A stretch of DNA of 64,000 nt. It comes from Deltaproteobacteria bacterium (GTDB lineage: Bacteria > Desulfobacterota > Desulfobacteria > Desulfobacterales > Desulfatibacillaceae). A program made the translations under genes and the position numbers. The DNA lies in contig JACRLG010000002.1 in NCBI GenBank assembly GCA_016235345.1, forward strand, positions 96,965 to 160,964, in the 5' to 3' direction. Shown in pieces: positions 1-64,000 of this stretch. Every line of letters begins with the position of its first letter. Within the stretch, counting starts at the first letter, position 1. Under the pieces are notes generated by a model. It did not search any database. It was not told where the DNA came from and saw only the letters and a program-made list of their open reading frames with translations.

Positions 1-2
1 TC

Positions 3-209
3 GGGCGCATAGTGAGCCTTTGCGACGTTTACGACGCCCTTTGCTCCAAGCGCGTCTACAAGGAGGCCTGGGACGAAAGCGAAACCTTAAAGGCCCTGGA
101 GCAGGGATCGGGCACCCAGTTCGACCCCCGGCTTGTAGAGATATTCTTTTCACGCCTGGATGTGATACACTCGATCCGTGACCGTTACAAAGACGAAGAA
201 CCGGACTGA
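3..209 (+). CDS. HD-GYP domain protein, C-terminal end (5' truncated by window edge)
   Basis: The reading frame is open from base 3 and enters the window inside a coding region; the 65 residues after an internal GTG are not a complete protein. The stretch R-I-V-S-L-C-D-V-Y-D-A-L followed by K-R-V-Y-K-E-A-W matches the conserved end of HD-GYP phosphodiesterase domains, where the D-V-Y-D-A-L segment lies near the last metal-binding helix. Family knowledge: HD-GYP enzymes hydrolyse cyclic di-GMP, usually as response-regulator outputs. The catalytic HD and GYP motifs lie outside the window, so activity and the N-terminal sensory module cannot be judged. Confidence 0.8.
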   Translation, partial: GRIVSLCDVYDALCSKRVYKEAWDESETLKALEQGSGTQFDPRLVEIFFSRLDVIHSIRDRYKDEEPD

Positions 210-273
210 CAGCCGCCAGGGTCAGGCGGCTGACAGATCAGAACAACCCCTATTTACCGAAAGGAGAGCCTAC

Positions 274-387
274 ATGGCTGACAAGGGTCAGAAGGACAAG
301 GGCAAGAAGGAGCAGCAGAAGAAACCTCTCCTGACTCCGGCGGAAAAGCGCAAGGTAAAAAAGGAAAAGAAGGAAAAAAACAAGTAG
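274..387 (+). CDS. Lysine-rich 37-residue protein
   Basis: A strong ribosome-binding site (AAGGAG at 261-266) sits 7 bases before the ATG at 274, which argues that this very short frame is translated. The product is almost entirely Lys, Glu, Gln and Asp, with a central L-L-T-P-A-E-K-R segment. It has no cysteine, signal or membrane segment, and should be a highly basic, disordered peptide that could bind nucleic acid or ribosomes. A longer frame from 178 lacks a good start. I do not recognise a named family. It lies 64 bases after the HD-GYP gene and 147 bases before dodecin. Confidence 0.6.
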   Translation: MADKGQKDKGKKEQQKKPLLTPAEKRKVKKEKKEKNK

Positions 388-534
388 GTGCCATCCGGTC
401 ACAGGCTTTGCCACCCGGTTCGGGCGGTTTGCCAATCAGTCGCATGACCGGTAAAGGGCTTTCCCGGTTCCGATTACGCCACGGGATGGAACGGATGCCG
501 ACAAGTCTTTTTCCTCCAACGAAAGGTGACTGTC

Positions 535-747
535 ATGGCCGAAAGCGTATACAAATTCATCGAGCTCGTGGGGACGAGCGCCAAATCCTGGGAGGACGCC
601 GCCAAAAACGCCGTTGAACTGGCCGGAAAGTCCTTGAAGGAGCTGCGCGTCGCCGAGGTTTCCGACATGGACTTGAAGCTTGAGAACAACAAGGTCGTGG
701 CATACCGGTGCAAGGTGAAACTGTCCTTCAAATACTTAAGTGAGTGA
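535..747 (+). CDS. Dodecin (flavin-storage protein)
   Basis: The 70-residue protein matches dodecins along its whole length: V-Y-K-F-I-E-L-V-G-T-S near the start, S-W-E-D-A-A-K-N-A-V in the helix, and the terminal beta strands V-A-Y-R-C-K-V-K-L-S-F-K-Y. Family knowledge: dodecins form hollow dodecamers that bind flavin or CoA in the cytoplasm and buffer free flavin. I chose the ATG at 535 because GAAAGG at 521-526 is well spaced for it; the GTG at 526 overlaps that site. It appears monocistronic. Confidence 0.93.
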   Translation: MAESVYKFIELVGTSAKSWEDAAKNAVELAGKSLKELRVAEVSDMDLKLENNKVVAYRCKVKLSFKYLSE

Positions 748-977
748 CGGGACAATTGTCTTGACAGATGCCGCCCTGCCGGTCGCCTGATACAGGCACG
801 GGGCGAATGATTGACAACACTTTTTCGAAGCCCGCCGAAAACCGTTTTTCATCCTCATTTTCACGGGCTTGATGGCTGACGACACAATGCCGATTGATTT
901 TTTTTCTTCATAAATCCCGTGGCGTTTTTTCCTTGAAACCCTGGCTGTTATCAGCCTGTTGAAAAACTCCAATCATA

Positions 978-1100
978 CAGGCTGATGAAAAACGATGAGC
1001 CGTAAGGCGTGCGAAAAGCCAATGAGTCAAGCGTACTTCATGTACGTGACGGAATTGGCTTTGACGCACAACATAGCGGATCGCGTTTTTCGACAGCCTG
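978..1100. repeat. Nested-hairpin interspersed repeat, copy R1 (core type A)
   Basis: Arms CAGGCTG...GAAAAACGAT and ATCGCGTTTTTC...CAGCCTG are inverted. Inside them a second hairpin pairs AAGCCAAT with ATTGGCTT, and inside that CGTAC pairs with GTACG. Just upstream (952-984) an extra CAGCCTG/CAGGCTG pair is present. The same arms recur at 11725, 18114, 35456, 38123, 57184 and 62806. Confidence 0.85.
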
Positions 1101-1143
1101 TTACAAGTTTGGGGGCTTTAAGCCCAAGGCAGGCGGCTTTTCC

Positions 1144-1200
1144 GAAAAAAAACGGGCCGGGCGCGTGGATTTGTTTCCCGCGCCCGGCCCGTTTAATTTT
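1144..1200. terminator. Strong bidirectional hairpin terminator
   Basis: A perfect 16-base stem (1150-1165 with 1179-1194, AAACGGGCCGGGCGCG) has a 13-base loop, an A-run on its left and TTTAATTTTT on its right. It can terminate transcription on both strands between the dodecin side and the minus-strand HAD gene. The rest of 748-1459 holds only repeat elements; I see no gene there. Confidence 0.7.
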
Positions 1201-1261
1201 TGAGAAGCTCCGCCTGAAAGCGCCGGAGTCCCGCCCGCTTTCATATTATTTGGAGCGTTGT

Positions 1262-1431
1262 TTTGTTCCATTTTTTCAGTATGGCAATTGCCCGATTCCG
1301 TCATTCCGGCGTAGGCCGGAATCCAGTTTTTTGCCGTTTGCAGCCTTTTTCTGGACCCCGGCGAAACGCCTTGGTGACGGAGGCTGTCTCTCCATGAAAT
1401 ATGGAACTAAACTTTGCTTCCCGTAATATTA
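1262..1431. repeat. Interspersed repeat family C, copy 1
   Basis: Outer arms GTTCCATTTTTTCA and TGAAATATGGAAC are inverted. Inside lie two hairpins of the widespread type CCGTCATTCCGGC...GCCGGAATCCAG and CTGGACCCCGGC...GGTGACGG. It is collinear with the copy at 20195-20366, including the tail GTAATATTA. Confidence 0.75.
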
Positions 1432-1459
1432 AACAGCGATTCGCGTTTTTATCCAGGCT
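1432..1459. repeat. Solo right arm of the nested-hairpin repeat
   Basis: CAGCGATTCGCGTTTTTATCCAGGC is the right arm of the family seen at 57184 and 62806, here without its left arm and fused directly to the end of the family C repeat. It abuts the stop codon of the minus-strand HAD gene. Confidence 0.7.
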
Positions 1460-2878
1460 TCAGTGCACCCTGTTTCGCGCCGAAATAATGGCCTCCTCAA
1501 GCCCCGAATAAGCGTCGGACAGGGGAGTCAGGGCGGAGGAAAGACGCCTGTTGGCGGTAAAAACCCCGCCCACGGAGGCCCGCAGATTCTTCAGCGCGGC
1601 GTTCCGCCCGCGCTGGGAAGCCTGGTTGTATGCCTCAACCGACGAGGCGATCTCGGTTTCGAGGGCGTCGAGCCGCTCCGCGAAATCCGCGAGGTCAGCC
1701 CTTGCCCCCCTGTAAAGCGAGTAGCAGGTTCCGGCGCTCTTCCGGGCCGCCGCGAAGTCGCTTTTAAGAATCCGGGCCATCTCGTCCGCAAAAAGAATCC
1801 GGCCCTGGCCGCCGCCGTCCTGCCCCTCCAGCCTCTCCTTTCGGGTAAAAACCCGGGCCGAATGGATTTCACGAAGGGGGGATCGCGCCGAAACCAGCGG
1901 AGAAAAGGGGTCGGGGCTGTTTACGTCGGCCACGCACTTGAAAGCCTCTGCAAAGGACTGGTCCTCCCCGTGCTTGGTGTCGGTGATCCCCACCGTGTGA
2001 ACGCCGGGGTCCAGAAAATCAGGGTAAAGCTCCACCAGCCGGTCGATCTTCATCTGGGCAGCGTTTTCCCTAAGGCTCGCCGGAGGGGCTATGCGTGCGG
2101 GTTTTCCGTGGCCGAACACCGGATGCAAAAAATGCGGGGTGCTGGTGCGCCCGTTTTTGACCTCTATCTCCAGGTTGATGACCTTGTGGACCGGGTATTT
2201 TTCCCTCACCACGTCAAGGCAAACCGAGGGAGACGCGCTTGAGACGATGATTTTGAGGTTCGAAAACTCGCCCCTTATGGCTTTGATGTCCTCAGGCTCT
2301 ATGACCGTGAGGTCAGCATACCTTCGCCAGAGGCTTTCAACCAGAAGACGCACGTCCGACAAGGGCGCGCTGGCCATTTGATGCATAAGCCCCAGTCGCA
2401 TGAGGGCGAGAAGCCGGTCCATTGCAAAAGGCCCAAGATTTCGCCGCAGATTCCTTCGCACCGCATGGTTGGCCCAGCCCAGCCGGGCCAGGGAATAGTA
2501 GATGGCCCCCGGAACCAGCCAGCGGGTGGCCCCTATTTTCACGTACCGGGCCTTACCGACCGCGTCCCTTCTTTTTAGGACAAAGGGGGACAGGCCCCGC
2601 TTTTCTTCGACCTTCAAGAGGTAGTCCAGGCCGTAAGCCTGGTACGCCGAAAGCTCGTAACCCAGAAAAACGCCCAGGTTGAGCCTCTTGTGAAAGGTGC
2701 CGTCCAGGTCCAGCACAAGATACTTGGTGTCCGGCCTTATCATTTTGCGGCAGAGATCGGGGAAATTCAGCCCGTCGCCGTAAACGGCGTACCTGTCCAC
2801 AAGGCGCACGAAGCTGCCGTCATCGCCCTGGACAAGGCCCGGAGAAGGCCCCTGTAACGCTCTTTTGAAAATGGTCAT
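1460..2878 (-). CDS. HAD-superfamily hydrolase-like protein with coiled-coil tail
   Basis: The 472-residue cytoplasmic protein carries a HAD motif I, D-L-D-G-T, at about residues 57-61; a motif II-like S-S-A-S at about 214; and a late acidic segment T-D-T-K-H-G-E-D that could supply the motif III/IV acidic residues. HAD enzymes use the first Asp as nucleophile for phosphoryl transfer; the substrate here cannot be inferred. The about 150 residues between motif I and II are rich in Arg and Leu and form a large cap. The last about 100 residues (L-A-D-F-A-E-R-L-D-A-L-E-T-E onward) look like a coiled coil. It is a lone gene, flanked by repeats at its 3' end. Confidence 0.6.
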   Translation of the reverse strand: MTIFKRALQGPSPGLVQGDDGSFVRLVDRYAVYGDGLNFPDLCRKMIRPDTKYLVLDLDGTFHKRLNLGVFLGYELSAYQAYGLDYLLKVEEKRGLSPFVLKRRDAVGKARYVKIGATRWLVPGAIYYSLARLGWANHAVRRNLRRNLGPFAMDRLLALMRLGLMHQMASAPLSDVRLLVESLWRRYADLTVIEPEDIKAIRGEFSNLKIIVSSASPSVCLDVVREKYPVHKVINLEIEVKNGRTSTPHFLHPVFGHGKPARIAPPASLRENAAQMKIDRLVELYPDFLDPGVHTVGITDTKHGEDQSFAEAFKCVADVNSPDPFSPLVSARSPLREIHSARVFTRKERLEGQDGGGQGRILFADEMARILKSDFAAARKSAGTCYSLYRGARADLADFAERLDALETEIASSVEAYNQASQRGRNAALKNLRASVGGVFTANRRLSSALTPLSDAYSGLEEAIISARNRVH

Positions 2879-3194
2879 CCCGCCTTCTTCCGTTTGAATG
2901 AGGCCCTTGGGCCTTATGGGCAGGGGTTTCCGCCCCGCATTTCAATAATAACCCTTTTGCAGCCCCCTTCAAAGCGCTGTCCCGGCCCCTACCATTCTTT
3001 TACCTGTCCGCACCGCCCGCGTTTTCCAGCCCGACCTGAAAACACGGCCCAGCACTGTCCAAAAATATTCGAGCACATGGTCAATTGACCTTATAGTCAA
3101 ATTATGCTTGATTTATCAATTTGGTTATGTTATTAATTTTTGTATATCATCCTACAAGCTATCTTGTTATTAACCACTATTGGAGAAAGCCGCC

Positions 3195-4469
3195 ATGCGC
3201 CTTCGCAAAATGTGTTTCGCCGTTGTTCTTCTCTGTCTCTGCCTGGGCTTGCTTCCGGCTTCTACGGTAGCCGCAGAGGTCCAGGATGGGCGCGTCCGCT
3301 GGAAAACCACATCCCTGGCCCCCAAGGACGTGGGCTACGCCATCTATGTGCGCCAGGTTCTGTTCCCGTTTCTGGTCAAGGCGTGTGAAGGCAACATGGT
3401 GGTGGCGTCATCATGGGGCGGGGCGATGGGCGACGATATAACCGCCCTGAAAAACCTGAAGATCGGGCGAGTACAGGCATCGGGCCTTTCGGGACAGGGC
3501 ACGTACACGGCCTGCCCGGAGGTCGCGGTTTTGGGCCTGCCCTTTCTTTTGAACGGCTACGACGAGGTGGATTATCTGAAGGAGAAAATGATCTGGACCT
3601 TCGACAGGATGCTGGAGCCAAGGGGGCTCAAAATCCTTTCCTGGCTGGACCAGGGCTTTGACGAGATATACTCCACCAAAAAGATCGAAACCCTGGACGA
3701 TTTCAAGGGTGCGCGTTTCGCTTCATGGTTCGGGCCTTTGGACATCAAGCTCTGCGGAAGCCTGGGGGCACAGGCCGTGGTGATGAGCGCCACCGACATT
3801 CCCTCCGCCCTCCGCTCCGGCAGGGCGGACGCGGTGGTGGCCCCGTCAATTTATATCGTGGGGACCCAGCTTCACAGCGTTGTCAAAAATGTTTTCACCG
3901 CCAGAATACGATATACCCCGGCCTTTTTCGTGGCCTCCCTTGAGGCTTTCCGCGCCCTTCCGCCCGCCTACCAGAAAAACATCGAGTCCATGCGCCTTTC
4001 AAGGGCCAGGGAATTCAACATCCTGGCAAGGAAGGACCTGGAAAAATTTCTGTCCGCGATTATCGGGTATGGCGTGACCAAGGCCAAATCGGGCGGGGAT
4101 GACCTGGACGACATCCGACGCCGCACCACGCCCCTTTGGTATGATTTCGCGGGCGAACTGTACCCGGAAAGCCTTCTGGACGAGGTGCTGGGTCACCTTG
4201 CCGATTACCGCACGGCCCATCCTTCGTCTTCGGGCGGGCTTGCGTCTTCAAAACCGTCGGAAGGCAGGGCGACCGGGGGAGGAGACAAGGCGAAGCAGGT
4301 CCATTCGGTCCAGGCCCGCCTGAAAACCCTTGGTTATTACAACTCTGTGGCGGACGGCATCGCAGGGCCGGTAACCTACAAGGCCATAAAGACCTTCCAG
4401 GCATCCAAGGGTTTAAAAGCCACGGGCCGGGTGGACGCGGCGCTTTTGAAGGCCCTGGGAGTGGAATGA
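3195..4469 (+). CDS. TRAP-type (DctP-like) solute-binding protein fused to a C-terminal peptidoglycan-binding domain
   Basis: The start at 3195 follows GGAGAAAG (3182-3189) and gives a 424-residue protein with a clear signal peptide (M-R-L-R-K-M then a hydrophobic stretch ending V-A-A). Residues about 35-330 follow the DctP/TRAP substrate-binding fold: an L-A-P-K-D start, G-L-P-F-L-L, the L-D-D-F-K-G-A-R-F segment and the A-D-A-V-V-A-P segment. After a Ser/Gly linker, the last 60 residues form a PG_binding_1 repeat (V-Q-A-R-L-K-T-L-G-Y-Y through F-Q-A-S-K-G-L). No DctQ or DctM permease lies nearby, so it is an orphan. The AT-rich 2879-3194 stretch upstream holds no gene. Confidence 0.85.
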   Translation: MRLRKMCFAVVLLCLCLGLLPASTVAAEVQDGRVRWKTTSLAPKDVGYAIYVRQVLFPFLVKACEGNMVVASSWGGAMGDDITALKNLKIGRVQASGLSGQGTYTACPEVAVLGLPFLLNGYDEVDYLKEKMIWTFDRMLEPRGLKILSWLDQGFDEIYSTKKIETLDDFKGARFASWFGPLDIKLCGSLGAQAVVMSATDIPSALRSGRADAVVAPSIYIVGTQLHSVVKNVFTARIRYTPAFFVASLEAFRALPPAYQKNIESMRLSRAREFNILARKDLEKFLSAIIGYGVTKAKSGGDDLDDIRRRTTPLWYDFAGELYPESLLDEVLGHLADYRTAHPSSSGGLASSKPSEGRATGGGDKAKQVHSVQARLKTLGYYNSVADGIAGPVTYKAIKTFQASKGLKATGRVDAALLKALGVE

Positions 4470-4531
4470 GCCGAAGCGCCCAAGGCGTGCTGGCGTAAGG
4501 ACATCACGGGGGGCGGGGGCTCCCGGCAAAC

Positions 4532-4566
4532 AAAAGGCAGGCCGGAGAATTCCGGCCTGCCTTTTG
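4532..4566. terminator. Bidirectional terminator between convergent genes
   Basis: CAAAAGGCAGGCCGGA pairs perfectly with TCCGGCCTGCCTTTTG around a GAAT loop. It sits between the solute-binding protein gene and the convergent FG-GAP gene and has A and T runs on either side, so it serves both. Confidence 0.85.
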
Positions 4567-4629
4567 TACATTTACCCTTAATCCTCCCGGCGGGTATGCC
4601 TACCCCGCCGGGTTCATAAACCCATGCTT

Positions 4630-7029
4630 TTATCTTCTGCGGTTGATGACCGCAAAGCCGAGCGCACCCGCCAGGGCAAGAACAGCCAGGGCGATGGGCA
4701 TGGTGCGGTTGCCGTTTCCGGCTGAAAGGGTGTCCACGAAGCAGTGGGGGGACGGAGCGGCGGCAGGGGGCGCAGTGGAGAGTATGAAGACCGAAAAGCC
4801 GGTAAGCCCCGTGGCTGTAACGGTGTTGCGCACGGTGTCGAAGACCGCGCCCGCCACTTCGGAGTAGGTCCCGCCGACTGTGGCGGCCTTGTAGAGCTTG
4901 AGGTCGCCTTCGGTTAGTTGCGCGATTTCCGACTCAAGATAGTGAAAGATAACCTTGGCGGAAAAGGCTGTGCGGTCGGTTGTTACGGTCCAGTTTACGT
5001 CCGCCACTTTCGTCAGGTCCGGCATGTTGACGCCCGTGTCATTGCGGGTTAGGGTCACCGTGGTGGTGCTTCCCGCCGCTCCCGCGCCGAAATCTATCTT
5101 CGCCCGCGCCGTGCCGTAGTCCTTCGCGAGCGGGTTTCCGGCGTGATCCGTATCCTTCGCCGCGGCGGTGGTGGAATCGCCCTCGCCGAAGATGGCGTAA
5201 ACCTCGCCGCAACCGTTTCTGACTTCGCCCGGGCCGTCCCCGCCATATGCTGCCAGCAAAAGGTCCAGGAACCCGTCGTTGTTGATATCCCCCGTCTGAA
5301 GGCCGAAGCCGGAATTGAGCATGTCAAAGTTGCTCGCGCCGTATATGGTCACGTCCTCTTCGCTGGCATTCAAATCGATAGTTGCGGGAAGCACGGCCGT
5401 CGAACCGTAGATGATATAGCTTTCTCCAGAGCTGCTTCGACCTTCGGCAGGTCCAGAGCCGAAGGCGGCGGTGGTAAGGATGTCAGCCAAGCCGTCACCG
5501 TTAACGTCTTTTGCGCTGATTCCCGCATACTCGGCCAGCTGGTCTCCGGCGGAGGCGCCGTAAATGGTTACGTCCTCGCCGCTTGAAGCAAGGTCGATGG
5601 TTGCTGGCAGTGTCCCCGAACCGTAGATGAGGTAGCCCTCCCCGGCGCTGAGCCGTCCATCGCCAGGTCCGTCGGCGGCGAAAGCTGAAAGCAGGATGTC
5701 ATCCCTGCCGTCCCCGTTGACGTCCCCGAGGGATATGGGACACCACCCGGTTAATTGATCATTGGCCGTGGCTCCGTATATGGTTACGTCTTCCTCATTT
5801 AATGCAATGTCTATGGTGGCGGGAAGCGCCGCGCCTCCGTAAATGACGTAGGCCTCTCCGGCGGCGGAGCGGCCTTCGAGCGGCCCGTCCGCCGTCCAGG
5901 CTCCCAGGACAAGGTCGTCTATGCCGTCTCCGTTAACGTCCCCTGCTGTCAGGCCCCGCCTGTGGGTCAGGCGATCAAGCGCGGTGGCGCCGTAAACGGT
6001 CACGTTCTCGTCACCTGAGGCCAGGTCTATAACTGCTGGAAGGGCCGCAGAACCGTAAATCACGTAGGCTTCGCCGCATGCGTTGCGGGCGTCAAGCGGG
6101 CCCCTGGCCAGAACTGATCCGAGAATCATGTCGGAGATGCCGTCACCGTTTAAATCTCCGGCGCAGCTTGCATATTCGAAACCCAGGCCGTCACTTGCCG
6201 AGGCTCCGTAAATGGTGACATCCTCAGCTCCCGAAGCCAGGTCAATTGCTGCCGGAAGGCCTGCCGAGCCATAGATTATGTAGACTTCTCCGCATCCGCT
6301 TCGGGCGTCGGACGGGCCGTCCGCAAGCTGAGCGCCCGTCATGATGTCGGTGATTCCGTCTCCGTTGAAATCCTTGGTCAAAAGATTATAGCCTGCTGTC
6401 AATGCGTCGGACGCCGATGCGCCGTAAACGGTCACGTCCTGATCGCCGTTGGCGATGTCTATTACGGCGGGAAGGGCGGCGGAGCCGTAAATTACGTAAA
6501 GCTCTCCGCAGCCGGCCCTGGCAAAGCCGGGGCCGTCGGCTCCGTAAGCTCCGGCCAGGATATCCTCGATGCCGTCGTTATTGATATCCGCGCAGGTCAG
6601 CCCGCCTTCGTACCCGAGATTATCACCGCCCCGGCCGCCGTAAATGACAACATCGGGGGCGTTACCAGCCGTTCCCGCAACGTCCAGGATTCCGGCTGCC
6701 AGCGGGCCGTAATAGACGTATATCTCGCCGCACATCGCCCTCGCGTTGAGCGGGCCGTCCGCAAGCGGGGCTCCGAAAACCAGGTCCGGAGAGCCGTCGC
6801 CGTTAACGTCCGCCGTAATGTGTGAAGAGGCGCCGATTGAGCTTGTGGAACGCCCGGCGTAGTCAGAGCTGTCTGCGCCGTAGATCAAAACGTCCTCTTC
6901 GCCGTTGAATAAATCGATTACAGCCGGAAGCGTTAGCGGTTGAACGCCCGCGAAAACCGCCGCCGCGCCTGCAACCAGCAAAAACGCCAGCCACCCTGTG
7001 GCCCTTCTGCTTCTTAAAAACCCTTTCAT
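4630..7029 (-). CDS. Secreted FG-GAP / integrin-alpha-like repeat protein with C-terminal membrane anchor
   Basis: The 799-residue protein begins with a signal peptide (R-S-R-R-A-T-G-W then hydrophobic A/V/L). It carries eight calcium-binding loops of the type D-V-N-G-D-G-x-x-D, each preceded by a strand such as V-T-I-Y-G-A and followed by G-E-x-Y-x-I-Y-G; this is the repeat of beta-propeller FG-GAP proteins. After the propeller (about 610 residues), a region with T-V-T-L-T-R resembles an adhesin-like beta domain. The C-terminus has a single Cys, a hydrophobic helix and R-R-R, the layout of a sorting or anchoring tail. It is probably displayed on the cell surface; the ligand is unknown. The 7030-7320 stretch upstream holds no gene. 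Confidence 0.85.
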   Translation of the reverse strand: MKGFLRSRRATGWLAFLLVAGAAAVFAGVQPLTLPAVIDLFNGEEDVLIYGADSSDYAGRSTSSIGASSHITADVNGDGSPDLVFGAPLADGPLNARAMCGEIYVYYGPLAAGILDVAGTAGNAPDVVIYGGRGGDNLGYEGGLTCADINNDGIEDILAGAYGADGPGFARAGCGELYVIYGSAALPAVIDIANGDQDVTVYGASASDALTAGYNLLTKDFNGDGITDIMTGAQLADGPSDARSGCGEVYIIYGSAGLPAAIDLASGAEDVTIYGASASDGLGFEYASCAGDLNGDGISDMILGSVLARGPLDARNACGEAYVIYGSAALPAVIDLASGDENVTVYGATALDRLTHRRGLTAGDVNGDGIDDLVLGAWTADGPLEGRSAAGEAYVIYGGAALPATIDIALNEEDVTIYGATANDQLTGWCPISLGDVNGDGRDDILLSAFAADGPGDGRLSAGEGYLIYGSGTLPATIDLASSGEDVTIYGASAGDQLAEYAGISAKDVNGDGLADILTTAAFGSGPAEGRSSSGESYIIYGSTAVLPATIDLNASEEDVTIYGASNFDMLNSGFGLQTGDINNDGFLDLLLAAYGGDGPGEVRNGCGEVYAIFGEGDSTTAAAKDTDHAGNPLAKDYGTARAKIDFGAGAAGSTTTVTLTRNDTGVNMPDLTKVADVNWTVTTDRTAFSAKVIFHYLESEIAQLTEGDLKLYKAATVGGTYSEVAGAVFDTVRNTVTATGLTGFSVFILSTAPPAAAPSPHCFVDTLSAGNGNRTMPIALAVLALAGALGFAVINRRR

Positions 7030-7322
7030 GCCCTGAGCCTTTCATGAATGTTGGGTATGGATATGCCTGTCAGGCCGCATTGCCCAGTGGGGCCTTAAAG
7101 GTATATCGAAAAAGGAGGGCCTGAAGCGCTAAGGAACGCGCCGGCAATCCTGGTCAGAAAAATTTTGGCTGATATAAATTACGAGAGATACACAGTATCT
7201 TTTCAGGTTCGCTGCCTCAAATCATTTTTTTAAGCCTGATAAAATCTTGTAAGTACGGGGCCAGACCCTGGGACCAGAGGAGACTCAAGGCTTTGACGTA
7301 TCTGCAAATATGCGGAAAGCAT

Positions 7323-7358
7323 GAGGGGGAGCCGGAAAATTCCGGCTCCCCCCCTTTG
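7323..7358. terminator. Hairpin terminator downstream of glnB
   Basis: A 13-base stem (GGGGGAGCCGGAA with TTCCGGCTCCCCC) has a two-base loop. It follows the minus-strand amt-glnB unit by about 60 bases and precedes the promoter region of the FG-GAP gene. The T-rich side is on the plus strand, so orientation is uncertain. Confidence 0.55.
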
Positions 7359-7414
7359 TGATTGTTGCATTTTTGTTGATTGCGGCCTTGCAATCCGGCT
7401 TGGCCGGGCTGTCC

Positions 7415-7753
7415 TTAAAGGGCTGACGGCCCGGTTTCGCCGGTTCTTATGCGCAGAGCCTCTTCAATGCTCGAAACGAAAATCTTACCGTCGCCTATCT
7501 GGCCGGTCAAGGCCGCGTTTCTTATGGCCTCCACGTAAATGGGGGCCTTGTCGTCATCCGCCACAACCACTATGTGAACCTTGGGCACAAAATCCACGTC
7601 GTATTCCGCGCCCCGGTAAACCATCTTGTGGCCCTTCTGGCGTCCGAAGCCCTTGACGTCCGTGGTTGTCATGCCCGTCACGCCCGCGTCCATCAGGGCC
7701 TTTTTCACTTCTTCCATCTTGAACGGCTTGATGATGGCCTCTATCCTTTTCAT
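7415..7753 (-). CDS. glnB: Nitrogen regulatory protein P-II
   Basis: The 112-residue protein has the full P-II length and starts M-K-R-I-E-A-I-I-K-P. The T-loop is intact with Tyr46 and Tyr51 (Y-R-G-A-E-Y-D-V-D-F-V-P-K), Tyr51 being the classical uridylylation site. The end R-I-R-T-G-E follows the usual C-loop. P-II trimers sense ATP/ADP and 2-oxoglutarate and bind AmtB and nitrogen-assimilation enzymes. It lies 38 bases after amt on the same strand, has its own AAGGA site, and almost certainly acts as the partner of that channel (the GlnK role). The promoter is shared with amt. Confidence 0.95.
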   Translation of the reverse strand: MKRIEAIIKPFKMEEVKKALMDAGVTGMTTTDVKGFGRQKGHKMVYRGAEYDVDFVPKVHIVVVADDDKAPIYVEAIRNAALTGQIGDGKIFVSSIEEALRIRTGETGPSAL

Positions 7754-7791
7754 GCTCGGTTTCCTTTTCCTGTGGAACGGTTGCCGGTTTT

Positions 7792-9351
7792 TCAGGCCTG
7801 GCGGATGTTGAAGTCGGGGTAAGCCGTAACAGCCACCTCGTGCATGTCGAGCCCTTCCATTTCCTGATCCTTGGGCACCCTAAGCGGGGTGATGGCGTTC
7901 AGAATTTTGAAAAAGGCGAACATTACACCGCCCACGAACACTATGTTGGTGATCACGGCTATCAACTGGGCCGCGAACTGCGAGGCGTCGCCGTAGAAAA
8001 GGCCGGTCACCGCGCCGGTCACGCCGTTCCATCCACCGCCATATGTTCCGTCTGCAAAAAGCCCCAGGGCCAGCATTCCCCATGCTCCGTTAATTCCATG
8101 CACGCAGATTGCTCCCACGGGGTCGTCTATCTTCATTTTCCGCTCAACGAAAAAGACCATTACGCACAGGATCAAGCCGCCAATTGCGCCGATGATTACG
8201 GCGGAAACCGAGTTCACGAAGGCGCAGGGGGCGGTTATCGCCACAAGCCCTGCCAGAAGTCCGTTGGCCGACATGGAGATGTCAGGCTTATCGTAGCGTA
8301 TCCACATGTAAAGGGCTGCGGAAAATGCGCCTGCAGCCGAGGCCAGCATGGTGTTAACCGCAACCACGCCAATTCTTAAGTCTCCGGCGGCCAGGGTGGA
8401 TCCGGCGTTGAAACCGAACCATCCGAAGGCCAGGATGAAGCATCCGACAAGAGCCATTGGAATATCGTGGCCGGGTATGGCGTTTGGCTCACCGTTGCTT
8501 CTGAACTTGCCAAGCCGGGGCCCAAGGATGATGGCCCCCACCAGGGCAGCCACGCCGCCCGTCATGTGAACGACTGAGCTTCCCGCAAAGTCAACCGCGC
8601 CGTGTCCGAGCCCGAAGTTGCGCCCCAGGGCCGAAAGCCAGCCTCCTCCCCACATCCAGTTGGCGAAAAGCGGATACACGAACATGGAGATGAAGAATGC
8701 GTAGATCACGAAGCTCTTGAAGGTCCAGCGCTCGGCCATGGAACCCGTGGGGATGGTGGCCGTGGTGTCCATGAACACCATCTGGAAAAGGAAGATGGAG
8801 AAGACCACAGCATCATAGCTTACACCTGACAGGAAGAAGCCCTTCATTCCGAACAGACCGAAATCCTTGCCGAAAAGCGAGATGACGAATTCATGGTCCA
8901 GAACCCCGCCGCCTCCAAGGGCCGCAGCCCCGCCGCTTCCGCCCATGTGGATGGCGAACCCGCATATCCAGTAGCCAAGCATTCCTATGGCATAGACCAT
9001 GAAGTTCATGGCCATTGTATGCCCTGCGTTCTTGGCGCGTGTGAAGCCGGTTTCAGCCATTGCAAAGCCAGCCTGCATGAACATGACCAGAAAGCCGCAG
9101 ACGAGCATCCATGCCATGTTGATGGCGATCCTGTTGTGGCCTATCACATCCGCCAACTTGGCGGCCAAAGGCTCGGTTTTGGACAGGGCCTCGAACTCCT
9201 CCGCCGTGGGTGCTCCTGCGGTGGCACCGAAAACGTCCGAGGCCTTGCCGGTGCTTCCGCCGGACGGGTCGGGCTCGGCGGCGGCCAGCATCGGGGCGTG
9301 GCCCGCAAAAAGCAGAAAGATTAAAATTATTGCGCAGATTCTTGTTTTCAT
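7792..9351 (-). CDS. amt: Ammonium transporter (Amt family)
   Basis: The 519-residue inner-membrane protein has an N-terminal signal-like segment, a roughly 50-residue periplasmic extension, and eleven predicted membrane helices. Diagnostic segments include A-M-A-E-T-G-F near the start, D-F-A-G-S-S-V-V-H-M-T-G-G with the first pore His, and V-H-G-I-N-G-A-W-G with the second. The hydrophilic C-terminal tail can interact with P-II. At about 520 residues it is longer than E. coli AmtB (about 400 mature) because of the extended N-terminus and loops. It is the first gene of amt-glnB. The RBS AAGGGAG precedes the ATG, and a sigma-54 promoter lies about 115 bases upstream. Confidence 0.95.
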   Translation of the reverse strand: MKTRICAIILIFLLFAGHAPMLAAAEPDPSGGSTGKASDVFGATAGAPTAEEFEALSKTEPLAAKLADVIGHNRIAINMAWMLVCGFLVMFMQAGFAMAETGFTRAKNAGHTMAMNFMVYAIGMLGYWICGFAIHMGGSGGAAALGGGGVLDHEFVISLFGKDFGLFGMKGFFLSGVSYDAVVFSIFLFQMVFMDTTATIPTGSMAERWTFKSFVIYAFFISMFVYPLFANWMWGGGWLSALGRNFGLGHGAVDFAGSSVVHMTGGVAALVGAIILGPRLGKFRSNGEPNAIPGHDIPMALVGCFILAFGWFGFNAGSTLAAGDLRIGVVAVNTMLASAAGAFSAALYMWIRYDKPDISMSANGLLAGLVAITAPCAFVNSVSAVIIGAIGGLILCVMVFFVERKMKIDDPVGAICVHGINGAWGMLALGLFADGTYGGGWNGVTGAVTGLFYGDASQFAAQLIAVITNIVFVGGVMFAFFKILNAITPLRVPKDQEMEGLDMHEVAVTAYPDFNIRQA

Positions 9352-9464
9352 GACACGCTCCCTTGAAAGGGGTTATTTGAATATTCGGGCCGCAAGCGCC
9401 CTGGCGCGGCTCGAATTTTGGGGCACGGGCTCGCAGGTTCCGTGTCGCATGTTAATGCCATGAA

Positions 9465-9482
9465 ATGCAACCAGCGTGCCTA
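9465..9482 (-). promoter_or_regulatory. Sigma-54 promoter of amt-glnB
   Basis: Read on the minus strand this is TAGGCACGCTGGTTGCAT, which has the GGCAC (-24) and TTGC (-12) elements with the required 5-base spacing. It agrees with NtrC-type nitrogen control of amt-glnB. The upstream bases 9483-9600 are very AT-rich and could hold activator or IHF sites and the promoter of the divergent iorA, but I could not assign them. Confidence 0.8.
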
Positions 9483-9792
9483 AATACAAATTAAAATCAA
9501 AATCAAACTGTTATAATGATTCTGAAATTTTACTGCCAAATATAAAAATACATATTTGTTATATTATTTTATAAAATTACATATATGTATTTTTTATAGG
9601 ACGGCATCGCGCCAAAATTTTTGCAATCCGCCCTTTCAAGGCGTATGGCGCAACGGACATAATTATGGTATGGTGATCAGATTCGGGGACGAGCGCCCCG
9701 CCTTCAGTCATCCGTTTTCATGGTCCGTTTTTTCGGCCTTAAACAGTCGGCGAGAAATTTTTTCATCCGCTTAAACGGAAGGGATTTTTGCC

Positions 9793-11724
9793 ATGTCGGT
9801 CGCATCGGGTAAAAAGGGGGATTTGAAACTTTACATGGGCAACGAGGCCATAGCCCGTGGAGTCCTGGAGGCCGGTGTTTCCGTGGCGGCAGGGTATCCC
9901 GGCACGCCCTCGTCGGAAATCATCGAAAACCTTGCCAAAGCCTCCAAAGAACGCAAAATCTACGTTGAATGGTCCGTAAACGAGAAGGTTTCCCTGGAAG
10001 TTGCGGCTGCCGCCTCCTTCGCGGGCCTTAGAAGCCTTTGCGTAATGAAGCAAAACGGCGTCAACGTGGCCTCCGACTTCCTTTTGCACCTTGCCTATTC
10101 AGGCACGCGGGGCGGCATGGTGCTTCTGCCGTGCGACGACCCAGGAGCCCTTTCCTCGGTGAACGAGGGTGAGGCCCGCAACTTCGCGCGACTTGTGGAA
10201 ATTCCGCTGCTTGAACCCGGCGATTTTCAGGAAGCCAAGGACGTCACCAAATGGGCCTTCGAGCTTTCCGAGGCCATAAGAAACCTGGTCATGGTGCGAA
10301 GCGTGACCAGGCTTTCCCACGCTTCCGGCGATGTGGTTCTGGGCGAGCTTCCCGAAGACGAAAAAAAAGCCCGGTTCATTCACGACGGCTTTGTGTTGGA
10401 CCCCATGGAAGGCCCCGTCATGAGCCCGCCCGTGGCCTACAAGCACGGACTCCTTCTGGACAAGCTCAAAAAAGCCGTGGAGATGTTCGAGGAATCCCCC
10501 TTCAACACCTACGTCGGGCCTGATAAGCCTGAGCTTGTGATAATCACGTCAAGCGCCGCCGGGCTTTACGCCAAGGAGGCCGTGGGCCTTCTGAACGCTG
10601 GCGGCAAGGTGGGAATTTTAAGGCTCGTGACCACCTGGCCCCTGCCGCCAAAGTTCATGGAAAAGAACCTTTCCATGTGCGACCGCTTTTTCGTGGTGGA
10701 GGAGGTCCAGCCCTTTTTGGAGGAAAACGTCAAGGCCCTTGCCCAGGAGCTTACGGCCAAAACCGGCCCCAAGACCATTTTGGGCAAGCGCGACGGGTTA
10801 CTCCCCATGTATGGCGAGCTTAACTGCGATCTGGTCACCGCAGCGCTCGCCAAACTGCTTAACACCACCTATCAGCCGGTGCCTCAGGAATACGCAACAG
10901 CCGCCATGCAGAAGAGCTTTTTCGGAGCGCCCACCCGCGAGCTTACATTCTGCCCCGGCTGCCCCCACCGGGCCAGCTTCTGGGGTATCCATAACTCCCT
11001 TTGCGCAGACGGGCGGCAGGGCTTCGTGTGCGGCGACATCGGCTGCTACAGCATGGCCGTGCTTCCTTCGGGCTTCTCCACCTTGAAAACCCTTCACTCG
11101 ATGGGTTCGGGAACAGGCGTCGCATCCGGCTTCGGAAAATTGGGCCCCTTCGGGCTGGACCAGCCCGTTGTCTCGGTCTGCGGCGATTCAACCTTTTTCC
11201 ATTCTGCAATGCCCGCCCTGGTGAACGCTGTGCACCACAGGGCCGACATCACAATGATTATTCTGGACAACTCCGGCACCGGCATGACGGGCTTCCAGCC
11301 CCATCCGGGCCTCTGCAAGGACGCCATGGGCCAGGAGGCCCCGTCCGTTGACATCCCCGCCGTGTGCAGGGCAATAGGCGCGAAAGTGGAAATCTGCGAC
11401 CCCTTCGACATAGTCGCCACCCAGAAGGTTCTTAAAAGCCTTCTGATGGAAAAATCAGGCGTGCGGGTTCTGATCCTCCGGCAAATCTGCGCCCTGTCCC
11501 CGGAAAAAAAGGGCAAGAAAAAGTACGACGTTGCCGTCAACGAGGAAAAATGCCTGGGTGAAAACTGCGGATGCAACCGTCTTTGCACACGCATCTTCCG
11601 CTGCCCCGGCCTTTTCTGGGACGCTGAAAAGAAAACCAGCCGCATAGACGACGTTATCTGCGCGGGCTGCGGGGTGTGCGCCGATATCTGCCCCGCCGGA
11701 GCCATTATGCGCCTGGAAAACTGA
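9793..11724 (+). CDS. iorA: Indolepyruvate:ferredoxin oxidoreductase, alpha subunit
   Basis: The 643-residue protein has the three-part layout of IorA: an N-terminal pyruvate-ferredoxin oxidoreductase-like domain (M-G-N-E-A-I-A-R-G, then Y-P-G-T-P-S-S-E), a central C-P-G-C-P-H-R segment, and a TPP-binding domain with G-D-S-T-F-F-H-S at about residue 464 and N-S-G-T-G-M-T-G. A C-terminal ferredoxin domain has eight clustered cysteines for two [4Fe-4S] clusters (C-L-G-E-N-C-G-C, C-A-G-C-G-V-C). The complex oxidatively decarboxylates aryl pyruvates to aryl-CoA, reducing ferredoxin; it can also run in reverse in anaerobes. The ATG at 9793 follows AAGGGA. It pairs with iorB downstream, with a repeat between them. 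Confidence 0.95.
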   Translation: MSVASGKKGDLKLYMGNEAIARGVLEAGVSVAAGYPGTPSSEIIENLAKASKERKIYVEWSVNEKVSLEVAAAASFAGLRSLCVMKQNGVNVASDFLLHLAYSGTRGGMVLLPCDDPGALSSVNEGEARNFARLVEIPLLEPGDFQEAKDVTKWAFELSEAIRNLVMVRSVTRLSHASGDVVLGELPEDEKKARFIHDGFVLDPMEGPVMSPPVAYKHGLLLDKLKKAVEMFEESPFNTYVGPDKPELVIITSSAAGLYAKEAVGLLNAGGKVGILRLVTTWPLPPKFMEKNLSMCDRFFVVEEVQPFLEENVKALAQELTAKTGPKTILGKRDGLLPMYGELNCDLVTAALAKLLNTTYQPVPQEYATAAMQKSFFGAPTRELTFCPGCPHRASFWGIHNSLCADGRQGFVCGDIGCYSMAVLPSGFSTLKTLHSMGSGTGVASGFGKLGPFGLDQPVVSVCGDSTFFHSAMPALVNAVHHRADITMIILDNSGTGMTGFQPHPGLCKDAMGQEAPSVDIPAVCRAIGAKVEICDPFDIVATQKVLKSLLMEKSGVRVLILRQICALSPEKKGKKKYDVAVNEEKCLGENCGCNRLCTRIFRCPGLFWDAEKKTSRIDDVICAGCGVCADICPAGAIMRLEN

Positions 11725-11850
11725 CAGGCCGTCTAAAAACGCGAACTGCTGTGTCAGGCGAAAAAGCGCGGGTCGGTCATATACGAACAGTATTATTCCT
11801 CCCCGCGCTTCTCGCCAACCTTAGCATTTCATCGTTTTTATCCAGCCTGT
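11725..11850. repeat. Nested-hairpin interspersed repeat, copy R2 (core type B, inverted)
   Basis: Arms CAGGCCGTCTAAAAACGCG and ATCGTTTTTATCCAGCCTG are inverted. The core pairs GCGCGGG with CCCGCGC around a loop that reads GTATTATTCCTCC; the same core occurs in opposite orientation at 57184-57300. The repeat starts directly after the iorA stop codon and separates it from iorB. Confidence 0.85.
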
Positions 11851-11932
11851 TGCGCCCGGAATTCAATCCGGGATAAATATTATATGGATTGAACCCGGCA
11901 GGGCCGGGGCACTTCTTATATTGGAGACGAAA

Positions 11933-12544
11933 ATGGCAATTTTGGCCAAGGATCCGACGAACGTCATCATCACCGGGGTGGGCGGCCAGGGAAACGTTCT
12001 GGCCTCGCGCCTTCTTGGAAACATGCTCTCACGGAAGGGCCTTAACGTCACCATCGGCGAGACCTTCGGCGCAAGCCAGCGGGGCGGCTCGGTCATGAGC
12101 CACCTCAGGATTTCCGCCAAAGGCTCCTGGTCGCCCCAGATTCCCAAGGGAGCCGCTGACGTGGTGGTGGCTTTGGAGCCCATCGAGGCCCTTAGGGTGC
12201 TCGGCGAATACGGACATCCGGGCGTAAAGGTGCTTGCCAACACCCGGAGCATCTATCCGGTTGGATGCATATCAGGCGACATGGCCTACCCGTCCCTCGA
12301 AGAAGTGAAAAAGGGCGTGGGCGAGCTTTCGGCGGCTTCCTGGTTCATTGACGCCACCGACGAGGCGGTGAAACTGGGCGCGGCAATTTTGGGAAACGTC
12401 ATCATGATGGGAGCCCTTGCCGGGACCGGAGTTCTGCCCATTGACCGGGAAACCTTTACGCAAACGGTTACGGCGGCCATGGACGCGTCCAAGGTGGACA
12501 TAAATCTGAAAGCCTACGATCTGGGCCTCTCTTTGGTTCAATAG
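11933..12544 (+). CDS. iorB: Indolepyruvate:ferredoxin oxidoreductase, beta subunit
   Basis: The 203-residue protein is a pyruvate/ketoisovalerate oxidoreductase gamma-type domain. It opens with T-N-V-I-I-T-G-V-G-G-Q-G-N and has the following G-E-T-F-G-A-S-Q-R-G-G-S and L-E-P-I-E-A-L-R segments, all typical of IorB. I chose the ATG at 11933, preceded by GGAG at 11923-11926; the TTG at 11921 overlaps that site. The subunit is needed for the catalytic heterotetramer with IorA. The 208-base gap from iorA is filled by repeat R2, so the two genes may be separately terminated or processed. The next gene begins 15 bases downstream. Confidence 0.93.
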   Translation: MAILAKDPTNVIITGVGGQGNVLASRLLGNMLSRKGLNVTIGETFGASQRGGSVMSHLRISAKGSWSPQIPKGAADVVVALEPIEALRVLGEYGHPGVKVLANTRSIYPVGCISGDMAYPSLEEVKKGVGELSAASWFIDATDEAVKLGAAILGNVIMMGALAGTGVLPIDRETFTQTVTAAMDASKVDINLKAYDLGLSLVQ

Positions 12545-12559
12545 AAGTCCGGGGGTTTA

Positions 12560-13324
12560 ATGGGCGACTGGTGGGCCTTTCCGGCGGGCGTCGTGATTTC
12601 CGTCATAGTCAGCTCAGTGGGAATTTCGGGCGGCATAATGTGGATGCCCTTTCTGCTGGTGGCCTTAAAGGTCCCGGTGGGAAGCGCCGTGGCCACCTCC
12701 CTTCTCATCCAGTCGGTTGGCATGGCCTCAGCCGCCATTGCCTACGGTCGCACCGGCGGCGTCGATCTGAAGCTGGCCGGGTTCCTGATGATTCTCACCA
12801 TCCCCGGAATCTGGGCGGGGGCGGTGCTCTCCCGCCTTTTGTCCGCCGGAAACCTTGAAATGACCCTGGGAATCCTTGCCACGGCAACGGCCCTGTGGTT
12901 CGTTTTCAGCCACGAGGACTACGGCTCGCCCACCCGCCTGCGCGTGCCGGTGCGCGAGGCCGCCCGCTGGCTCTGGATAGCCCTCCCCCTTTCCGTGGGA
13001 AGCGGCCTTTTGAGCACCGGCCTCGGCGAATGGCTGGTGCCCCTTTTGCGCGGGCGCTTGAACGTGGTCATGAGGGCCGCCATCGCAACCTGCATAGTGG
13101 TGGCCTTTGGCGTAAGCGTGGTGGCTTTTTCCGTCCACACGGCCTTAGGTGCCCGGCCCGACCTGGGCCTTGCCGCCTGGGCCATACCGGGGGTTCTCAT
13201 CGGAGGCCAGACAGGACCGCGAATAACCAGCCGCGTGCCGGAAAGGCTTCTGAAGGAAATCTTCATCTTCGCCCTCACCCTGGTCGGAATCCACCTGATC
13301 TACCGCTCCTACCCCGTGGCATAA
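12560..13324 (+). CDS. TauE/SafE-family membrane transport protein
   Basis: The 254-residue integral membrane protein has about eight hydrophobic helices. The family's repeated half-signature is visible: G-I-S-G-G-I-M-W-M-P at about 23-32 with A-V-A-T-S-L soon after, and a second A-I-A-T-C near 173 with P-G-V-L-I-G-G-Q-T-G-P at about 210. TauE/SafE proteins are exporters or importers of small organic acids and sulfur-containing anions such as sulfite and sulfoacetate. It starts 15 bases after iorB and should be cotranscribed, so it may move a substrate or product of aryl-pyruvate metabolism. The actual substrate is not determinable. Confidence 0.85.
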   Translation: MGDWWAFPAGVVISVIVSSVGISGGIMWMPFLLVALKVPVGSAVATSLLIQSVGMASAAIAYGRTGGVDLKLAGFLMILTIPGIWAGAVLSRLLSAGNLEMTLGILATATALWFVFSHEDYGSPTRLRVPVREAARWLWIALPLSVGSGLLSTGLGEWLVPLLRGRLNVVMRAAIATCIVVAFGVSVVAFSVHTALGARPDLGLAAWAIPGVLIGGQTGPRITSRVPERLLKEIFIFALTLVGIHLIYRSYPVA

Positions 13325-13344
13325 AAACCACCCAACCGCCGCCG

Positions 13345-13365
13345 TTTCAGTAACTTTTACTGAAA
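13345..13365. promoter_or_regulatory. Perfect 9-base palindrome upstream of the OmpW-like gene
   Basis: TTTCAGTAA pairs with TTACTGAAA around CTT. It lies 13 bases before the -35 box of the following promoter and 20 bases after the tauE stop. It could be a repressor or activator site or a weak terminator; the run after it is A rather than T on the plus strand. Confidence 0.4.
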
Positions 13366-13378
13366 TAGCAAAAAAAAC

Positions 13379-13408
13379 TTGCAACTGTCATTCAAACTTG
13401 CATATAAA
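13379..13408 (+). promoter_or_regulatory. Sigma-70 type promoter for the OmpW-like gene
   Basis: TTGCAA and TATAAA are separated by 18 bases, giving a transcription start near 13415 and a leader of about 105 bases before the ATG at 13522. A GGAGG site lies just before that ATG. Confidence 0.5.
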
Positions 13409-13521
13409 GTCATTGGGAGAGTCTTTGGTATCCAAGCAGACCCTCCCGCGCCCGGTCCCTTTGAGGAGGGGGGCCGGAATAGCGCAACCGGCAGTATCAC
13501 CAAACACAAGGAGGAGTCACA

Positions 13522-14139
13522 ATGCGCAAACAGATGATTACCATTTTATGTGTGGGCATCATGGTGATGTTCGCGGCGGGTTCGGCCTTCGCGGGCGAAG
13601 CGGGCAAGTGGGGCGTGGGCCTTCGGCTCGGCTATTCGGGCTACGCGGGCGACACCTTTAACGACAGTGGCGTTGACATAGACTTCGATCCGGACGGCGC
13701 TGCGTTTTACGGCGCGAACCTGACCTATTTCTTGAGCAACGACTGGGCACTTGAAGGCGCGCTGGAATACTGCACCACCCAGATTGACGCCAAGGCGGCG
13801 GGCTGGACCGATGACATCGGCGACCTGACTCAGATCCCCCTTCTTCTCACCCTCCGCTATCAGCCCACCGTGGGCGCGTGGATGCCCTACGTTGGCGCGG
13901 GCGTGGGCTACTACTTAAACAGCTTTGATTCCTCCGACCCGGCGGACGACTCCGATTTTGAAGACAGCTTCGGGTTCCTTCTGAATCTTGGCGCCGACTA
14001 CATGGTAAACGCCAATAACTGCCTGGGCCTGGACCTTCGCTACACCTTCAACAGCGCGGAAGTCGAGGATGAGCCCGATTCTCCGGACTTCGAATTGAAC
14101 GCTTTCCAGGCAGGCCTTACCTGGAAATACCTGTTCTAG
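13522..14139 (+). CDS. OmpW-like outer-membrane beta-barrel protein
   Basis: The 205-residue precursor has a signal peptide ending S-A-F-A-G. The mature part alternates aromatic and hydrophobic residues and ends in a Phe (W-K-Y-L-F), the hallmark of outer-membrane barrels. Segments such as Y-G-A-N-L-T-Y-F-L and P-Y-V-G-A-G-V-G-Y-Y resemble the eight-stranded OmpW / OMP_b-brl group. An acidic loop (D-S-S-D-P-A-D-D-S-D-F-E-D) may bind calcium. GGAGG precedes the start. It is a single-gene unit with its own promoter and terminator. Confidence 0.85.
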   Translation: MRKQMITILCVGIMVMFAAGSAFAGEAGKWGVGLRLGYSGYAGDTFNDSGVDIDFDPDGAAFYGANLTYFLSNDWALEGALEYCTTQIDAKAAGWTDDIGDLTQIPLLLTLRYQPTVGAWMPYVGAGVGYYLNSFDSSDPADDSDFEDSFGFLLNLGADYMVNANNCLGLDLRYTFNSAEVEDEPDSPDFELNAFQAGLTWKYLF

Positions 14140-14167
14140 GAAGCCTGTAAAAACAGCGTGTTGATGA

Positions 14168-14204
14168 ACCGGGGGGAGGCCTTAAGGTCTCCCCCCGCTT
14201 TATT
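14168..14204 (+). terminator. Rho-independent terminator of the OmpW-like gene
   Basis: GGGGGGAGGCCTT pairs with AAGGTCTCCCCCC with one mismatch, followed by GCTTTATT. It lies about 30 bases after the stop codon. Confidence 0.8.
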
Positions 14205-14382
14205 GGGGTGCGGGAAAGCCATGCGGTCAGCCATGCCGATATTTTCAATGGATGGCCGGGGAAGGACAAGGATAATAATTTTCCTTGGCATTTCACATGT
14301 TGCCTGTTAAAAAAGTTATGGAAAAATATTCAACACTGTGTTATCGTACCTACAAATAATGACAATCAAAAGGGATTCGGCC

Positions 14383-14583
14383 ATGCTCACCCGCCTGTTT
14401 CACGCCGCGATATTCGGAGCTCTTGGTGCGGCCCTGACTTACATCGTCCTTCATTACGTGCTGGGCCAGGACCCCATCAATTACAACATCATCTGGTCGG
14501 TAGCCGGCGGAATGGCGGTGGTGGGCCTTATTTTCGGATACGAGGCGGCAGACGCCTTCAAGGGCCTGATAAAGCTGCGCTGA
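14383..14583 (+). CDS. Small membrane protein (66 aa, two helices)
   Basis: The ATG at 14383 follows AAAGGG (14369-14374) at good spacing; earlier in-frame starts at 14338 and 14359 lack one. The product has a first hydrophobic helix A-I-F-G-A-L-G-A-A-L-T-Y-I-V and a second V-A-G-G-M-A-V-V-G-L-I-F-G-Y, then a short basic tail. I do not recognise the family. It stands alone between the OmpW terminator and an alpha/beta hydrolase. The glycine-rich helices suggest a membrane-embedded accessory subunit. Confidence 0.6.
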   Translation: MLTRLFHAAIFGALGAALTYIVLHYVLGQDPINYNIIWSVAGGMAVVGLIFGYEAADAFKGLIKLR

Positions 14584-14813
14584 AACAAGGGTTTCATTCT
14601 TTTGTCCCGACTGTTTTTTTGCTTCAGCACTCCCGGTTTCCCGAACATCCTCCCAATTAAAATTTTTCCGCGTGTTTTAGCCTTTTCACGCCTTCCTGCC
14701 CCTTGCCTGAAAACCGGCAATCCCATCGATTTACATGCAAACGCCCGATGTGTTAGACTGCCCCGAAAAGGCGGTTCAACACGAATCCACCACAGGCTCG
14801 ATGGGGAGGGGCT

Positions 14814-15599
14814 ATGGACCCTGTTTCGGTTCTGGATCATCCCGATGTCTCACGGGTGCTTTTCCACCCCAGAAAGCAAAGCCCGGCCCTGCCGCCCGAA
14901 GGCGCCCGCGATCTGATCTTTACGGCATACGACGGGACGCCTCTGGGCGGACGTTTATTCGAGGCCGCCGGGACCCATGCCCCCACCATCCTCTTTTTCC
15001 ACGGGAACGGCGAAATCGCGGAGGACTACGACGACATCGCCTCCCTGTTCAACGACAGCGGCATCAATCTTATAGTGGCCGATTACCGGGGCTACGGCGC
15101 AAGCCGGGGAATCCCCACGGTTTCCGACATGTTGCGGGACGCCCACGCGATTTTCGGCGAGCTTCAAAGGCTTCTGGCGAAAGAGAACCGCAACCCCGAA
15201 TTATGGATAATGGGCCGGTCTCTTGGAAGCGCATCGGCCCTTGAAATCGCATCCAACTGCGAAAACGGCGTGGCCGGACTCATAATCGAAAGCGGATTTT
15301 CACGCACCGCGCCGCTCTTGCGCGTGCTCGGTTTAAACGCCGCCCGCCTCGGAATGGCAGATGAGGCCGATCCCCTTGACCACACCGGAAAGATCGCCCG
15401 GTTCGGAAAGCGAACCCTTATCATTCACTCGGAATACGACGAAATTATCTCCCTTGCCCAGGGCGAGGAGCTTTACGAGGCATCGAAGGCCGCCCGCAAG
15501 CGCTTTTTCCTGGTAAGGGGCGCGGGCCACAACGACATCTTCTTTGCCGACCCCGCCGGATACATGGAGGCTGTAAGAGAAATCATCGCGGGGCCTTAG
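14814..15599 (+). CDS. Alpha/beta-fold hydrolase
   Basis: The 261-residue protein has the standard serine-hydrolase core: F-F-H-G-N-G-E at about residue 62 (oxyanion loop), nucleophile elbow G-R-S-L-G-S at about 141-146 with Ser as nucleophile, a late acidic residue in S-E-Y-D-E, and G-A-G-H-N-D as the catalytic His near 240. No signal peptide is seen, so it should be cytoplasmic. It resembles the FrsA/BEM46-like group of hydrolases, whose natural substrates are mostly unknown. GGAGGGG precedes the start. The methyltransferase gene follows 34 bases later. Confidence 0.85.
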   Translation: MDPVSVLDHPDVSRVLFHPRKQSPALPPEGARDLIFTAYDGTPLGGRLFEAAGTHAPTILFFHGNGEIAEDYDDIASLFNDSGINLIVADYRGYGASRGIPTVSDMLRDAHAIFGELQRLLAKENRNPELWIMGRSLGSASALEIASNCENGVAGLIIESGFSRTAPLLRVLGLNAARLGMADEADPLDHTGKIARFGKRTLIIHSEYDEIISLAQGEELYEASKAARKRFFLVRGAGHNDIFFADPAGYMEAVREIIAGP

Positions 15600-15633
15600 G
15601 CCGCCCCGAAAAAACCCGCTGAAAGGAATTTTC

Positions 15634-16644
15634 ATGCTAAGGGAACGGCCCTCCTCCTTTTCCACAGCCGAAGACATAATGAACACGGTTTCCGGCCTTT
15701 TTTCCGCAAGGGTGCTGCTTACGGCCCACGAGCTTGGGGTGTTCGAGGTTCTGGATCGCGGCCCACAGAGCCCGGCCAAGGTGGCCATGGCCATAGGATC
15801 GGACCCGCGCGCCACGGATCGCCTTCTAAACGCCCTTGTGGCCCTTGGACTCATCGAAAAAAAAGACGGTCTTTTGACCAACGGCCCCATAGCGTCAATG
15901 CACCTGGTGCCGGAAAAGCCCGGTTTCCTGGCCGGGCTCTCCCATACCGCCCACTTGTGGGAATCCTGGAGCACCCTCACACAGGCAGTCAAAACCGGGA
16001 AATGCATGGAGCGCCCGGCGGTCAACGACGCGGGTTCCGCCTGGCTGTCGTCCTTCATCGCCGCCATGCACTGGCGGGCCGTGCGCCAAGCCCCAAGGGT
16101 GGTTCCCCTGGTGGATGTCCCGGAAAACGGCAGGGTGCTGGACGTGGGCGGCGGAAGCGGGGCATACTCCGCCGAATTCGCCAGAAGGGGCAAAAACGTC
16201 AGGGCCGTGGTCTTCGATCTTCCCAACGTGCTTCCGCTCACACGCTCCTACCTGGAGCGGGAAGGGGTCTCGCACCTGGTGGACACGGTCCCCGGCGATT
16301 ATCTCACGGACAATTTCCCCGCTGGTTTCGACGTGGTTTTCCTCTCCGCCATAATCCACTCAAACCCGCCCGAAGCCAACGTCAGGCTCTTCGAGCGCTG
16401 CGCCGCAGCCCTGGCTCCGGGCGGAGTTCTGGTAGTGCAGGATTTCATCATGGAGCCAAGCCGAACCGCTCCCATTTTCGGGGCCTTCTTCGCCCTCAAC
16501 ATGCTGGTGGGGACTTGCGGCGGCGACACCTTCACCGAAAACGAGGTGGCGGAATGGATGAGGGAGGCGGGCCTTGACCCCGGCGCCTTATCGGACACCG
16601 GCGTCGGAACCGGGCTCATGATTGGGAAAAAGCCCGCAGAATGA
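15634..16644 (+). CDS. SAM-dependent O-methyltransferase (family 2 type)
   Basis: The 336-residue protein has an N-terminal winged-helix dimerisation domain (about 10-90, with L-L-T-A-H-E-L-G-V-F-E-V-L and D-P-R-A-T-D-R-L-L-N-A-L). A Rossmann methyltransferase domain follows with motif I D-V-G-G-G-S-G-A-Y at about 169. The segment P-G-G-V-L-V-V-Q-D-F is the usual post-motif strand. This layout matches hydroxyneurosporene/acetylserotonin-type O-methyltransferases acting on small phenolic or quinone-like acceptors; the acceptor is unknown. AAAGGA precedes the ATG. It probably forms a short operon with the hydrolase just upstream. Confidence 0.85.
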   Translation: MLRERPSSFSTAEDIMNTVSGLFSARVLLTAHELGVFEVLDRGPQSPAKVAMAIGSDPRATDRLLNALVALGLIEKKDGLLTNGPIASMHLVPEKPGFLAGLSHTAHLWESWSTLTQAVKTGKCMERPAVNDAGSAWLSSFIAAMHWRAVRQAPRVVPLVDVPENGRVLDVGGGSGAYSAEFARRGKNVRAVVFDLPNVLPLTRSYLEREGVSHLVDTVPGDYLTDNFPAGFDVVFLSAIIHSNPPEANVRLFERCAAALAPGGVLVVQDFIMEPSRTAPIFGAFFALNMLVGTCGGDTFTENEVAEWMREAGLDPGALSDTGVGTGLMIGKKPAE

Positions 16645-16775
16645 CGCTTTGGGCTTCCGGGTTTCCTGGAATTTGAAGTTGACAAGCTTGATCCGAAGCG
16701 CGATTGTCCAAGAGGCTTAAAGACAATTCCCGCCCCTTCGCCGGGCTTTTCATTTACGGAAAAAAGGAGAACGCC

Positions 16776-17414
16776 ATGATACCTTCAAAAACCTCGATGG
16801 AAACCCTTGCGGCCCTCCGGGACCCAAGCCTTTTCCAGTGGTACGTGATCCCGCTTTTCGCCTTCGTGGTCTACGTTTACGCGGTGGAGGTGGAAAGGAA
16901 GAACTGGAGCCTGGTGCTGGCGGGCCTTGCCTACTGGGGCATGGATTGGTTCAACGAGATCGTGAACGGGCTCTATTTCCACTATAACGGTTTCGCGCCC
17001 TTCTGGGGGGTTGCCAAGCCCTCGGCCTACATAATCCTGATCGGGCTCAACATAGAAATCTGCTTCATGTTCGCCATAGCGGGCATCACCTTCTGCAAGA
17101 TGCTTCCAACGGATAAGTCCCTTAAAATCCTGGGCCTTCCCAACCGGGTGTTCATGGCCATTTTCGGCGCGGCCTTCTGCACCTTCGTGGAAATACTTCT
17201 GAACATGGCGGACGCCCTGATCTGGGAACATCCCTTCTGGAGCGCGGGCTCGCCCCTGCCCATCTTCCTTTTCGGCTACCTCACCTTCTTTATCGTGAGC
17301 TTCTGGGTTCACGACATGAAGAAAATGAAAAGCAAGGTCATCACAGTCTCCACCATCTTCGCGGTGGACATAGCGGCCCTGGTGCTTTTCGCGGGCGTCT
17401 ACAAGTGGATATAG
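16776..17414 (+). CDS. Uncharacterised integral membrane protein (six helices)
   Basis: I chose the ATG at 16776 because AAAAAGGAGA precedes it; the frame is open from 16704. The 212-residue product has about six hydrophobic segments, short charged loops, and an aromatic-rich pair W-G-M-D-W-F-N-E-I-V-N-G-L-Y-F-H between helices 2 and 3. I do not recognise a named family. The stop codon lies inside the start of the next gene (10-base overlap), so the two are translationally coupled and probably work together on a lipid or other hydrophobic substrate. Confidence 0.65.
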   Translation: MIPSKTSMETLAALRDPSLFQWYVIPLFAFVVYVYAVEVERKNWSLVLAGLAYWGMDWFNEIVNGLYFHYNGFAPFWGVAKPSAYIILIGLNIEICFMFAIAGITFCKMLPTDKSLKILGLPNRVFMAIFGAAFCTFVEILLNMADALIWEHPFWSAGSPLPIFLFGYLTFFIVSFWVHDMKKMKSKVITVSTIFAVDIAALVLFAGVYKWI

Positions 17415-18064
17415 CGGTTTCAGAGCGGGTGGTTCTGCTTCACGGGCTTATGCGGCGGGCCGGATCAATGAAAATCCTGGCCCGCCGGCTTGAAGCGGAG
17501 GGGTTTGAGACGGAATTGGTGGGCTACCCTTCCAGGTCCCGCTCCATAGAGGCTCTTGCCGACATCACGGCTCAAAAAATCCGCAGCCTTGACCCTCACG
17601 ATGGGGGGCGTATCCATTTCGTCACCCACTCTTTGGGCGGCATTCTTGCACGGGTTATGCTTCAAAAAGGCGGCTGGCCAAACCTTGGCAGGGTGGTGAT
17701 GCTTGCCCCGCCCAACGGCGGAAGCGAACTTGCGGACCTTCTCATCAGAACGCCCCTTCTTTGGCGCATTTACGGCCAGCCCGTGCGGGAACTGGGCACA
17801 GGCCCGGAAAGCCTGCCTAATAACCTTCCCAAGCCCGATTATGAAGTGGGGGTCATCGCCGGAAACCGGAGCCCGAATCCCTTGTTTTCGCTCTTCATCA
17901 AAGGCCCGGACGACGGCAAGGTAGGCGTGGCCAAAGCCCGCCTCGACGGCATGAAGGATTTTATCGTCATCCGCCGCACCCACTCCTTTATAATGAACTC
18001 CCCCGAAGCCGCCCGCCAGACCGTTCATTTCCTTCGGCACGGGCGATTTGAAAAAATGATCTGA
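17405..18064 (+). CDS. Lipase/esterase-like alpha/beta hydrolase
   Basis: The 219-residue protein begins with GTG inside the end of the membrane-protein gene. It has V-L-L-H-G-L-M-R (oxyanion region) at about 9-16, a nucleophile elbow T-H-S-L-G-G at about 73-78 with the Ser nucleophile, and a final R-T-H-S-F-I-M that supplies the His. This pattern matches PGAP1/LipA-like hydrolases that act on acyl esters. No signal peptide is seen. The candidate acidic residue lies in the K-G-P-D-D-G-K segment. Substrate unknown; the coupled membrane protein hints at a membrane lipid. Confidence 0.8.
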   Translation: MDIAVSERVVLLHGLMRRAGSMKILARRLEAEGFETELVGYPSRSRSIEALADITAQKIRSLDPHDGGRIHFVTHSLGGILARVMLQKGGWPNLGRVVMLAPPNGGSELADLLIRTPLLWRIYGQPVRELGTGPESLPNNLPKPDYEVGVIAGNRSPNPLFSLFIKGPDDGKVGVAKARLDGMKDFIVIRRTHSFIMNSPEAARQTVHFLRHGRFEKMI

Positions 18065-18113
18065 AAAGTAGGTCTGAAAAGTATCCAGAAAAAAGCGCTG
18101 AAAGCCTTTTTAA

Positions 18114-18282
18114 AGCCTGGATAAAAACGATAAAGCGCTAAGGTTGGCGAGAAGCAAATGAGCAAGCGTACCCACCCAAGAAATCGCAGAGTTCTTGGGC
18201 TAAATCAGGATGTTCGTACGTGGCGGAATTGGCTTTGACGCCTGACACCGCGATTCGCGTTTTTAGACGGGCGCTAGCCTGG
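18114..18282. repeat. Nested-hairpin interspersed repeat, copy R3 (largest, triple-nested)
   Basis: The left arm AGCCTGGATAAAAACGAT and right arm GCGATTCGCGTTTTTAGACGGGC enclose a type A core (AAGCGTAC with GTACGTGGCGGAATTGGCTT), which itself holds a further hairpin CCCAAGAA / TTCTTGGG. The bases after the left arm, AAGCGCTAAGGTTGGCGAGAAGC, are shared with copy R2. The right end overlaps the leuD stop codon. Confidence 0.85.
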
Positions 18283-18774
18283 TGAAGCCCCCAAACGCCT
18301 GCCCATCCAGCTCATCAGCCCCCCCGCCGCCACAAGCTCCTGCATGAAAGGCGGTATGGCCGTGGCCGTGTAGGTCCTGCCGGTTGCGGTGTCGGTGATT
18401 TTTCCAGCCGAAAGGTCAACGGAAAGCGTTGCGCCTTCGGGAATATCGTCCGTGTCCGGGCATTCCAGGATGGTGAGCCCCATGTTGAAGGCGTTGCGGT
18501 AGAATATCCTGGCGTAGCTTTTGGCTATCACGCAGGCAACCCCTGCTGCCTTTATACTTATGGGGGCGTGCTCACGGCTGGACCCGCACCCGAAGTTCTT
18601 TCCCGCCACGATGAAATCCCCCGGCTTCACGTTTTTGGCGAAGGCCGGGTCGGCGTCCTCCATGCAGTGGGCCGCAAGATGCGCCGGGTCGCTTTGATTG
18701 AGATACCGCGCGGGTATTATGAGGTCCGTGTCAACGTCGTCGCCGAAGCGGAAAACCCTGCCGGTTAATTCCAT
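18274..18774 (-). CDS. leuD: 3-isopropylmalate dehydratase, small subunit
   Basis: The 166-residue protein shows the LeuD swivel-domain landmarks: [15 protein letters not shown] near the start, [13 protein letters not shown] at about 58-70 for substrate binding, and [16 protein letters not shown]. Its length is typical of the short LeuD found in archaea and many anaerobes. With LeuC it isomerises 2-isopropylmalate to 3-isopropylmalate in leucine synthesis. It follows leuC by 66 bases on the same strand. Its stop codon lies within the edge of repeat R3. Confidence 0.95.
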
Positions 18775-18840
18775 CAGATTGTCTCCTGTATCTTTAGGGA
18801 CTTTGCCGCCCCGATAACATCATATCAATTAAGACGGGCG

Positions 18841-20100
18841 CTACAACTCGCCAGGATGAGCGACTCTCCCCAAAACCGCCGAAGCCGCCGCAACCGCCGG
18901 ATTCGTAAGATAGACTTCGCTTTCCTGGTGGCCCATGCGGCCCACGAAGTTGCGGTTGGTGGTGGCCACGGCCCTCTCGCCCTTGGCGAGGATTCCCATG
19001 TGCCCGCCAAGGCAGGGGCCGCAGGTGGGGGGCGATATGACGGCCCCGGCGTCCAGGAATATGGTGAAAAGCCCCTCTTCCATTGCCTTGCGGTAAATCC
19101 AGGGCGTGGCGGGAATCACGATGAGGCGGACGTTTTTGTCGGCCTTCCTGCCTTTCAGAACAGAGGCGGCCATGCGCATGTCCTCGATGCGCCCGTTGGT
19201 GCACGAGCCTATCACGACCTGATGGATGGGCACGTTTCCGGCCTCGCTTACGGGCCGGGTGTTTTCGGGAAGGTGCGGAAAGGCCACCTGGGGCTCGATT
19301 TTACTCACGTCGTAAACCACGGTTTTCGCGTAAACCGCGTCCGGGTCGCTGGCGTAGAAGGTCCAGGGGCGAAGCGCACGGCCCGTTACATACTCCTCGG
19401 TGACCTTATCGGGCGCGATCATGCCGCACTTTGCGCCCGCTTCAATGGCCATGTTGCTCATGGTGAGGCGCTGGGACATGGAAAGCCCCTCGATGACCGG
19501 CCCGGTGAACTCCATGGCCTGATAGAGCGCGCCGTCAACGCCGATGTCGCCTATCGTATAAAGGATGAGGTCCTTTCCCTCAACCCAGGGGTTCAGTTTT
19601 CCCTCGTAAACAAATTTGATGCTTTCGGGAACCCTCAGCCACACCTCGCCGGTTGCCATGGCAAAGGCCAGGTCGGTTGAGCCGACGCCCGTCGCAAATG
19701 CCCCCATGGCCCCGTAGGTGCAGGTGTGGCTGTCAGCGCCTATCACCACATCGCCGGGAACCACGAGGCCCTTTTCGGGCAGAAGTGCGTGTTCCACCCC
19801 GCTTTCGCCGCCCTCGTACCAGTGGGTGAGGTTCTGCCGGGTGGCGAAATCGCGCACCTTCTGGACCTGCATGGCGCTTGCGATGTCCTTGGTGGGGCAG
19901 AAATGATCGGGGACCAGGATCACCCTGTCCTTGTCGAATACCTTTTTCGCGCCCGCCTTCTCGAACTCGTTTATGGCTATGGGCGCGGTTATGTCGTTTC
20001 CAAGGGCAATATCCACCTTGGCCATCACAAGCTCGCCGGGTGATACGCTTTCGCGGCCCGCGTGGGCCGCCAGAATTTTTTCGGTTATGGTCATCGGCAT
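18841..20100 (-). CDS. leuC: 3-isopropylmalate dehydratase, large subunit
   Basis: The 419-residue protein has aconitase-family features: D-S-H-T-C-T-Y-G-A near 130, the C-T-N-G-R cluster cysteine segment, and P-P-T-C-G-P-C-L-G-G with two further [4Fe-4S] ligands. The start at 20100 (M-P-M-T-I-T-E-K-I-L) follows GGAG at good spacing; the frame runs back to 20199 without a convincing start. Length and sequence match the roughly 420-residue LeuC subfamily that pairs with the short LeuD. It heads leuC-leuD; leuA and leuB are not in the window. The upstream gap carries a family C repeat. Confidence 0.95.
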   Translation of the reverse strand: MPMTITEKILAAHAGRESVSPGELVMAKVDIALGNDITAPIAINEFEKAGAKKVFDKDRVILVPDHFCPTKDIASAMQVQKVRDFATRQNLTHWYEGGESGVEHALLPEKGLVVPGDVVIGADSHTCTYGAMGAFATGVGSTDLAFAMATGEVWLRVPESIKFVYEGKLNPWVEGKDLILYTIGDIGVDGALYQAMEFTGPVIEGLSMSQRLTMSNMAIEAGAKCGMIAPDKVTEEYVTGRALRPWTFYASDPDAVYAKTVVYDVSKIEPQVAFPHLPENTRPVSEAGNVPIHQVVIGSCTNGRIEDMRMAASVLKGRKADKNVRLIVIPATPWIYRKAMEEGLFTIFLDAGAVISPPTCGPCLGGHMGILAKGERAVATTNRNFVGRMGHQESEVYLTNPAVAAASAVLGRVAHPGEL

Positions 20101-20194
20101 TGGTTTTAGGCTCCTTAAAAAATCAAACCCTTGAAAATGATGAATCCTGATTTTCAGGGGGCGAAGGTTTTTATCAACAGGAGCTTTATTTAAT

Positions 20195-20366
20195 TTCATT
20201 TTTCATTGGGGGTAGTTGCCCAATTCCGTCATTCCGGCGGAGGCCGGAATCCAGTTTTTAACCGTTTGCCGCCTTTTACTGGACCCCGGCTTCCGCCGGG
20301 GTGACGGGGGCTACCTTTTCATAAAATGGAACTAAACATTGCGCCCAGTAATATTATGACGGGCAA
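20195..20366. repeat. Interspersed repeat family C, copy 2
   Basis: Collinear with 1262-1431: GTTGCCCAATTCCGTCATTCCGGC, the paired CTGGACCCCGGC...GGGGTGACGG hairpin, ATAAAATGGAACTAAAC, and AGTAATATTA. It ends in GACGGGCAATT, the inverse of its own left end. Its right edge supplies the stop codon of the truncated hicB gene. Confidence 0.75.
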
Positions 20367-20515
20367 TTTACCGAAAGGCATCCTTCAATGGCCTCACGGA
20401 GATTTAAAAGAAGCTCGAAAAAGGTGTCCCCCTGGGTGGCGCAGCCGGGAATTGAAGGCACTTCGGCCCAATATCCGCCTTCTTCGGCCTCGTGAACAAT
20501 GACCTTGAGCTTCAT
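20354..20515 (-). pseudogene. HicB-family antitoxin, C-terminally truncated by a repeat
   Basis: This 53-residue frame has a strong RBS (AAGGGAG) and starts M-K-L-K-V-I-V-H-E-A-E-E-G-G-Y-W-A-E-V-P-S-I-P-G-C, the classic HicB partial RNase-H fold, continuing G-D-T-F-F-E-L-L-L-N-L-R-E-A-I-E-G-C-L-S-V. Family members of this type run about 15 residues further. Here the frame ends within three codons of entering the family C repeat. The usual partner toxin HicA is missing downstream, where the repeat and then leuC lie. It is likely an eroded toxin-antitoxin locus, though the remaining fold could still be made. Confidence 0.8.
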
Positions 20516-20576
20516 GTCAAAACTCCCTTGAAAGTGAAAAATCCGCTTTCCGGCCCCTGCGCCGTCTTCCCCGCTC

Positions 20577-20619
20577 CAAAAAAAAATCCGTTACCGAAGC
20601 GCCGGTAACGGATTTTTTG
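20577..20619. terminator. Bidirectional hairpin terminator
   Basis: AAAAAATCCGTTACCG pairs with CGGTAACGGATTTTTT (about 16 bases) around a short loop. It sits between the hicB remnant and the dnaK end and can stop transcription from both sides. Confidence 0.8.
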
Positions 20620-20696
20620 AATTTCTTCAAGTGCTCCGTTATCCGGCGTCCTCGGGGCAGGGAAGTGCGCCCATGTCGATAAGGAGGAGGAGAAAA

Positions 20697-20810
20697 ATGC
20701 CGGGCTCGGACTTGTGCATGAAAATCGCTCCGCTTGTTTTAAACCAGTATAAATTCCTATCAGCGCTCGAACTGTCGTGTCAAGGTTTTTGTTGCGCCTC
20801 GAAATTCTAG
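20697..20810 (+). CDS. Possible 37-residue peptide with near-perfect ribosome-binding site
   Basis: AAGGAGGAGG at 20681-20690 lies 6 bases before the ATG at 20697. The frame gives a short peptide with four cysteines near the middle and end (C-M-K-I, S-C-Q-G-F-C-C-A). There is no recognisable family, and the purine-rich site could be chance, so this is a weak call. It lies on the strand opposite to dnaK. I see no other gene in 20516-20893. Confidence 0.25.
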   Translation: MPGSDLCMKIAPLVLNQYKFLSALELSCQGFCCASKF

Positions 20811-20821
20811 TTTGCGCCGCG

Positions 20822-20872
20822 AAAAACAAACATGGGCCGCGCCCCTCACCGGAACGCGGCCCATTTCTTCAT
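20822..20872 (-). terminator. Terminator of grpE-dnaK
   Basis: Read on the minus strand, ATGGGCCGCG pairs with CGCGGCCCAT around a 13-base loop and is followed by GTTTGTTTTTC. It begins about 20 bases after the dnaK stop codon. Confidence 0.8.
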
Positions 20873-20893
20873 CAAAGATAAGGGCATTCGCCC

Positions 20894-22822
20894 TTACTTC
20901 ATTTCCTGGTACTCGGCATCCACCACGTCGTCGTCCGAGCCGCCGGACTGCTGGCTTCCCCCCTGGGAGGGGTCTTCGGGGCCGCCCTGGTCCGGTCCGG
21001 GCCCGGCCTGCTGGGAGGCCTTCGCGTACATGGCCTCGGCCAGCTTGTGGGAAGCCTGGGTAAGCTCGTCGGTGAGCCGGCGGATTTCCGCCGCGTCATC
21101 GCTCGATTCCAGGGCCTTCTTGAGTCTCTCCACGGCCTCAGTGACGCTCTGCTTGGTGGCCTCGTCAACCTTGTCGCCCATCTCCTTCAGGGTCTTTTCG
21201 GTCTGGTAGGCAAGGGCGTCGGCGTGGTTGCGGGCATCCACGAGGTCGCGCTTTTTCCTGTCGTCCTCGGCGTGCATCTCGGCGTCCTTCACCATCTGGT
21301 TGATCTCTTCCTTGGAAAGGCCGGAAGACGCCGTGATCTTGATGCTCTGCTCCTTGCCCGTGCCAAGGTCCTTCGCACCCACCGACACTATGCCGTTGGC
21401 GTCGATGTCAAAGGTGACCTCAACCTGGGGCACGCCGCGCGGGGCCGGGGGAATTCCCATCAGCTCGAAGCGGCCAAGGGTCTTGTTGTCGGAAGACATC
21501 TCGCGCTCGCCCTGGAGCACGTGGATGGAGACCGCTGGCTGGTTGTCTGCGGCGGTGGAGAAGACCTGGCTCTTTTTCACCGGGATGGTGGTGTTCTTGT
21601 CGATGAGCCTTGTCATGACGCCGCCTAAGGTCTCGATGCCAAGGGAAAGCGGGGTGACGTCCAGCAAAAGCACGTCCTTCACGTCGCCCTTCAAGACCCC
21701 GGCCTGGATTGCCGCGCCAACCGCCACCACTTCATCAGGATTCACGCCCCTGTGGGGCTCCTTGCCGAAAATCTTGGCCACCCTGGCCTGGACCGCTGGC
21801 ATACGGGTCATGCCGCCAACCAGTATCACCTCGTCGATCTGGGCGGGCGAGAGCTTGGCGTCGTTCAAAGCCATGCGGCAGGGGCCTTCCAGCTTGTCCA
21901 GAAGCTGGCCCACCAGGGCCTCCAGCTTGGAGCGTCCGAGCCTGATGTTCAAATGCTTGGGGCCGGATGCGTCCGCCGTGATGAAGGGGAGGTTGACCTC
22001 CGTCTCCATGCTGGTGGAAAGCTCCATCTTGGCCTTTTCCGCCGCTTCCTTGAGCCGCTGCAGGGCCATCTTGTCGCCGCGAAGGTCGATGCCCTGGTCC
22101 TTCTTGAACTCGTCGGCAAGGTAATCGATGATCCGAAGATCGAAATCCTCGCCGCCCAGGTGGGTGTCGCCGTTGGTGGATTTCACCTCGAACACGCCCT
22201 CGGCGATTTCCAGAATCGAGATGTCGAAGGTGCCGCCGCCAAGGTCGAAGACCGCGACCTTCTCTTCCTTCTTCTTGTCCAGGCCATAGGCCAGGGCAGC
22301 CGCCGTGGGCTCGTTGACTATGCGAAGGACGTTCAAGCCCGCGATTTTCCCCGCGTCCTTGGTGGCCTGGCGCTGGGAGTCGTCGAAATAGGCGGGAACC
22401 GTGATGACGGCGTCGGTGACGGGCTCGCCCAGGTAATCCTCGGCGGCCTTTTTCATGTAGCTCAAAATAAAGGAGGAAATCTCCTGGGGGCTGTACTTGT
22501 TGCCCTGGAGTTCCACCCAGGCGTCGGCGTTGTCGGCCCGGACCACCTTGTATGGAAGGATGTTCAAGTCATCCTGGACAATCTTGGAATCGAACTTGCG
22601 GCCAATGAGCCTTTTTACCGCGAACACGGTGTTGCTGGGGTTGGTGATTGCCTGGCGCTTGGCGATCTGGCCCACGAGGCGCTCGCCGGAGGCGGAAATG
22701 GCCACGATGGAAGGGGTGGTGCGCCCGCCTTCCGGGTTGGTGAGGACCTTGGGGTCTCCGCCCTCCATTATTGCCACGCAGGAATTGGTGGTTCCAAGGT
22801 CTATGCCCACTACCTTTTTCAT
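20894..22822 (-). CDS. dnaK: Chaperone DnaK (Hsp70)
   Basis: The 642-residue protein is a full-length Hsp70: [10 protein letters not shown] at 5-14, V-I-T-V-P-A-Y-F near 140, D-L-G-G-G-T-F-D near 195, and V-G-G-M-T-R near 335 in the ATPase domain. The conserved linker [13 protein letters not shown] leads into the substrate-binding domain. The C-terminal tail is Gly/Gln/Ser-rich and ends [13 protein letters not shown], close to the usual E-E-V-D-x-K motif. RBS AAAGGAG. It lies 76 bases after grpE; dnaJ and hrcA are not in the window. Confidence 0.98.
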
Positions 22823-22898
22823 TGTCTTACTCCTTTCCCCTTGGGGAACATTGCGTTGGGTTATTGATCTTGCGTATTTATCTGAAACCCGGTCGGTC

Positions 22899-23495
22899 TT
22901 AATCCGCCGGGTCGTTTACGGCTTCTTCGCATTGCCTGGCCTCCGCCGTCGCGGCTGACACCGCTACCAGTGCGGGCCGTAGCAGCCTGTCTTTCAGCAT
23001 GTATCCCTTCTGAAGCTCCTTCACCACGGTGTTGGGCGGGTGCTGGCCGCTCTCGTCCATCATGAGCGCCTGATGGCGGCAGGGGTCGAACTCGCTTCCG
23101 AAAGCCTCCACCGGGGTCGCGCCGTAGCGCTCCAGCACCTTCAATATCTCCTTCCGCGTAAGGCCCACGCCCTCGGCCAGGGTGGCCGCTGTGGCGTCCG
23201 AGCTTTCAAGGGCCCTTTCCAGGTTGTCGATTACCGGCAGGAGGTCCTTTAAAAGGCTTTCGTTGGCGTACTTGCGGAAGTCCTCAGCTTCGCGGGCCGA
23301 GCGCTTTTTATAGTTCTCGAACTCTGCGGAAACCCGAAGGAACCTGTCGTAGTTGGCCTTGGCCTCCTCTTCCAGCCGGGTTATGGTTTCCGCCGGGTCG
23401 GCGATTTCCGCGCCTTCCGCGATCTCGTCTTCCGGCTGCTGCACGGCGTTCAGCACTGTTTTCACTTGACCACCCTTAGATGACGCCTTGTCCAT
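22899..23495 (-). CDS. grpE: Nucleotide exchange factor GrpE
   Basis: The 198-residue protein has a long acidic N-terminal helix region ([24 protein letters not shown]) followed by the GrpE core [24 protein letters not shown]. The beta domain has F-D-P-C-R-H-Q-A-L and [11 protein letters not shown] placed the start at the ATG at 23495, preceded by GAGGATTGGAGA; an upstream ATG at 23516 is possible. GrpE releases ADP from DnaK. A nested palindrome lies within the presumed promoter region upstream. Confidence 0.95.
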
Positions 23496-23551
23496 TCTCC
23501 AATCCTCATGACCCATCCCAGGGCCGGAAGCCGGTATTCATATTCTTTCGT

Positions 23552-23699
23552 GGCTATGAACTATTTTCAGCTTATCAGTAAAATGGATAGAGGGCTTTCA
23601 CCCTGGGAGCGCGGGCGTCCCGCCCGCATTGGACGGCAAAAGCGGGCGGGACGCCCGCGCTCCCAGGAAAAACCGCCTTGCTGAAAATGGTTCATAGCC
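23552..23699. repeat. Doubly nested palindromic element upstream of grpE
   Basis: The outer 19-base arms GGCTATGAACTATTTTCAG (23552-23570) and CTGAAAATGGTTCATAGCC (23681-23699) differ by one base. The inner 26-base arms (23602-23627 and 23642-23667, rich in GCGGGCG) are perfect, with a 14-base loop. In one frame the inner arm translates to the G-G-T-P-A-L-P-G peptide common to a widespread class of bacterial repeats. Together they form a very stable cruciform or hairpin. The remainder of 23700-24172 shows no gene I can support. Confidence 0.85.
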
Positions 23700-24172
23700 A
23701 CCTATACTTTTATCGGATGCGAACCCAAAGCAGCGCCGCCACGGTTGAAGGAAGGGCGCAACCTCCGAAACTTGATCGGCCCGGCGGTGCGTTTTATCCC
23801 CAAACCATGCGTTGCGCCGCCGATTAAGTCCGCGCCGAACGGGGTTACGAGGAGAAGATAAGACGCGAGCCCCCTGTGTCAAGAATTCCGGCGATTTTTA
23901 CGGCTCTTTGCCATTTGATTCAACCTTTTGAATTTGCACTCCGATTTCGGAAAGGGGCCCCCGTCCGCCGGAAGCCTGAAAATTCCCTGAAAGGCCCGTT
24001 TTCGGGCTTGCCGCCCTTGCTCCGTCCACCACCCGCTTGACTTCCAGTTTCGCGTGCAGTAGAATGGAATATTTTTTCGGGCCAGACGCCGGGGCGCGAC
24101 GTGGCCAAGCCGCTTGACCGGTGGGCCGCCGATTGCTATCATTGATTCAAAACCGAGTTTTCGGGGGATTCA

Positions 24173-24379
24173 ATGACCAGCTTTACCGCACGATATTTCA
24201 AGACGGAATCCGGCTACATGGGCCAGCTAATGGAGTGGCCCGAAGTGGTTACGGACGGCGATGACCTGGAGGAATGCCGTTTGATGCTCCGGGATGCCCT
24301 GGAGCAGATGATTCTGGCTTACCGCAAGCTGGGAAAAGAGATTCCCGCCGGACGCGCACTCAGATGCGGCGTGGCATAA
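24173..24379 (+). CDS. Orphan HicB-like antitoxin
   Basis: The 68-residue protein has the HicB-type fold pattern: strands F-T-A-R-Y-F-K-T-E-S-G-Y-M-G-Q-L, then E-W-P-E-V-V-T-D-G-D-D-L-E-E-C-R-L-M-L-R-D-A-L-E-Q-M-I. The usual G-Y-x-A and P-G-C positions are changed (G-Y-M-G, P-E-V), as in many solo HicB-like proteins. No DNA-binding C-terminal domain is present and no HicA gene lies on either side. Its function without a partner is unknown. It opens a low-GC accessory patch. Confidence 0.7.
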   Translation: MTSFTARYFKTESGYMGQLMEWPEVVTDGDDLEECRLMLRDALEQMILAYRKLGKEIPAGRALRCGVA

Positions 24380-24433
24380 CCATCAGTGATGTTTGGGGAT
24401 GAGGCAGAGCCTTAAAATTTTGAGGTAGCCAAA

Positions 24434-24556
24434 TCGTAGGTTGGGCCAAGCCAAGCGCGGCCCAACAAATTGTTGTCATCCGATTTCAGTGCAACAGAAA
24501 TAAGGAATGAAATCTATTTGTTGGGCTTCGTTCCTCAGCCCTATCTGCGAGATTAC
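24434..24556. repeat. Degenerate palindromic intergenic repeat (TAGGTTGGGC type)
   Basis: GTAGGTTGGGCC...GGCCCAACA at the left and TGTTGGGCTTCGTTCCTCAGCCC at the right are of the widespread class that reads as G-Y-L-G-P-T-Q-type peptides. It lies directly before the HEPN-like gene and inflates that gene's open frame upstream. Confidence 0.5.
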
Positions 24557-24613
24557 CCAGCTACGGATTTACTACTGCACACGGCAGAACAATCGAATAA
24601 GGTAGGAGAGGGT

Positions 24614-25246
24614 ATGCCAGGAAGCCCTGATATCTCCAAAGGCGAGGATTTTATTCGCACATACGATTTGCTTGATCACCTGATAGCAGATGTAAATAGA
24701 GCGTTTGAAATACTTGAGAGCGACAAATCTTCTCAGTATCTGCGTAGGTGCGTTGCGCGAACTGTCTTTGCATTCGTAGAAGGGTTAATTCAGATTGTTA
24801 AATTCGAGATTAATACCGACATAAGAATGGAGGGATACAGCATCGATCTGTCACATAATGAAAAGGAAGTTTTAAGTGAACAAAAGATAGTAAATGGAAA
24901 ATCAATATTTATTCAAATACCAGTCGATAAAAATTTTAAGAAAACATTCCAGCTTGCAGCTAAGTTATGGAATTTAAATGATTACATACTCCATACAGAC
25001 GGTGACGATTATCAAAATTTTTTGCAAGCAAAAAAGGCCCGAAACCGTCTTACCCACCCGCGTAATTACTATGACCTCCAAGTCACAGATTATGATATGC
25101 ATTGCTACGCAGCTACATTCTTTTGGTCTAAGCGTGCATTTGAAACGCTTTTTAAAAAAAAGATAGAAAGCATTGCTGCGGATTTGCCAAAAGAGATCCG
25201 CGACAAATTTCTTTCTAGGAAATCTGACAACAGCTCAGAGAGATAG
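24614..25246 (+). CDS. Low-GC protein with HEPN-type R-N-x-x-x-H motif
   Basis: The frame is open from 24470, but that part lies in a repeat; the ATG at 24614 has GGAG at 24605 and is the better start (210 residues). Helical segments F-I-R-T-Y-D-L-L-D-H-L-I-A-D and A-R-T-V-F-A-F-V-E-G-L-I-Q-I lead to K-A-R-N-R-L-T-H-P-R near residue 150, an exact R-N-x-x-x-H match to the catalytic motif of HEPN ribonucleases in toxin and defence systems. Base composition is clearly lower in GC than the neighbours, suggesting recent transfer. No MNT nucleotidyltransferase or other antitoxin is adjacent, apart from the HicB-like gene 235 bases upstream. Motif recognition is firm; function is inference. Confidence 0.55.
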   Translation: MPGSPDISKGEDFIRTYDLLDHLIADVNRAFEILESDKSSQYLRRCVARTVFAFVEGLIQIVKFEINTDIRMEGYSIDLSHNEKEVLSEQKIVNGKSIFIQIPVDKNFKKTFQLAAKLWNLNDYILHTDGDDYQNFLQAKKARNRLTHPRNYYDLQVTDYDMHCYAATFFWSKRAFETLFKKKIESIAADLPKEIRDKFLSRKSDNSSER

Positions 25247-25454
25247 GCACTAAGTCCCCCTGAAATGTACCGCCGACAAGGCTTCTGATCTGACTTGTCC
25301 GTTGTCTACTTGAAACCATCCACAACCACAATATATTGTTCTCCGCTAATCTTTTTAATCATTACTATCTGCAACTTTTGCGCCCCCGCCGCAAGTGAGA
25401 AAGGCCCAAGGTTTTACGTATCCTTTCAATGGCAGGCGGCGCAAAGATTCCCCA

Positions 25455-25482
25455 TCAAAAACCGCCGTTTTCGGCGGCTTTG
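25455..25482. terminator. Hairpin with flanking A/T runs
   Basis: AAAAACCGCCG pairs with CGGCGGCTTTG around TTTT. It lies between the HEPN-like gene and the SRP RNA. The rest of 25247-25606 holds no gene I can see. Confidence 0.5.
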
Positions 25483-25606
25483 TGCCTGACCGGTAATTTG
25501 TCCGTGAATTTGCTCTTGAAAAATGGCGGGCGACGGGGTAAGAATAAGAAGTTTGTGGCGAAAAGAGGACTTAAAGCCCCCTTTGCCGATGCGGACTTCC
25601 CTATGG

Positions 25607-25723
25607 AGGCCCCGCAGGCCGGCCGCCGCGCAACGGACGGTCTCGAACCTCGTCAGGTCCGGAAGGAAGCAGCGATAAGGGATGCGGTACGTGTCGCGGA
25701 TCGTTCCCGGTCATGCGGGGTCT
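25607..25723 (+). ncRNA. ffs: Signal recognition particle RNA (bacterial small type)
   Basis: The universally conserved domain IV is present: TCAGGTCCGGAAGGAAGCAG in the middle of the RNA, forming the asymmetric internal loop and GGAA tetraloop that bind Ffh. The ends pair as GGCCCCGCA (25608-25616) with TGCGGGGTC (25714-25722), giving a hairpin of about 115 bases followed by TTTATAG. An open frame runs through the region but is a coincidence of high GC. The RNA scaffolds SRP in cotranslational membrane targeting. The exact 5' and 3' ends are approximate. Confidence 0.95.
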
Positions 25724-25835
25724 TTATAGGGAAGACCCCAGGCCTTGCGGGCCGAAAACCGGATGCGCCAGGCGGGATTTATTCCCCTTCAACCGGCCCG
25801 GTTCAGACCTTACAACCCAATTTCCCCCGGAAAAA

Positions 25836-27029
25836 ATGAAGCCTCTCCCAGGCGGTACGCCAGAAGCCTTTCCCCGTCAGAATCCCTGTGCCATCCCCTT
25901 GTTTTTCAATAAGCCCGCTGGCCTTGGGGCCGGAAAGGCCCCCCGCGTCTTGTTGCCCACAAGCGCAAAGGCCGTCATCCTGCTGGCCCTTCTCTGCCTT
26001 GCCGGGCTTTTTTCGCCCGACAGGGGCCACGCCCTCACCGAGGATGAAAAAAACACCATCGCGGTCTACCAATCCTCCACAAGGGGGGTGGTGAACATAA
26101 CCAGCACCGTGGTGGGCTACGATTTCTTCCGGGGGGCCTATCCCCGCGAGGGCGCTGGCAGCGGCATAGTGCTGGACCACGAGGGCTACATTTTAACCAA
26201 CAACCACGTGATAAAAAACGCCCGGTCGCTGGAAGTCACCCTCTGGGACAAAAGCTCCTGGAAGGGCCAGCTGGTGGGCGCATACCCCGAATACGACCTT
26301 GCGGTGATCCGCATAAAGGCCCCGAAGGCCAAGCTCTTTCCCATTCCCCTTGGTTCTTCCGAAGACCTTTCGGTGGGCCAGAAGGTCCTGGCCATAGGAA
26401 ACCCCTTCGGCCTTGGCATGACCTTAACCACCGGCATCATAAGCTCTTTGGGCCGGTCCATGCACGAGGGCGGGGGGATTGAGACGGATGATCTGATCCA
26501 GACCGACGCGGCCATAAACCCCGGAAATTCCGGCGGCCCGCTTCTCGACTCGTCGGGAAAGCTCATCGGAATCAACACCGCCATAATCTCGCCTTCGGGC
26601 GGCTCGGTGGGCATAGGCTTCGCGGTCCCGGTGGACGCGGCCAAGCGAATAATCCCCGAAATCATCGCCAAGGGCCGGGTGAGGTACCCCTATATCGGCT
26701 TGAAGGTCTTTCCCCTTGTTCCGGGCCTTCCCGAATTTCTCGATATCCCGGTGGACAGCGGTGTTCTGGTGATCGAAATCGCGCCTAAAGGCCCTGCTGC
26801 AAAGGGGGGGATAAAGGGGCCGGACAGGAAGGTCAGAATCGGCAACGCCATGCTACCGGTGGGAGGGGACGTCATCACCGCCATAAACGGCAGGCCCATA
26901 CCCGGAACGGATTCCTTCGTGCGCGAGCTTCGCAAGTTCCGCCCCGGAGACAGGGTGATCTTAAAGGTCTTCCGGGACGGCAGGTATAGAAACGTCACCA
27001 TAACCTTAGGCGAGCGGACGGGCGGGTAA
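25836..27029 (+). CDS. HtrA/DegP-like periplasmic serine protease with one PDZ domain
   Basis: The ATG at 25836 gives 397 residues, with a hydrophobic signal-anchor (V-I-L-L-A-L-L-C-L-A-G-L-F) preceded by an unusually long N-terminal stretch of about 45 residues. The trypsin-like triad is His124 (N-N-H-V-I), Asp154 (Y-D-L-A-V-I) and Ser232 (G-N-S-G-G-P-L). A single PDZ domain follows, ending in the G-D-R-V-I-L-K-V-F-R-D-G segment. The region from 25713 to 25836 overlaps the SRP RNA and is not used. DegP/DegS-type proteases degrade or sense misfolded envelope proteins. It is 7 bases upstream of the CNNM-type gene, a probable operon. Confidence 0.9.
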   Translation: MKPLPGGTPEAFPRQNPCAIPLFFNKPAGLGAGKAPRVLLPTSAKAVILLALLCLAGLFSPDRGHALTEDEKNTIAVYQSSTRGVVNITSTVVGYDFFRGAYPREGAGSGIVLDHEGYILTNNHVIKNARSLEVTLWDKSSWKGQLVGAYPEYDLAVIRIKAPKAKLFPIPLGSSEDLSVGQKVLAIGNPFGLGMTLTTGIISSLGRSMHEGGGIETDDLIQTDAAINPGNSGGPLLDSSGKLIGINTAIISPSGGSVGIGFAVPVDAAKRIIPEIIAKGRVRYPYIGLKVFPLVPGLPEFLDIPVDSGVLVIEIAPKGPAAKGGIKGPDRKVRIGNAMLPVGGDVITAINGRPIPGTDSFVRELRKFRPGDRVILKVFRDGRYRNVTITLGERTGG

Positions 27030-27036
27030 CGACCAC

Positions 27037-28359
27037 ATGAGTACAGCCGGACTCCTGATTCTGCTTTTCGGCCTCATCGTCTGCTCCGCCTTTTTCTCGT
27101 CGGCGGAGGCGGCCTTCATATCGCTTTCCGCCATCAGGGTCCAGCACCTGTGCGAAACCGGAAACAAGCGGATGCTCCTGGTGCGCACCCTGCGGGAAAA
27201 CCGCGAACGCCTCATGATAACCCTTCTGATCGGCAACAACCTGGTCAATACCGCAGCGGCCTCGGTGGCGACGTCAATGGCCTTCAAGCTCCTTGGTTCC
27301 GACGCCAAGGGAATGAGCGTGGCCGTGGGCCTCACAACCTTCATCATCCTGGTTTTCGGTGAGATCACCCCCAAAAACCTCGCCCTGGCCCACAGCGAGG
27401 CCATAGCCTCGGCCTACGCCCCTTTGATACGCTTTCTGGAGTTCGTTTTTTTGCCGGTGATCTGGATTCTGGAAGTCATAAACAAATTCATCACAAGAAG
27501 CTCCGCAAAGAAAAACCTGCTCATAATAACTGAAGATGAAATAAAAACGGTCGTCAACATGGGCGAGGAGGTGGGAGAGGTGGAGGCCGGGGAGGCCAAG
27601 ATGATCCACAACATCTTCCGGTTTTCCGAGCTTTCCGTAAGCGAGATAATGACCGACAGGACGCAGATTTTTTCCCTCAAGGCCGACAGGACCATGAGGG
27701 AGGCCGCAGGCGAAGCGGCCCAGTGCGGCTACTCCCGGATTCCGGTGTACGAGATAAACCGCGACCACATGATCGGCATTCTCCACGTGAAGGAGATACT
27801 GGCCGCCCTTCTGGCCGAGAAGGACGAGGCCCTGGTCAAGGAATGGGTGAAGCCGGTGATGTTCGTTCCCGAAACCATGCAGGTGGACGACCTTCTGCGC
27901 GAGTTCCAGCAGGACCGCATCCACATGGCGCTGGTTGTGGACGAACACGGCGGGGTATCCGGCCTCGTCACCATCGAGGATCTTCTTGAAGAAATAGTGG
28001 GTGAAATACGGGACGAGACGGACCTTGAACCCGACCGGATCAGGATGATCGGCCAAAACAAGGCGCTGGTGGCCGGGGACACCGAAATCGAGGAGGTCAA
28101 CCGGGTTCTTGACCTGGGCCTCAAGGAGGACGAGGACTACGAAACAATATCGGGCTTCGTGCTGACCCACCTTCGCCACATCCCCGAGCCCGGAGAAGAG
28201 GTCAGGCTCGAGGACGCCATAATCAGGATCACCAAGGCGGATCCGCAACGGATAATCGAAGTGGAGGTGGAAAGCCTGGGCAAAGCGTCCGAAACCGTAC
28301 CGGGAAGCCAGCCCGAAGAAGCCCCCGCAGTCGGCGACGGGGAGGACTCCTCCGACTGA
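27037..28359 (+). CDS. CNNM/CorC-type membrane protein with CBS pair
   Basis: The 440-residue protein has an N-terminal DUF21/CNNM membrane domain with about four helices (L-L-I-L-L-F-G-L-I-V-C-S-A-F-F, then T-L-L-I-G-N-N-L-V-N-T-A-A-A-S-V). Two CBS motifs follow from about 200 (M-T-D-R-T-Q-I-F and V-M-F-V-P-E-T), with the V-D-E-H-G-G-V-S-G-L-V-T-I-E-D-L-L-E-E-I-V-G segment. A CorC_HlyC C-terminal domain runs to about 415. The family handles magnesium or other divalent-ion efflux in the inner membrane; annotation as haemolysin is historical. The acidic tail is variable. Confidence 0.88.
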   Translation: MSTAGLLILLFGLIVCSAFFSSAEAAFISLSAIRVQHLCETGNKRMLLVRTLRENRERLMITLLIGNNLVNTAAASVATSMAFKLLGSDAKGMSVAVGLTTFIILVFGEITPKNLALAHSEAIASAYAPLIRFLEFVFLPVIWILEVINKFITRSSAKKNLLIITEDEIKTVVNMGEEVGEVEAGEAKMIHNIFRFSELSVSEIMTDRTQIFSLKADRTMREAAGEAAQCGYSRIPVYEINRDHMIGILHVKEILAALLAEKDEALVKEWVKPVMFVPETMQVDDLLREFQQDRIHMALVVDEHGGVSGLVTIEDLLEEIVGEIRDETDLEPDRIRMIGQNKALVAGDTEIEEVNRVLDLGLKEDEDYETISGFVLTHLRHIPEPGEEVRLEDAIIRITKADPQRIIEVEVESLGKASETVPGSQPEEAPAVGDGEDSSD

Positions 28360-28686
28360 TCCCCCCCTTTTTGCCCCTGCCCCCACAATCCGCCTGCGAC
28401 CGAAAAAGCCCGGCCAATCCCCCCCTTTTTCCACCTTTTTATAATTTATAATATTATCAAATAGTTAAAATTTCAGTTCTCCTGTTACCATCCCCTGACC
28501 CAAATCCGGCTTCCCCTCCAAAATCCAGGCCCTTCAAGGCTTTCTGGACCCCAGGCCCTTCTACGGGTCTTTCCATGTATTTTCCTGCAAGCAAAAGGCG
28601 CAAGATGCCCGATTTTCCTTGGTTCCAGGGGCCTTCAAGGGCAAACCCCGCATTATTGTTAGTCCTGTAATCATTGAAAATAAAGA

Positions 28687-28716
28687 TTGACACCACCCCA
28701 TCTTAGGGGTAATAAT
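28687..28716 (+). promoter_or_regulatory. Sigma-70 promoter of the DCW cluster (mraZ)
   Basis: A perfect TTGACA at 28687 is followed after 18 bases by AATAAT (or after 17 by TAATAA). The start would lie near 28723, about 30 bases before the mraZ ATG. G-rich runs (AGGGGT and GGGGGG, up to 28742) overlap or follow it and may be MraZ operator sites. The rest of 28360-28686 is AT-rich with no gene I can support. Confidence 0.7.
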
Positions 28717-28752
28717 CCACGAAAAGGACCACTTTGGGGGGATTAGGAGATT

Positions 28753-29262
28753 ATGGCAGCGGGAATCGCCACAAAATTCCTGCAAACCGTTCATCTGGCC
28801 TGTGACGACCAGGGCCGGATAACCCTCCCCTCGCATATTCGCAACGCCATGGCAGCCCTCGAAACAAACTCAATCGTGGTGGGCAAGGACCACGACCTGT
28901 TCCTGAGAGGCTACAACGAACCGGCCTTCAACCGCATCATGGACAAGGTCAACGAGTCCCGGTACAGCCGCTCTGATTCCGTTTCCGAAGAAGAAGCCCA
29001 TGAGGCCGAGGAAATAGCCCGTTTCGGGTACGCCCAGTTCGCCATGTGCCAGCCCGACAAGCAGGGAAGAATCAACATTCCCTCCTACATAAGGGAGGAG
29101 GTTAAAATTTTTGCAGGCACCAAGATCACCATTTTAGGCCAGGGCGACCACATAGAAATATGGCCCATGGCCACGTACCTGGAAAAGAAACAGGCTTTCG
29201 ATCAGAAAGTCAGCGCCGGCAAGGTCAATTTCAGAAAATTCCATGAAAACCTCAACAAATGA
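28753..29262 (+). CDS. mraZ: Transcriptional regulator MraZ
   Basis: The 169-residue protein has two AbrB/SpoVT-type swapped-hairpin domains. The signature D-x-x-G-R-I-x-x-P appears twice, D-D-Q-G-R-I-T-L-P at about 19 and D-K-Q-G-R-I-N-I-P at about 101, each followed by an Arg-containing helix start. At 169 residues it is longer than the usual 140-150, with an acidic insertion (S-V-S-E-E-E-A-H-E-A-E-E) between the halves. MraZ forms rings and represses its own dcw operon. It is the first gene, and its end overlaps rsmH by 4 bases (ATGA). Confidence 0.9.
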   Translation: MAAGIATKFLQTVHLACDDQGRITLPSHIRNAMAALETNSIVVGKDHDLFLRGYNEPAFNRIMDKVNESRYSRSDSVSEEEAHEAEEIARFGYAQFAMCQPDKQGRINIPSYIREEVKIFAGTKITILGQGDHIEIWPMATYLEKKQAFDQKVSAGKVNFRKFHENLNK

Positions 29263-30203
29263 CCGATGCGGCCATACATGTGCCGGTGCTCCTTGCAGAG
29301 TGCCTGGAGTTTCTGGCCCCGAAACCGGGAGGGGTCTATGTGGACGCCACCTTCGGGGCCGGAGGGCATTCCGGTGCGATTCTTTCGAGAATCTGCCCCG
29401 GAGGCACCCTGATCGGAATAGACAGGGACCAGGAGGTCCTGGCCATAGGGGCTCCGGGCCTGCCGCCATGCGATGCCCAAGTTCATCTATTCTGCGCCAA
29501 TTACAGCGAATTGCCAAGAATTTTATTTGAGCTTGGAATTTTCAAAGTAAACGGAATTCTTTGCGATCTGGGTATCTCGTCATACCAGCTGGAGCACAGC
29601 GGCAGGGGCTTTTCCTTCATGCGGGACGAACCCTTGAGCATGTCCATGGACTCGTCCTCGCCGGGCCTTACCGCAGAAGAGATTGTGAACACGGCCCCCG
29701 AAGATGAGCTGGCCTTCATTTTCAGGGAACTGGGCGAGGAGCCGCACAGCAGGGCCGTTGCCCGCGCCATAGTGAAGGAGCGGAAAACGGGCCGGATCGT
29801 TTCCAGCCTTCAACTGGCCAACCTGATACACCGGGTCAAAAGGCCCTTTATACATAAATACGAACGTATACATTTGGCCACACAGTGCTTTCAGGCCCTG
29901 CGCATGGCCGTGAACGACGAATTGGGGCATCTGGCGAAATTTTTGGAGGTTTTTCCCGATCACCTGCTTCCGGGGGGACGCATGGCGGCCATCGCATTTC
30001 ATTCCCTTGAAGGACGCATGGTCAAGAACCGTTTCCGGGACCTCGCAAAGGGCTGCACCTGCCCGACCGACCTTCCCTGCACCTGCGGCCTGGTTCCGAG
30101 GGGCCGACTGGTCACCCGAAAGGCCGTGAAGCCGTCGGACGAGGAAACGGCCCGAAATCCCAGGGCAAGAAGCGCCAAGCTCAGGGTTTACGAGTCATTT
30201 TGA
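29259..30203 (+). CDS. rsmH: 16S rRNA m4C1402 methyltransferase
   Basis: The 314-residue protein matches RsmH/MraW throughout: H-V-P-V-L-L-A-E-C at the start, D-A-T-F-G-A-G-G-H-S for SAM binding at about 29-38, D-L-G-I-S-S-Y-Q-L-E near 105, the A-T-R/Q-C-F-Q-A-L-R-M-A-V-N-D-E-L segment, and I-A-F-H-S-L-E-G-R. Its cysteine pairs near the end (C-T-C-P, C-T-C-G) are usual. It methylates N4 of C1402 in the ribosomal P site and sits second in the cluster by long-standing synteny. Translationally coupled to mraZ. Confidence 0.96.
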   Translation: MTDAAIHVPVLLAECLEFLAPKPGGVYVDATFGAGGHSGAILSRICPGGTLIGIDRDQEVLAIGAPGLPPCDAQVHLFCANYSELPRILFELGIFKVNGILCDLGISSYQLEHSGRGFSFMRDEPLSMSMDSSSPGLTAEEIVNTAPEDELAFIFRELGEEPHSRAVARAIVKERKTGRIVSSLQLANLIHRVKRPFIHKYERIHLATQCFQALRMAVNDELGHLAKFLEVFPDHLLPGGRMAAIAFHSLEGRMVKNRFRDLAKGCTCPTDLPCTCGLVPRGRLVTRKAVKPSDEETARNPRARSAKLRVYESF

Positions 30204-30362
30204 CACCTTCGCCCGCATTTTTCGCGGGCCAGATCCGATTTTGCAGAAAAAGGATGGCCGTTACGTCTTTTGTTCGGAACAGGACAAAAGGCGGCGGCTG
30301 CGCATTTCGGGAAAAAAACATCCAATTTACCTGGCTTTTTAACGTTTCCCAGGCAGGCGGCC

Positions 30363-30665
30363 ATGGCCTCGATATCTGAAAACCGAACCTTCAAACTGGC
30401 TTCCTACCTGGTGCTGATAACAGTCCTGGTGTGCGAGCTTTTCGTATCGGTGTGGACCGAGAGCCGGTGCGTGGCAATTGGCCGCGACATTCTCAAGGCC
30501 AAGAGGACCGGCGAGGAAATCAAGAGACGGAAAAAGAGTTTCGAGGCCGAACTGGGATATCTCAAGTCCCCCCACCGGATTCTGGCCATAGGCCAGGAAA
30601 AAATGGGGCTTGGCGTGCCTACCCTGAACAATGTCGTGGTGGTGCCTGATGGAAATGAAAAATAG
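30363..30665 (+). CDS. ftsL: Cell division protein FtsL
   Basis: The 100-residue protein has a short cytoplasmic N-terminus, one transmembrane helix (L-A-S-Y-L-V-L-I-T-V-L-V-C-E-L-F), and a periplasmic coiled coil with heptads (I-L-K-A-K-R-T-G-E-E-I-K-R-R). It ends at I-L-A-I-G-Q-E-K-M-G-L-G-V-P, the conserved FtsL end. The ATG at 30363 is preceded by AGGCAGGCGG; the frame is open earlier. Sequence identity is low in this family, so size, topology and position between rsmH and ftsI carry the call. It links FtsQ/FtsB to FtsWI. The end overlaps ftsI. Confidence 0.85.
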   Translation: MASISENRTFKLASYLVLITVLVCELFVSVWTESRCVAIGRDILKAKRTGEEIKRRKKSFEAELGYLKSPHRILAIGQEKMGLGVPTLNNVVVVPDGNEK

Positions 30666-32472
30666 CAACGCGAAACGCTTCAGGGCCAGAACCCACGTGG
30701 TGGTGGCTCTGTTCACGTGTCTTTTCCTGCTGGTAATCGGCAGGGCCGCCCATCTTGCGGTAATCGACCGGCCCTTTCTGGCCAACAAGGCATTGAGCCA
30801 GTATTCCCGGAAACTGGTGACCCAGGCCATGCGCGGGGCTGTGAAGGACCGGATGCAGCAGGACATGGCCGTGACCCTCGAACTTCTGTCCGTGGCGGTT
30901 GACCCCAAGGTCATAACCGACAAGGCGGCGGCGGCGAAACTCCTCGCCTCGGCCCTCAACCTGCCCGAATCCTACATTCAAAAAAGGCTGGCCGCCAAGA
31001 GCCAGTTCGTCCGCATGGCCCGCTTCGTGGAGCCTGCCCTGGTGGACGAGATAAAGGCCCAGGCCAAGGAAGCGAAAATCAAGGGGATACTTTTCGAGCC
31101 CGACCCCAGGCGCTTTTATCCGGGCAAGACCCTTGCCGCTCAGGTTTTGGGCTACTGCGGGGCCAACGGGCAGGGCCTGGAAGGCGTGGAGCGATTTTTC
31201 AACGATGACCTGTCCGGGCGCGGCACCTCGCTTTCAGTGAAGGTGGACGCCTCCCGCCGCAGCTTTCTCACGTCCAGCCTGCCGAACCTGGACCACAGCG
31301 GCCACAACGTAATCCTGACCATTGACCGCACCATACAGGCCGTGGCGGAGGTCGAGATAGCAAAGGCCGTGGAGATAAACGAGGCCATCAGCGGAACGGT
31401 GATAGTGGTCAGGCCCCAGACAGGAGAAATCCTGGCTCTGGCCCAGGCTCCTCTAATTAATTCAAATAGTTATGGCGATCACGACGCCGGGCTCCGCAGA
31501 CTGCGGGCAGTAACCGACACTTATGAACCGGGCTCCACGCTGAAGATATTCACGGCTTCGGCTGCGCTGGAATCCGGCCTTGTCACCCCGGATACCGTCT
31601 TTTTCTGCGAGAACGGAAACTACCGGGTGGGACGGCACACCATCCACGACACCCATCATTACGGCAACCTGACCCTGGCGGAAATCGTGAAGGTTTCATC
31701 CAACATCGGGGCCTTGAAGGTGGGAGCCCTGATCGGGAAAAAGAGGCTTCACGACTCGCTCAGAAGTTTCGGATTCGGCAGCCGCACCGGCATCGATTTC
31801 GGCGGCGAGGTCGGCGGCTACATGGCTCCGTTCCAGTACTGGCGCGACATCCACGCTGGCACCATCGCGTTCGGGCAGGGCATAAGCGTCACGGCCATGC
31901 AGGTGGTTGCCGGAACCTGCGCCATAGCCAACGGCGGAACCCTCATGAAGCCCTATCTCGTGTCGGCGGTTACCGATTCCGAGGGCCGGGTCATCAAGAG
32001 CTTCGGGCCGCGCGCGGTAAGACGGGCCATGTCCGAGGACACCGCCCGAAAGGTGCGGGAGATGATGGCCCTGGTGACCAGAGAAGGCGGCACGGGAACA
32101 ATGGCCAAGATGGTGGGGTACTCGGTATGCGGAAAAACCGGTACTGCCCAGAAAGTGGAGAACAAGGTATACGCCAAGGGCAAGTACATAGCCTCCTTCG
32201 TGGGCTTCGTGCCCAAGGACAAGCCGGCCATCGCAATGATAGTGATCCTGGACGAACCCAGGGGAAGGCAGTACTACGGCGGCCTGGTTTCCGCACCGGT
32301 TTTCAAGGCCGTGGCCGAGCGCGCCCTGCCCCACTTCAACGTGCCGCCGGAAATCCTTCCGGAGACCGTTGTTGACGAAACCGCAGCCGTTGACGAAGCG
32401 GCCTGCTCAGACCCCCTGCCGAGCATTTCCTGGCAGGATGACGGCTCCGAAGGAAGCGCTGATACTTTTTGA
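30649..32472 (+). CDS. ftsI: Peptidoglycan D,D-transpeptidase FtsI (PBP3)
   Basis: The 607-residue class B penicillin-binding protein has a single N-terminal membrane helix (V-A-L-F-T-C-L-F-L-L-V-I) and a pedestal domain. The three active-site motifs are S-T-L-K (in E-P-G-S-T-L-K-I) near 290, S-S-N (in V-S-S-N-I-G) near 350 and K-T-G (in C-G-K-T-G-T) near 500. The usual R-G-x-I-x-D-R-N-G motif is altered to R-G-A-V-K-D-R-M-Q-Q-D. It cross-links septal peptidoglycan with FtsW. It starts inside ftsL (17-base overlap) and lacks C-terminal PASTA domains. Confidence 0.94.
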   Translation: MEMKNSNAKRFRARTHVVVALFTCLFLLVIGRAAHLAVIDRPFLANKALSQYSRKLVTQAMRGAVKDRMQQDMAVTLELLSVAVDPKVITDKAAAAKLLASALNLPESYIQKRLAAKSQFVRMARFVEPALVDEIKAQAKEAKIKGILFEPDPRRFYPGKTLAAQVLGYCGANGQGLEGVERFFNDDLSGRGTSLSVKVDASRRSFLTSSLPNLDHSGHNVILTIDRTIQAVAEVEIAKAVEINEAISGTVIVVRPQTGEILALAQAPLINSNSYGDHDAGLRRLRAVTDTYEPGSTLKIFTASAALESGLVTPDTVFFCENGNYRVGRHTIHDTHHYGNLTLAEIVKVSSNIGALKVGALIGKKRLHDSLRSFGFGSRTGIDFGGEVGGYMAPFQYWRDIHAGTIAFGQGISVTAMQVVAGTCAIANGGTLMKPYLVSAVTDSEGRVIKSFGPRAVRRAMSEDTARKVREMMALVTREGGTGTMAKMVGYSVCGKTGTAQKVENKVYAKGKYIASFVGFVPKDKPAIAMIVILDEPRGRQYYGGLVSAPVFKAVAERALPHFNVPPEILPETVVDETAAVDEAACSDPLPSISWQDDGSEGSADTF

Positions 32473-32490
32473 GAATGATCGGCCAACCCC

Positions 32491-34023
32491 ATGAAATCTG
32501 AAAACCTGATAAACGACCTTCACGGGGACGAGGCAGCCAACCCGGTAATCATTTCCGGCCAGCTGCCCAAAGACGCCGAAATCAGCGGGATTCACTACTC
32601 ATCGGCAAGCGTCAGGCCCGGCGGGATATTCGTCGCCATCAAGGGAACGAAATCCGACGGCCACGATTACATAAAGGACGCCATCTCGCGCGGGGCCGTG
32701 GCCGTGGTGGCCGAGCGCAGCGTGGACACGGGCGGCGTCCCCCTGATCATAGTGCGGGATTCCAGAAGGGCCCTGGCCCGCCTTGCAACGACATTTCACG
32801 GTAACCCATCGGAATCGCTCACGATAATCGTGGCGACGGGCACCAATGGCAAGTCGACCGTTTCCTATTTCATAGAAAGCGTGCTTATTGCTGCGGGCTT
32901 TTCGGTGGGGGTTATCGGCACCGTCAATTACCGTTACGCTGGCAAGGCGGTCCCAAGCCCCATGACCACCCCGGACGCAGCCGATCTGCAGGCGCTTCTG
33001 GCCGAGATGCGCGACGGCGGCGTGACCCACGTGGTGATGGAGGTCTCCTCCCACGCCCTGGTCCAGGGCCGGACGCTTTTCTGCTCCATCGACGTGGCAG
33101 TGTTCACTAACCTGAGCCAGGACCACCTGGACTACCACAAGGACATGGAAACTTATTTCGGGGCCAAGGGCATTCTCTTCACAGAGTATCCCTCCAAAAA
33201 CGGCAATAAGACCCTGATTTCGGTGGTCAACGGCGACGACCCATACGGCCTGCGCCTGTGCGGCGCAATCAGGACCCCGCTTCTGAGGGCGGGACTGGCC
33301 AGGGAAGCCGACATAAGGGGCGCAAACGTGGTGGCCGACGATTCGGGCATCCGGGGGGACATCGAAACCCCCGCCGGGACGGTTAAGGTGAACTCCACAC
33401 TGGTCGGGATGCACAACTATTACAACGCCATGTCTGCGACTGGGGTGGGATGCGCCCTGGGCCTCGCCCCGTCGGTGATCTCGGAGGGAATCGCGGCCCT
33501 CACCCTGGTGCCGGGCCGCCTGGAGAGGGTGGAAAACGAGCTGGGACGCCATGTGTTTATCGATTACGCCCACACTCCCGATGCCCTGGAAAAGGTGCTC
33601 ACCTCCCTGAACGGCATAAAAACCGGGCGGATCATAACCGTCATGGGCTGCGGCGGAGACAGGGACCGGGCCAAGCGGCCCCTCATGGGGGCGGTGGCGG
33701 CTCTTTTGTCCGATCTTCTTGTGATTACCAGTGACAACCCCAGAACCGAGGACCCGGAAGCCATCATCGCCCAGATAATTCCCGGTGCCAGCCTCCATAA
33801 GAAGGAGCTTCCGGGCGGCGCCTTTTCCGAAACCGGCTTTCTTGTGGAGCCGGACAGGCGCCGCGCCATAGCCCTCGCCATAAGGGCAACGAGGCCCGGA
33901 GACACGGTCCTGGTGGCAGGAAAGGGTCATGAGGACTATATGATCATCGGAACCCAAAAGCGCCATTTCGACGACCGCCAGGAAGCGGCAAGGGCGCTTG
34001 CGGACCTGGGCGGAGGAAATTGA
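32491..34023 (+). CDS. murE: UDP-MurNAc-L-Ala-D-Glu:meso-DAP ligase
   Basis: The 510-residue Mur ligase has the ATP-binding T-G-T-N-G-K-S-T-V-S near 113, the central domain V-F-T-N-L-S-Q-D-H-L-D-Y-H, and the C-terminal D-N-P-R motif (S-D-N-P-R-T-E-D-P) that selects meso-diaminopimelate over lysine. This indicates a Gram-negative type A1-gamma wall. It adds the third residue of the stem peptide in the cytoplasm. Its TGA overlaps the ATG of murF by one base. Confidence 0.97.
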   Translation: MKSENLINDLHGDEAANPVIISGQLPKDAEISGIHYSSASVRPGGIFVAIKGTKSDGHDYIKDAISRGAVAVVAERSVDTGGVPLIIVRDSRRALARLATTFHGNPSESLTIIVATGTNGKSTVSYFIESVLIAAGFSVGVIGTVNYRYAGKAVPSPMTTPDAADLQALLAEMRDGGVTHVVMEVSSHALVQGRTLFCSIDVAVFTNLSQDHLDYHKDMETYFGAKGILFTEYPSKNGNKTLISVVNGDDPYGLRLCGAIRTPLLRAGLAREADIRGANVVADDSGIRGDIETPAGTVKVNSTLVGMHNYYNAMSATGVGCALGLAPSVISEGIAALTLVPGRLERVENELGRHVFIDYAHTPDALEKVLTSLNGIKTGRIITVMGCGGDRDRAKRPLMGAVAALLSDLLVITSDNPRTEDPEAIIAQIIPGASLHKKELPGGAFSETGFLVEPDRRRAIALAIRATRPGDTVLVAGKGHEDYMIIGTQKRHFDDRQEAARALADLGGGN

Positions 34024-35411
34024 TGGCCATGTGGACAAAAGCCGAAATTCTTGCCGCCATCGAGGGCAGGGTGATCAAGGAAGGGCCGGTTTCGGAATTC
34101 ACCGGAATCTGCCTGGATTCGCGCCTGGTCAGGCCCGGCGACATCTTCATCCCCATAGTGGGTGAGCGCCACGACGCCCACGCCTTCATCGCCGAAGTGG
34201 CCGCAAAGGGCGCGTCCCTGATAATCGTCGAGGAAAAACGCACTGGCGCCCTTCCCGAAGGGGTCACCATCATTGCGGTCCCGGACACGACCCTTGCGCT
34301 TGGCAGGCTTGCGGCCCATCACAGGCGGAAGATGGCGGCCAGAATACTGTGTCTTACAGGTACAAATGGCAAGACCACTACAAAGGAAATGCTTTTCCTC
34401 ATTTTCTCGGCGGTTTTCGCCACCCTTAAAACCAAGGGCAATTTCAACAACCACATTGGCCTTCCCCTGACTCTCCTGGAGCTTCGCCCGGAGCACGCAT
34501 GGGCCCTGGTGGAGGCGGGGATGAACCATCCGGGCGAGATCGCCTATCTTACGGGAATCGCAAAGCCCGACATCGGCCTTGTGAACAACGTGGGACCCGG
34601 CCACCTGGAAGGCGTGGGCAGCGTGGAGGGTGTGGCCCTGGCCAAAAAGGAGCTCATCGACGGGATGGAGTCCGGCATCGCCGTCTTAAACGCCGACGAT
34701 CCCTGGGTTTCCGCCATGGCCAAGGGTTTTCGCGGAAGGGTTATCTTCTTCGGCCTGGGTGAAAAAGCGGACGTGCGGGCCACGGACCTTGCGCTCACCG
34801 AAGAAGGCCAGACCTTCACCCTCAGGTTTCCCGAAAGCTCCGTTTCCGTGAGACTGAAGGCCTTCGGACGCCACATGGTGGAAAACGCCGCCGCCGCAGC
34901 AGCAGCCGGGTATGCGGCTGGAATCGACCCCAAGATTATCGCCGAAGCCCTGGGGAGATTTGAACCGGTGGCTGGAAGGCTCGCTCCCAAACCCCTCGAA
35001 AGCGGCGTGTACCTGCTTGATGACACCTATAACGCGAACCCAAGCAGCATGGCGGCAGCCCTTGAAACCCTGGTCTCCATCAAAAAGGATGGCCGGGCCG
35101 TGGCGATTTTGGGCGACATGTTCGAGCTTGGGGCCGATTCACGAAAAGAGCACGAGAAGCTGGGTCGGCTGGTCGCAAGGCTTGGGATCGACCTGGTTTT
35201 CGTGGCCGGTGAAAACGCCCGCCACGTGGTTGCTGGCGCGGTGGGTGCCGGGATGGATGAGAAGAGAATCATGGCCTCGGACCGGGAGGGCATAAGCGCC
35301 GCTGCGGGCAGGGCTTTAAGGCCCGGAGACCGGGTTCTCGTGAAGGGCTCGCGGGGCATGGCCATGGAAAAGGTTCTCGAGTATCTGGCGCAGGCTGATT
35401 CTGCCCGCTGA
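34023..35411 (+). CDS. murF: UDP-MurNAc-tripeptide:D-Ala-D-Ala ligase
   Basis: The 462-residue protein has the three Mur-ligase domains, with L-T-G-T-N-G-K-T-T-T-K-E near 112 binding ATP, N-F-N-N-H-I-G-L-P-L-T-L-L near 138 and the C-terminal D-D-T-Y-N-A-N-P-S-S-M near 337. It adds D-Ala-D-Ala to make UDP-MurNAc-pentapeptide. The first ATG (34023) overlaps the murE stop; GGAGGA lies just upstream and might favour the ATG at 34029. After it come repeat R4 and then mraY. Confidence 0.96.
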   Translation: MAMWTKAEILAAIEGRVIKEGPVSEFTGICLDSRLVRPGDIFIPIVGERHDAHAFIAEVAAKGASLIIVEEKRTGALPEGVTIIAVPDTTLALGRLAAHHRRKMAARILCLTGTNGKTTTKEMLFLIFSAVFATLKTKGNFNNHIGLPLTLLELRPEHAWALVEAGMNHPGEIAYLTGIAKPDIGLVNNVGPGHLEGVGSVEGVALAKKELIDGMESGIAVLNADDPWVSAMAKGFRGRVIFFGLGEKADVRATDLALTEEGQTFTLRFPESSVSVRLKAFGRHMVENAAAAAAAGYAAGIDPKIIAEALGRFEPVAGRLAPKPLESGVYLLDDTYNANPSSMAAALETLVSIKKDGRAVAILGDMFELGADSRKEHEKLGRLVARLGIDLVFVAGENARHVVAGAVGAGMDEKRIMASDREGISAAAGRALRPGDRVLVKGSRGMAMEKVLEYLAQADSAR

Positions 35412-35455
35412 AAAAGCCGGGCTTGTTTGGCAGTCAGTTGAAAATCTTAAAGTGA

Positions 35456-35580
35456 AGAGGCTGGTGAAAAACGATGAGCCGCAAGGCGTTCGAAAAGCCG
35501 ATTAGTAAACGTACCAAATGTACGTGGCGGAATCGGCTTTGAAGAACAACACTGCGGATCGCGTTTTTCGACGGCCTCTT
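35456..35580. repeat. Nested-hairpin interspersed repeat, copy R4 (core type A) inside the DCW cluster
   Basis: Arms AGAGGCTGGTGAAAAACGATGAG and GGATCGCGTTTTTCGACGGCCTCTT are inverted; inside them AAAGCCGATT pairs with AATCGGCTTT and CGTAC with GTACG. It fills the only long gap between murF and mraY, ending about 20 bases before the mraY start. Confidence 0.85.
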
Positions 35581-35600
35581 CCGGGGCGGGGGCACCCACC

Positions 35601-36692
35601 ATGTTTTACTACCTTCATCTGCTGGCGTCGGATGTATCGTTTTTCAGGGTATTTCAATATATTACGTTTCGTACCATATATGCAACAGTCACTGCTCTCG
35701 TCATCTCCTTCCTGCTCGGCCCTTACACCATAAGGCTTCTGCGCCGCCTGAAGGCAGGGCAGCCCATAAGGCTCGACGGCCCCGAATCCCATTACGACAA
35801 GAAAAACACCCCCACCATGGGCGGGGTTCTCATTCTCATAGCCCTGATTCCGGCCACCCTTTTATGGGCTGACCTGGCCAGCATCCACGTCTGGGTGGTG
35901 CTTTCGGTCACCATAGGAAGCGGCCTTGTGGGCTTCGTGGACGACTACAAAAAGGTGAGCAAAAAAGACCCCAAGGGCCTTCCCGGAAAACAGAAGCTCC
36001 TGTTCCAGTCTTTGGTGGCAGCCGCCGCCTGCACGGCCCTTGTAACGCACCCCGGTTTCGACACGCATCTCAACGTCCCGTTTTTCAAGGCCTTCCGCCC
36101 GGACCTCGGATGGCTCTACGTGCTGTTCGGAATGCTGGTGATAGTGGGTGCGTCCAATGCGGTAAACCTGACCGACGGCCTCGACGGCCTGGCCATCGTG
36201 CCAGTCGCCGTAACTGCGGGCACCTATCTATTATTCGCCTACGTTGCGGGCAACATCAAGTTCGCCACCTATCTCCAGGTTCCCCACGTTACCGGGGCGG
36301 GCGAAGTGGCTGTTTTCTGCGGGGCCCTCGTGGGGGCCTCCCTGGGCTTTCTCTGGTACAACTGCCATCCTGCGCAGATGTTCATGGGCGACGTCGGCTC
36401 ACTGGCCCTGGGCGGGGCCCTGGGGAGCGTCGCAGTCACCACAAAGCAGGAACTCACCCTGGTGATCGTAGGGGGCCTCTTTGTTGCCGAAGCCGTTAGC
36501 GTAATGATTCAGACCGGGTGGTTCAAATATACCAGAATCCGTTTCGGAACGGGTAGAAGAATTTTTAGAATGGCCCCCATGCATCATCATTTCGAAAAAA
36601 TGGGCTGGCCCGAAACCAAGGTTACGGTCCGCTTCTGGATCATAGCCGTTCTTTTGGCGCTTCTGTCCCTCAGCACCCTGAAATTGAGGTAA
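35601..36692 (+). CDS. mraY: Phospho-MurNAc-pentapeptide translocase
   Basis: The 363-residue protein has ten membrane helices and the MraY signatures: [17 protein letters not shown] near 54-70, D-D-Y-K-K-V near 113, [13 protein letters not shown] near 183, and [13 protein letters not shown] near 258. The aspartates in these are the catalytic ones. It also has the late M-H-H-H-F-E motif. It transfers phospho-MurNAc-pentapeptide to undecaprenyl phosphate (lipid I). The gene is 4 bases from murD. Confidence 0.97.
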
Positions 36693-36696
36693 GACC

Positions 36697-38049
36697 TTGG
36701 ACATCTTCGGAAAAAAGATACTCGTGGTGGGGCTTGCCAGAAGCGGCGACGCGGCGGCCCGTTTCTGCCTGGGGCGCGGTGCGGTGGTCACCGTGGCGGA
36801 CGCAGCGTCCTCCCCCACCCTTGCCGAAAGGGCGGAAAAACTCCGCGCCCTGGGTATCACGGTTGTTCTGGGCTCCCAGGAGGACGAGCTTTTTCACGCT
36901 GCCGATATAATCGTGTTGAGCCCCGGAGTTCCCCACACCCTGGCCCCCATCGTGGAGGCGAAAAAAAGGGGCGCTCTGGTGATGGGCGAAATGGAGCTCG
37001 CCTGCCGTTTCGTAGAGGCCGACCTGATAGCGGTTTCCGGTACGAACGGCAAGACCACATGCACGACGCTTTTGTCCAAAATGCTGGAAAAGACCTTCGC
37101 CAACGTGCTTTTGGGCGGCAACATCGGCGACCCCCTTATCGGCTACGCGGACCGGAGCGAGAAGGCCGACTGCGCGGCTGTGGAGGTGTCGAGTTTTCAG
37201 CTCGACACCATAATCGACTTTCACCCCCTTGTGTCGATTCTCCTGAACGTGACGGACGATCACCAGGACCGCTATTCCGGCATGAAAGATTACGCGGCCT
37301 CCAAGGAAAGGCTCTTTCTCAACCAGACCGAAAACGATTTCGCCGTGTTGAACGGCAAGGACGGCTACATAAGGGAAATGGCCCCAAGGATCAAGGCGAA
37401 GAAGTTTTTCTTCGCGGGCCGTCGGGAAAACGAGGCCGGGGCGGACATCCACAGGGACCGCATCGAATTTTTCCTTCCGGGAGGCGCGAACTGGACGCTC
37501 TCGCTGGAAAAGATGAGCCTCGCGGGCGAACACAACCGGGAAAACGTGGCGGCGGCGGCCCTTGGGGCCTATCTTGCGGGCGCGAAAGCCCAGGGCATCC
37601 AGGCCGCCCTGGACGAGTTCACGGGCCTGGCCCACCGCCTGGAATTCGTGGCCGAAATCAACGGCGTCCGCTACTACGATGACAGCAAGGGAACCAACGT
37701 GGACGCGGTTCTCCGCGCCCTGGAGGGCTTCGACGAGCCCCTGGTGCTCATAATGGGGGGGCGCGACAAGGCCAGCGATTTCACCGTGCTAAGGGACATG
37801 GTCCAAAAAAAGGTGAAGCTCCTGATTCTCGCCGGGGAGGCCGGGCCGGTCATCGGCAAGGCCCTTTCGGGAACCACCGCCATAGAGACCGCGCCGAACG
37901 TGCCGGAGGCAGTGAGGATGGCGGCGCGGGCAGCAAAACCGGGCTGGGTGGTGCTCCTGTCTCCTGGATGCGCCAGCTTCGACGCCTACAACTCCTACGC
38001 GGAAAGAGGGAGGGACTTCTGCCGGGCCGTGCGCAGCCTGGTTCAATAG
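36697..38049 (+). CDS. murD: UDP-MurNAc-L-Ala:D-Glu ligase
   Basis: The 450-residue Mur ligase starts at a TTG preceded by AGGTAAG. Its N-terminal domain begins I-L-V-V-G-L-A-R-S-G, the ATP loop S-G-T-N-G-K-T-T-C-T is near 113, and the central domain has L-N-V-T-D-D-H-Q-D-R. The C-terminal domain has Y-Y-D-D-S-K-G-T-N near 326 and L-L-S-P-G-C-A-S-F-D near 425, both diagnostic for MurD. It adds D-glutamate to UDP-MurNAc-L-Ala. Confidence 0.97.
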   Translation: MDIFGKKILVVGLARSGDAAARFCLGRGAVVTVADAASSPTLAERAEKLRALGITVVLGSQEDELFHAADIIVLSPGVPHTLAPIVEAKKRGALVMGEMELACRFVEADLIAVSGTNGKTTCTTLLSKMLEKTFANVLLGGNIGDPLIGYADRSEKADCAAVEVSSFQLDTIIDFHPLVSILLNVTDDHQDRYSGMKDYAASKERLFLNQTENDFAVLNGKDGYIREMAPRIKAKKFFFAGRRENEAGADIHRDRIEFFLPGGANWTLSLEKMSLAGEHNRENVAAAALGAYLAGAKAQGIQAALDEFTGLAHRLEFVAEINGVRYYDDSKGTNVDAVLRALEGFDEPLVLIMGGRDKASDFTVLRDMVQKKVKLLILAGEAGPVIGKALSGTTAIETAPNVPEAVRMAARAAKPGWVVLLSPGCASFDAYNSYAERGRDFCRAVRSLVQ

Positions 38050-38122
38050 ATAGAAACTGTGGATATTATAGGTTTCAAATCAGTCGGCCTTTTAACAACA
38101 CGTTGAAAAAGGCTGGATATGA

Positions 38123-38178
38123 AGCCTGTCCAAAAACGATGAAGCACGACACAGCAATTCGCGTTTTTAGACAGGCTG
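38123..38178. repeat. Nested-hairpin interspersed repeat, copy R5 (coreless)
   Basis: AGCCTGTCCAAAAACGATGA and TTCGCGTTTTTAGACAGGCT are inverted with only about 15 bases between. The upstream ACGTTGAAAAAGGCTGGATATGA is shared with copies R6 and R7. It lies between murD and ftsW. Confidence 0.85.
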
Positions 38179-38257
38179 ATAAGGACCGGCTGAAACGTCC
38201 TCAGGAACATAGTCAACAGAATAAGGAACAGCGTTTCACTGAAAAGGACATGGGGCA

Positions 38258-39466
38258 ATGAGAGGCAAGGGCGGGGCGACAGGAAAAAGGGTATCCACCA
38301 GGGGTCTGGACGTGGCTCTCGTGGTGGGGGTAATGGGCCTGGCGGGAATCGGCCTGGCGATGGTCTACAGCGCAAGCACTGCTTGGGCTCTTAAAATGCA
38401 CGGCGCGGAAACATATTTCATAAAAAGGCAGATAGTCTACTTTCTTGCAGGAATTACGGCTTTCTACGTGGCCTACAGGATTCCCTACCAGATATACCGG
38501 AGCCTGGCCTACCCTCTTCTGGCCCTTACGGGCCTGCTTCTGATTTTGGTGCATGTTCCGGGCATAGGGCACTCCGCAGGCGGCGCGACCAGATGGATAA
38601 AGCTTCCGGGAATGATGTTCCAGCCTTCTGAACTGGCCCGTATAGCGATAGTGGTCTACTACGCCTATTCCATGACCAAGAAGCAGAAGGTGATGCAGAA
38701 TTTCTACCTGGGAATCCTGCCCCACATCCTGGTCACGGGCCTTTTGTGCGGGCTTTTGCTCACACAGCCCGACTTCGGCTCCTCGGTTCTTCTTGTGGGC
38801 GTAAGCGGCCTGATGCTCTTCATCGGCGGGGCAAGGACCTCCACCCTTTTGTTCATGGGAAGCTACGCCTTTGTCCTGGGCCTGTCCCTCATCATGGGCT
38901 CCGAGTACAGGTCTGAAAGGTTTCTGGCCTTTCTGAATCCCTGGCTCTACGAAAACGACCAGGGCTACCAGATATGCCACTCCCTCATGGCCTTCGGCAC
39001 GGGCGGGGTCAACGGGTCCGGGTTCGGCGACAGCATCCAGAAGCTGCTTTACCTTCCGGAACCCCACACGGATTTCATTTTCTCAATAATCGGCGAAGAG
39101 GCTGGTTTGAGGGGCGTCGTATTCGTGGTGGGCCTCTACGGGCTGGTCCTGTGGAGGGGCATCGATATCTCCCGCAGGTCGAACACCATGTTCGGCTCTT
39201 ACCTGGCCATGGGCATAACCGCCGGAATCGGGATGCAGGCTTTTGTAAACATGGGCGTCGCCATGAGCCTTCTTCCGGCCAAGGGGCTCACCCTGCCCTT
39301 TTTGAGCTACGGCGGAAGCTCGCTTCTTCTGAACATGGCGGCAGTGGGCATTCTCTGCAACATAGGCGCAAAACGCCGCCCCAGGCTGGCGGCGGCAAAA
39401 TCGCCATCAAGGGCCGAGGCGAACAGCCGCATCGGGAGAATGCCGTGGCCAAGCCCAGCCATGTAG
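38258..39466 (+). CDS. ftsW: Peptidoglycan glycosyltransferase FtsW
   Basis: The 402-residue SEDS protein has ten membrane helices. It begins L-D-V-A-L-V-V-G-V-M-G-L-A-G-I-G and has the early M-V-Y-S-A-S motif, W-I-K-L-P-G-M-M-F-Q-P-S-E-L-A near 115, P-H-T-D-F-I-F-S-I-I-G-E-E-A-G near 270, and P-F-L-S-Y-G-G-S-S near 350. It polymerises septal glycan strands from lipid II with FtsI. Its last 22 bases overlap murG. Its tail is rich in Arg and Ala. Confidence 0.96.
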   Translation: MRGKGGATGKRVSTRGLDVALVVGVMGLAGIGLAMVYSASTAWALKMHGAETYFIKRQIVYFLAGITAFYVAYRIPYQIYRSLAYPLLALTGLLLILVHVPGIGHSAGGATRWIKLPGMMFQPSELARIAIVVYYAYSMTKKQKVMQNFYLGILPHILVTGLLCGLLLTQPDFGSSVLLVGVSGLMLFIGGARTSTLLFMGSYAFVLGLSLIMGSEYRSERFLAFLNPWLYENDQGYQICHSLMAFGTGGVNGSGFGDSIQKLLYLPEPHTDFIFSIIGEEAGLRGVVFVVGLYGLVLWRGIDISRRSNTMFGSYLAMGITAGIGMQAFVNMGVAMSLLPAKGLTLPFLSYGGSSLLLNMAAVGILCNIGAKRRPRLAAAKSPSRAEANSRIGRMPWPSPAM

Positions 39467-40569
39467 GAATCATCATCGCGGGCGGCGGAACCGGGGGACA
39501 CCTGTTCCCCGGCATCGCCGTTGCCCAGGCCGCGAAAAGGCTCGATCCCGGCGTGCGGGTGCTTTTCGTTGGCACGGACAAGCCCTTTGAAAGGGACGCA
39601 ACCCAAAGGGCCGGGTTTGAGCACAAAAGCATAGCTGTGGAAGGACTCAAACGCAGGAGCCTTTGGAACAAGCTGATCGCCCTGGTGAAACTCGTCGGGG
39701 CGATTTTCACGTCTTTCGGAATTATCTGGAAATTTTCGCCTGACATCATTCTCGGAGTCGGTGGCTACGCTTCCGCCCCCTGCCTTCTGGCCGGATTCCT
39801 TATGGGGAAGAAACTTGCCATCCAGGAACAGAACGTGGCCCCCGGAATCACCAACAAGATTCTTGGGCGTCTTGTCGGCAGGATTTACGCCTCCTTTAAT
39901 GAGAGCGGGCAGTTTTTTCCCGGCTCGAAAATCCTGGTGACCGGAAACCCGGTGCGCCTGTCCTTCATGGACGGATTGAGCGGTGAAAAGGCCCCTGAGC
40001 GCACCGCTGCCCCGGCCTTCACCGTTCTCATCACGGGAGGAAGCCAGGGCGCGCACGGCATGAACGTTGCCGTTTCCGAGGCCCTGAAAACCGAGGCGTT
40101 GAGGCTTGCGGGAATCTCTTTCATCCACCAGACCGGGGAAGCCGACCTTGCCATGATGGAAGAGGCCTATCGGGATTGGGGCGGCAGGTACGTGGTGCAG
40201 GCCTTTTTTCACGACATGGACAGGCGCTACGCGGCGACCGATCTGGTGGTCTGCCGGGCCGGGGCCACCACGGTGGCGGAACTGACGGCCCTGGGGAAGC
40301 CCGCTGTTTTCGTGCCCTTTCCCTTTGCCGCCGACAACCACCAGGAAAAGAACGCAAGGGCCCTTGAGGCGTCCGGCGCGGCAAGGGTGATAATTCAGAA
40401 GGACCTTTCGGGAAAGGTCTTCGCCGACACGGTGATCGAACTTTCCGAGAATCCTTCAGCCCTCAGGGAAATGGCCGAGGCCTCCAAAAGGCTCGGAAGG
40501 CCAAGGGCCGCAATGGACATAGCCGCCGACATGGCGGCCTGGATTTCCGGGCCGGAGAAGCCTCTATAG
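39445..40569 (+). CDS. murG: UDP-GlcNAc:lipid I N-acetylglucosaminyltransferase
   Basis: The open frame runs from 38974, but the protein begins at the GTG at 39445 (GGGAGA upstream), giving 374 residues. The GT28 signature [10 protein letters not shown] is near 13-22, with V-G-T-D and [10 protein letters not shown] in the N-terminal domain. The C-terminal domain has [18 protein letters not shown] and D-N-H-Q-E-K-N-A for UDP-GlcNAc binding. It makes lipid II on the inner face of the membrane. Start coupling to ftsW fits tight co-expression. Confidence 0.95.
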
Positions 40570-40657
40570 AATTCAAGGCTCCGCCGGAAGGCGGGGTCCG
40601 GGGCGCCTCAAGCGCGCTAAGCAGCCGTTGCAACGGAAAGCCACGGGAGGGAAAAGC

Positions 40658-42028
40658 ATGTACCGGAAAAAGTATCACATCCACTTCGTGGGCATCGGCG
40701 GCATCGGCATGAGCGGCATAAGCGAGGTGCTTTTAAGCAAGGGCTACCTGGTGTCGGGAAGCGATCTCAAGTCGAGCGACATCACCCGCAGGCTGGCCGC
40801 CCTGGGCGGAATCATCCATGAGGGCCACTTTGCGGAGCACGCCACGGGGGCCGACGTTGTGGTGGTGTCCTCGGCGGTTGCCCCGAACAACCCGGAAGTG
40901 GTGGCGGCCAGGAACGCGGGCATCCCCGTTATCGCCAGGGCCGAGATGCTGGCCGAACTCATGCGGCTCCAGTTCTCCGTAGCGGTGGCCGGTTCACACG
41001 GGAAGACCACGACTACCAGCATGGTGGCCACGGTGCTGGCTGCGGGCGGCCTCGACCCCACGGTGGTGGTGGGGGGAAAGGTCAAGGCCCTGGGCACCAA
41101 CGCGGTGCTTGGCCAGGGCGACTACATCGTGGCCGGGGCCGACGAGAGCGACGGCTCCTTTCTGAAAATGAGCCCAACCATAGCGGTTGTCACCAACATC
41201 GACCGCGAACACATGGATTTCTACGCCGACCTGGACGAGATCAAGGACTGCTTCGCCCGTTTCCTGGAGCGCCTGCCCTTCTACGGCCTTGCCGTGCTCT
41301 GCCTGGACTGCCCGTCGGTCCAGGACATCATCCCCACGGTCAAAAGGCGCATGGTGACCTACGGATTTTCGCCCCAGGCCGATTTCTCGGCCCTGGACGT
41401 GCGTTCATCGGGAGGGGGCAGCGTCTTTGCGGTGTCCCACAAGCAGGAGCTTTTGGGCGAAATCACCCTTGGCGTGCCGGGCCGCCACAACGTTTCCAAC
41501 GCCCTTGCGGCGGTGGCCGTGGGCCTTGAGCTTTCGGTGGATTTCAAAACCATAGCCGAGGCCCTTTCCGGGTTCCAGGGCGTGGGCCGCAGGCTGGAGC
41601 TTAAAGGCGAGCGCAACGGTGTGATGGTGATAGACGATTACGGCCATCATCCCACCGAAATTGCCGCCACCTTCGCGGCCATACGCGACGCGTGGCCCAG
41701 GCGGCGGCTGGTGGTGGTTTTCCAGCCCCACCGGTACTCGCGCACCAAGGCCCTTTTCGAGGACTTCTCGCGGGCCTTCTACATGGCGGACAAGCTTATA
41801 ATGCTGCCCATTTACGCGGCTTCCGAAAAGCCGATGGAAGGCGTGGACTCGAGAAACCTCTGCGCCAGCATAACCCGCCACGGCCACAAGAGCGCTGTTG
41901 CGGTGTCCGGCAAGAACGAGGCCATAGACATCCTTTGCGCGGAAACCAGGGCGGGCGACATGGTGCTCACCCTGGGAGCGGGCGACGTTTGGCAGGTGGG
42001 CGCGGCCTTTCTGGAAGCAGGGGACTAG
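40658..42028 (+). CDS. murC: UDP-MurNAc:L-alanine ligase
   Basis: The 456-residue Mur ligase has [12 protein letters not shown] at 6-17, the ATP loop G-S-H-G-K-T-T-T-T near 113, and D-E-S-D-G-S-F near 170. The central domain has [10 protein letters not shown], and the C-terminal [13 protein letters not shown] near 330 is unique to MurC. GGGAGGG precedes the ATG. It adds the first stem residue to UDP-MurNAc and lies 4 bases before murB. Confidence 0.97.
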
Positions 42029-42032
42029 GCCC

Positions 42033-42980
42033 GTGGCGATACCCGGCGACTTCCGCGACTGGCTCTCGGAGCGATTCGGGCCTTGCGCCCGATTCGGCGA
42101 GCCCATGAGCCGCCACACGAGCCTTGGCGTGGGAGGCCCTGCGGAAGCCTGGATTTCGGTGCCGGACCTTCCGGGACTTATCGAGCTTGTTTCAAAAATG
42201 CGGCAGGCGGGCCTTTCCTGGCGCATAACCGGCAGGGGCACCAACCTCTGGGTGAGGGACGAGGGGCTTTCCGGGGTGGTGATGACCCTGGGAAAGGGCT
42301 TCACCGGCATCGGCCTTATCGGCGAAGACAGCGGCCTAATCCTGGTTAGGGCCGGGGCCGGGGCCTCACTTTCGGCCCTTTGCCGCTTCGCCATAAAGCA
42401 CGGCTTTTCCGGTATGAACTTCGCGGTGGGCATACCCGGATCGGTGGGCGGGGCGGTTTCCGGAAACGCCGGAACAGCGGCGGGCTGCGTGGCGGACAGG
42501 ATCACGGGCCTCGAAATCATTACGCCTGACGCCGCCCCAAGGCGCATTGACAGGAATGACCTCGATTTTTCGTACAGAAGCCTTGCCCGCGCAGCCGAAT
42601 TCTTCGGCTCCCCCGAAAGGCCCTCCATCATAACCGGGGCCATTTTCGCCCTTAAGCCCGGAAACGGCGATGAAATCGCAGCCGAGGCCGAGGCCCTGGC
42701 GGCCCGGAGAAAGGCCAGCCAGCCCTGGGGAGTGAAAAGCGCGGGCTGCTTTTTCAAAAATCCGAAAGGCGCGAGCGCGGGCCAGCTTATAGACAAGGCG
42801 GGCCTGAAGGGCCTTCGGGTGAATGATGCCCTGGTGTCGCCCGTTCACGCGAACTTTCTGGTCAACGCGGGCCACGCCTCGTCATCGGATTTTCTGGCCC
42901 TGGTGGAGATGGTCAAAGGCGAGGTGAAAAAAACCTTCGGAGTTGAACTGGAACTTGAAGTGATCACGCCCGGCGACTGA
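42033..42980 (+). CDS. murB: UDP-N-acetylenolpyruvoylglucosamine reductase
   Basis: The 315-residue flavoenzyme starts at GTG. It has H-T-S-L-G-V-G-G-P-A near 29, the FAD loops W-R-I-T-G-R-G-T-N and G-I-P-G-S-V-G-G-A-V near 137, and the catalytic serine segment S-A-G-C-F-F-K-N-P near 237. The end V-N-A-G-H-A-S and the final Glu-containing helix (L-E-L-E-V) are as in type IIa MurB. It reduces UDP-GlcNAc-enolpyruvate to UDP-MurNAc. Many clusters carry ddl directly after it; here ftsQ follows after 88 bases. Confidence 0.95.
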   Translation: MAIPGDFRDWLSERFGPCARFGEPMSRHTSLGVGGPAEAWISVPDLPGLIELVSKMRQAGLSWRITGRGTNLWVRDEGLSGVVMTLGKGFTGIGLIGEDSGLILVRAGAGASLSALCRFAIKHGFSGMNFAVGIPGSVGGAVSGNAGTAAGCVADRITGLEIITPDAAPRRIDRNDLDFSYRSLARAAEFFGSPERPSIITGAIFALKPGNGDEIAAEAEALAARRKASQPWGVKSAGCFFKNPKGASAGQLIDKAGLKGLRVNDALVSPVHANFLVNAGHASSSDFLALVEMVKGEVKKTFGVELELEVITPGD

Positions 42981-43068
42981 GAAGCCAAAGGCCCGACTGG
43001 CGGGGCGGAATCCGTTTTCAAACGACAATTTCAAACAAAAATATTTTTTTCAAAAGCGGGAAGCGGCA

Positions 43069-43935
43069 ATGAAGCTCTGGAACAGAGAAAAGCCCGTAAA
43101 GAGGAATCTTTACAAGAAAAAGCCAGTCCCCGTCATGACCCCGAAACAGAAGCTGGTCTGGGCGGCGGGTATTTGCGCGGTGGTGGGGATAATGACCCTT
43201 TTCGGCCTTTCGGTGGTGGCGGCCTATGATCTGGCCATTCAAAGCCCGCTCTTCGCCGCTTCCAGGGTTGACGTAACCGGAAACAAGCGCCTGGACGCCA
43301 GCGAAATCCTCGAACAGGCCCGGATAGCCCCTGACGCCAACGTGCTTGCAATAAACCTGGACGAAGCCAGGGCGCGTCTTAGCGCCCATCCCTGGATAGC
43401 CTGGGCCTCGGTTTCGAGAAGGCTTCCCGACCGCCTGGAAATAAGCGTCCGCGAGCATACCCCCATGGCGGTTCTTTTCATGGGGCACAAAAAATACCTC
43501 ATGAACACCGAGGGGCAGGCGTTCAAGCTCTTCGAGGAGGGGGACCCCGAAGGTCTCTGCGAGGTCAGGGGCCTTAAGCTCACCGATGTGTCCATAAAGG
43601 GCGAGCCCATGAGAAGGTCGGCAAAGGCGGTGGTGGACTTTCTGAACCTTATGCAGGCGGTGGGTTTCCCCATTCCGCCAGCCTCCGTGACCGGCCTTTA
43701 TGCCGACCCCGACGTCGGCCTTTCAGTCACTGCCTTTGATCCGCCGATCACGGTTTTCATGGGATGGGACCATTACGATGAAAAAGCCGCCCGCCTGAAA
43801 AGGGTGGTTTACGAGCTTGGCAGGGAAAAGGGTCTGGCGGCCAAGTCCATCGACCTTTCCAAGGACGACCGCATAGTGGTCCGGCCCGTGCCCGAAGCCG
43901 CGCAAATCCGAAAAAAAGCCCGCAAGGAGGCATGA
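43069..43935 (+). CDS. ftsQ: Cell division protein FtsQ
   Basis: The 288-residue protein has a basic cytoplasmic N-terminus (R-E-K-P-V-K-R-N-L-Y-K-K-K), one membrane helix near 30-50, then a POTRA domain (V-D-V-T-G-N-K-R-L-D-A-S-E-I) and the FtsQ beta domain with H-P-W-I-A-W-A-S-V-S-R-R-L-P-D and I-S-V-R-E-H. These are typical FtsQ segments. It recruits FtsL and FtsB and checks divisome activation. AAGCGGGAAGCGG precedes the ATG. Its end overlaps ftsA by 4 bases. Confidence 0.92.
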   Translation: MKLWNREKPVKRNLYKKKPVPVMTPKQKLVWAAGICAVVGIMTLFGLSVVAAYDLAIQSPLFAASRVDVTGNKRLDASEILEQARIAPDANVLAINLDEARARLSAHPWIAWASVSRRLPDRLEISVREHTPMAVLFMGHKKYLMNTEGQAFKLFEEGDPEGLCEVRGLKLTDVSIKGEPMRRSAKAVVDFLNLMQAVGFPIPPASVTGLYADPDVGLSVTAFDPPITVFMGWDHYDEKAARLKRVVYELGREKGLAAKSIDLSKDDRIVVRPVPEAAQIRKKARKEA

Positions 43936-45164
43936 AAATGGGCAGGGAACCTGAACTGGTGGCAGGGCTCGACATCGGCACCACCAAAATATGTGCGGTG
44001 GTGGGCGAAGTCTCAAGCTCCGGGGTGAACATAGTGGGCATAGGCTGCCATCCCTCGGTGGGCCTTCACAAGGGCGTGGTGGTCAACATCGAGGCCACGG
44101 TGGAATCCATTCAAAGGGCCGTGGACGAGGCCGAGAAGATGAGCGGCTGCGAAATCTCCAACGTTTACGCTGGGATAGCGGGCGGCCACATCAAGGGATT
44201 CAACAGCCACGGCGTGGTGCCAATAAAGGGCAAGACCATCACCCAGACCGACGTGGACCGGGTGATCGAGGCCGCGCGGGCGGTATCCATTCCCATGGAC
44301 CGGGAGATGCTCCACGTCCTGCCCCAGGAATACATCCTGGACGGCCTTGGGGGGATCAAGAACCCGGTGGGCATGACTGGCGTTCGCCTGGAGGCCCGCA
44401 TCCACATCGTAACCGGCGCGGTGGCCTCGGCCCACAACATCATAAAGTGCGCCACCAAGGCCGGGCTGGACGTCATCGACATAGTGCTTGAGCCCATCGC
44501 CTCCTCCGAGGCGGTTCTCATGCCCGATGAAATGGAAGTGGGCACAGCCCTTATCGATATCGGCGGCGGCACCACAGATCTGGCCATTTTCGCCAACTCC
44601 CACATAAAGCACACCTTCGTGCTGGCCCTGGGCGGAAACAACCTTACCAACGACATAGCGATCGGCCTTCGCACCCCCATAGCGGACGCCGAAATGCTGA
44701 AGAAAAAATACGGTTCATGCGCAAGCTCCAAGATAAGCAAAGAGGAAATAATAGAGATACCCGGAGTGGGCGGGCGCACCGCCCGGAGGCTCCAGCGCCA
44801 GATACTGGGGGAAATCCTGGAGCCGCGCGTTGAGGAGATGTTCGCCCTGGTTCAGCAGGAAATCATCAGGGCCAGGATGCAGCATTACATGGCGGGCGGG
44901 CTGGTCTTAACCGGCGGCGCGGCCCTTCTGGACGGCATGACCGAGGCCGCCGAAAGGGTCTTCAACGTGCCCGCGCGCATAGGAAAGCCTCACGGGATCA
45001 CCGGTTACGTGGATGCGGTGAACAACCCCATGTACGCCACGGGAGTGGGCCTGGTGCTTTACGGGGCGCGCCGGCAGACCCCCACCCAGTTTCGGATCAG
45101 GGACAAGAACCTTTTCGAGCGCGTCATTTCGCGCATGAAGCGCTGGTTCAAGGATGCGATGTGA
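43932..45164 (+). CDS. ftsA: Cell division protein FtsA
   Basis: The 410-residue actin-like protein opens A-G-L-D-I-G-T-T-K-I, with the 1C SHS2 domain after about 85. The second phosphate loop D-I-G-G-G-T-T-D-L near 205 and V-L-T-G-G-A-A-L near 325 complete the nucleotide site. The C-terminus ends F-E-R-V-I-S-R-M-K-R-W-F-K, an amphipathic membrane-targeting helix. FtsA tethers FtsZ to the membrane. It is coupled to ftsQ by an ATGA overlap. Confidence 0.97.
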   Translation: MKMGREPELVAGLDIGTTKICAVVGEVSSSGVNIVGIGCHPSVGLHKGVVVNIEATVESIQRAVDEAEKMSGCEISNVYAGIAGGHIKGFNSHGVVPIKGKTITQTDVDRVIEAARAVSIPMDREMLHVLPQEYILDGLGGIKNPVGMTGVRLEARIHIVTGAVASAHNIIKCATKAGLDVIDIVLEPIASSEAVLMPDEMEVGTALIDIGGGTTDLAIFANSHIKHTFVLALGGNNLTNDIAIGLRTPIADAEMLKKKYGSCASSKISKEEIIEIPGVGGRTARRLQRQILGEILEPRVEEMFALVQQEIIRARMQHYMAGGLVLTGGAALLDGMTEAAERVFNVPARIGKPHGITGYVDAVNNPMYATGVGLVLYGARRQTPTQFRIRDKNLFERVISRMKRWFKDAM

Positions 45165-45341
45165 GGAAGCGTCAACAGGCCCATGAAAAGGCGGTGAAAG
45201 GCCCTAAGCCGCCCGCCGCTTTTCATCAGCCCGTTGAAGGCCCTCGAAAGTTAACCCGGTCATTTTGTGAAACAACACCATTCGCCAAACACAGTCCAAG
45301 CGGGAAACATCATTAGCTTTGAACAAAAAGGGAGGAAGAAC

Positions 45342-46610
45342 ATGGCTGACATATACACCTACGTCGAGGGAACCTCACCGGCCAAAATCAAGGTAATAGG
45401 CACCGGGGGGGCCGGGTGCAACGCGGTGAACAACATGATAGACGCCGGAATCACGGGCGTAGATTTCATCGTGGCCAACACGGACGTTCAAGCCCTGGAG
45501 CGCTCCAAGGCCCTGAACCGCATCCAGCTGGGCGAACGCCTGTGCCAGGGCATGGGCGCGGGCGGCGATCCCGACACCGGGCGCGACGCGGCCAAGGAAA
45601 GCCGCGACTCCATCCGCCAGGCACTTGAAGGCGCGAACATGGTATTCATCGCCACCGGCCTCGGCGGCGGCACCGGCACCGGCTCCGCGCCCGTGATAGC
45701 CGAAATATGCAAGGACATGGAAATCCTCACCGTGGCCGTGGTGACCACCCCCTTTGAATGGGAGCTGGGCAGAAGGGCTTCCCTTGCCGACAGCGGCCTG
45801 AACGCGCTCAAGGAGCAGGCGGACACCGTCATAACCATTCCAAACGAAAAAATGCTGAAGCTGGCAGACGCCAACGTCCGGGCCCTGGACATTTTCAAGC
45901 AGGCCGACGAGGTGCTCATAAACTCGGTCAAGGGCGTGAGCGAGCTCATCATAAAGCCGGGTTACATCAACCGCGACTTCAAGGACCTTAAAAAGGTCAT
46001 GACCAAGTCGGGCCTTGCCCTCATGGGCATAGGGGCGGCGGAAGGCGACAACAGGGCCGAGGTCGCGGCCAAGGCGGCCCTTTCCCATCCCCTCCTGGAA
46101 GACGTCAAGGCAATCGGCGCCCACGCGGTCCTGATCAACATAACCGCCGGAAGCGACCTTACCATGGCTGAAATGTACAAGGCCGCGAAGTACATCACCA
46201 ACGAAACAGGCAGCCAGGCCGAGGTTTTCTTCGGGTTCGTCATCGATGATTCCCTTGGGCAGTTCCTCCAGGTCACGGTGATCGCAGCCGGAATCAGCCA
46301 GTCGAAACCGGTGTGCCTTCAAGCCGCGCCCGTGAAAGACGACAAGAAGGCGGCGGGCAAGGTGGTCAGCCTGCCCCAGCCCGAACCCGAAAACGTGTTC
46401 CAGAACCTGAAGGACATTTTCAGGGCAAGCGGCGGGATAAGCGTCGCGCCTTCCATTCTGCCCGGCCAGGCAGGCAAGATGCAAAAATCCACCCAGGCGG
46501 AAGATTCCTTTCCCGACCCCTACGACATGAAAAACGCCACGGGCGACAACCAGTACGAAAGCCCCGCCTTCCTGCGCAAGCAGGCGGTCGCAGGCGGAGG
46601 GCTCAAGTAG
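45342..46610 (+). CDS. ftsZ: Cell division GTPase FtsZ
   Basis: The ATG at 45342 is preceded by GGGAGG and gives 422 residues. Signature loops are I-G-T-G-G-A-G-C-N-A-V-N-N near 18-30, the tubulin motif G-G-G-T-G-T-G-S near 108, and A-D-E-V-L-I-N-S-V near 190 in the T7 region. The C-terminal peptide Y-E-S-P-A-F-L-R-K-Q is the conserved tail that binds FtsA, followed by a short Gly/Lys end. The Z-ring scaffold gene closes the cluster and is followed by a terminator. Confidence 0.98.
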   Translation: MADIYTYVEGTSPAKIKVIGTGGAGCNAVNNMIDAGITGVDFIVANTDVQALERSKALNRIQLGERLCQGMGAGGDPDTGRDAAKESRDSIRQALEGANMVFIATGLGGGTGTGSAPVIAEICKDMEILTVAVVTTPFEWELGRRASLADSGLNALKEQADTVITIPNEKMLKLADANVRALDIFKQADEVLINSVKGVSELIIKPGYINRDFKDLKKVMTKSGLALMGIGAAEGDNRAEVAAKAALSHPLLEDVKAIGAHAVLINITAGSDLTMAEMYKAAKYITNETGSQAEVFFGFVIDDSLGQFLQVTVIAAGISQSKPVCLQAAPVKDDKKAAGKVVSLPQPEPENVFQNLKDIFRASGGISVAPSILPGQAGKMQKSTQAEDSFPDPYDMKNATGDNQYESPAFLRKQAVAGGGLK

Positions 46611-46659
46611 CAGCCGGAAGCGCCGTCAGCCGCTTCCATTCCCTTTTTCGGAAGACCCC

Positions 46660-46700
46660 GGCCAGGGGGGCGAATTTTCCCGCCCCCCTGGCCTATCCTT
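46660..46700 (+). terminator. Terminator at the end of the DCW cluster
   Basis: GCCAGGGGGGCG (46661-46672) pairs perfectly with CGCCCCCCTGGC (46681-46692) around an 8-base loop and is followed by CTATCCTTT. It lies 50 bases after ftsZ. Confidence 0.85.
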
Positions 46701-46816
46701 TCATGCTTGACTTAAAGACCGTCTCGGCTATCCTCGGGAAAGCCGTTTCGGTTCCGATTCTGTCCTTGACCGATTGATGCACCCGCCGCCGAAATCCCCG
46801 GGAAAGGCATTATAAA

Positions 46817-48484
46817 GTGGGCCTCTCATTCAAAGAAACCGGCCCCGCCTCAAAAAGCCTTCGAGGCCGCACCACCGTGGCGCTGTGCTACCCCAACACC
46901 TACGCCGTGGGCATGGCGAGCCTGGGGTTTCAGACGGTTTACAGGCTTTTTAACGAAAACGAATCAACCGCCTGCGAGCGGGTTTTCACGGACAGCACGG
47001 AGCGCTCCGGCCCGGTTTCCCTGGAATCCGGAAAACCGCTGAAATCCTTCGACATCCTGGCCTTTTCCCTCTCCTTTGAAAGCGATTACTTAAACGTCGT
47101 TTCCATGCTGGGTGCCGGTGGCGTCCCCCTTCTTTCGTCCGAGAGAACCGGCGCGCACCCGCTGGTGATCGCGGGAGGCGTGGCCTCCTTCATCAATCCC
47201 GAACCCCTGGCCCCCTTCGTGGACCTCTTTCTTCTGGGAGAGGCCGAGGCGGTCCTTCCGGGCTTTCTGGGCATGTTTGACCCGAAACGGGACAGGTCTG
47301 AGATGCTCGCCGACATGGCCCGGAGCCTTCCCGGCGCATACGTCCCCGCCCTTTACGTCCCGGAGTGGGACAAAAACGGCCATCTTGTGTCATTTTCGCC
47401 CATATCGGGCGCGCCCGAAAAAGTCCGCCGGGTGCACGCCAAAGACTCCCCGGATTTTCCCACCGAGTCCTCTTTCGTAAGCCCGGACGCCGCATTCGAC
47501 TCATTCCTCGTGGAGGTGGCCAGGGGCTGCCCCCACGGGTGCAGGTTCTGCGCGGCGGGCTACGTCTACCGGCCCGTCCGGTTCCGAACGCTTGAAATGC
47601 TCAAGGACTCGGTTGACCGGGGCCTTTCGCTCACCAGTAAAATCGGGCTTCTTGGAGCCGCCGTCACCGACCTGCCTTGCCTTTCCGAGCTTTGCCAATA
47701 TGCGGTGGAGCGCGGTGCGAGGCTCGCCTTCTCGTCTCTCAGGGCCGACGCCATGACCCCCGAAATCGCCCGCGCCATGGCGTCCGCAGGAGCCAAGACC
47801 GCCACCATCGCCCCGGACGCCGGAAGCGAGAGAATGCGCCGGGTGATCGGCAAGGGGATTACAGAAGATGACGTTTTGAACGCTGCGGAAATGCTGGTGG
47901 CCGCAGGGGTCCCAAATCTCAAGCTCTACTTCATGGCGGGCCTTCCCCACGAGACCCTGGCCGACGTGGACGCCATAGCGGCGCTCACCAGAAAGGTCAA
48001 AACGGCCTTTCTGGGCCAGAGCAAAAAAAAGGGGAGGATGGGCCAGATCGTGGTGAACGTCAGCTCCTTCGTGCCCAAGCCCGTCACGCCCTTCCAGTGG
48101 GCGGCCATGGACACCGTGGAGACTCTCGCTTTGAAGATGAAAAGGATAAGGGAGGGATTGAAGGGCCTTGCCAACGTGACCGCGCGCACCGACGTTCCGC
48201 GCCACGCCTTCATCCAGGCCCTTTTGTCGCGGGGGGACCGAAGGACGGGGGAAATTCTTCAGGCGGCCCTCAAAAACCAGGGCAACTGGCCGAAAACCTT
48301 GAAGGAATCGGAAATCGACCCGGCCTTTTACGTCAACCGCGAGCGCCCCGCAGCCGAGCTTTTCCCCTGGGATTTCATAGAGCACGACGTCTCGAAAAAA
48401 ACCCTCCACCGCCTCTGGGAAAAATCCCGCGAAGACGCCCTCGCCCCAGACCTGCCCGCGCCGCCCACGTTCCAGAAGACCTGA
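46817..48484 (+). CDS. Radical SAM protein (B12-binding-like N-terminal domain)
   Basis: The 555-residue protein has an N-terminal domain with A-L-C-Y-P-N-T-Y-A-V-G-M-A-S-L-G-F near 24-40, which is characteristic of an uncharacterised radical SAM group often annotated as B12-binding. The core has the cluster motif C-P-H-G-C-R-F-C near 238 (the CX3CX2C pattern) and an E-V-A-R-G-C lead-in. Radical SAM enzymes cleave S-adenosylmethionine with a [4Fe-4S] cluster; the substrate here is unknown. Homologues are sometimes paired with a DUF2344 protein, which is not in this window. It starts at GTG. Its last codons abut a YD-repeat remnant. Confidence 0.82.
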   Translation: MGLSFKETGPASKSLRGRTTVALCYPNTYAVGMASLGFQTVYRLFNENESTACERVFTDSTERSGPVSLESGKPLKSFDILAFSLSFESDYLNVVSMLGAGGVPLLSSERTGAHPLVIAGGVASFINPEPLAPFVDLFLLGEAEAVLPGFLGMFDPKRDRSEMLADMARSLPGAYVPALYVPEWDKNGHLVSFSPISGAPEKVRRVHAKDSPDFPTESSFVSPDAAFDSFLVEVARGCPHGCRFCAAGYVYRPVRFRTLEMLKDSVDRGLSLTSKIGLLGAAVTDLPCLSELCQYAVERGARLAFSSLRADAMTPEIARAMASAGAKTATIAPDAGSERMRRVIGKGITEDDVLNAAEMLVAAGVPNLKLYFMAGLPHETLADVDAIAALTRKVKTAFLGQSKKKGRMGQIVVNVSSFVPKPVTPFQWAAMDTVETLALKMKRIREGLKGLANVTARTDVPRHAFIQALLSRGDRRTGEILQAALKNQGNWPKTLKESEIDPAFYVNRERPAAELFPWDFIEHDVSKKTLHRLWEKSREDALAPDLPAPPTFQKT

Positions 48485-48516
48485 TTCATGCGGCCCTTCG
48501 TGTCGTAGCTGCGGGA
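48484..48516 (-). pseudogene. YD-repeat (Rhs-like) remnant 1
   Basis: On the minus strand this reads S-R-S-Y-D-T-K-G-R-M-N-Q, the core of a YD repeat as in Rhs toxins. It has no start codon and is only about a dozen residues, so it is debris of a larger gene. The plus-strand bases TTCATGCGGCCCTT recur in remnant 2 at 49004. Confidence 0.5.
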
Positions 48517-48606
48517 AATAGATTAGACTAAATGTAACGTGCATGAAAAACAGATGCCAATTCATGGTATGCTTGACTTTTAAGACAAGAAAAATTTTTC
48601 ATAATA

Positions 48607-48951
48607 TTAATTGCCATATATTAATAAAATAAAAAAATTATGCACGCTAACAACATCATCAAAATACTTCATAAACATAAATAGATATACCATACATAAT
48701 AAGCTGTTAAATATAATTGCCAAAGTCATAAAATCATTAAAATTTGAATTGATATTTTTAAATTTGTAATAAATTTTTAAAATAACCGATATAAATAATA
48801 ATACTTTCGATACCAATATGCCACTTTTAAGCCACATATATGAAGGTATAACATCGTGATATCTATTAATACTTGATAATACAGTAGTAATAATAAGCCA
48901 AATAAAAAAATTAATAAGCACATTAGTACAAAATTTTTTATAACTCGTCAT
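48607..48951 (-). CDS. AT-rich small membrane protein (orphan)
   Basis: From the ATG at 48951 this gives 114 residues with about three hydrophobic helices (I-N-F-F-I-W-L-I-I-T-T-V-L, then V-L-L-F-I-S-V-I-L-K-I, then A-I-I-F-N-S-L-L-C-M-V-Y-L-F). Composition is far lower in GC than the flanking genes. The open frame continues upstream across the YD remnant in another register, which is not coding for this protein. No RBS is obvious. Membrane immunity proteins or toxins in Rhs loci can look like this, but I recognise no family. Confidence 0.45.
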   Translation of the reverse strand: MTSYKKFCTNVLINFFIWLIITTVLSSINRYHDVIPSYMWLKSGILVSKVLLFISVILKIYYKFKNINSNFNDFMTLAIIFNSLLCMVYLFMFMKYFDDVVSVHNFFILLIYGN

Positions 48952-48989
48952 GTACCGGTATCCGATCACATAGTACCAACATCGATGTT

Positions 48990-49076
48990 TCACGCGACCT
49001 TGTTCATGCGGCCCTTTTCGTCGTAGCCGTAGGAGACCGAGTAGCCCGCGCCCACGGAGAAGCAAAACCGTCCGGC
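48990..49076 (-). pseudogene. YD-repeat (Rhs-like) remnant 2
   Basis: The minus strand reads A-G-R-F-C-F-S-V-G-A-G-Y-S-V-S-Y-G-Y-D-E-K and then G-R-M-N-K-V-A and a stop. The GYDEKGRMNKV part is a YD repeat of the Rhs family, without a start or the other repeats. GC content here matches the genome average, unlike the neighbouring AT-rich genes. Confidence 0.55.
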
Positions 49077-49115
49077 AGATGTTTGACTTTTACATGTCAG
49101 ACAATTTCTTGAGCT

Positions 49116-49526
49116 TTATAAATAAGTAGATAACCTCCACATATTCTTTAATCTTTGTTCTATATCTTGACCTATTTCAGTGACAATTTTTTCACTTTCA
49201 GACGAAGGCGCGTAAAGATAATTCCCATAAACATCATCGTGTCTGAGTTCAAAATTTATTCCTCTGGCTTTAAGAATCCATCTTCTTGCATCAGGTCCAT
49301 CAATCATCTTGATAATATCTATTGAATATTCATTCTTTAAAAACTGTATTAACTTATCAAAGCCTTCCCATCCAGGAATTGCACAAATGTCAACTTCTAA
49401 GGGCTGGTTCGGTTTTATATTGAATAAAACTGGTTTATGCAATTTATCACCTCGAAAGTCCAAGTGTTGCATCAACATTAGCATTCGATCTTTGAGATCC
49501 TTTAACCACATATCTCCAGACATCAT
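49116..49526 (-). CDS. AT-rich protein of unknown function, possible immunity gene
   Basis: The frame gives up to 136 residues with mixed alpha/beta character (K-P-V-L-F-N-I-K-P-N-Q-P-L-E-V-D-I-C-A-I-P-G-W-E-G-F-D-K-L-I) and no signal or membrane segment. Several in-frame ATGs exist between residues 1 and 20, and none has a strong RBS, so the start is uncertain. Its position beside Rhs debris, small size, acidic content and low GC fit a stand-alone immunity gene, but this is inference. I recognise no named family with confidence. Confidence 0.45.
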   Translation of the reverse strand: MMSGDMWLKDLKDRMLMLMQHLDFRGDKLHKPVLFNIKPNQPLEVDICAIPGWEGFDKLIQFLKNEYSIDIIKMIDGPDARRWILKARGINFELRHDDVYGNYLYAPSSESEKIVTEIGQDIEQRLKNMWRLSTYL

Positions 49527-49617
49527 CCTCTTTCAGACCTTTTTCATGTGCTTTTTGAATAACTTCTTGTAAAGTTATAGGATGCGATAATGCTTCTGCA
49601 GCAACTCTGTCCGCCAT
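49447..49617 (-). CDS. Short unknown protein overlapping the preceding gene
   Basis: From the ATG at 49617 (the frame opens with TTG at 49635) this gives 56 residues: M-A-D-R-V-A-A-E-A-L-S-H-P-I-T-L-Q-E-V-I-Q-K-A-H-style helices with K-G-L-K-E-D-D-V-W. It overlaps the start of the 49116-49526 frame by 80 bases. The two could be one gene split by a frameshift, or a coupled pair. No RBS is visible, so support is modest. Confidence 0.35.
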   Translation of the reverse strand: MADRVAAEALSHPITLQEVIQKAHEKGLKEDDVWRYVVKGSQRSNANVDATLGLSR

Positions 49618-49687
49618 TAAGTCTATTGCCTGCAATTTTGAGAGGGGTTTTTACCAGCCAGACTCTTATTGGAGCCCTCAATATCCC

Positions 49688-50887
49688 TCAGCCGCCAAAC
49701 ATCGCCTTTGCCAGCAGGGTCACCGGGTGGACGACCTTGTAGGGGGTGTGGGCCTCGATCTGCCACTTGCAGGTTTCGCAGTCCGTCACCACCACGTCCG
49801 GGTTTTCCGCCGCGATCTGGCCAAAGAGCTTCTCCCCAACGTCCGTTGCAACCTTCGCGTATTCCTTTTTAAACCCGTAGGTTCCCGAAAGCCCGCAGCA
49901 CTCGGTGGCGGGCATGACAAGTTTAAGCTCCGGTATGCGCCTTAAAATGTCCACCGTGTGCACCGCCCCGCCCATGCGCGAGAGGTGGCAGGGCGCGTGA
50001 TAAACGGCCTTTACGGGCACGGGTTTCAGTTCGGGCAGGTTTCCGGCTGCGGCCTCCTCGGCCAGAAAACGGGTTATGAACCGGATTCGCGGGGCGATCC
50101 TGCTGTTATCTATGGATAAAATGTTAGGATACTCGTTTGTCAGCGCGTAGGCGCAGGACGACGACGAGGCCACGATGGCGACGTCCCTGCCCGCCGCCGC
50201 TTTCAGGGCGTCCACGTTGTGCCGGGCGTTTTTCTGCGCCTTTTTTATGAAGCCGTTGGCGATCAAAGGCACTCCGCAGCACTTTTCGTTGGTAATGGCC
50301 ACCCCGTAGCCAAGGGCGTTCAGCACCCTCACCACGTTGTTTCCAAGCTCGTGGTCGAAATAATTGACGTAGCAGCCGGTGAAATAGACCAGTTTTCGGG
50401 AAAACTTCGCCTGCTCGTCGGCCCTTTTGGCGAATTTCCGGCGAAAGGTGCCGCTGGCGTATTTGGGCATCTGGGCGGAATCCGAAATCCCCACAAGGCG
50501 GTCCATGCCCCATTTCACGGCCCTGTTCCGGGTCATGGCGTTGACCACGGAAGGAAACAGGGTTGCGGCGCTTCCGGCAAGATCGGTGCGGCTCATGAAA
50601 AAGTCGCGGGGCCGCAAGGCGCTTTTGGCGTGGCGGTGCCGGGCCTTCTGGATGATGTCGGCGATCCGCACGTCCGACGGGCACACGATCTCGCAGCGCT
50701 TGCAGTTGGTGCAGTAGGAAAGCGTGTCGTCCACCAGTTCCGGGTTTTTTATGCGCAGCCGCTCGGTGTCCGGGCCGCTCGACTTGGGGCCCGGATAGAG
50801 GGGTGTCACCCGCGCCACCGGGCAATAGGCGGTGCAGACGGTGCATTTTATGCAGTGGTCGAAACTTATGTTTTCAAGATCGATCAT
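49688..50887 (-). CDS. glpC: Anaerobic glycerol-3-phosphate dehydrogenase, subunit C
   Basis: The 399-residue protein has two [4Fe-4S] ferredoxin motifs near the start, C-I-K-C-T-V-C-T-A-Y-C-P and C-T-N-C-K-R-C-E-I-V-C-P, followed by two CCG/cysteine-rich domains (C-C-G-V-P near 205 and E-C-C-G-L-S-G-T-Y near 335). This matches GlpC, the membrane-associated iron-sulfur subunit that passes electrons from GlpAB to quinones. It lies 30 bases after glpB. The conserved ends show no truncation. Confidence 0.93.
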   Translation of the reverse strand: MIDLENISFDHCIKCTVCTAYCPVARVTPLYPGPKSSGPDTERLRIKNPELVDDTLSYCTNCKRCEIVCPSDVRIADIIQKARHRHAKSALRPRDFFMSRTDLAGSAATLFPSVVNAMTRNRAVKWGMDRLVGISDSAQMPKYASGTFRRKFAKRADEQAKFSRKLVYFTGCYVNYFDHELGNNVVRVLNALGYGVAITNEKCCGVPLIANGFIKKAQKNARHNVDALKAAAGRDVAIVASSSSCAYALTNEYPNILSIDNSRIAPRIRFITRFLAEEAAAGNLPELKPVPVKAVYHAPCHLSRMGGAVHTVDILRRIPELKLVMPATECCGLSGTYGFKKEYAKVATDVGEKLFGQIAAENPDVVVTDCETCKWQIEAHTPYKVVHPVTLLAKAMFGG

Positions 50888-50917
50888 TTCAATTCCCGAA
50901 AAAATCGAAAAATTCCA

Positions 50918-52222
50918 TCATATCCCAGTCGGCGTTTTTGAAAGCGCCATGACCCGGCCCGCCGCGAAGTAGCCTGTGGCTATGGCCACACCTGAGCCGC
51001 TCCCCTCCCTGACAGGGTCGTAGCCCGAAAGCACAGCGCCCGCGCAGAAAAGGTTCGTTACGGTGCGCCCGTCGGCGTCCCTGGGGTTCGCGTTTTCGTC
51101 CACATTCACGCCAAAGGAGAGGAAGGGGTGGCTCTCATCCCCAAGAAATTTTGACGAATACCAGGTGTTGCGGGGCAGGGTCCTGTCGAGAGCCAAGTTT
51201 AAAATAGGCTCCTCCACCGCGTCGAAGCGGCTTTTTAGGCCCCCCGAAAAAAAACTGCCCGTGGCCAGGATGAAAAAGCGGGCGCTCATGGCGTCCTCAC
51301 CCGCCTGATGGGTGCTTAGAAAGCGAAGCTTTCCGCCCTCGATCCTTCCCCCGGTCACCCTGTCCCCCGCTATGAAGACCCCGCCCCTGGCCGCGAACCG
51401 GGCTTTCAGGGCCGCGTCCAGCCTCATCCCCAGAAGGGAGGGCGGAAGGGTGGGCACCTCGTAGATGAGTCGGCCCGCAAGGAGCGAGAGCCGCTTTTCC
51501 GCGCCGCGCCTGGGGGATGTGCCCAGAAAGGCCGGGACCGCCACGAAATCGGCGCCCGGGGCGATTTCCTTAATCTGCTCCGCAACCTCACCAAGCCTGG
51601 ATTCGGTGTCGAAAAGCCTTGCTATGTCTATGGAGCGAAGCTCGCGGGGGTTTTTGCCCTGGGGCGCTATGGGCGGAAGGGTGAGCGAGCCGGTGGAAAT
51701 TTTCCAGTCCGAAAAAAGCGGGTTTTTCGCAAGGTTCGCGGCGGCGAGCCTTGGGTGAAAGTCGCGGAAGCCCTTGAAATTCAATATGGCGAGGCATCGC
51801 CTTGTCTCGAAGGCGGTTTTCACAAGCTCGGAAAAAACGCCCTCAGGCGAAAGATAGGCGGGCTTCACCGTGCCAAGGGCGGTGACGTGAAAATGGTTTT
51901 CGTCTCCGTTATCGCAGTACGGAAGACCAGCGCAGGCGGTTTCCTCCTGGAAAAAGGCGAGGCTCGCCCGAAGGGTATTCTCCCCTACCCTTGCGTAGGG
52001 GTGGCCGGGGCGGGCCGCAAGAAATTCCGGCATGGAGGAAAAGGGCTCGCGGGCCACGCCGCCATCCGCCGTGCGGCCAAGAAGATCGATGCAGCCCGAC
52101 GAAAAATGAAGGGCGCTCACCCCGGCGCTTATGATGGCGGTTGAAAGCCCGGAGTCGGCGCAGCGGATTCCCGCGATCAGCCCGGCCATGCCCCCGCCGA
52201 TGATTACCACGTCGTATTTCAT
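50918..52222 (-). CDS. glpB: Anaerobic glycerol-3-phosphate dehydrogenase, subunit B
   Basis: The 434-residue flavoprotein begins Y-D-V-V-I-I-G-G-G-M-A-G-L-I-A-G with the FAD-binding G-x-G-x-x-G. It ends with the late F-C-A-G-A-V-L-S-G-Y-D-P-V-R-E-G-S-G-S-G-V-A-style FAD segment. GlpB couples the GlpA catalytic subunit to GlpC. It overlaps the start of glpC's upstream region by none but begins within the last 4 bases of glpA, a coupled start. Confidence 0.9.
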   Translation of the reverse strand: MKYDVVIIGGGMAGLIAGIRCADSGLSTAIISAGVSALHFSSGCIDLLGRTADGGVAREPFSSMPEFLAARPGHPYARVGENTLRASLAFFQEETACAGLPYCDNGDENHFHVTALGTVKPAYLSPEGVFSELVKTAFETRRCLAILNFKGFRDFHPRLAAANLAKNPLFSDWKISTGSLTLPPIAPQGKNPRELRSIDIARLFDTESRLGEVAEQIKEIAPGADFVAVPAFLGTSPRRGAEKRLSLLAGRLIYEVPTLPPSLLGMRLDAALKARFAARGGVFIAGDRVTGGRIEGGKLRFLSTHQAGEDAMSARFFILATGSFFSGGLKSRFDAVEEPILNLALDRTLPRNTWYSSKFLGDESHPFLSFGVNVDENANPRDADGRTVTNLFCAGAVLSGYDPVREGSGSGVAIATGYFAAGRVMALSKTPTGI

Positions 52223-53898
52223 TCGTCCTCCACCTTTTCCAGGCGGATCAGGTCAAAGGTGGGCTCCTCCGCGCTTTTCGGCGGTGCGGGCTCGTCTGCC
52301 AGCCCGAAAAGGCCCGCGTAAATCCAGTGGGAAAATTCCATTTCCCGCAAGGCGTCCCCCCAGAGCACGGGCTTGATGCCCTTCCAGCGCTCCTCCATGA
52401 AGCCTTTCAGCATCCCTATGGCGTTCTCGCCGGAAACCCCCGCTGTCTCGTTCAGAATCCCCGCCGCCCGGTATGCGCAAAGGGCCCCCTGGCACGGCCC
52501 CATGCCAAGCCTTGTGCGCCGCCTTAAATCAATGATGTCGGTAACGAGCTGATTTTTGATGGTGTAATCCACCTCGCCGGTTGTGACCATCTCGCATTCG
52601 CACACAAGTCCGTAGGAGTCCGGGTCGTCGCTTAAAATCCTTTTTACCTCGTCCCCGTGGCGGAAATGGGTTGCCCCCACCACCGACCGGGGAACGCCTG
52701 AAAAGCCCTTCACCGCCTTTTTTTCGGGAATCTTCAGCTCCGAGCCCGGAAGAGGCTGGGTGGAGGTGGTGCAGGGGGCCTCGACCTGGAGCTTCTTCGC
52801 CACGAGATCGGTGGCGTACTGGGCCATGAGGCGGTAAGTGGTGAGTTTTCCGCCGGTTATGGTGACAAGGCCCGCCATGCCGTCGCGCTCCGCGTGATCG
52901 ATAAGAACTATTCCCCGCGAGATTTCCCGCCCGTCCGCCGGGCCGAAGGCCCCCACCAGGGGCCGGACCCCGCAGTAGGCCCGCAGAACCCGTGTTTTGG
53001 ACACGTTGGGGATGAGCTTTTCTCCGTCCGCAAGGAGTACCTCTATCTCGTCGTCGTCAACGGTGAGGTTTTCTATGTCCTCGTAGGGGATTTTTTTCGA
53101 GGTGGTGCCGATCAGGCTCACCGTGTCGCCGGGCACTATGATGTCGCCGTCCGAGGCCGGGCGGCAGCGGTTGATGACCACGTTGCCCACCCGGTAATCT
53201 ATTATCACCATGCTTCCCTTGGACGGGTACATGGGAAGCTCTATCCCCGCCGTCCGGCAGAGCTTCAGGCCGTGGATGCCGGAGGCGTTCACCGTGACCC
53301 TGGCCCGAATTTCGATGTCGCGCCCGCCCCGCCTGTCCCATGCCCTTACCCCGGCAACGCGCGCGCCCTCCACGAGAAATCCCGAAACCTCGCAGTGGGT
53401 GAGGCAGCGCCCTCCGCGCCCCATGGCGTCCATCACGTTTGCGGCGCAGAGCCGGAAGGGGTCTATGGTGGCGTCCGGCACTTTTACGGCGAAGCGGATG
53501 TCGCCGTTAAGATTGGGCTCGATGCGAAGGGCCTCGGAGGTTCCTATCCGCTTTGCGGGGATTCCCGCCTTTTTGCAGCCCGCCAGGAGTTTGTCCGGGT
53601 AGCCCGGATCGTCTTCGGGAAGGGAGACGAAAAGCCCGCCGGTCTCCTCCACGCAGTGGCTTGCGATGCGTTTCAGAATGCGGTTTTCGGCGATGCACTC
53701 GGCGGCGGCCTCGGTGTCCTTGACGGCGTACCGCCCGCCTGAATGCAAAAGCCCGTGGTTGCGGCCCGAAGTGCCTGCGGCAAGGTCGTCCTTTTCCACC
53801 AGCACGGCGGAAAAGCCCCGGAGCGCGCAGTCCCGCAGAACCCCAGCCCCAGTGGCCCCGCCCCCCACAATCACCACGTCGGTTTCAATGCGCTCCAT
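52219..53898 (-). CDS. glpA: Anaerobic glycerol-3-phosphate dehydrogenase, subunit A
   Basis: From the ATG at 53898 (GGAGCGGGAA upstream) this is 559 residues. It opens T-D-V-V-I-V-G-G-G-A-T-G-A-G-V-L with the FAD loop, then the GlpA/D signature R-N-H-G-L-L-H-S-G-G-R-Y. It has a C-terminal BFD-like [2Fe-2S] domain (C-E-C-E-M-V-T-T-G-E-V). It oxidises glycerol-3-phosphate to dihydroxyacetone phosphate under anaerobic conditions. The order glpA-glpB-glpC matches E. coli; glpF, glpK and glpT are not in the window. Confidence 0.95.
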   Translation of the reverse strand: MERIETDVVIVGGGATGAGVLRDCALRGFSAVLVEKDDLAAGTSGRNHGLLHSGGRYAVKDTEAAAECIAENRILKRIASHCVEETGGLFVSLPEDDPGYPDKLLAGCKKAGIPAKRIGTSEALRIEPNLNGDIRFAVKVPDATIDPFRLCAANVMDAMGRGGRCLTHCEVSGFLVEGARVAGVRAWDRRGGRDIEIRARVTVNASGIHGLKLCRTAGIELPMYPSKGSMVIIDYRVGNVVINRCRPASDGDIIVPGDTVSLIGTTSKKIPYEDIENLTVDDDEIEVLLADGEKLIPNVSKTRVLRAYCGVRPLVGAFGPADGREISRGIVLIDHAERDGMAGLVTITGGKLTTYRLMAQYATDLVAKKLQVEAPCTTSTQPLPGSELKIPEKKAVKGFSGVPRSVVGATHFRHGDEVKRILSDDPDSYGLVCECEMVTTGEVDYTIKNQLVTDIIDLRRRTRLGMGPCQGALCAYRAAGILNETAGVSGENAIGMLKGFMEERWKGIKPVLWGDALREMEFSHWIYAGLFGLADEPAPPKSAEEPTFDLIRLEKVEDE

Positions 53899-54126
53899 TT
53901 CCCGCTCCGCAAAAGTTGACGCGAAAAGACCGGTCGGACAAATTTTCAATGAAATACCATACAACCGGCCTTATTTCCAACCTTTAAACAGAAAGCCGCA
54001 AAACGGAAAGGCCCAAAACCAAAGGATTGCAGAAAACCTGTTTTCAAGCTCCGATACCCGTGGTATGATGGATACAATGGAGTGACGGATAAGGGCCGCC
54101 CCTCACCACGGGGGTGAGATTTCTCA

Positions 54127-54262
54127 GTCACCCCGGTGCCAAGGGGTTTCCGTTACCCCGGAGCCAAGGAGTTTCCGTCACCCCGGCGTAGGCCGGGGTC
54201 CAGAGAAGGTGCAGGAGGCAAAAGACTGGATTCCGGCTTTCGCCGGAATGACGGCAGGGGAG
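54127..54262. repeat. 25-base tandem copies followed by an inverted hairpin pair
   Basis: Two 25-base units (GTCACCCCGGTGCCAAGGGG type, 54127-54151 and 54152-54176) differ by a few bases. They run into a hairpin pair CCGTCACCCCGGC...GCCGGGGTCCAG and CTGGATTCCGGC...GCCGGAATGACGG, the same motif used in family C. The 53899-54126 stretch shows nothing else I can assign. Confidence 0.65.
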
Positions 54263-54328
54263 GCCCCGGCCCCTTCATCGTGGACGACGGATTCAGGCCG
54301 CCCGCAGATAAAATTTGGGGGAAATCAA

Positions 54329-54357
54329 TTGACAACAAAATTCTTGTAATATAAATA
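54329..54357 (+). promoter_or_regulatory. Promoter of the AT-rich two-gene cassette
   Basis: TTGACA at 54329 is followed by TATAAA at 15 bases (or TAAATA at 17). The start of the following gene is about 45 bases downstream, with GGGAG before the ATG. Confidence 0.55.
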
Positions 54358-54402
54358 TGACACCATAACCATATGCATTAACCTAAAAAGGGAGAAACAA
54401 TC

Positions 54403-55263
54403 ATGCCTAGATCAAAATTACTAAAAGTCGGTATTTTAAACATCACGACCCACCCTCATTCACCTAAAAAATATATAGAATTATTTGATGATATATTCGA
54501 GCTATCTAAAATTGAAAAAATCAGGGGCTCAGACTATGGTATGCTTTATTCTTTAACGCGTGAAAAATTCGGAGAATCTTCGATTTTACATGGCACTATT
54601 TGTAGGTTTTTAAATATTGACCCAAATGAACCATGGTTTGATACAAAAAAAGTAAAAAAGCTTGATCCAAAAGATGGAACTTTTGTTGTCCCAATTCCAG
54701 AAAATTTGAAGCCTAATCGGAGAGATATTGTGTATATTTTTTTCGTTGATAAGCACCGTTTGTTTATTGATACCGATAATATTTCAATTAGGGATGCTAT
54801 GGTGCTAATAACTAGATTATGTGCTAATAAACAAATTCGTAAGAAATATGGTGAAGTTGTAGTTAATATAGAATCAACAAAAGAGGCTATTGATAACATT
54901 TTGAAATTGAAATCTATTAGGAAGTTAGAAATTTATTTCGCAAAACCCAATCCAGACGACCTCGCCGAAGTTGAAAAGAAAATAATGAAAAGACTTAACA
55001 AACAGAATGTAAAAAAAATTGATGAAAAGTTAATTACAGATGACGAGGCGGGTATAAAACCTGATGATGAGACACAAGCTTTAATGTATATGGCTAGGTC
55101 TAATGGTAAAGTAATTGCCACTAGCCGCGAAGATAGCCAAACAATGGTAATTTCAACAAAAGAACATCCTTTAATCGAAACAGAGTTTTATCATCCCGAA
55201 AGAGATACTGTATTTTTAGCAATGAAACGAGTGATAGGGGCGTACTTGAGAAGAAAAGGATAG
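54403..55263 (+). CDS. DUF4747-family-like protein
   Basis: The 286-residue cytoplasmic protein starts with V-G-I-L-N-I-T-T-H-P-H-S-P-K-K-Y-I-E-L-F and continues with an I-R-G-S-D-Y-G-M-L-Y segment and F-L-N-I-D-P-N-E-P-W-F. From memory this pattern is that of DUF4747 proteins, a family of unknown function reported from mobile and defence-like contexts. The C-terminal third is lysine- and aspartate-rich (K-I-M-K-R-L-N-K-Q-N). GC content is far below the genome average, codon use is AT-ending, and it has its own promoter, all signs of transfer. It is followed after 4 bases by a membrane protein with which it forms an operon. Confidence 0.65.
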   Translation: MPRSKLLKVGILNITTHPHSPKKYIELFDDIFELSKIEKIRGSDYGMLYSLTREKFGESSILHGTICRFLNIDPNEPWFDTKKVKKLDPKDGTFVVPIPENLKPNRRDIVYIFFVDKHRLFIDTDNISIRDAMVLITRLCANKQIRKKYGEVVVNIESTKEAIDNILKLKSIRKLEIYFAKPNPDDLAEVEKKIMKRLNKQNVKKIDEKLITDDEAGIKPDDETQALMYMARSNGKVIATSREDSQTMVISTKEHPLIETEFYHPERDTVFLAMKRVIGAYLRRKG

Positions 55264-55267
55264 TTTA

Positions 55268-55804
55268 ATGCAGTTATTGAGCATCATTAGGGAAACATAT
55301 AAAAATTTCTTTGAGATTGTTGCGCGGTATTGGCGTTTCTATGGTGGTGTGCAATCATTTATTTCTTCAACTTATTTGCATCTTTCTATCATTTTAGGAG
55401 TGATATTCCATCCTCCTTGGAACAAGGACGCAATATGGTATAATGTAAGTTTAGCAATTCTCCCCAATATGATAGGTTTCACATTAGGTGGCTATGCAAT
55501 ACTTTTTGCATTTGGTGATAAAGAATTTTTTAAATTATTTAAAGCCGACAAAGATGACAATAACGGACCTTCACCATACTTACAATTGCATGGAACATTT
55601 ATTCATTTTATAGTTATTCAAATCATCTCATTGCTATTTGCATTATTATCAATGACGATAAGTATTCAAGATGGACTGATATCATGGATAGGTTTTATAC
55701 TATTAATATATTCAATATTGTTAGCGTTAGCTGCAGTGTTTGCTATTTTACGATTAGCTAGCTTGTTTGATATATGGAATCAAAATAATGATGATAAAGA
55801 ATAA
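55268..55804 (+). CDS. Four-helix membrane protein of the AT-rich cassette
   Basis: The 178-residue protein has an N-terminal amphipathic region, then hydrophobic helices near 35-50 (S-S-T-Y-L-H-L-S-I-I-L-G-V), 65-85, 110-130 (F-I-H-F-I-V-I-Q-I-I-S-L-L-F-A-L-L) and 135-165. It ends in an acidic tail (N-Q-N-N-D-D-K-E). AAGGA precedes the ATG and the gap to the first gene is 4 bases, so the two are co-translated. No family is recognised. A soluble sensor with a membrane partner fits the layout of abortive-infection systems, but that is inference. Confidence 0.6.
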   Translation: MQLLSIIRETYKNFFEIVARYWRFYGGVQSFISSTYLHLSIILGVIFHPPWNKDAIWYNVSLAILPNMIGFTLGGYAILFAFGDKEFFKLFKADKDDNNGPSPYLQLHGTFIHFIVIQIISLLFALLSMTISIQDGLISWIGFILLIYSILLALAAVFAILRLASLFDIWNQNNDDKE

Positions 55805-55835
55805 ATTAGTCCCGTAGGTTGCCGCCCACTGCCGC

Positions 55836-57131
55836 CTAATCCCCAATGAGCTTGTTCTTCACTATGGCGCTGCCTTTTACGACGTTCTGGGCCAGGAATA
55901 GGGAGGCGTCCCGGAAGTCCAGCATGGGGCTGGGAAGGCCGAAAAGACGCGGGACCTTCACGAAGAGGTCGCGCGCGCCCACGGGGCAGCCCTTCACCCG
56001 GTGGATGGATTTGGCCTCGAGTTTTCCCGTCACCCGCGTGCAGTCGCCGATGAGAAGCACCGGCCCGTCCGGCATTATTACGTCGCCCCGGAAGACCCCT
56101 GTTACTATCGCGCCCTTTTTCGCCGCCAAAAGGGACCCCGGCCTGCGCTTTTCAATGGTCCCCAGGCAGCCTTTCAAGGCCCCCTCGCAGCCGCCGTCGC
56201 AGATTATGTCGCTATCCTTGGCAAAGCCCGCGAAAAACCTGATGGGCGTCTCAAGCTCGCTCAAAACCTGGAAGAGGCGCGGCTTGCCCTTGGGTTTGGC
56301 CCGGAGTACCGAAATGTCCGCGTCGCCCGTTATCTCGATTTCGGATAAGTCTATGGTGCCGAAACCACGGTCGGCGGCGATTTGAAGATGCTTCACGTCC
56401 CTGGGGTCGTAGCCCATGATATGTGCCGCCACGGCGTCCAGGGCCAGGGGGTCCCGGCTGATAAGGAGCGCCCCAAGCCGCACCGGGTAGGGGGCGGACT
56501 CGAAGCCGTAGGTGATGTCTATGGCGTCCGCAACGATGAGGTCGGGATAGCCGGGTTCCAGAAGGTCCACGATTTTTTCGTGGATGCGCCAGTCGTGATA
56601 GAGCATCCTCTCCCTGTGGCTTAAAATTCCGATGTTGAGCTTTAAGGAGCAGGTTATGGACGCGAAAATGTGGAATTTCAACTTCGGGAGCCAGATTTTG
56701 CAGTCAGCCTCCACCATTCGGCGCGAGAGCAGGACCTCCTTGTGGCAGGAGGCGCGTTTGAGATTCACCTTGATAAGCTCGTGCTCGTTGAGATCGATGA
56801 CCTCGGCCCCGACCTTTTTCCCGAGGTCGAAGTAGCCCGCCTCCTTCAGAAAAAGCCTTGAGGGAATGCCGTAGCCGCCGGACTCCCCTATGGTGAGGCG
56901 CGCGGGCTTGCTCTCATTGACGAGCGAAGCCACGGCCTCCACAACCTTCGGGTTGGTGTAGGAGTCGTGGATGTAGCCCTTGTTGGCGGAAACCACGTTG
57001 GGCTTGATGAAGACCTTCCCGGCGAAATTGAAGCCGCCGCCAAGCTCATCAAGGGACTGCCGCACGATTTCGCGGATTGCGTCTGCATCATATTCCGGGC
57101 AGGAGCGGATTATCACCTTGGATTTTATCAT
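55836..57131 (-). CDS. DUF362-domain protein
   Basis: I chose the ATG at 57131 (M-I-K-S-K-V-I-I-R), preceded by AGGTGGGAACC; the GTG at 57140 overlaps that site. The 431-residue protein has the DUF362 features F-I-K-P-N-V-V-S near 43 and I-G-E-S-G-G-Y-G near 83, and a second half with C-D-G-G-C-E-G-A-L-K-G-C, a cysteine-rich loop that could hold a metal or Fe-S cluster. DUF362 proteins are widespread in anaerobes; their reaction is not established. It stands alone on this strand between the AT-rich cassette and repeat R6. Confidence 0.75.
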   Translation of the reverse strand: MIKSKVIIRSCPEYDADAIREIVRQSLDELGGGFNFAGKVFIKPNVVSANKGYIHDSYTNPKVVEAVASLVNESKPARLTIGESGGYGIPSRLFLKEAGYFDLGKKVGAEVIDLNEHELIKVNLKRASCHKEVLLSRRMVEADCKIWLPKLKFHIFASITCSLKLNIGILSHRERMLYHDWRIHEKIVDLLEPGYPDLIVADAIDITYGFESAPYPVRLGALLISRDPLALDAVAAHIMGYDPRDVKHLQIAADRGFGTIDLSEIEITGDADISVLRAKPKGKPRLFQVLSELETPIRFFAGFAKDSDIICDGGCEGALKGCLGTIEKRRPGSLLAAKKGAIVTGVFRGDVIMPDGPVLLIGDCTRVTGKLEAKSIHRVKGCPVGARDLFVKVPRLFGLPSPMLDFRDASLFLAQNVVKGSAIVKNKLIGD

Positions 57132-57183
57132 GGTTCCCACCTTTCAATACCTGTATCAGTCCATTGAAAAAGGCTCGACATGA

Positions 57184-57300
57184 AGCCTGGATAAAAACGA
57201 TGAAGCGCAAGGAACGCGAGCGGCGCGGGGAGGAATAATACTTTTTCGTATATGACGACCCGCGCCGCGACACAGCGATTCGCGTTTTTAGACGGGCTGT
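57184..57300. repeat. Nested-hairpin interspersed repeat, copy R6 (core type B)
   Basis: Left arm AGCCTGGATAAAAACGATGAAGCGC and right arm CAGCGATTCGCGTTTTTAGACGGGCTG enclose the core in which CGGCGCGGG pairs with CCCGCGCCG around AGGAATAATAC...GTATATGACG. This is the same core as at 11725-11850 in the opposite orientation. The lead-in CCATTGAAAAAGG is shared with R5 and R7. Confidence 0.85.
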
Positions 57301-57309
57301 ATCAGTCGG

Positions 57310-59148
57310 TCAGGACGCCTTCTCCCCGCCTTCGGGCATTATGGGAAGCATGACGGTGAAGGTGGTGCCCTCGCCGGGCTTGCCCGAAACCTTGATGTCG
57401 CCGCCGTGGTCCCGGATGAAGCCGTAGCACACCGAAAGCCCAAGACCCACGCCCTTTATGGACTCCTTGGTGGTGAAGAATGCCTCGAAAATCTTGTCCC
57501 GGTGCTCATCCTTGATGCCGGTTCCGGTGTCGGAGACCTCCACGCACACAAAGCCGTCCGCCGAAAAGGTGCGGAAGGAGAGAACCCCGCCTTCGGGCAT
57601 GGCGTCGCGGGCGTTGGTTATCATGTTGAGAAAGACCTGCCGGAGCTGGTTGCGGCTGGCGAAAACCTTGGGAAGGCCCTCCTCGAAGGATATCGCCACC
57701 TTTACGCTGTATTCAGAAAGCTGCTTGCCGTAAAGGAGCAGGATTTCATCCAGGATGACGTTCAAGTCGGTTTCGCACCTCTCCTCCTGGTCGGGCTTGG
57801 AGAAAATCAGCATCTTCCTTAGCATGTCGGTTAGGCGCACGGTTTCCGAGAGGGCCATTTCAAGGATTTTCCGCCGCCTGCTGGTGGGGGGTATCTCGGT
57901 CTTGAGAAGCTCTAAGGTGTTCATTATGCCGTAGAGGGGGTTGTTGAGCTCGTGGGCTATCTGGGAGGTGAGCCTGCCCATTGCGGCGAGCTTTTCGGAC
58001 TGGAGAAGCTGCTCCTGGATGCGGCGGAGCTTGTGCTCCATTTTCATGCGTTCGCCAAGGTCCACCATTATGCCCACGGTGGCCACCTCCCGGCCTTCCT
58101 CGCTGTAGATGATGGCGGCGGAGAGGTTGGCGTCGAGGTCCCTGCCGTCTTTCGTGCGGGCCAGCAGGTGGTAGGAGCGCAGAACGCCCTTGCCGCCGTG
58201 GTCCGGGGATCGCAGCATCTTCATGACCTCTTTCGCCATGCCTTCGGGATAGACCTTCACTATGTTCATCTTCCCGATCACGTCCTCCGCCTTGTAGCCT
58301 AAAAGCTCCTCCGCCCCGCCGTTCCATATCAGGATGTCGCCCTTCATGTCAGCCGCCATTATGGCGTTGGGAGAGCTCTGGATGAGCTTTCCCATGAAGA
58401 TGGTGGCCTTCCTGAGTTCGCGCTCCATGCGCTTCTGCTGGGTGCGGTCGGTGATGATGCCCTCGTAGCCAACCACCTTTCCCTCTGCGTCGCGCACAAC
58501 GTGGCTGGTGAGAAGAACGCTGATGGGGCTGCCGTCCTTTTTGCGGAACACCACCTCGTGGTCCAGGACCGAGCCCTCACGCTCGATGCGCTCCTGGAAG
58601 GCCTTTCGGTCCTCCGGCCTCTGGTAGAGGTCCTTCAGGATGTCCATTGCCAGGAACTCTTCCTTGTCCTCGTAGCCCAGCATGGTGAGAAGGGCGCGGT
58701 TGGCGTCGGCGAACCGGCCCTCACGGGTGGACAGAAAGACCCCGCAGCCCACGTGCTCGAAAAGGCTCTTGAATGACTCCTCGGTGGTCTTGAGCTTCCG
58801 TTCATGGGCCCGGCTGGTGGTGACGTCCCGATAAACCGTGAGCTTGGAAAAGCTGTGGTCTGCGTTTTTGAGGGGAAACTCGGTCACCTCGTAGACCTTG
58901 CCCACCTTGGGCACAAGGATTTCCTGGCGGCTGGTTTCGCCCTGCCAGACCTTCTCGCCCGCGCACCAGGGGCAGGGCTCCGAGTATCCGTGGATCACCG
59001 CGTGGCACTTTTTGCCCACGCCGAAACCGAAGGTCTCGATCATGGCCTTGTTCATGAACTCTATGACGTAATCGCCATTTATTATGTAGATGCCGTCTTC
59101 CAGGGCGTCCAGCACGGCCTTCAAATTCATGCTTTCGGTTTCGCTCAT
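57310..59148 (-). CDS. PAS-domain sensor histidine kinase
   Basis: The 612-residue protein has no signal or membrane segment and should be cytoplasmic. Three PAS domains occupy about 5-120, 125-245 and 250-375; the first has C-x15-C-P-W-C (C-H-A-V-I-H-G... C-P-W-C), a possible metal or redox site. The HisKA phosphoacceptor I-A-H-E-L-N-N-P-L near 397 (His of H-E-L-N-N-P) and the HATPase boxes N-A-R-D-A-M, D-T-G-T-G-I and G-V-G-L-G-L follow in order. No response regulator is adjacent, so it is an orphan kinase. Downstream lies R6. Confidence 0.93.
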   Translation of the reverse strand: MSETESMNLKAVLDALEDGIYIINGDYVIEFMNKAMIETFGFGVGKKCHAVIHGYSEPCPWCAGEKVWQGETSRQEILVPKVGKVYEVTEFPLKNADHSFSKLTVYRDVTTSRAHERKLKTTEESFKSLFEHVGCGVFLSTREGRFADANRALLTMLGYEDKEEFLAMDILKDLYQRPEDRKAFQERIEREGSVLDHEVVFRKKDGSPISVLLTSHVVRDAEGKVVGYEGIITDRTQQKRMERELRKATIFMGKLIQSSPNAIMAADMKGDILIWNGGAEELLGYKAEDVIGKMNIVKVYPEGMAKEVMKMLRSPDHGGKGVLRSYHLLARTKDGRDLDANLSAAIIYSEEGREVATVGIMVDLGERMKMEHKLRRIQEQLLQSEKLAAMGRLTSQIAHELNNPLYGIMNTLELLKTEIPPTSRRRKILEMALSETVRLTDMLRKMLIFSKPDQEERCETDLNVILDEILLLYGKQLSEYSVKVAISFEEGLPKVFASRNQLRQVFLNMITNARDAMPEGGVLSFRTFSADGFVCVEVSDTGTGIKDEHRDKIFEAFFTTKESIKGVGLGLSVCYGFIRDHGGDIKVSGKPGEGTTFTVMLPIMPEGGEKAS

Positions 59149-59165
59149 GGATCTTCCCCCCCGCT

Positions 59166-60947
59166 TCAGAACAGAAGCTCGAAAAACCGTGACATCTCCA
59201 TCTTTCCCTTGTGGAGTCCCTGCTGGGCCGAAAGCTGATCGGCGCTTATCTCGCGGGTCAACCTTTCCTGAAAGCTCATAAAGGCCGAAATCCGGCTCCG
59301 GCAGAAATCCGTGTCGTTTATGAAAACGAGGTTTTCCGATTCCACGTAGCAGGAGCGCACCGAAAGGTTGAAGGAGCCTATGGCGCAGAGGGAATCGTCG
59401 AACAGGAACTCCTTGTTGTGCATGTAGGGCTGGGGCTCCTCCGGATTGGGGCTGCCGACCACCTCGAAGACCCTTACTCCGGCTTCAAGCAGGGGCGCAA
59501 GGTACTTGATGGTGAGATAGTACCCGGCGGAGAAGCTCACCTCCTGGCCGGTGTTCTGGGAATTGGTGATGATGCGCACGTCCACCCCCCGCCGGGCAGC
59601 GTCCATCAGGGCGTCCTTTATTATGCAGTCCGGGAGGATCACGAACTGGGAAAAGGCGAAGATGCTCATGGTGGCGGCCTCTATGGAATGGACCATGGCC
59701 GTGGTCGTCCCGTACTTGCGCTCCCAGGGGCGGCTGTTGACGAAAAGGGCCGACACCCCGCCCTGGCCTTCGGTCCACTCGGCGATGGCCTCTGGAAGCC
59801 GCGTGTTGGGCGCGCTTGCCGCTATCTGAGCGAAACCCGAAAGAAAGCCCGCCTGGATCCGGCCCACGATGGGACCTGAAAGGGCGAGATCGAGATCGGT
59901 CCAATGGGTGAAATACTTGTCCTCAAGGTTGCGCCCGCCCACTATGGCGTACCTTCCGTCCACCACCAGGATTTTTTCGTGTACTGCGTAATCCAAGAGG
60001 GGCAGGGCCGGAAGCCCGCCCGGCCCCGCGCCGGAGGTGGATTTCAACTCATCAAGCTCAAGTTCGCCCTTTATCCTTCGGCTGGCGTCCTGGAGCTTCT
60101 GGAGCCAGTGGTCCTTTATGGGCCCGGTCACCGGGTCCTTGTCGTCATCCTCGTGAAGGGGGTTCCTGTTGAAGAAAAGGGCGGTTATGCCTCCCAGGCG
60201 CACCCGCCGCTTCTTCTCCCGCCTGCCCTTGGCGTTTCCCGAAGGTCGGCGCTCCTCTGATCCGTCCCGGCCAAGGTCGGAGAGGAACTGGTTGTACTTG
60301 AGCCGGAGAATGCTTACCGGGCTCAAGGGGAGTTGGGTGTCGGAATTCAGCACCATGTTCACGGAAACCCCCTCCTCCGCCTTGCGGATAAGGGTGTCCA
60401 GCATTCTTGCCCCTGACCCGCTTCCCCCAAGGGCGTAGGTCTGGAGATTGATCTGGCGGGCGGCCCCCTCGATGAGGGAAAACCTTAGATTCAGGGCGTC
60501 CGCGCCCCCGTCCAGAACCCGCACCGTGTTCCCGGAGGTGAAGTCCTCGCCTGTGAGGGCTTCCATCTGCCTTAAAAACTCCGGGCTCCCCACGGGGGGG
60601 GTGTCCTCGCGCCTTTTGTAGTCCACCGAAAAGGTGCCCATGCCACGCCCCCTGGCCCCGGTGGAGTCCTCGGCCACTATGGGTATGCGGTAGCGTCCGG
60701 GTTCCAGGTGAAGGGGAATTTCCATCTCCCCCGCGTAATCCCCCTCGCCGGAGCGGTCCAGGACGAAGCCGGGATCGGGCTTAATGGGCAGCCTGTCGAA
60801 AATGGAGGTGTGGCGGAGGTCCACCCACACGCTTCTGATGGAAGCGAAGTCATGGGAGGAAAACACCCGGCAGCGGACGCCCATCCGTGACGAGCCGTCG
60901 TTTTGCGCCGAATTGGGGGAAAAGGCTATGTTCTTCACTATTACCAT
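59166..60947 (-). CDS. Phospholipase D-like protein with two HKD motifs
   Basis: The 593-residue protein begins with about 115 residues of beta-strand-rich sequence unlike PLD enzymes, followed by a PLDc-type domain. HKD motif 1 is V-H-E-K-I-L-V-V-D near residue 320 and motif 2 is M-H-N-K-E-F-L-F-D near 509, both with the following G-x-x-N pattern (G-G-R-N, G-S-F-N). Between the two half-sites is a long basic insertion with K-G-R-R-E-K-K-R-R. Family members are phospholipases, cardiolipin synthases or nucleases, and the insertion could suit either. Lacks an obvious signal peptide. It is 17 bases upstream of the kinase gene on the same strand, so the two may share a transcript. Confidence 0.82.
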   Translation of the reverse strand: MVIVKNIAFSPNSAQNDGSSRMGVRCRVFSSHDFASIRSVWVDLRHTSIFDRLPIKPDPGFVLDRSGEGDYAGEMEIPLHLEPGRYRIPIVAEDSTGARGRGMGTFSVDYKRREDTPPVGSPEFLRQMEALTGEDFTSGNTVRVLDGGADALNLRFSLIEGAARQINLQTYALGGSGSGARMLDTLIRKAEEGVSVNMVLNSDTQLPLSPVSILRLKYNQFLSDLGRDGSEERRPSGNAKGRREKKRRVRLGGITALFFNRNPLHEDDDKDPVTGPIKDHWLQKLQDASRRIKGELELDELKSTSGAGPGGLPALPLLDYAVHEKILVVDGRYAIVGGRNLEDKYFTHWTDLDLALSGPIVGRIQAGFLSGFAQIAASAPNTRLPEAIAEWTEGQGGVSALFVNSRPWERKYGTTTAMVHSIEAATMSIFAFSQFVILPDCIIKDALMDAARRGVDVRIITNSQNTGQEVSFSAGYYLTIKYLAPLLEAGVRVFEVVGSPNPEEPQPYMHNKEFLFDDSLCAIGSFNLSVRSCYVESENLVFINDTDFCRSRISAFMSFQERLTREISADQLSAQQGLHKGKMEMSRFFELLF

Positions 60948-61056
60948 GATTCTTGTAACCGGCCGATCAGTTGGGTTGGAAAAGCCCGGCGGGGAGGGTG
61001 AGGCTCCGGGCCTGGGCCTATTCAGCCTGGGTGGACGGGCGCTTTAGAGGAGACTC

Positions 61057-62757
61057 TCAGGGGTTTTTCGTTCGCCACTCGTATGATTCCTCGTGGAGAA
61101 ATGATCGAAATGAGTCCGAGGGGACAACGTCGGCACCTCCAGGGGATCCGTACCGACTGCGCCCCTCGGACATGAGCCTTCGGTAAAGCCTGGCTCTTGG
61201 CTCAAACTGCGGGCTTTTCGCCAGTTCCTCCACAAGGGGGGACGCCTTCGTGAACCTGCCCTCCCATATATACAAAAGCGCCAAACTGTTTTTAAGGTCA
61301 AGGGAAAAGGGATTCTCCTGCGCCAGGTTTTCAAAAAGCGCCACGGATTCTCCGGCCCTGCCCGCCATGGCCAGGGCTTTGCCAGCAGACAGCACCCCGG
61401 AAGGCGTAGGACTCGTGTTCGTGAGAAGGACCCACAGGGTCATCAAGGCCAGAATCCCGCCGAATAAAGACATGAGCGCAGTTTTTCGGCCCCTTGCCCA
61501 CAGCGGAAGGGCATCCGCCCCAAGGCCGGAAAAAGGGACCAGGGCGGGCAAAAGGAGCAGGCGGTAGCGGGAGTTGACGAAAAAAACCAAGAGTATCCCC
61601 GAAAGGCATAGAACCGCCAAGGCGAAGGGGACCGCACGGGTGCGGGCTTCCGGCTCGTTGAAGATTTTCCAGGCCCCGGCGAGACCTAATGGGAAAACCA
61701 GGAACCAGCCGGAGAAGAACAGATAAAGAACCGGCAAAAAAAGGCGGCGCTCGGCGTAAAGGTCGTAAATATCGAAGGTTTCCCTGGGGGAAACCATCAG
61801 AACCGCCTTTTTGCACAAAAGGGCCAGAAATTCCTCCGGTTCATTTCTCATGAAGGAAAATGCCCGCTTCCTGAATATCCTGTCCGCCTCAAAGGGGTCC
61901 TTCACCTTTTGACCGGTAATTTTAGAGGCATCCTTCACCATGTCCGAAAGGCGGTTTTCCATTCTGTCCTCATCGCTCACAACCCTGGAGTAGGTCCCGG
62001 CTGCTGCCGGGTTGTTGCCCTCCAGGAGGCTCAGGCCGGAGTAAGGAGGAAAGGGCGTGAACCTTCCCGTGTGAACCTTTGTGTAAAGGGCGAAGGGTAG
62101 AAGGGCCGCAATCATTGCGCAAATGGTCAAAAGGCCAGGGCGGAGCCTTGAGGCCGACCAGGGCCAAAGGGCCTTGAAAGCGATTATTGCCAGGGCCGGG
62201 AGAAAGAGCTGGGCCCGGCAAAGCACCATGATTCCGGCCAGAAGGCCCCAAAGCACGGCCATTTTCAAGGATCGCCCGGTCGCGGAACTGACGGCCAGAA
62301 AAAGAGCCAGGAAAAAAAAGCCCCAGGTGTCCGGGAGAAGTTTTAAGGACTGAAAGGCGAAGGGCGCATAGTAAAGCAAAAGAACAGCGGCCCAGCGGGC
62401 TGGATTTTTTCCGAAGGCTGTCAAAACCGTGCGGTAAACAAGAAAGACCGTCGCAAGGCAAAGGCCGGTCTGGAATACGTAGACGGGCCAGAAAACCGGG
62501 CCGAAAAGCCAAACCGAAACGCACAGGAAAAGCGGGTAAAAGGGGGCACCGAAAAACACGCCGGGGAGAGGCTTTCCCGCAAGAACCGTATCCGTGGCCA
62601 CAAGCCAGTAATAACGCGAGTCCACCAGGGGGGCCGACGCGAAAGGCGAAGAGGAAAGATAGGTCAAGAGCAGAACAAGATGGAGGCCCACCCCGAAAAA
62701 AACCGCTGCGGGGAAAATCATACGGCCATGACCGGTTGAAAGACCCGCCTTCGACAT
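61057..62757 (-). CDS. Integral membrane glycosyltransferase (GT39/ArnT-like) with TPR tail
   Basis: The 566-residue protein has about ten to twelve hydrophobic helices from residue 15 to about 430, with D-S-R-Y-Y-W at the end of the first loop. The acidic residue and aromatics there match the donor-binding loop of GT-C enzymes such as PMT/ArnT. A periplasmic region precedes the last helices. The C-terminal 110 residues form TPR-like helices (A-M-A-G-R-A-G-E-S-V-A-L-F, N-S-L-A-L-L-Y-I-W-E-G-R). Family enzymes transfer sugars from undecaprenyl phosphate to lipids or proteins; the acceptor is unknown. Confidence 0.7.
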   Translation of the reverse strand: MSKAGLSTGHGRMIFPAAVFFGVGLHLVLLLTYLSSSPFASAPLVDSRYYWLVATDTVLAGKPLPGVFFGAPFYPLFLCVSVWLFGPVFWPVYVFQTGLCLATVFLVYRTVLTAFGKNPARWAAVLLLYYAPFAFQSLKLLPDTWGFFFLALFLAVSSATGRSLKMAVLWGLLAGIMVLCRAQLFLPALAIIAFKALWPWSASRLRPGLLTICAMIAALLPFALYTKVHTGRFTPFPPYSGLSLLEGNNPAAAGTYSRVVSDEDRMENRLSDMVKDASKITGQKVKDPFEADRIFRKRAFSFMRNEPEEFLALLCKKAVLMVSPRETFDIYDLYAERRLFLPVLYLFFSGWFLVFPLGLAGAWKIFNEPEARTRAVPFALAVLCLSGILLVFFVNSRYRLLLLPALVPFSGLGADALPLWARGRKTALMSLFGGILALMTLWVLLTNTSPTPSGVLSAGKALAMAGRAGESVALFENLAQENPFSLDLKNSLALLYIWEGRFTKASPLVEELAKSPQFEPRARLYRRLMSEGRSRYGSPGGADVVPSDSFRSFLHEESYEWRTKNP

Positions 62758-62805
62758 GGCCCGCTACCCTTCTTGCAGTCCGTTGAAAAAGCCTGGATTT
62801 GATGA

Positions 62806-62860
62806 AGCCTGGATAAAAACGATGAAGCGCAACACAGCAGTTCGCGTTTTTATCCAGGCT
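62806..62860. repeat. Nested-hairpin interspersed repeat, copy R7 (coreless)
   Basis: AGCCTGGATAAAAACGATGA and the right arm TTCGCGTTTTTATCCAGGCT are inverted with about 15 bases between. The lead-in CCGTTGAAAAAG matches R5 and R6. It directly precedes the stop codon of the next minus-strand gene. Confidence 0.9.
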
Positions 62861-62861
62861 T

Positions 62862-63773
62862 CTATTTCGGGTTCCGGCCCGATATCGACGCCAGCGCCTC
62901 CGAGCCGGTGATGACCCTCACGCCCTTTTTTCCCGCGTCGTACCAGGGAAGGTCCGCCTTGTCGTATTCACCGGCCTTGAACGCCCGGTCGTGGGGCTTT
63001 CTCCCGGTGATCTCCTCCAAAACCCCGGCGTCCAGAAGGTGAACGAAAATCCGGCTCCGGCCTTCCGCGTCCCAGTCCGATGCCCCGTAGGGGTCCTTGT
63101 AGATGTAACGGCGCAGGGCCCCGCCCGCGTCAAGGCCCATCTGGGCGGAATAGTAGGCGGCGGGCTCCCTCACCCGCCCCGCTCCGGGCCTTCTTGGCTT
63201 GGCTTCGCCGAAGCGCCGGGCAAAGGCCTCGGCCTTCAGGGGATACACGGCCAGCTGAATTCCACCGTGGAGAGCAAGGCCACCAAGGCGCTCCTCCAGG
63301 GTCCGGCCCTCTCCCAAAGGGCGGGCCACGAACTGCCTTGTCTCGCCCTTTTTGGTGCAATAGCCGCCGATGTCCGTCTGGGGCGGCGCAACCAGGTAAT
63401 CCTGGACTCCGGCTGAAATCTCCTCGTTCCATTCCCCGCCGGAAAGGGCGTTCACCTTTCCCGTGGCCACCTTGACGGCAAAGGGCCAGGCCAAGTCCGA
63501 ACAAGGCAGGGGCTGGGAGTAAAACTGTATGTTCACGGCCTCTTCTGGCCTTATGGGCAGCATGGCCCCCCCGTGGGCCTTCCAGGCTTCGGGCAGCCTT
63601 GCCGCGAAATCCTCCACATGGCAAAGGGGAAGCCTGCCGAAGGTTGGAGGCTGGGGGTGGTATCCGTCGTCTTCCGGGGTTCGCAGGGCCCGCGTGAAGC
63701 CCACAAGGAGCCTCGCTTCGGGATGCACCAGGGGGAAGCGGAAAAACAGGACGTCGCTGCCAAGCTCGACCAT
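62862..63773 (-). CDS. Uncharacterised protein with conserved I-Y-K-D-P-Y-G pattern
   Basis: From the ATG at 63773 (GGAG upstream) this gives 303 residues; the frame is open from 63827. The segment M-G-L-D-A-G-G-A-L-R-R-Y-I-Y-K-D-P-Y-G-A-S-D-W-D and a preceding R-Q-F-V-A-R-P-L-G resemble a family of uncharacterised bacterial and fungal proteins with an I-Y-x-D-x-Y-G-x-x-x-W-D motif that I recall without a functional name. No signal or membrane helix is seen. Conserved His and Asp residues (F-V-H-L-L, C-H-V-E-D) could hold a metal, but this is a guess. The gene lies alone before R7. Confidence 0.5.
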   Translation of the reverse strand: MVELGSDVLFFRFPLVHPEARLLVGFTRALRTPEDDGYHPQPPTFGRLPLCHVEDFAARLPEAWKAHGGAMLPIRPEEAVNIQFYSQPLPCSDLAWPFAVKVATGKVNALSGGEWNEEISAGVQDYLVAPPQTDIGGYCTKKGETRQFVARPLGEGRTLEERLGGLALHGGIQLAVYPLKAEAFARRFGEAKPRRPGAGRVREPAAYYSAQMGLDAGGALRRYIYKDPYGASDWDAEGRSRIFVHLLDAGVLEEITGRKPHDRAFKAGEYDKADLPWYDAGKKGVRVITGSEALASISGRNPK

Positions 63774-63973
63774 GGGTTCTCCAGGCTGAAAAAGCTGTAA
63801 TATCTGTATGTTACCATACAAGACCAAGGCCCGTGGGCAAACCGGAAAGGCTTTGCGGCCCTGACTTTTTCGATATCCTGAAAATTACCTCAATTGGGCT
63901 TTATGGTCGAGAAAAATCTTCGCGGAAACAAGGGGCGAGCCGCCTGGAACCCCGGCGGAAGACAAACAAAGAG

Positions 63974-64000
63974 ATGCGGATGAGGATGAGCACACCCGTT
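63974..64000 (+). CDS. Possible start of a gene running off the window
   Basis: ATG at 63974 with AAAGAG just upstream opens a frame (M-R-M-R-M-S-T-P-V) that is cut by the window edge; two further in-frame ATGs are possible starts. Nothing can be said of its identity. No other gene is visible in 63774-63973. Confidence 0.3.

Follow-up and report, generated by a model that had tools for sequence, protein, structure and literature searches.

A low-GC pair of DUF4747 and membrane-protein genes as a putative phage-defence cassette of RexAB type

The window analysed here is a stretch of 64,000 nucleotides, and the cassette that concerns us consists of two open reading frames on its plus strand, the second starting 4 nt after the first ends. 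The first-pass annotation had singled out these two frames, and both are where it placed them, 4 bases apart. The features of the locus are the following:

54230-54252, plus strand: palindromic repeat, REP-like (our own label), flanking the cassette 150 bases upstream of the DUF4747 gene
54329-54355, plus strand: possible promoter, recognised by eye, with TTGACA at 54329-54334, a 15-nt spacer and TATAAA at 54350-54355
54403-55263, plus strand: DUF4747 gene, an open reading frame of 286 aa
55268-55804, plus strand: helical membrane protein gene, an open reading frame of 178 aa, PHROG 20580 family

The GC content of the DUF4747 gene is 32.5% and that of the membrane gene 31.1%, against 57.5% for the window, so the low GC first remarked upon is confirmed; GC3 of the cassette genes is about 26%. 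Plausible RBS-like sequences can be seen by eye ahead of both. The proposed promoter fares less well: TTGACA and TATAAA are real in the letters, but with a 15-nt spacer they make a weak promoter candidate, and a consensus scan requiring 16-18 nt did not list them. Because 53900-56000 holds 9 promoter-like sites against 6.0 ± 2.8 in shuffled sequences, such matches near the cassette are not clearly in excess of chance. No terminator-like site was listed by the scan 3′ of position 55804. The REP-like repeat recurs at 32 sites (two mismatches at most) in the 4.0-Mb genome, two further copies in the window lying at 1300-1322 and 20228-20250; a reversed control pattern gave 0 sites. The cassette's DUF4747 gene is the only copy in its genome. 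The cassette is a real unit of two genes, intact, compositionally foreign and tightly paired.

On its left the cassette is flanked by three minus-strand genes with DAO, FAD_binding_2 and CCG/Fe-S domains, which look like an anaerobic glycerol-3-phosphate dehydrogenase set (the glp names that we give them are an assumption), and to the right lies a DUF362 gene. To place the unit “between core genes” is only loosely right, the flanks being FAD/Fe-S dehydrogenase-like genes and a DUF362 gene. The DUF362 neighbour has close relatives (62-81% identity) in four same-genus or same-family genomes, and tblastn found no glpA-, glpB- or glpC-like gene in any of the four stretches around them (4.2-19.9 kb). 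Since no glp-like gene accompanies the relatives' DUF362 gene, the cassette stands at a synteny break where no clean empty site can be defined. Relatives of the cassette were found in 0/8 of the listed same-genus or same-family genomes (83-100% complete). Foreign composition and absence from all eight fit acquisition, which is probably how the unit came here; the earlier claim of acquisition thus holds on these two points, but not with a clean insertion site.

A second AT-rich patch, at 48607-49635, carries minus-strand ORFs of 152, 136, and 62 aa in a region where GC is 43.5% (48001-49000) and 45.8% (49001-50000). The two longer ones gave no Pfam match at E 0.01 and no PADLOC match at E 1e-5. 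The patch is possibly another acquired fragment.

The protein of 286 aa matches PF15931 (DUF4747) with 226.9 bits and E 3.8e-67 over positions 1-257 of the 257-position profile, for which the curated cut-off is 27 bits. By this profile match it is a full member of the Pfam family, which is more than the “DUF4747-like” of the first-pass annotation. It also matches phrog_10040 (E 3.7e-59), annotated, as is phrog_20580, as being of unknown function. The protein is basic, with a pI of 9.3 and a net charge of about +9. PADLOC 2.0.0 returned one weak match for it (E 0.016) and none for the membrane protein. Kiwa is a system of KwaA, a four-pass membrane protein, with KwaB; neither was among the PADLOC matches of the window proteins at E 10, in a collection that we take to include Kiwa models.

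The membrane protein of 178 aa has no Pfam family over cut-off and matches phrog_20580 (E 3.2e-30). Its AlphaFold2 model (pLDDT 90.3) is all-helical, with helices at residues 35-47, 57-81, 103-131, and 137-175 preceded by shorter N-terminal ones. The “four-helix” description agrees with the four long helices of the model but less well with a crude hydropathy scan of 44 relatives, which gave four segments in 12, five in 20, six in 11 and seven in 1; because of this spread over 4-7 segments, a count of four depends on the model. P66, N67, G70, F71, L73, G74, G75, A77, and G83 are each common to 35-44 of the 44 aligned sequences. For the membrane model there was no PDB match at E 0.001 or better, and no RexB structure among the matches listed. 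Channel-like and other helical fold matches were set aside as generic: the best in VIA was Orai (7kr5, Z 9.1, 99 residues aligned, 2.5 Å), below the Z of about 14 that, as VIA warns, helical bundles can reach.

With both proteins described, the idea that the cassette is a decaying, non-functional remnant in this genome can be weighed. An AT-rich orphan at a synteny break, with a weak promoter match only, is what such a remnant might look like, but both reading frames are intact, the 226.9 bits of the DUF4747 match extend over the full profile, and both proteins keep the residues common to nearly all 44 aligned sequences. Decay is highly improbable.

The AlphaFold2 model of the DUF4747 protein, built on a 44-sequence alignment, has a pLDDT of 93.1 and a pTM of 0.89. 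In a Foldseek search of the PDB its best match is lambda RexA (8twq_B, E 1.6e-4, probability 0.97). A PDZ protein comes second by E-value (probability 0.44), RdgC (2owl_A, E 3.9e-4) has the highest match probability, 1.00, and human kinetochore chains, named CENP-N, appear further down. The TM-scores are low (RexA 0.22, RdgC 0.38), we infer because the domains stand at differing angles. VIA ranks CENP-N, which we take to correspond to CHL4, at Z 8.3 (7r5v_N, 114 residues aligned, 3.4 Å), followed by RexA at Z 7.7 (135 aligned, rmsd 4.3 Å, spanning model residues 7-286 and chain residues 1-264) and Iml3 at Z 7.3 (4kr1, 113 aligned, 3.4 Å). RdgC follows at Z 6.4 (2owl_B, 206 aligned, rmsd 10.2), tied with unrelated rows at Z 6.1-6.3, of which spermine synthase (Z 6.3) is one. 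Please note that a Z below 8 may, as VIA warns, mean mere common arrangements, and that the RexA row, at 7.7, falls below this value when taken alone.

The structural relatives given for RexA itself in PMC11077077 are RdgC, IML3, and CHL4, and a dimerisation domain is described there as interrupting the globular domain of RexA. Read by eye, the DUF4747 model runs through strands to about residue 123, a helix-rich insert at about 129-211, more strands and a final helix, a modelled order similar to that of RexA's split globular domain. Against predicted viral proteins the best match was an uncharacterised phage protein (E 7.6e-17), with a phage RdgC fifth (E 2.6e-4). On the model, the DUF4747 protein is predicted to have a RexA/RdgC-type fold.

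At the level of sequence, the window proteins match neither the RexA family PF15969 nor the RexB family PF15968 at E 10 (hhalign probability <1% for the latter), and neither of them matches the CarolAnn families phrog_36224 and phrog_38328 at that threshold. With single sequences, hhalign linked DUF4747 with none of RexA, CarolAnn gp44, and Butters gp30, and the membrane partner with none of RexB, CarolAnn gp43, and Butters gp31. Small alignments, in a comparison that covered RexA, RexB, and the CarolAnn proteins, gave no link either; the Sbash proteins entered only this small-alignment comparison and the scoring of HMMs against shuffles. HMM scores for the cytosolic proteins (RexA itself and those of CarolAnn and Butters) were no better than those of shuffled sequences. 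In the reverse test with a RexA profile, 35/44 DUF4747 sequences were scored (mean -2.1, best 2.0 bits), as were 1257 shuffles (mean -2.9, best 6.8 bits). A likeness seen by eye between part of the RexA dimerisation domain and DUF4747 residues 150-215 was dropped, as the profile tests gave it no support.

It is important to remember that alignment-based hhalign also fails to link RexA with CarolAnn gp44, a pair treated as homologues in the literature (PMC11077077), so that the hhalign negative says little either way. On sequence, then, the window pair belongs to neither the RexA nor the RexB family, and because no sequence similarity was detected, kinship with RexAB rests on fold and architecture.

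The architecture is conserved. When loci were collected membrane-first, a DUF4747 ORF lay directly upstream on the same strand in 43/47 viral contigs and in 3/3 confirmed genome contigs, with a spacing of -131 to +24 nt; we take the large overlaps to stem from mechanical start choice. When they were collected DUF4747-first, the membrane partner was downstream in 13/13 intact genome or plasmid loci (the window, G059, G044, G335, G488, G892, G1003, G747, G767, G760, and three plasmids) and in 4/4 viral loci, three of which are contigs already in the membrane-first set. The adjacency across genomes, which the first-pass annotation proposed to check, is borne out. The figure of 43/47 counts near-identical viral loci separately (e.g., L030-L032, L024/L026, L034/L035, L052/L053, and L062/L063), G670 was entered once, as L013, and L005, a fragment that scores below threshold and contains three stops in frame, was excluded from the adjacency count.

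The four unpaired viral loci seem to be decayed or incomplete copies: L044 begins right at an end of its contig, L048 has a truncated membrane gene, and L024 and L026 share the same upstream sequence, in which DUF4747 seems reduced to a 3′ tail shared with the intact copy of L029. In these last two the membrane gene is intact and the gene upstream is NinG-like by eye. With duplicates removed, L012-L017 and L022-L066 supplied 43 DUF4747 and 46 membrane sequences. Over 43 loci the two proteins diverge in parallel (r 0.84, with 0/2000 permutations as high and a maximum of 0.20), which is expected of linked genes that were simply inherited or moved together. The pairing of DUF4747 with the membrane gene is nearly obligate.

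The phylum sample gave matches in 5/395 genomes, 4 of them over the cut-off, and the class sample in 2/291, the genome of the window being included in both counts. For G670, the Methylotenera record of L013, whose phylum we take to be Pseudomonadota, the phylum sample gave 6/349, G670 included. Searched with a single DUF4747 protein, the genome contigs yielded 0 confirmed relatives from 105 candidate stretches, and tblastn of phage records with the window DUF4747, the L003 DUF4747, and the window membrane protein gave no match. The window cassette has no DNA match in E. coli. By blastn, a relative of the L030 pair is present in 19/5426 E. coli genomes, 13 of them holding at least 80% of the pair. 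Overall, DUF4747 pairs occur in the phylum of the window and in genomes and plasmids of Pseudomonadota, and viral contigs and a P4-like satellite carry them as well.

The two E. coli cases examined, NCTC10973 and F9792, both have an annotated DUF4747 protein with a hypothetical protein. The F9792 pair lies near glycoside hydrolase and secretion genes, elsewhere than that of NCTC10973, which lies between psu (phage polarity suppression) and an integrase next to ssrA. We read the latter as riding a P4-like satellite, from its psu, integrase, and ssrA. The pair is the sole annotated cargo between psu and the integrase in the NCTC10973 stretch (L109:8063-11759). The IMG/VR locus L030 likewise has Psu and integrase neighbours, and this psu-int slot is a source of antiviral systems according to Rousset et al. 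(PMC9122126). When the pair and the integrase were used together as a query, 367 E. coli genomes matched and 1 held at least 80% of it; among the 25 matches listed, 12 were confined to the pair and 12 to the integrase, and this separate coverage fits cassette exchange.

Around 39 viral pairs, 136 neighbour proteins fall to 114 PHROG families, and the matches listed (25 of 114) include integrase, repressor, NinG, portal, head protease, and endolysin. L092 has a type I specificity gene whose end is 47 nt ahead of DUF4747, and L014 a type III methyltransferase whose start lies 51 nt beyond the membrane gene; these are the only flanks resolved to genes, from a rescan of 10/131 flank proteins of which 4 had matches and 6 had none (E 1e-20). 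The flanks of the 13 loci (131 proteins) matched 227 PADLOC families, 25 of them listed, and nine control stretches, drawn from seven of these genomes (135 proteins), matched 28, in a comparison that counts families including redundant models, draws on unequal locus sets, and omits proteins of at least 900 aa. Many of the control matches listed (25 of 28) are to helicase, RtcR, or DndA/SspA models, which presumably have housekeeping paralogues. The excess is supportive of a defence context, not a clean statistic.

Proximity to defence genes, which was likewise proposed as a check, holds for some relatives, by way of the restriction genes of L092 and L014 and of prophage or satellite cargo, but nothing solid lies near the window's own copy. 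There is no defence island there, 9/10 neighbouring proteins being without a PADLOC match at E 1e-5. The remaining one, a PLD-type protein by eye, gave a partial, weak DrmC match (E 4.1e-11). That match, at 59166-60947, is probably a common domain, not a DISARM system.

These contexts bear on another possibility, namely that the pair is a maintenance or regulatory module of mobile elements (for instance, an addiction or lysogeny-control pair) whose benefit goes to the element and not to defence. Such a module would suit the relatives carried by plasmids, viral contigs, and a satellite, and lambda RexA is reported also to bias the lysis-lysogeny switch. However, the pair is chromosomal and free-standing here, some relatives adjoin restriction genes of types I and III, and the satellite copy in E. 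coli occupies a published antiviral cargo slot (PMC9122126). We consider a purely element-serving role quite improbable.

Several pairs in the literature resemble the cassette. Lambda RexA and RexB are also two adjacent genes; among solved structures it is RexA that the DUF4747 model matches best, and RexB, of 143 aa against 178 aa in the cassette, is reported to have four predicted transmembrane segments. The lambda proteins form Pfam PF15969 and PF15968, separate from the cassette families, and the rex genes follow cI, whereas the cassette pair stands alone. CarolAnn gp44/gp43 and Sbash gp30/gp31 are built as the cassette is, with a cytosolic gene and then a four-pass membrane gene. Both pairs are reported to be carried by temperate phages, and their cytosolic proteins, of 370 and 372 residues against 286 in the cassette, to have a weak HHpred match to DUF4747. 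Unlike for the cassette protein, a Pfam scan at E 10 gave nothing for CarolAnn gp44, and the PHROGs also differ (36224 and 38328 for CarolAnn, 10040 and 20580 for the cassette). The sources also state that CarolAnn defence needs both gp44 and gp43, that Kita gp53, a phage protein, is toxic to cells expressing the two, and that Sbash defence needs both gp30 and gp31 (this last as told by other papers, including PMC12894663).

The RexABpp pair of P. putida prophage P1 (PP_5643/PP_5644) was recognised, in PMC12894663, by HHpred and fold, with a DALI match to 8TWQ; it is reported there to bind DNA, while its four-helix membrane effector arrests growth and damages the membrane. We liken it to the cassette by description, not sequence, and the text of that paper has 0 mentions of DUF4747. 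None of the open-licence papers searched mentions PF15931, nor did the portions of that literature available to us hold an experiment on a protein shown to be above the PF15931 cut-off. In a table of a Salmonella paper, a hypothetical gene of 606 bp comes after a DUF4747 gene of 894 bp, the same lengths as those of the pair in E. coli NCTC10973.

Butters gp30/gp31 is again a prophage pair of a cytosolic and a four-pass membrane protein, the cassette likewise joining a cytosolic and a membrane protein. A DUF4747 HHpred E of 140 is reported for its gp30, for which our own Pfam scan at E 10 found no DUF4747 match. On its own, gp30 is reported to inhibit two phages strongly, an effect that is weakened when gp31 is expressed with it. 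By that example, the DUF4747 protein would itself be the antiviral effector, held or tempered by the membrane protein until infection, and strict pairing is equally compatible with an effector kept beside its restraint and with a sensor kept beside its effector. Butters is, however, presented in PMC12894663 as differing from the other four systems, and the strong conservation of helix 2 in the membrane protein suggests an active role for it, not only one of anchoring. We regard this division of roles as unlikely.

Reports of 2019-2020 on Sbash, CarolAnn, and Butters thus already described the plan of a cytosolic protein with a weak DUF4747 match and a four-pass membrane protein. In 2026 a “DUF4747/CarolAnn prophage system” was named among immune operons, lying downstream of capK-capS in 17/443 cases. 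The suggestion that the cassette is an undescribed system finds no support in these reports, since RexAB-type and DUF4747/CarolAnn systems are already described. The companion suggestion, that a soluble component with a membrane effector follows the plan of abortive infection, fits the RexAB type.

By RexAB-type we mean a conserved pair in which a multi-pass membrane gene comes directly after a cytosolic one, with a RexA/RdgC-type fold in the cytosolic protein, dimeric DNA binding without specificity, and a membrane effector activity and phage exclusion that need both genes. The pairing is found here, and the fold on the predicted model; the pI and net charge of the DUF4747 protein are an indirect hint of the DNA binding, and the effector activity and exclusion would be expected of the pair. 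From predicted fold, gene order, and membrane partner, the cassette is probably a two-component phage-defence system of RexAB type. Put more broadly, it is very probably a phage-defence unit of an already described kind.

If the cassette is of RexAB type, the basic DUF4747 protein would form a dimer that clamps DNA non-specifically, and would respond to the DNA of a phage or to DNA-protein intermediates. On engagement it would activate the membrane protein, perhaps through the loop at about residues 85-102. The membrane protein may then oligomerise and permeabilise or depolarise the inner membrane, so that growth would stop and the infection be aborted. Conserved helix 2 (P66, G70, F71, L73, G74, G75, A77, and G83) and the loop after it are the best candidates for the pore or the contact. 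We see about an even chance that RexAB is one branch of a widespread immune class and that DUF4747 pairs are another, in which a DNA clamp like RdgC would detect intermediates of phage replication or recombination and open a pore formed around the conserved PN-x-x-GF-x-LGG-x-A helix of the partner.

The activation of lambda RexAB by T4 rII has stayed unexplained for some 70 years, and only five RexAB-like systems have been described, according to PMC12894663. If the DUF4747 pairs are RexAB-type, many natural variants would be gained, including the satellite-slot copy of E. coli, and sensor and trigger would become testable by comparison. The fold result may also offer a structural reason for the weak HHpred link between DUF4747 and RexA in earlier papers. 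The worth of the cassette would therefore lie not in a new system, but in a wider RexAB class and a fold-based link that can be put to the test.
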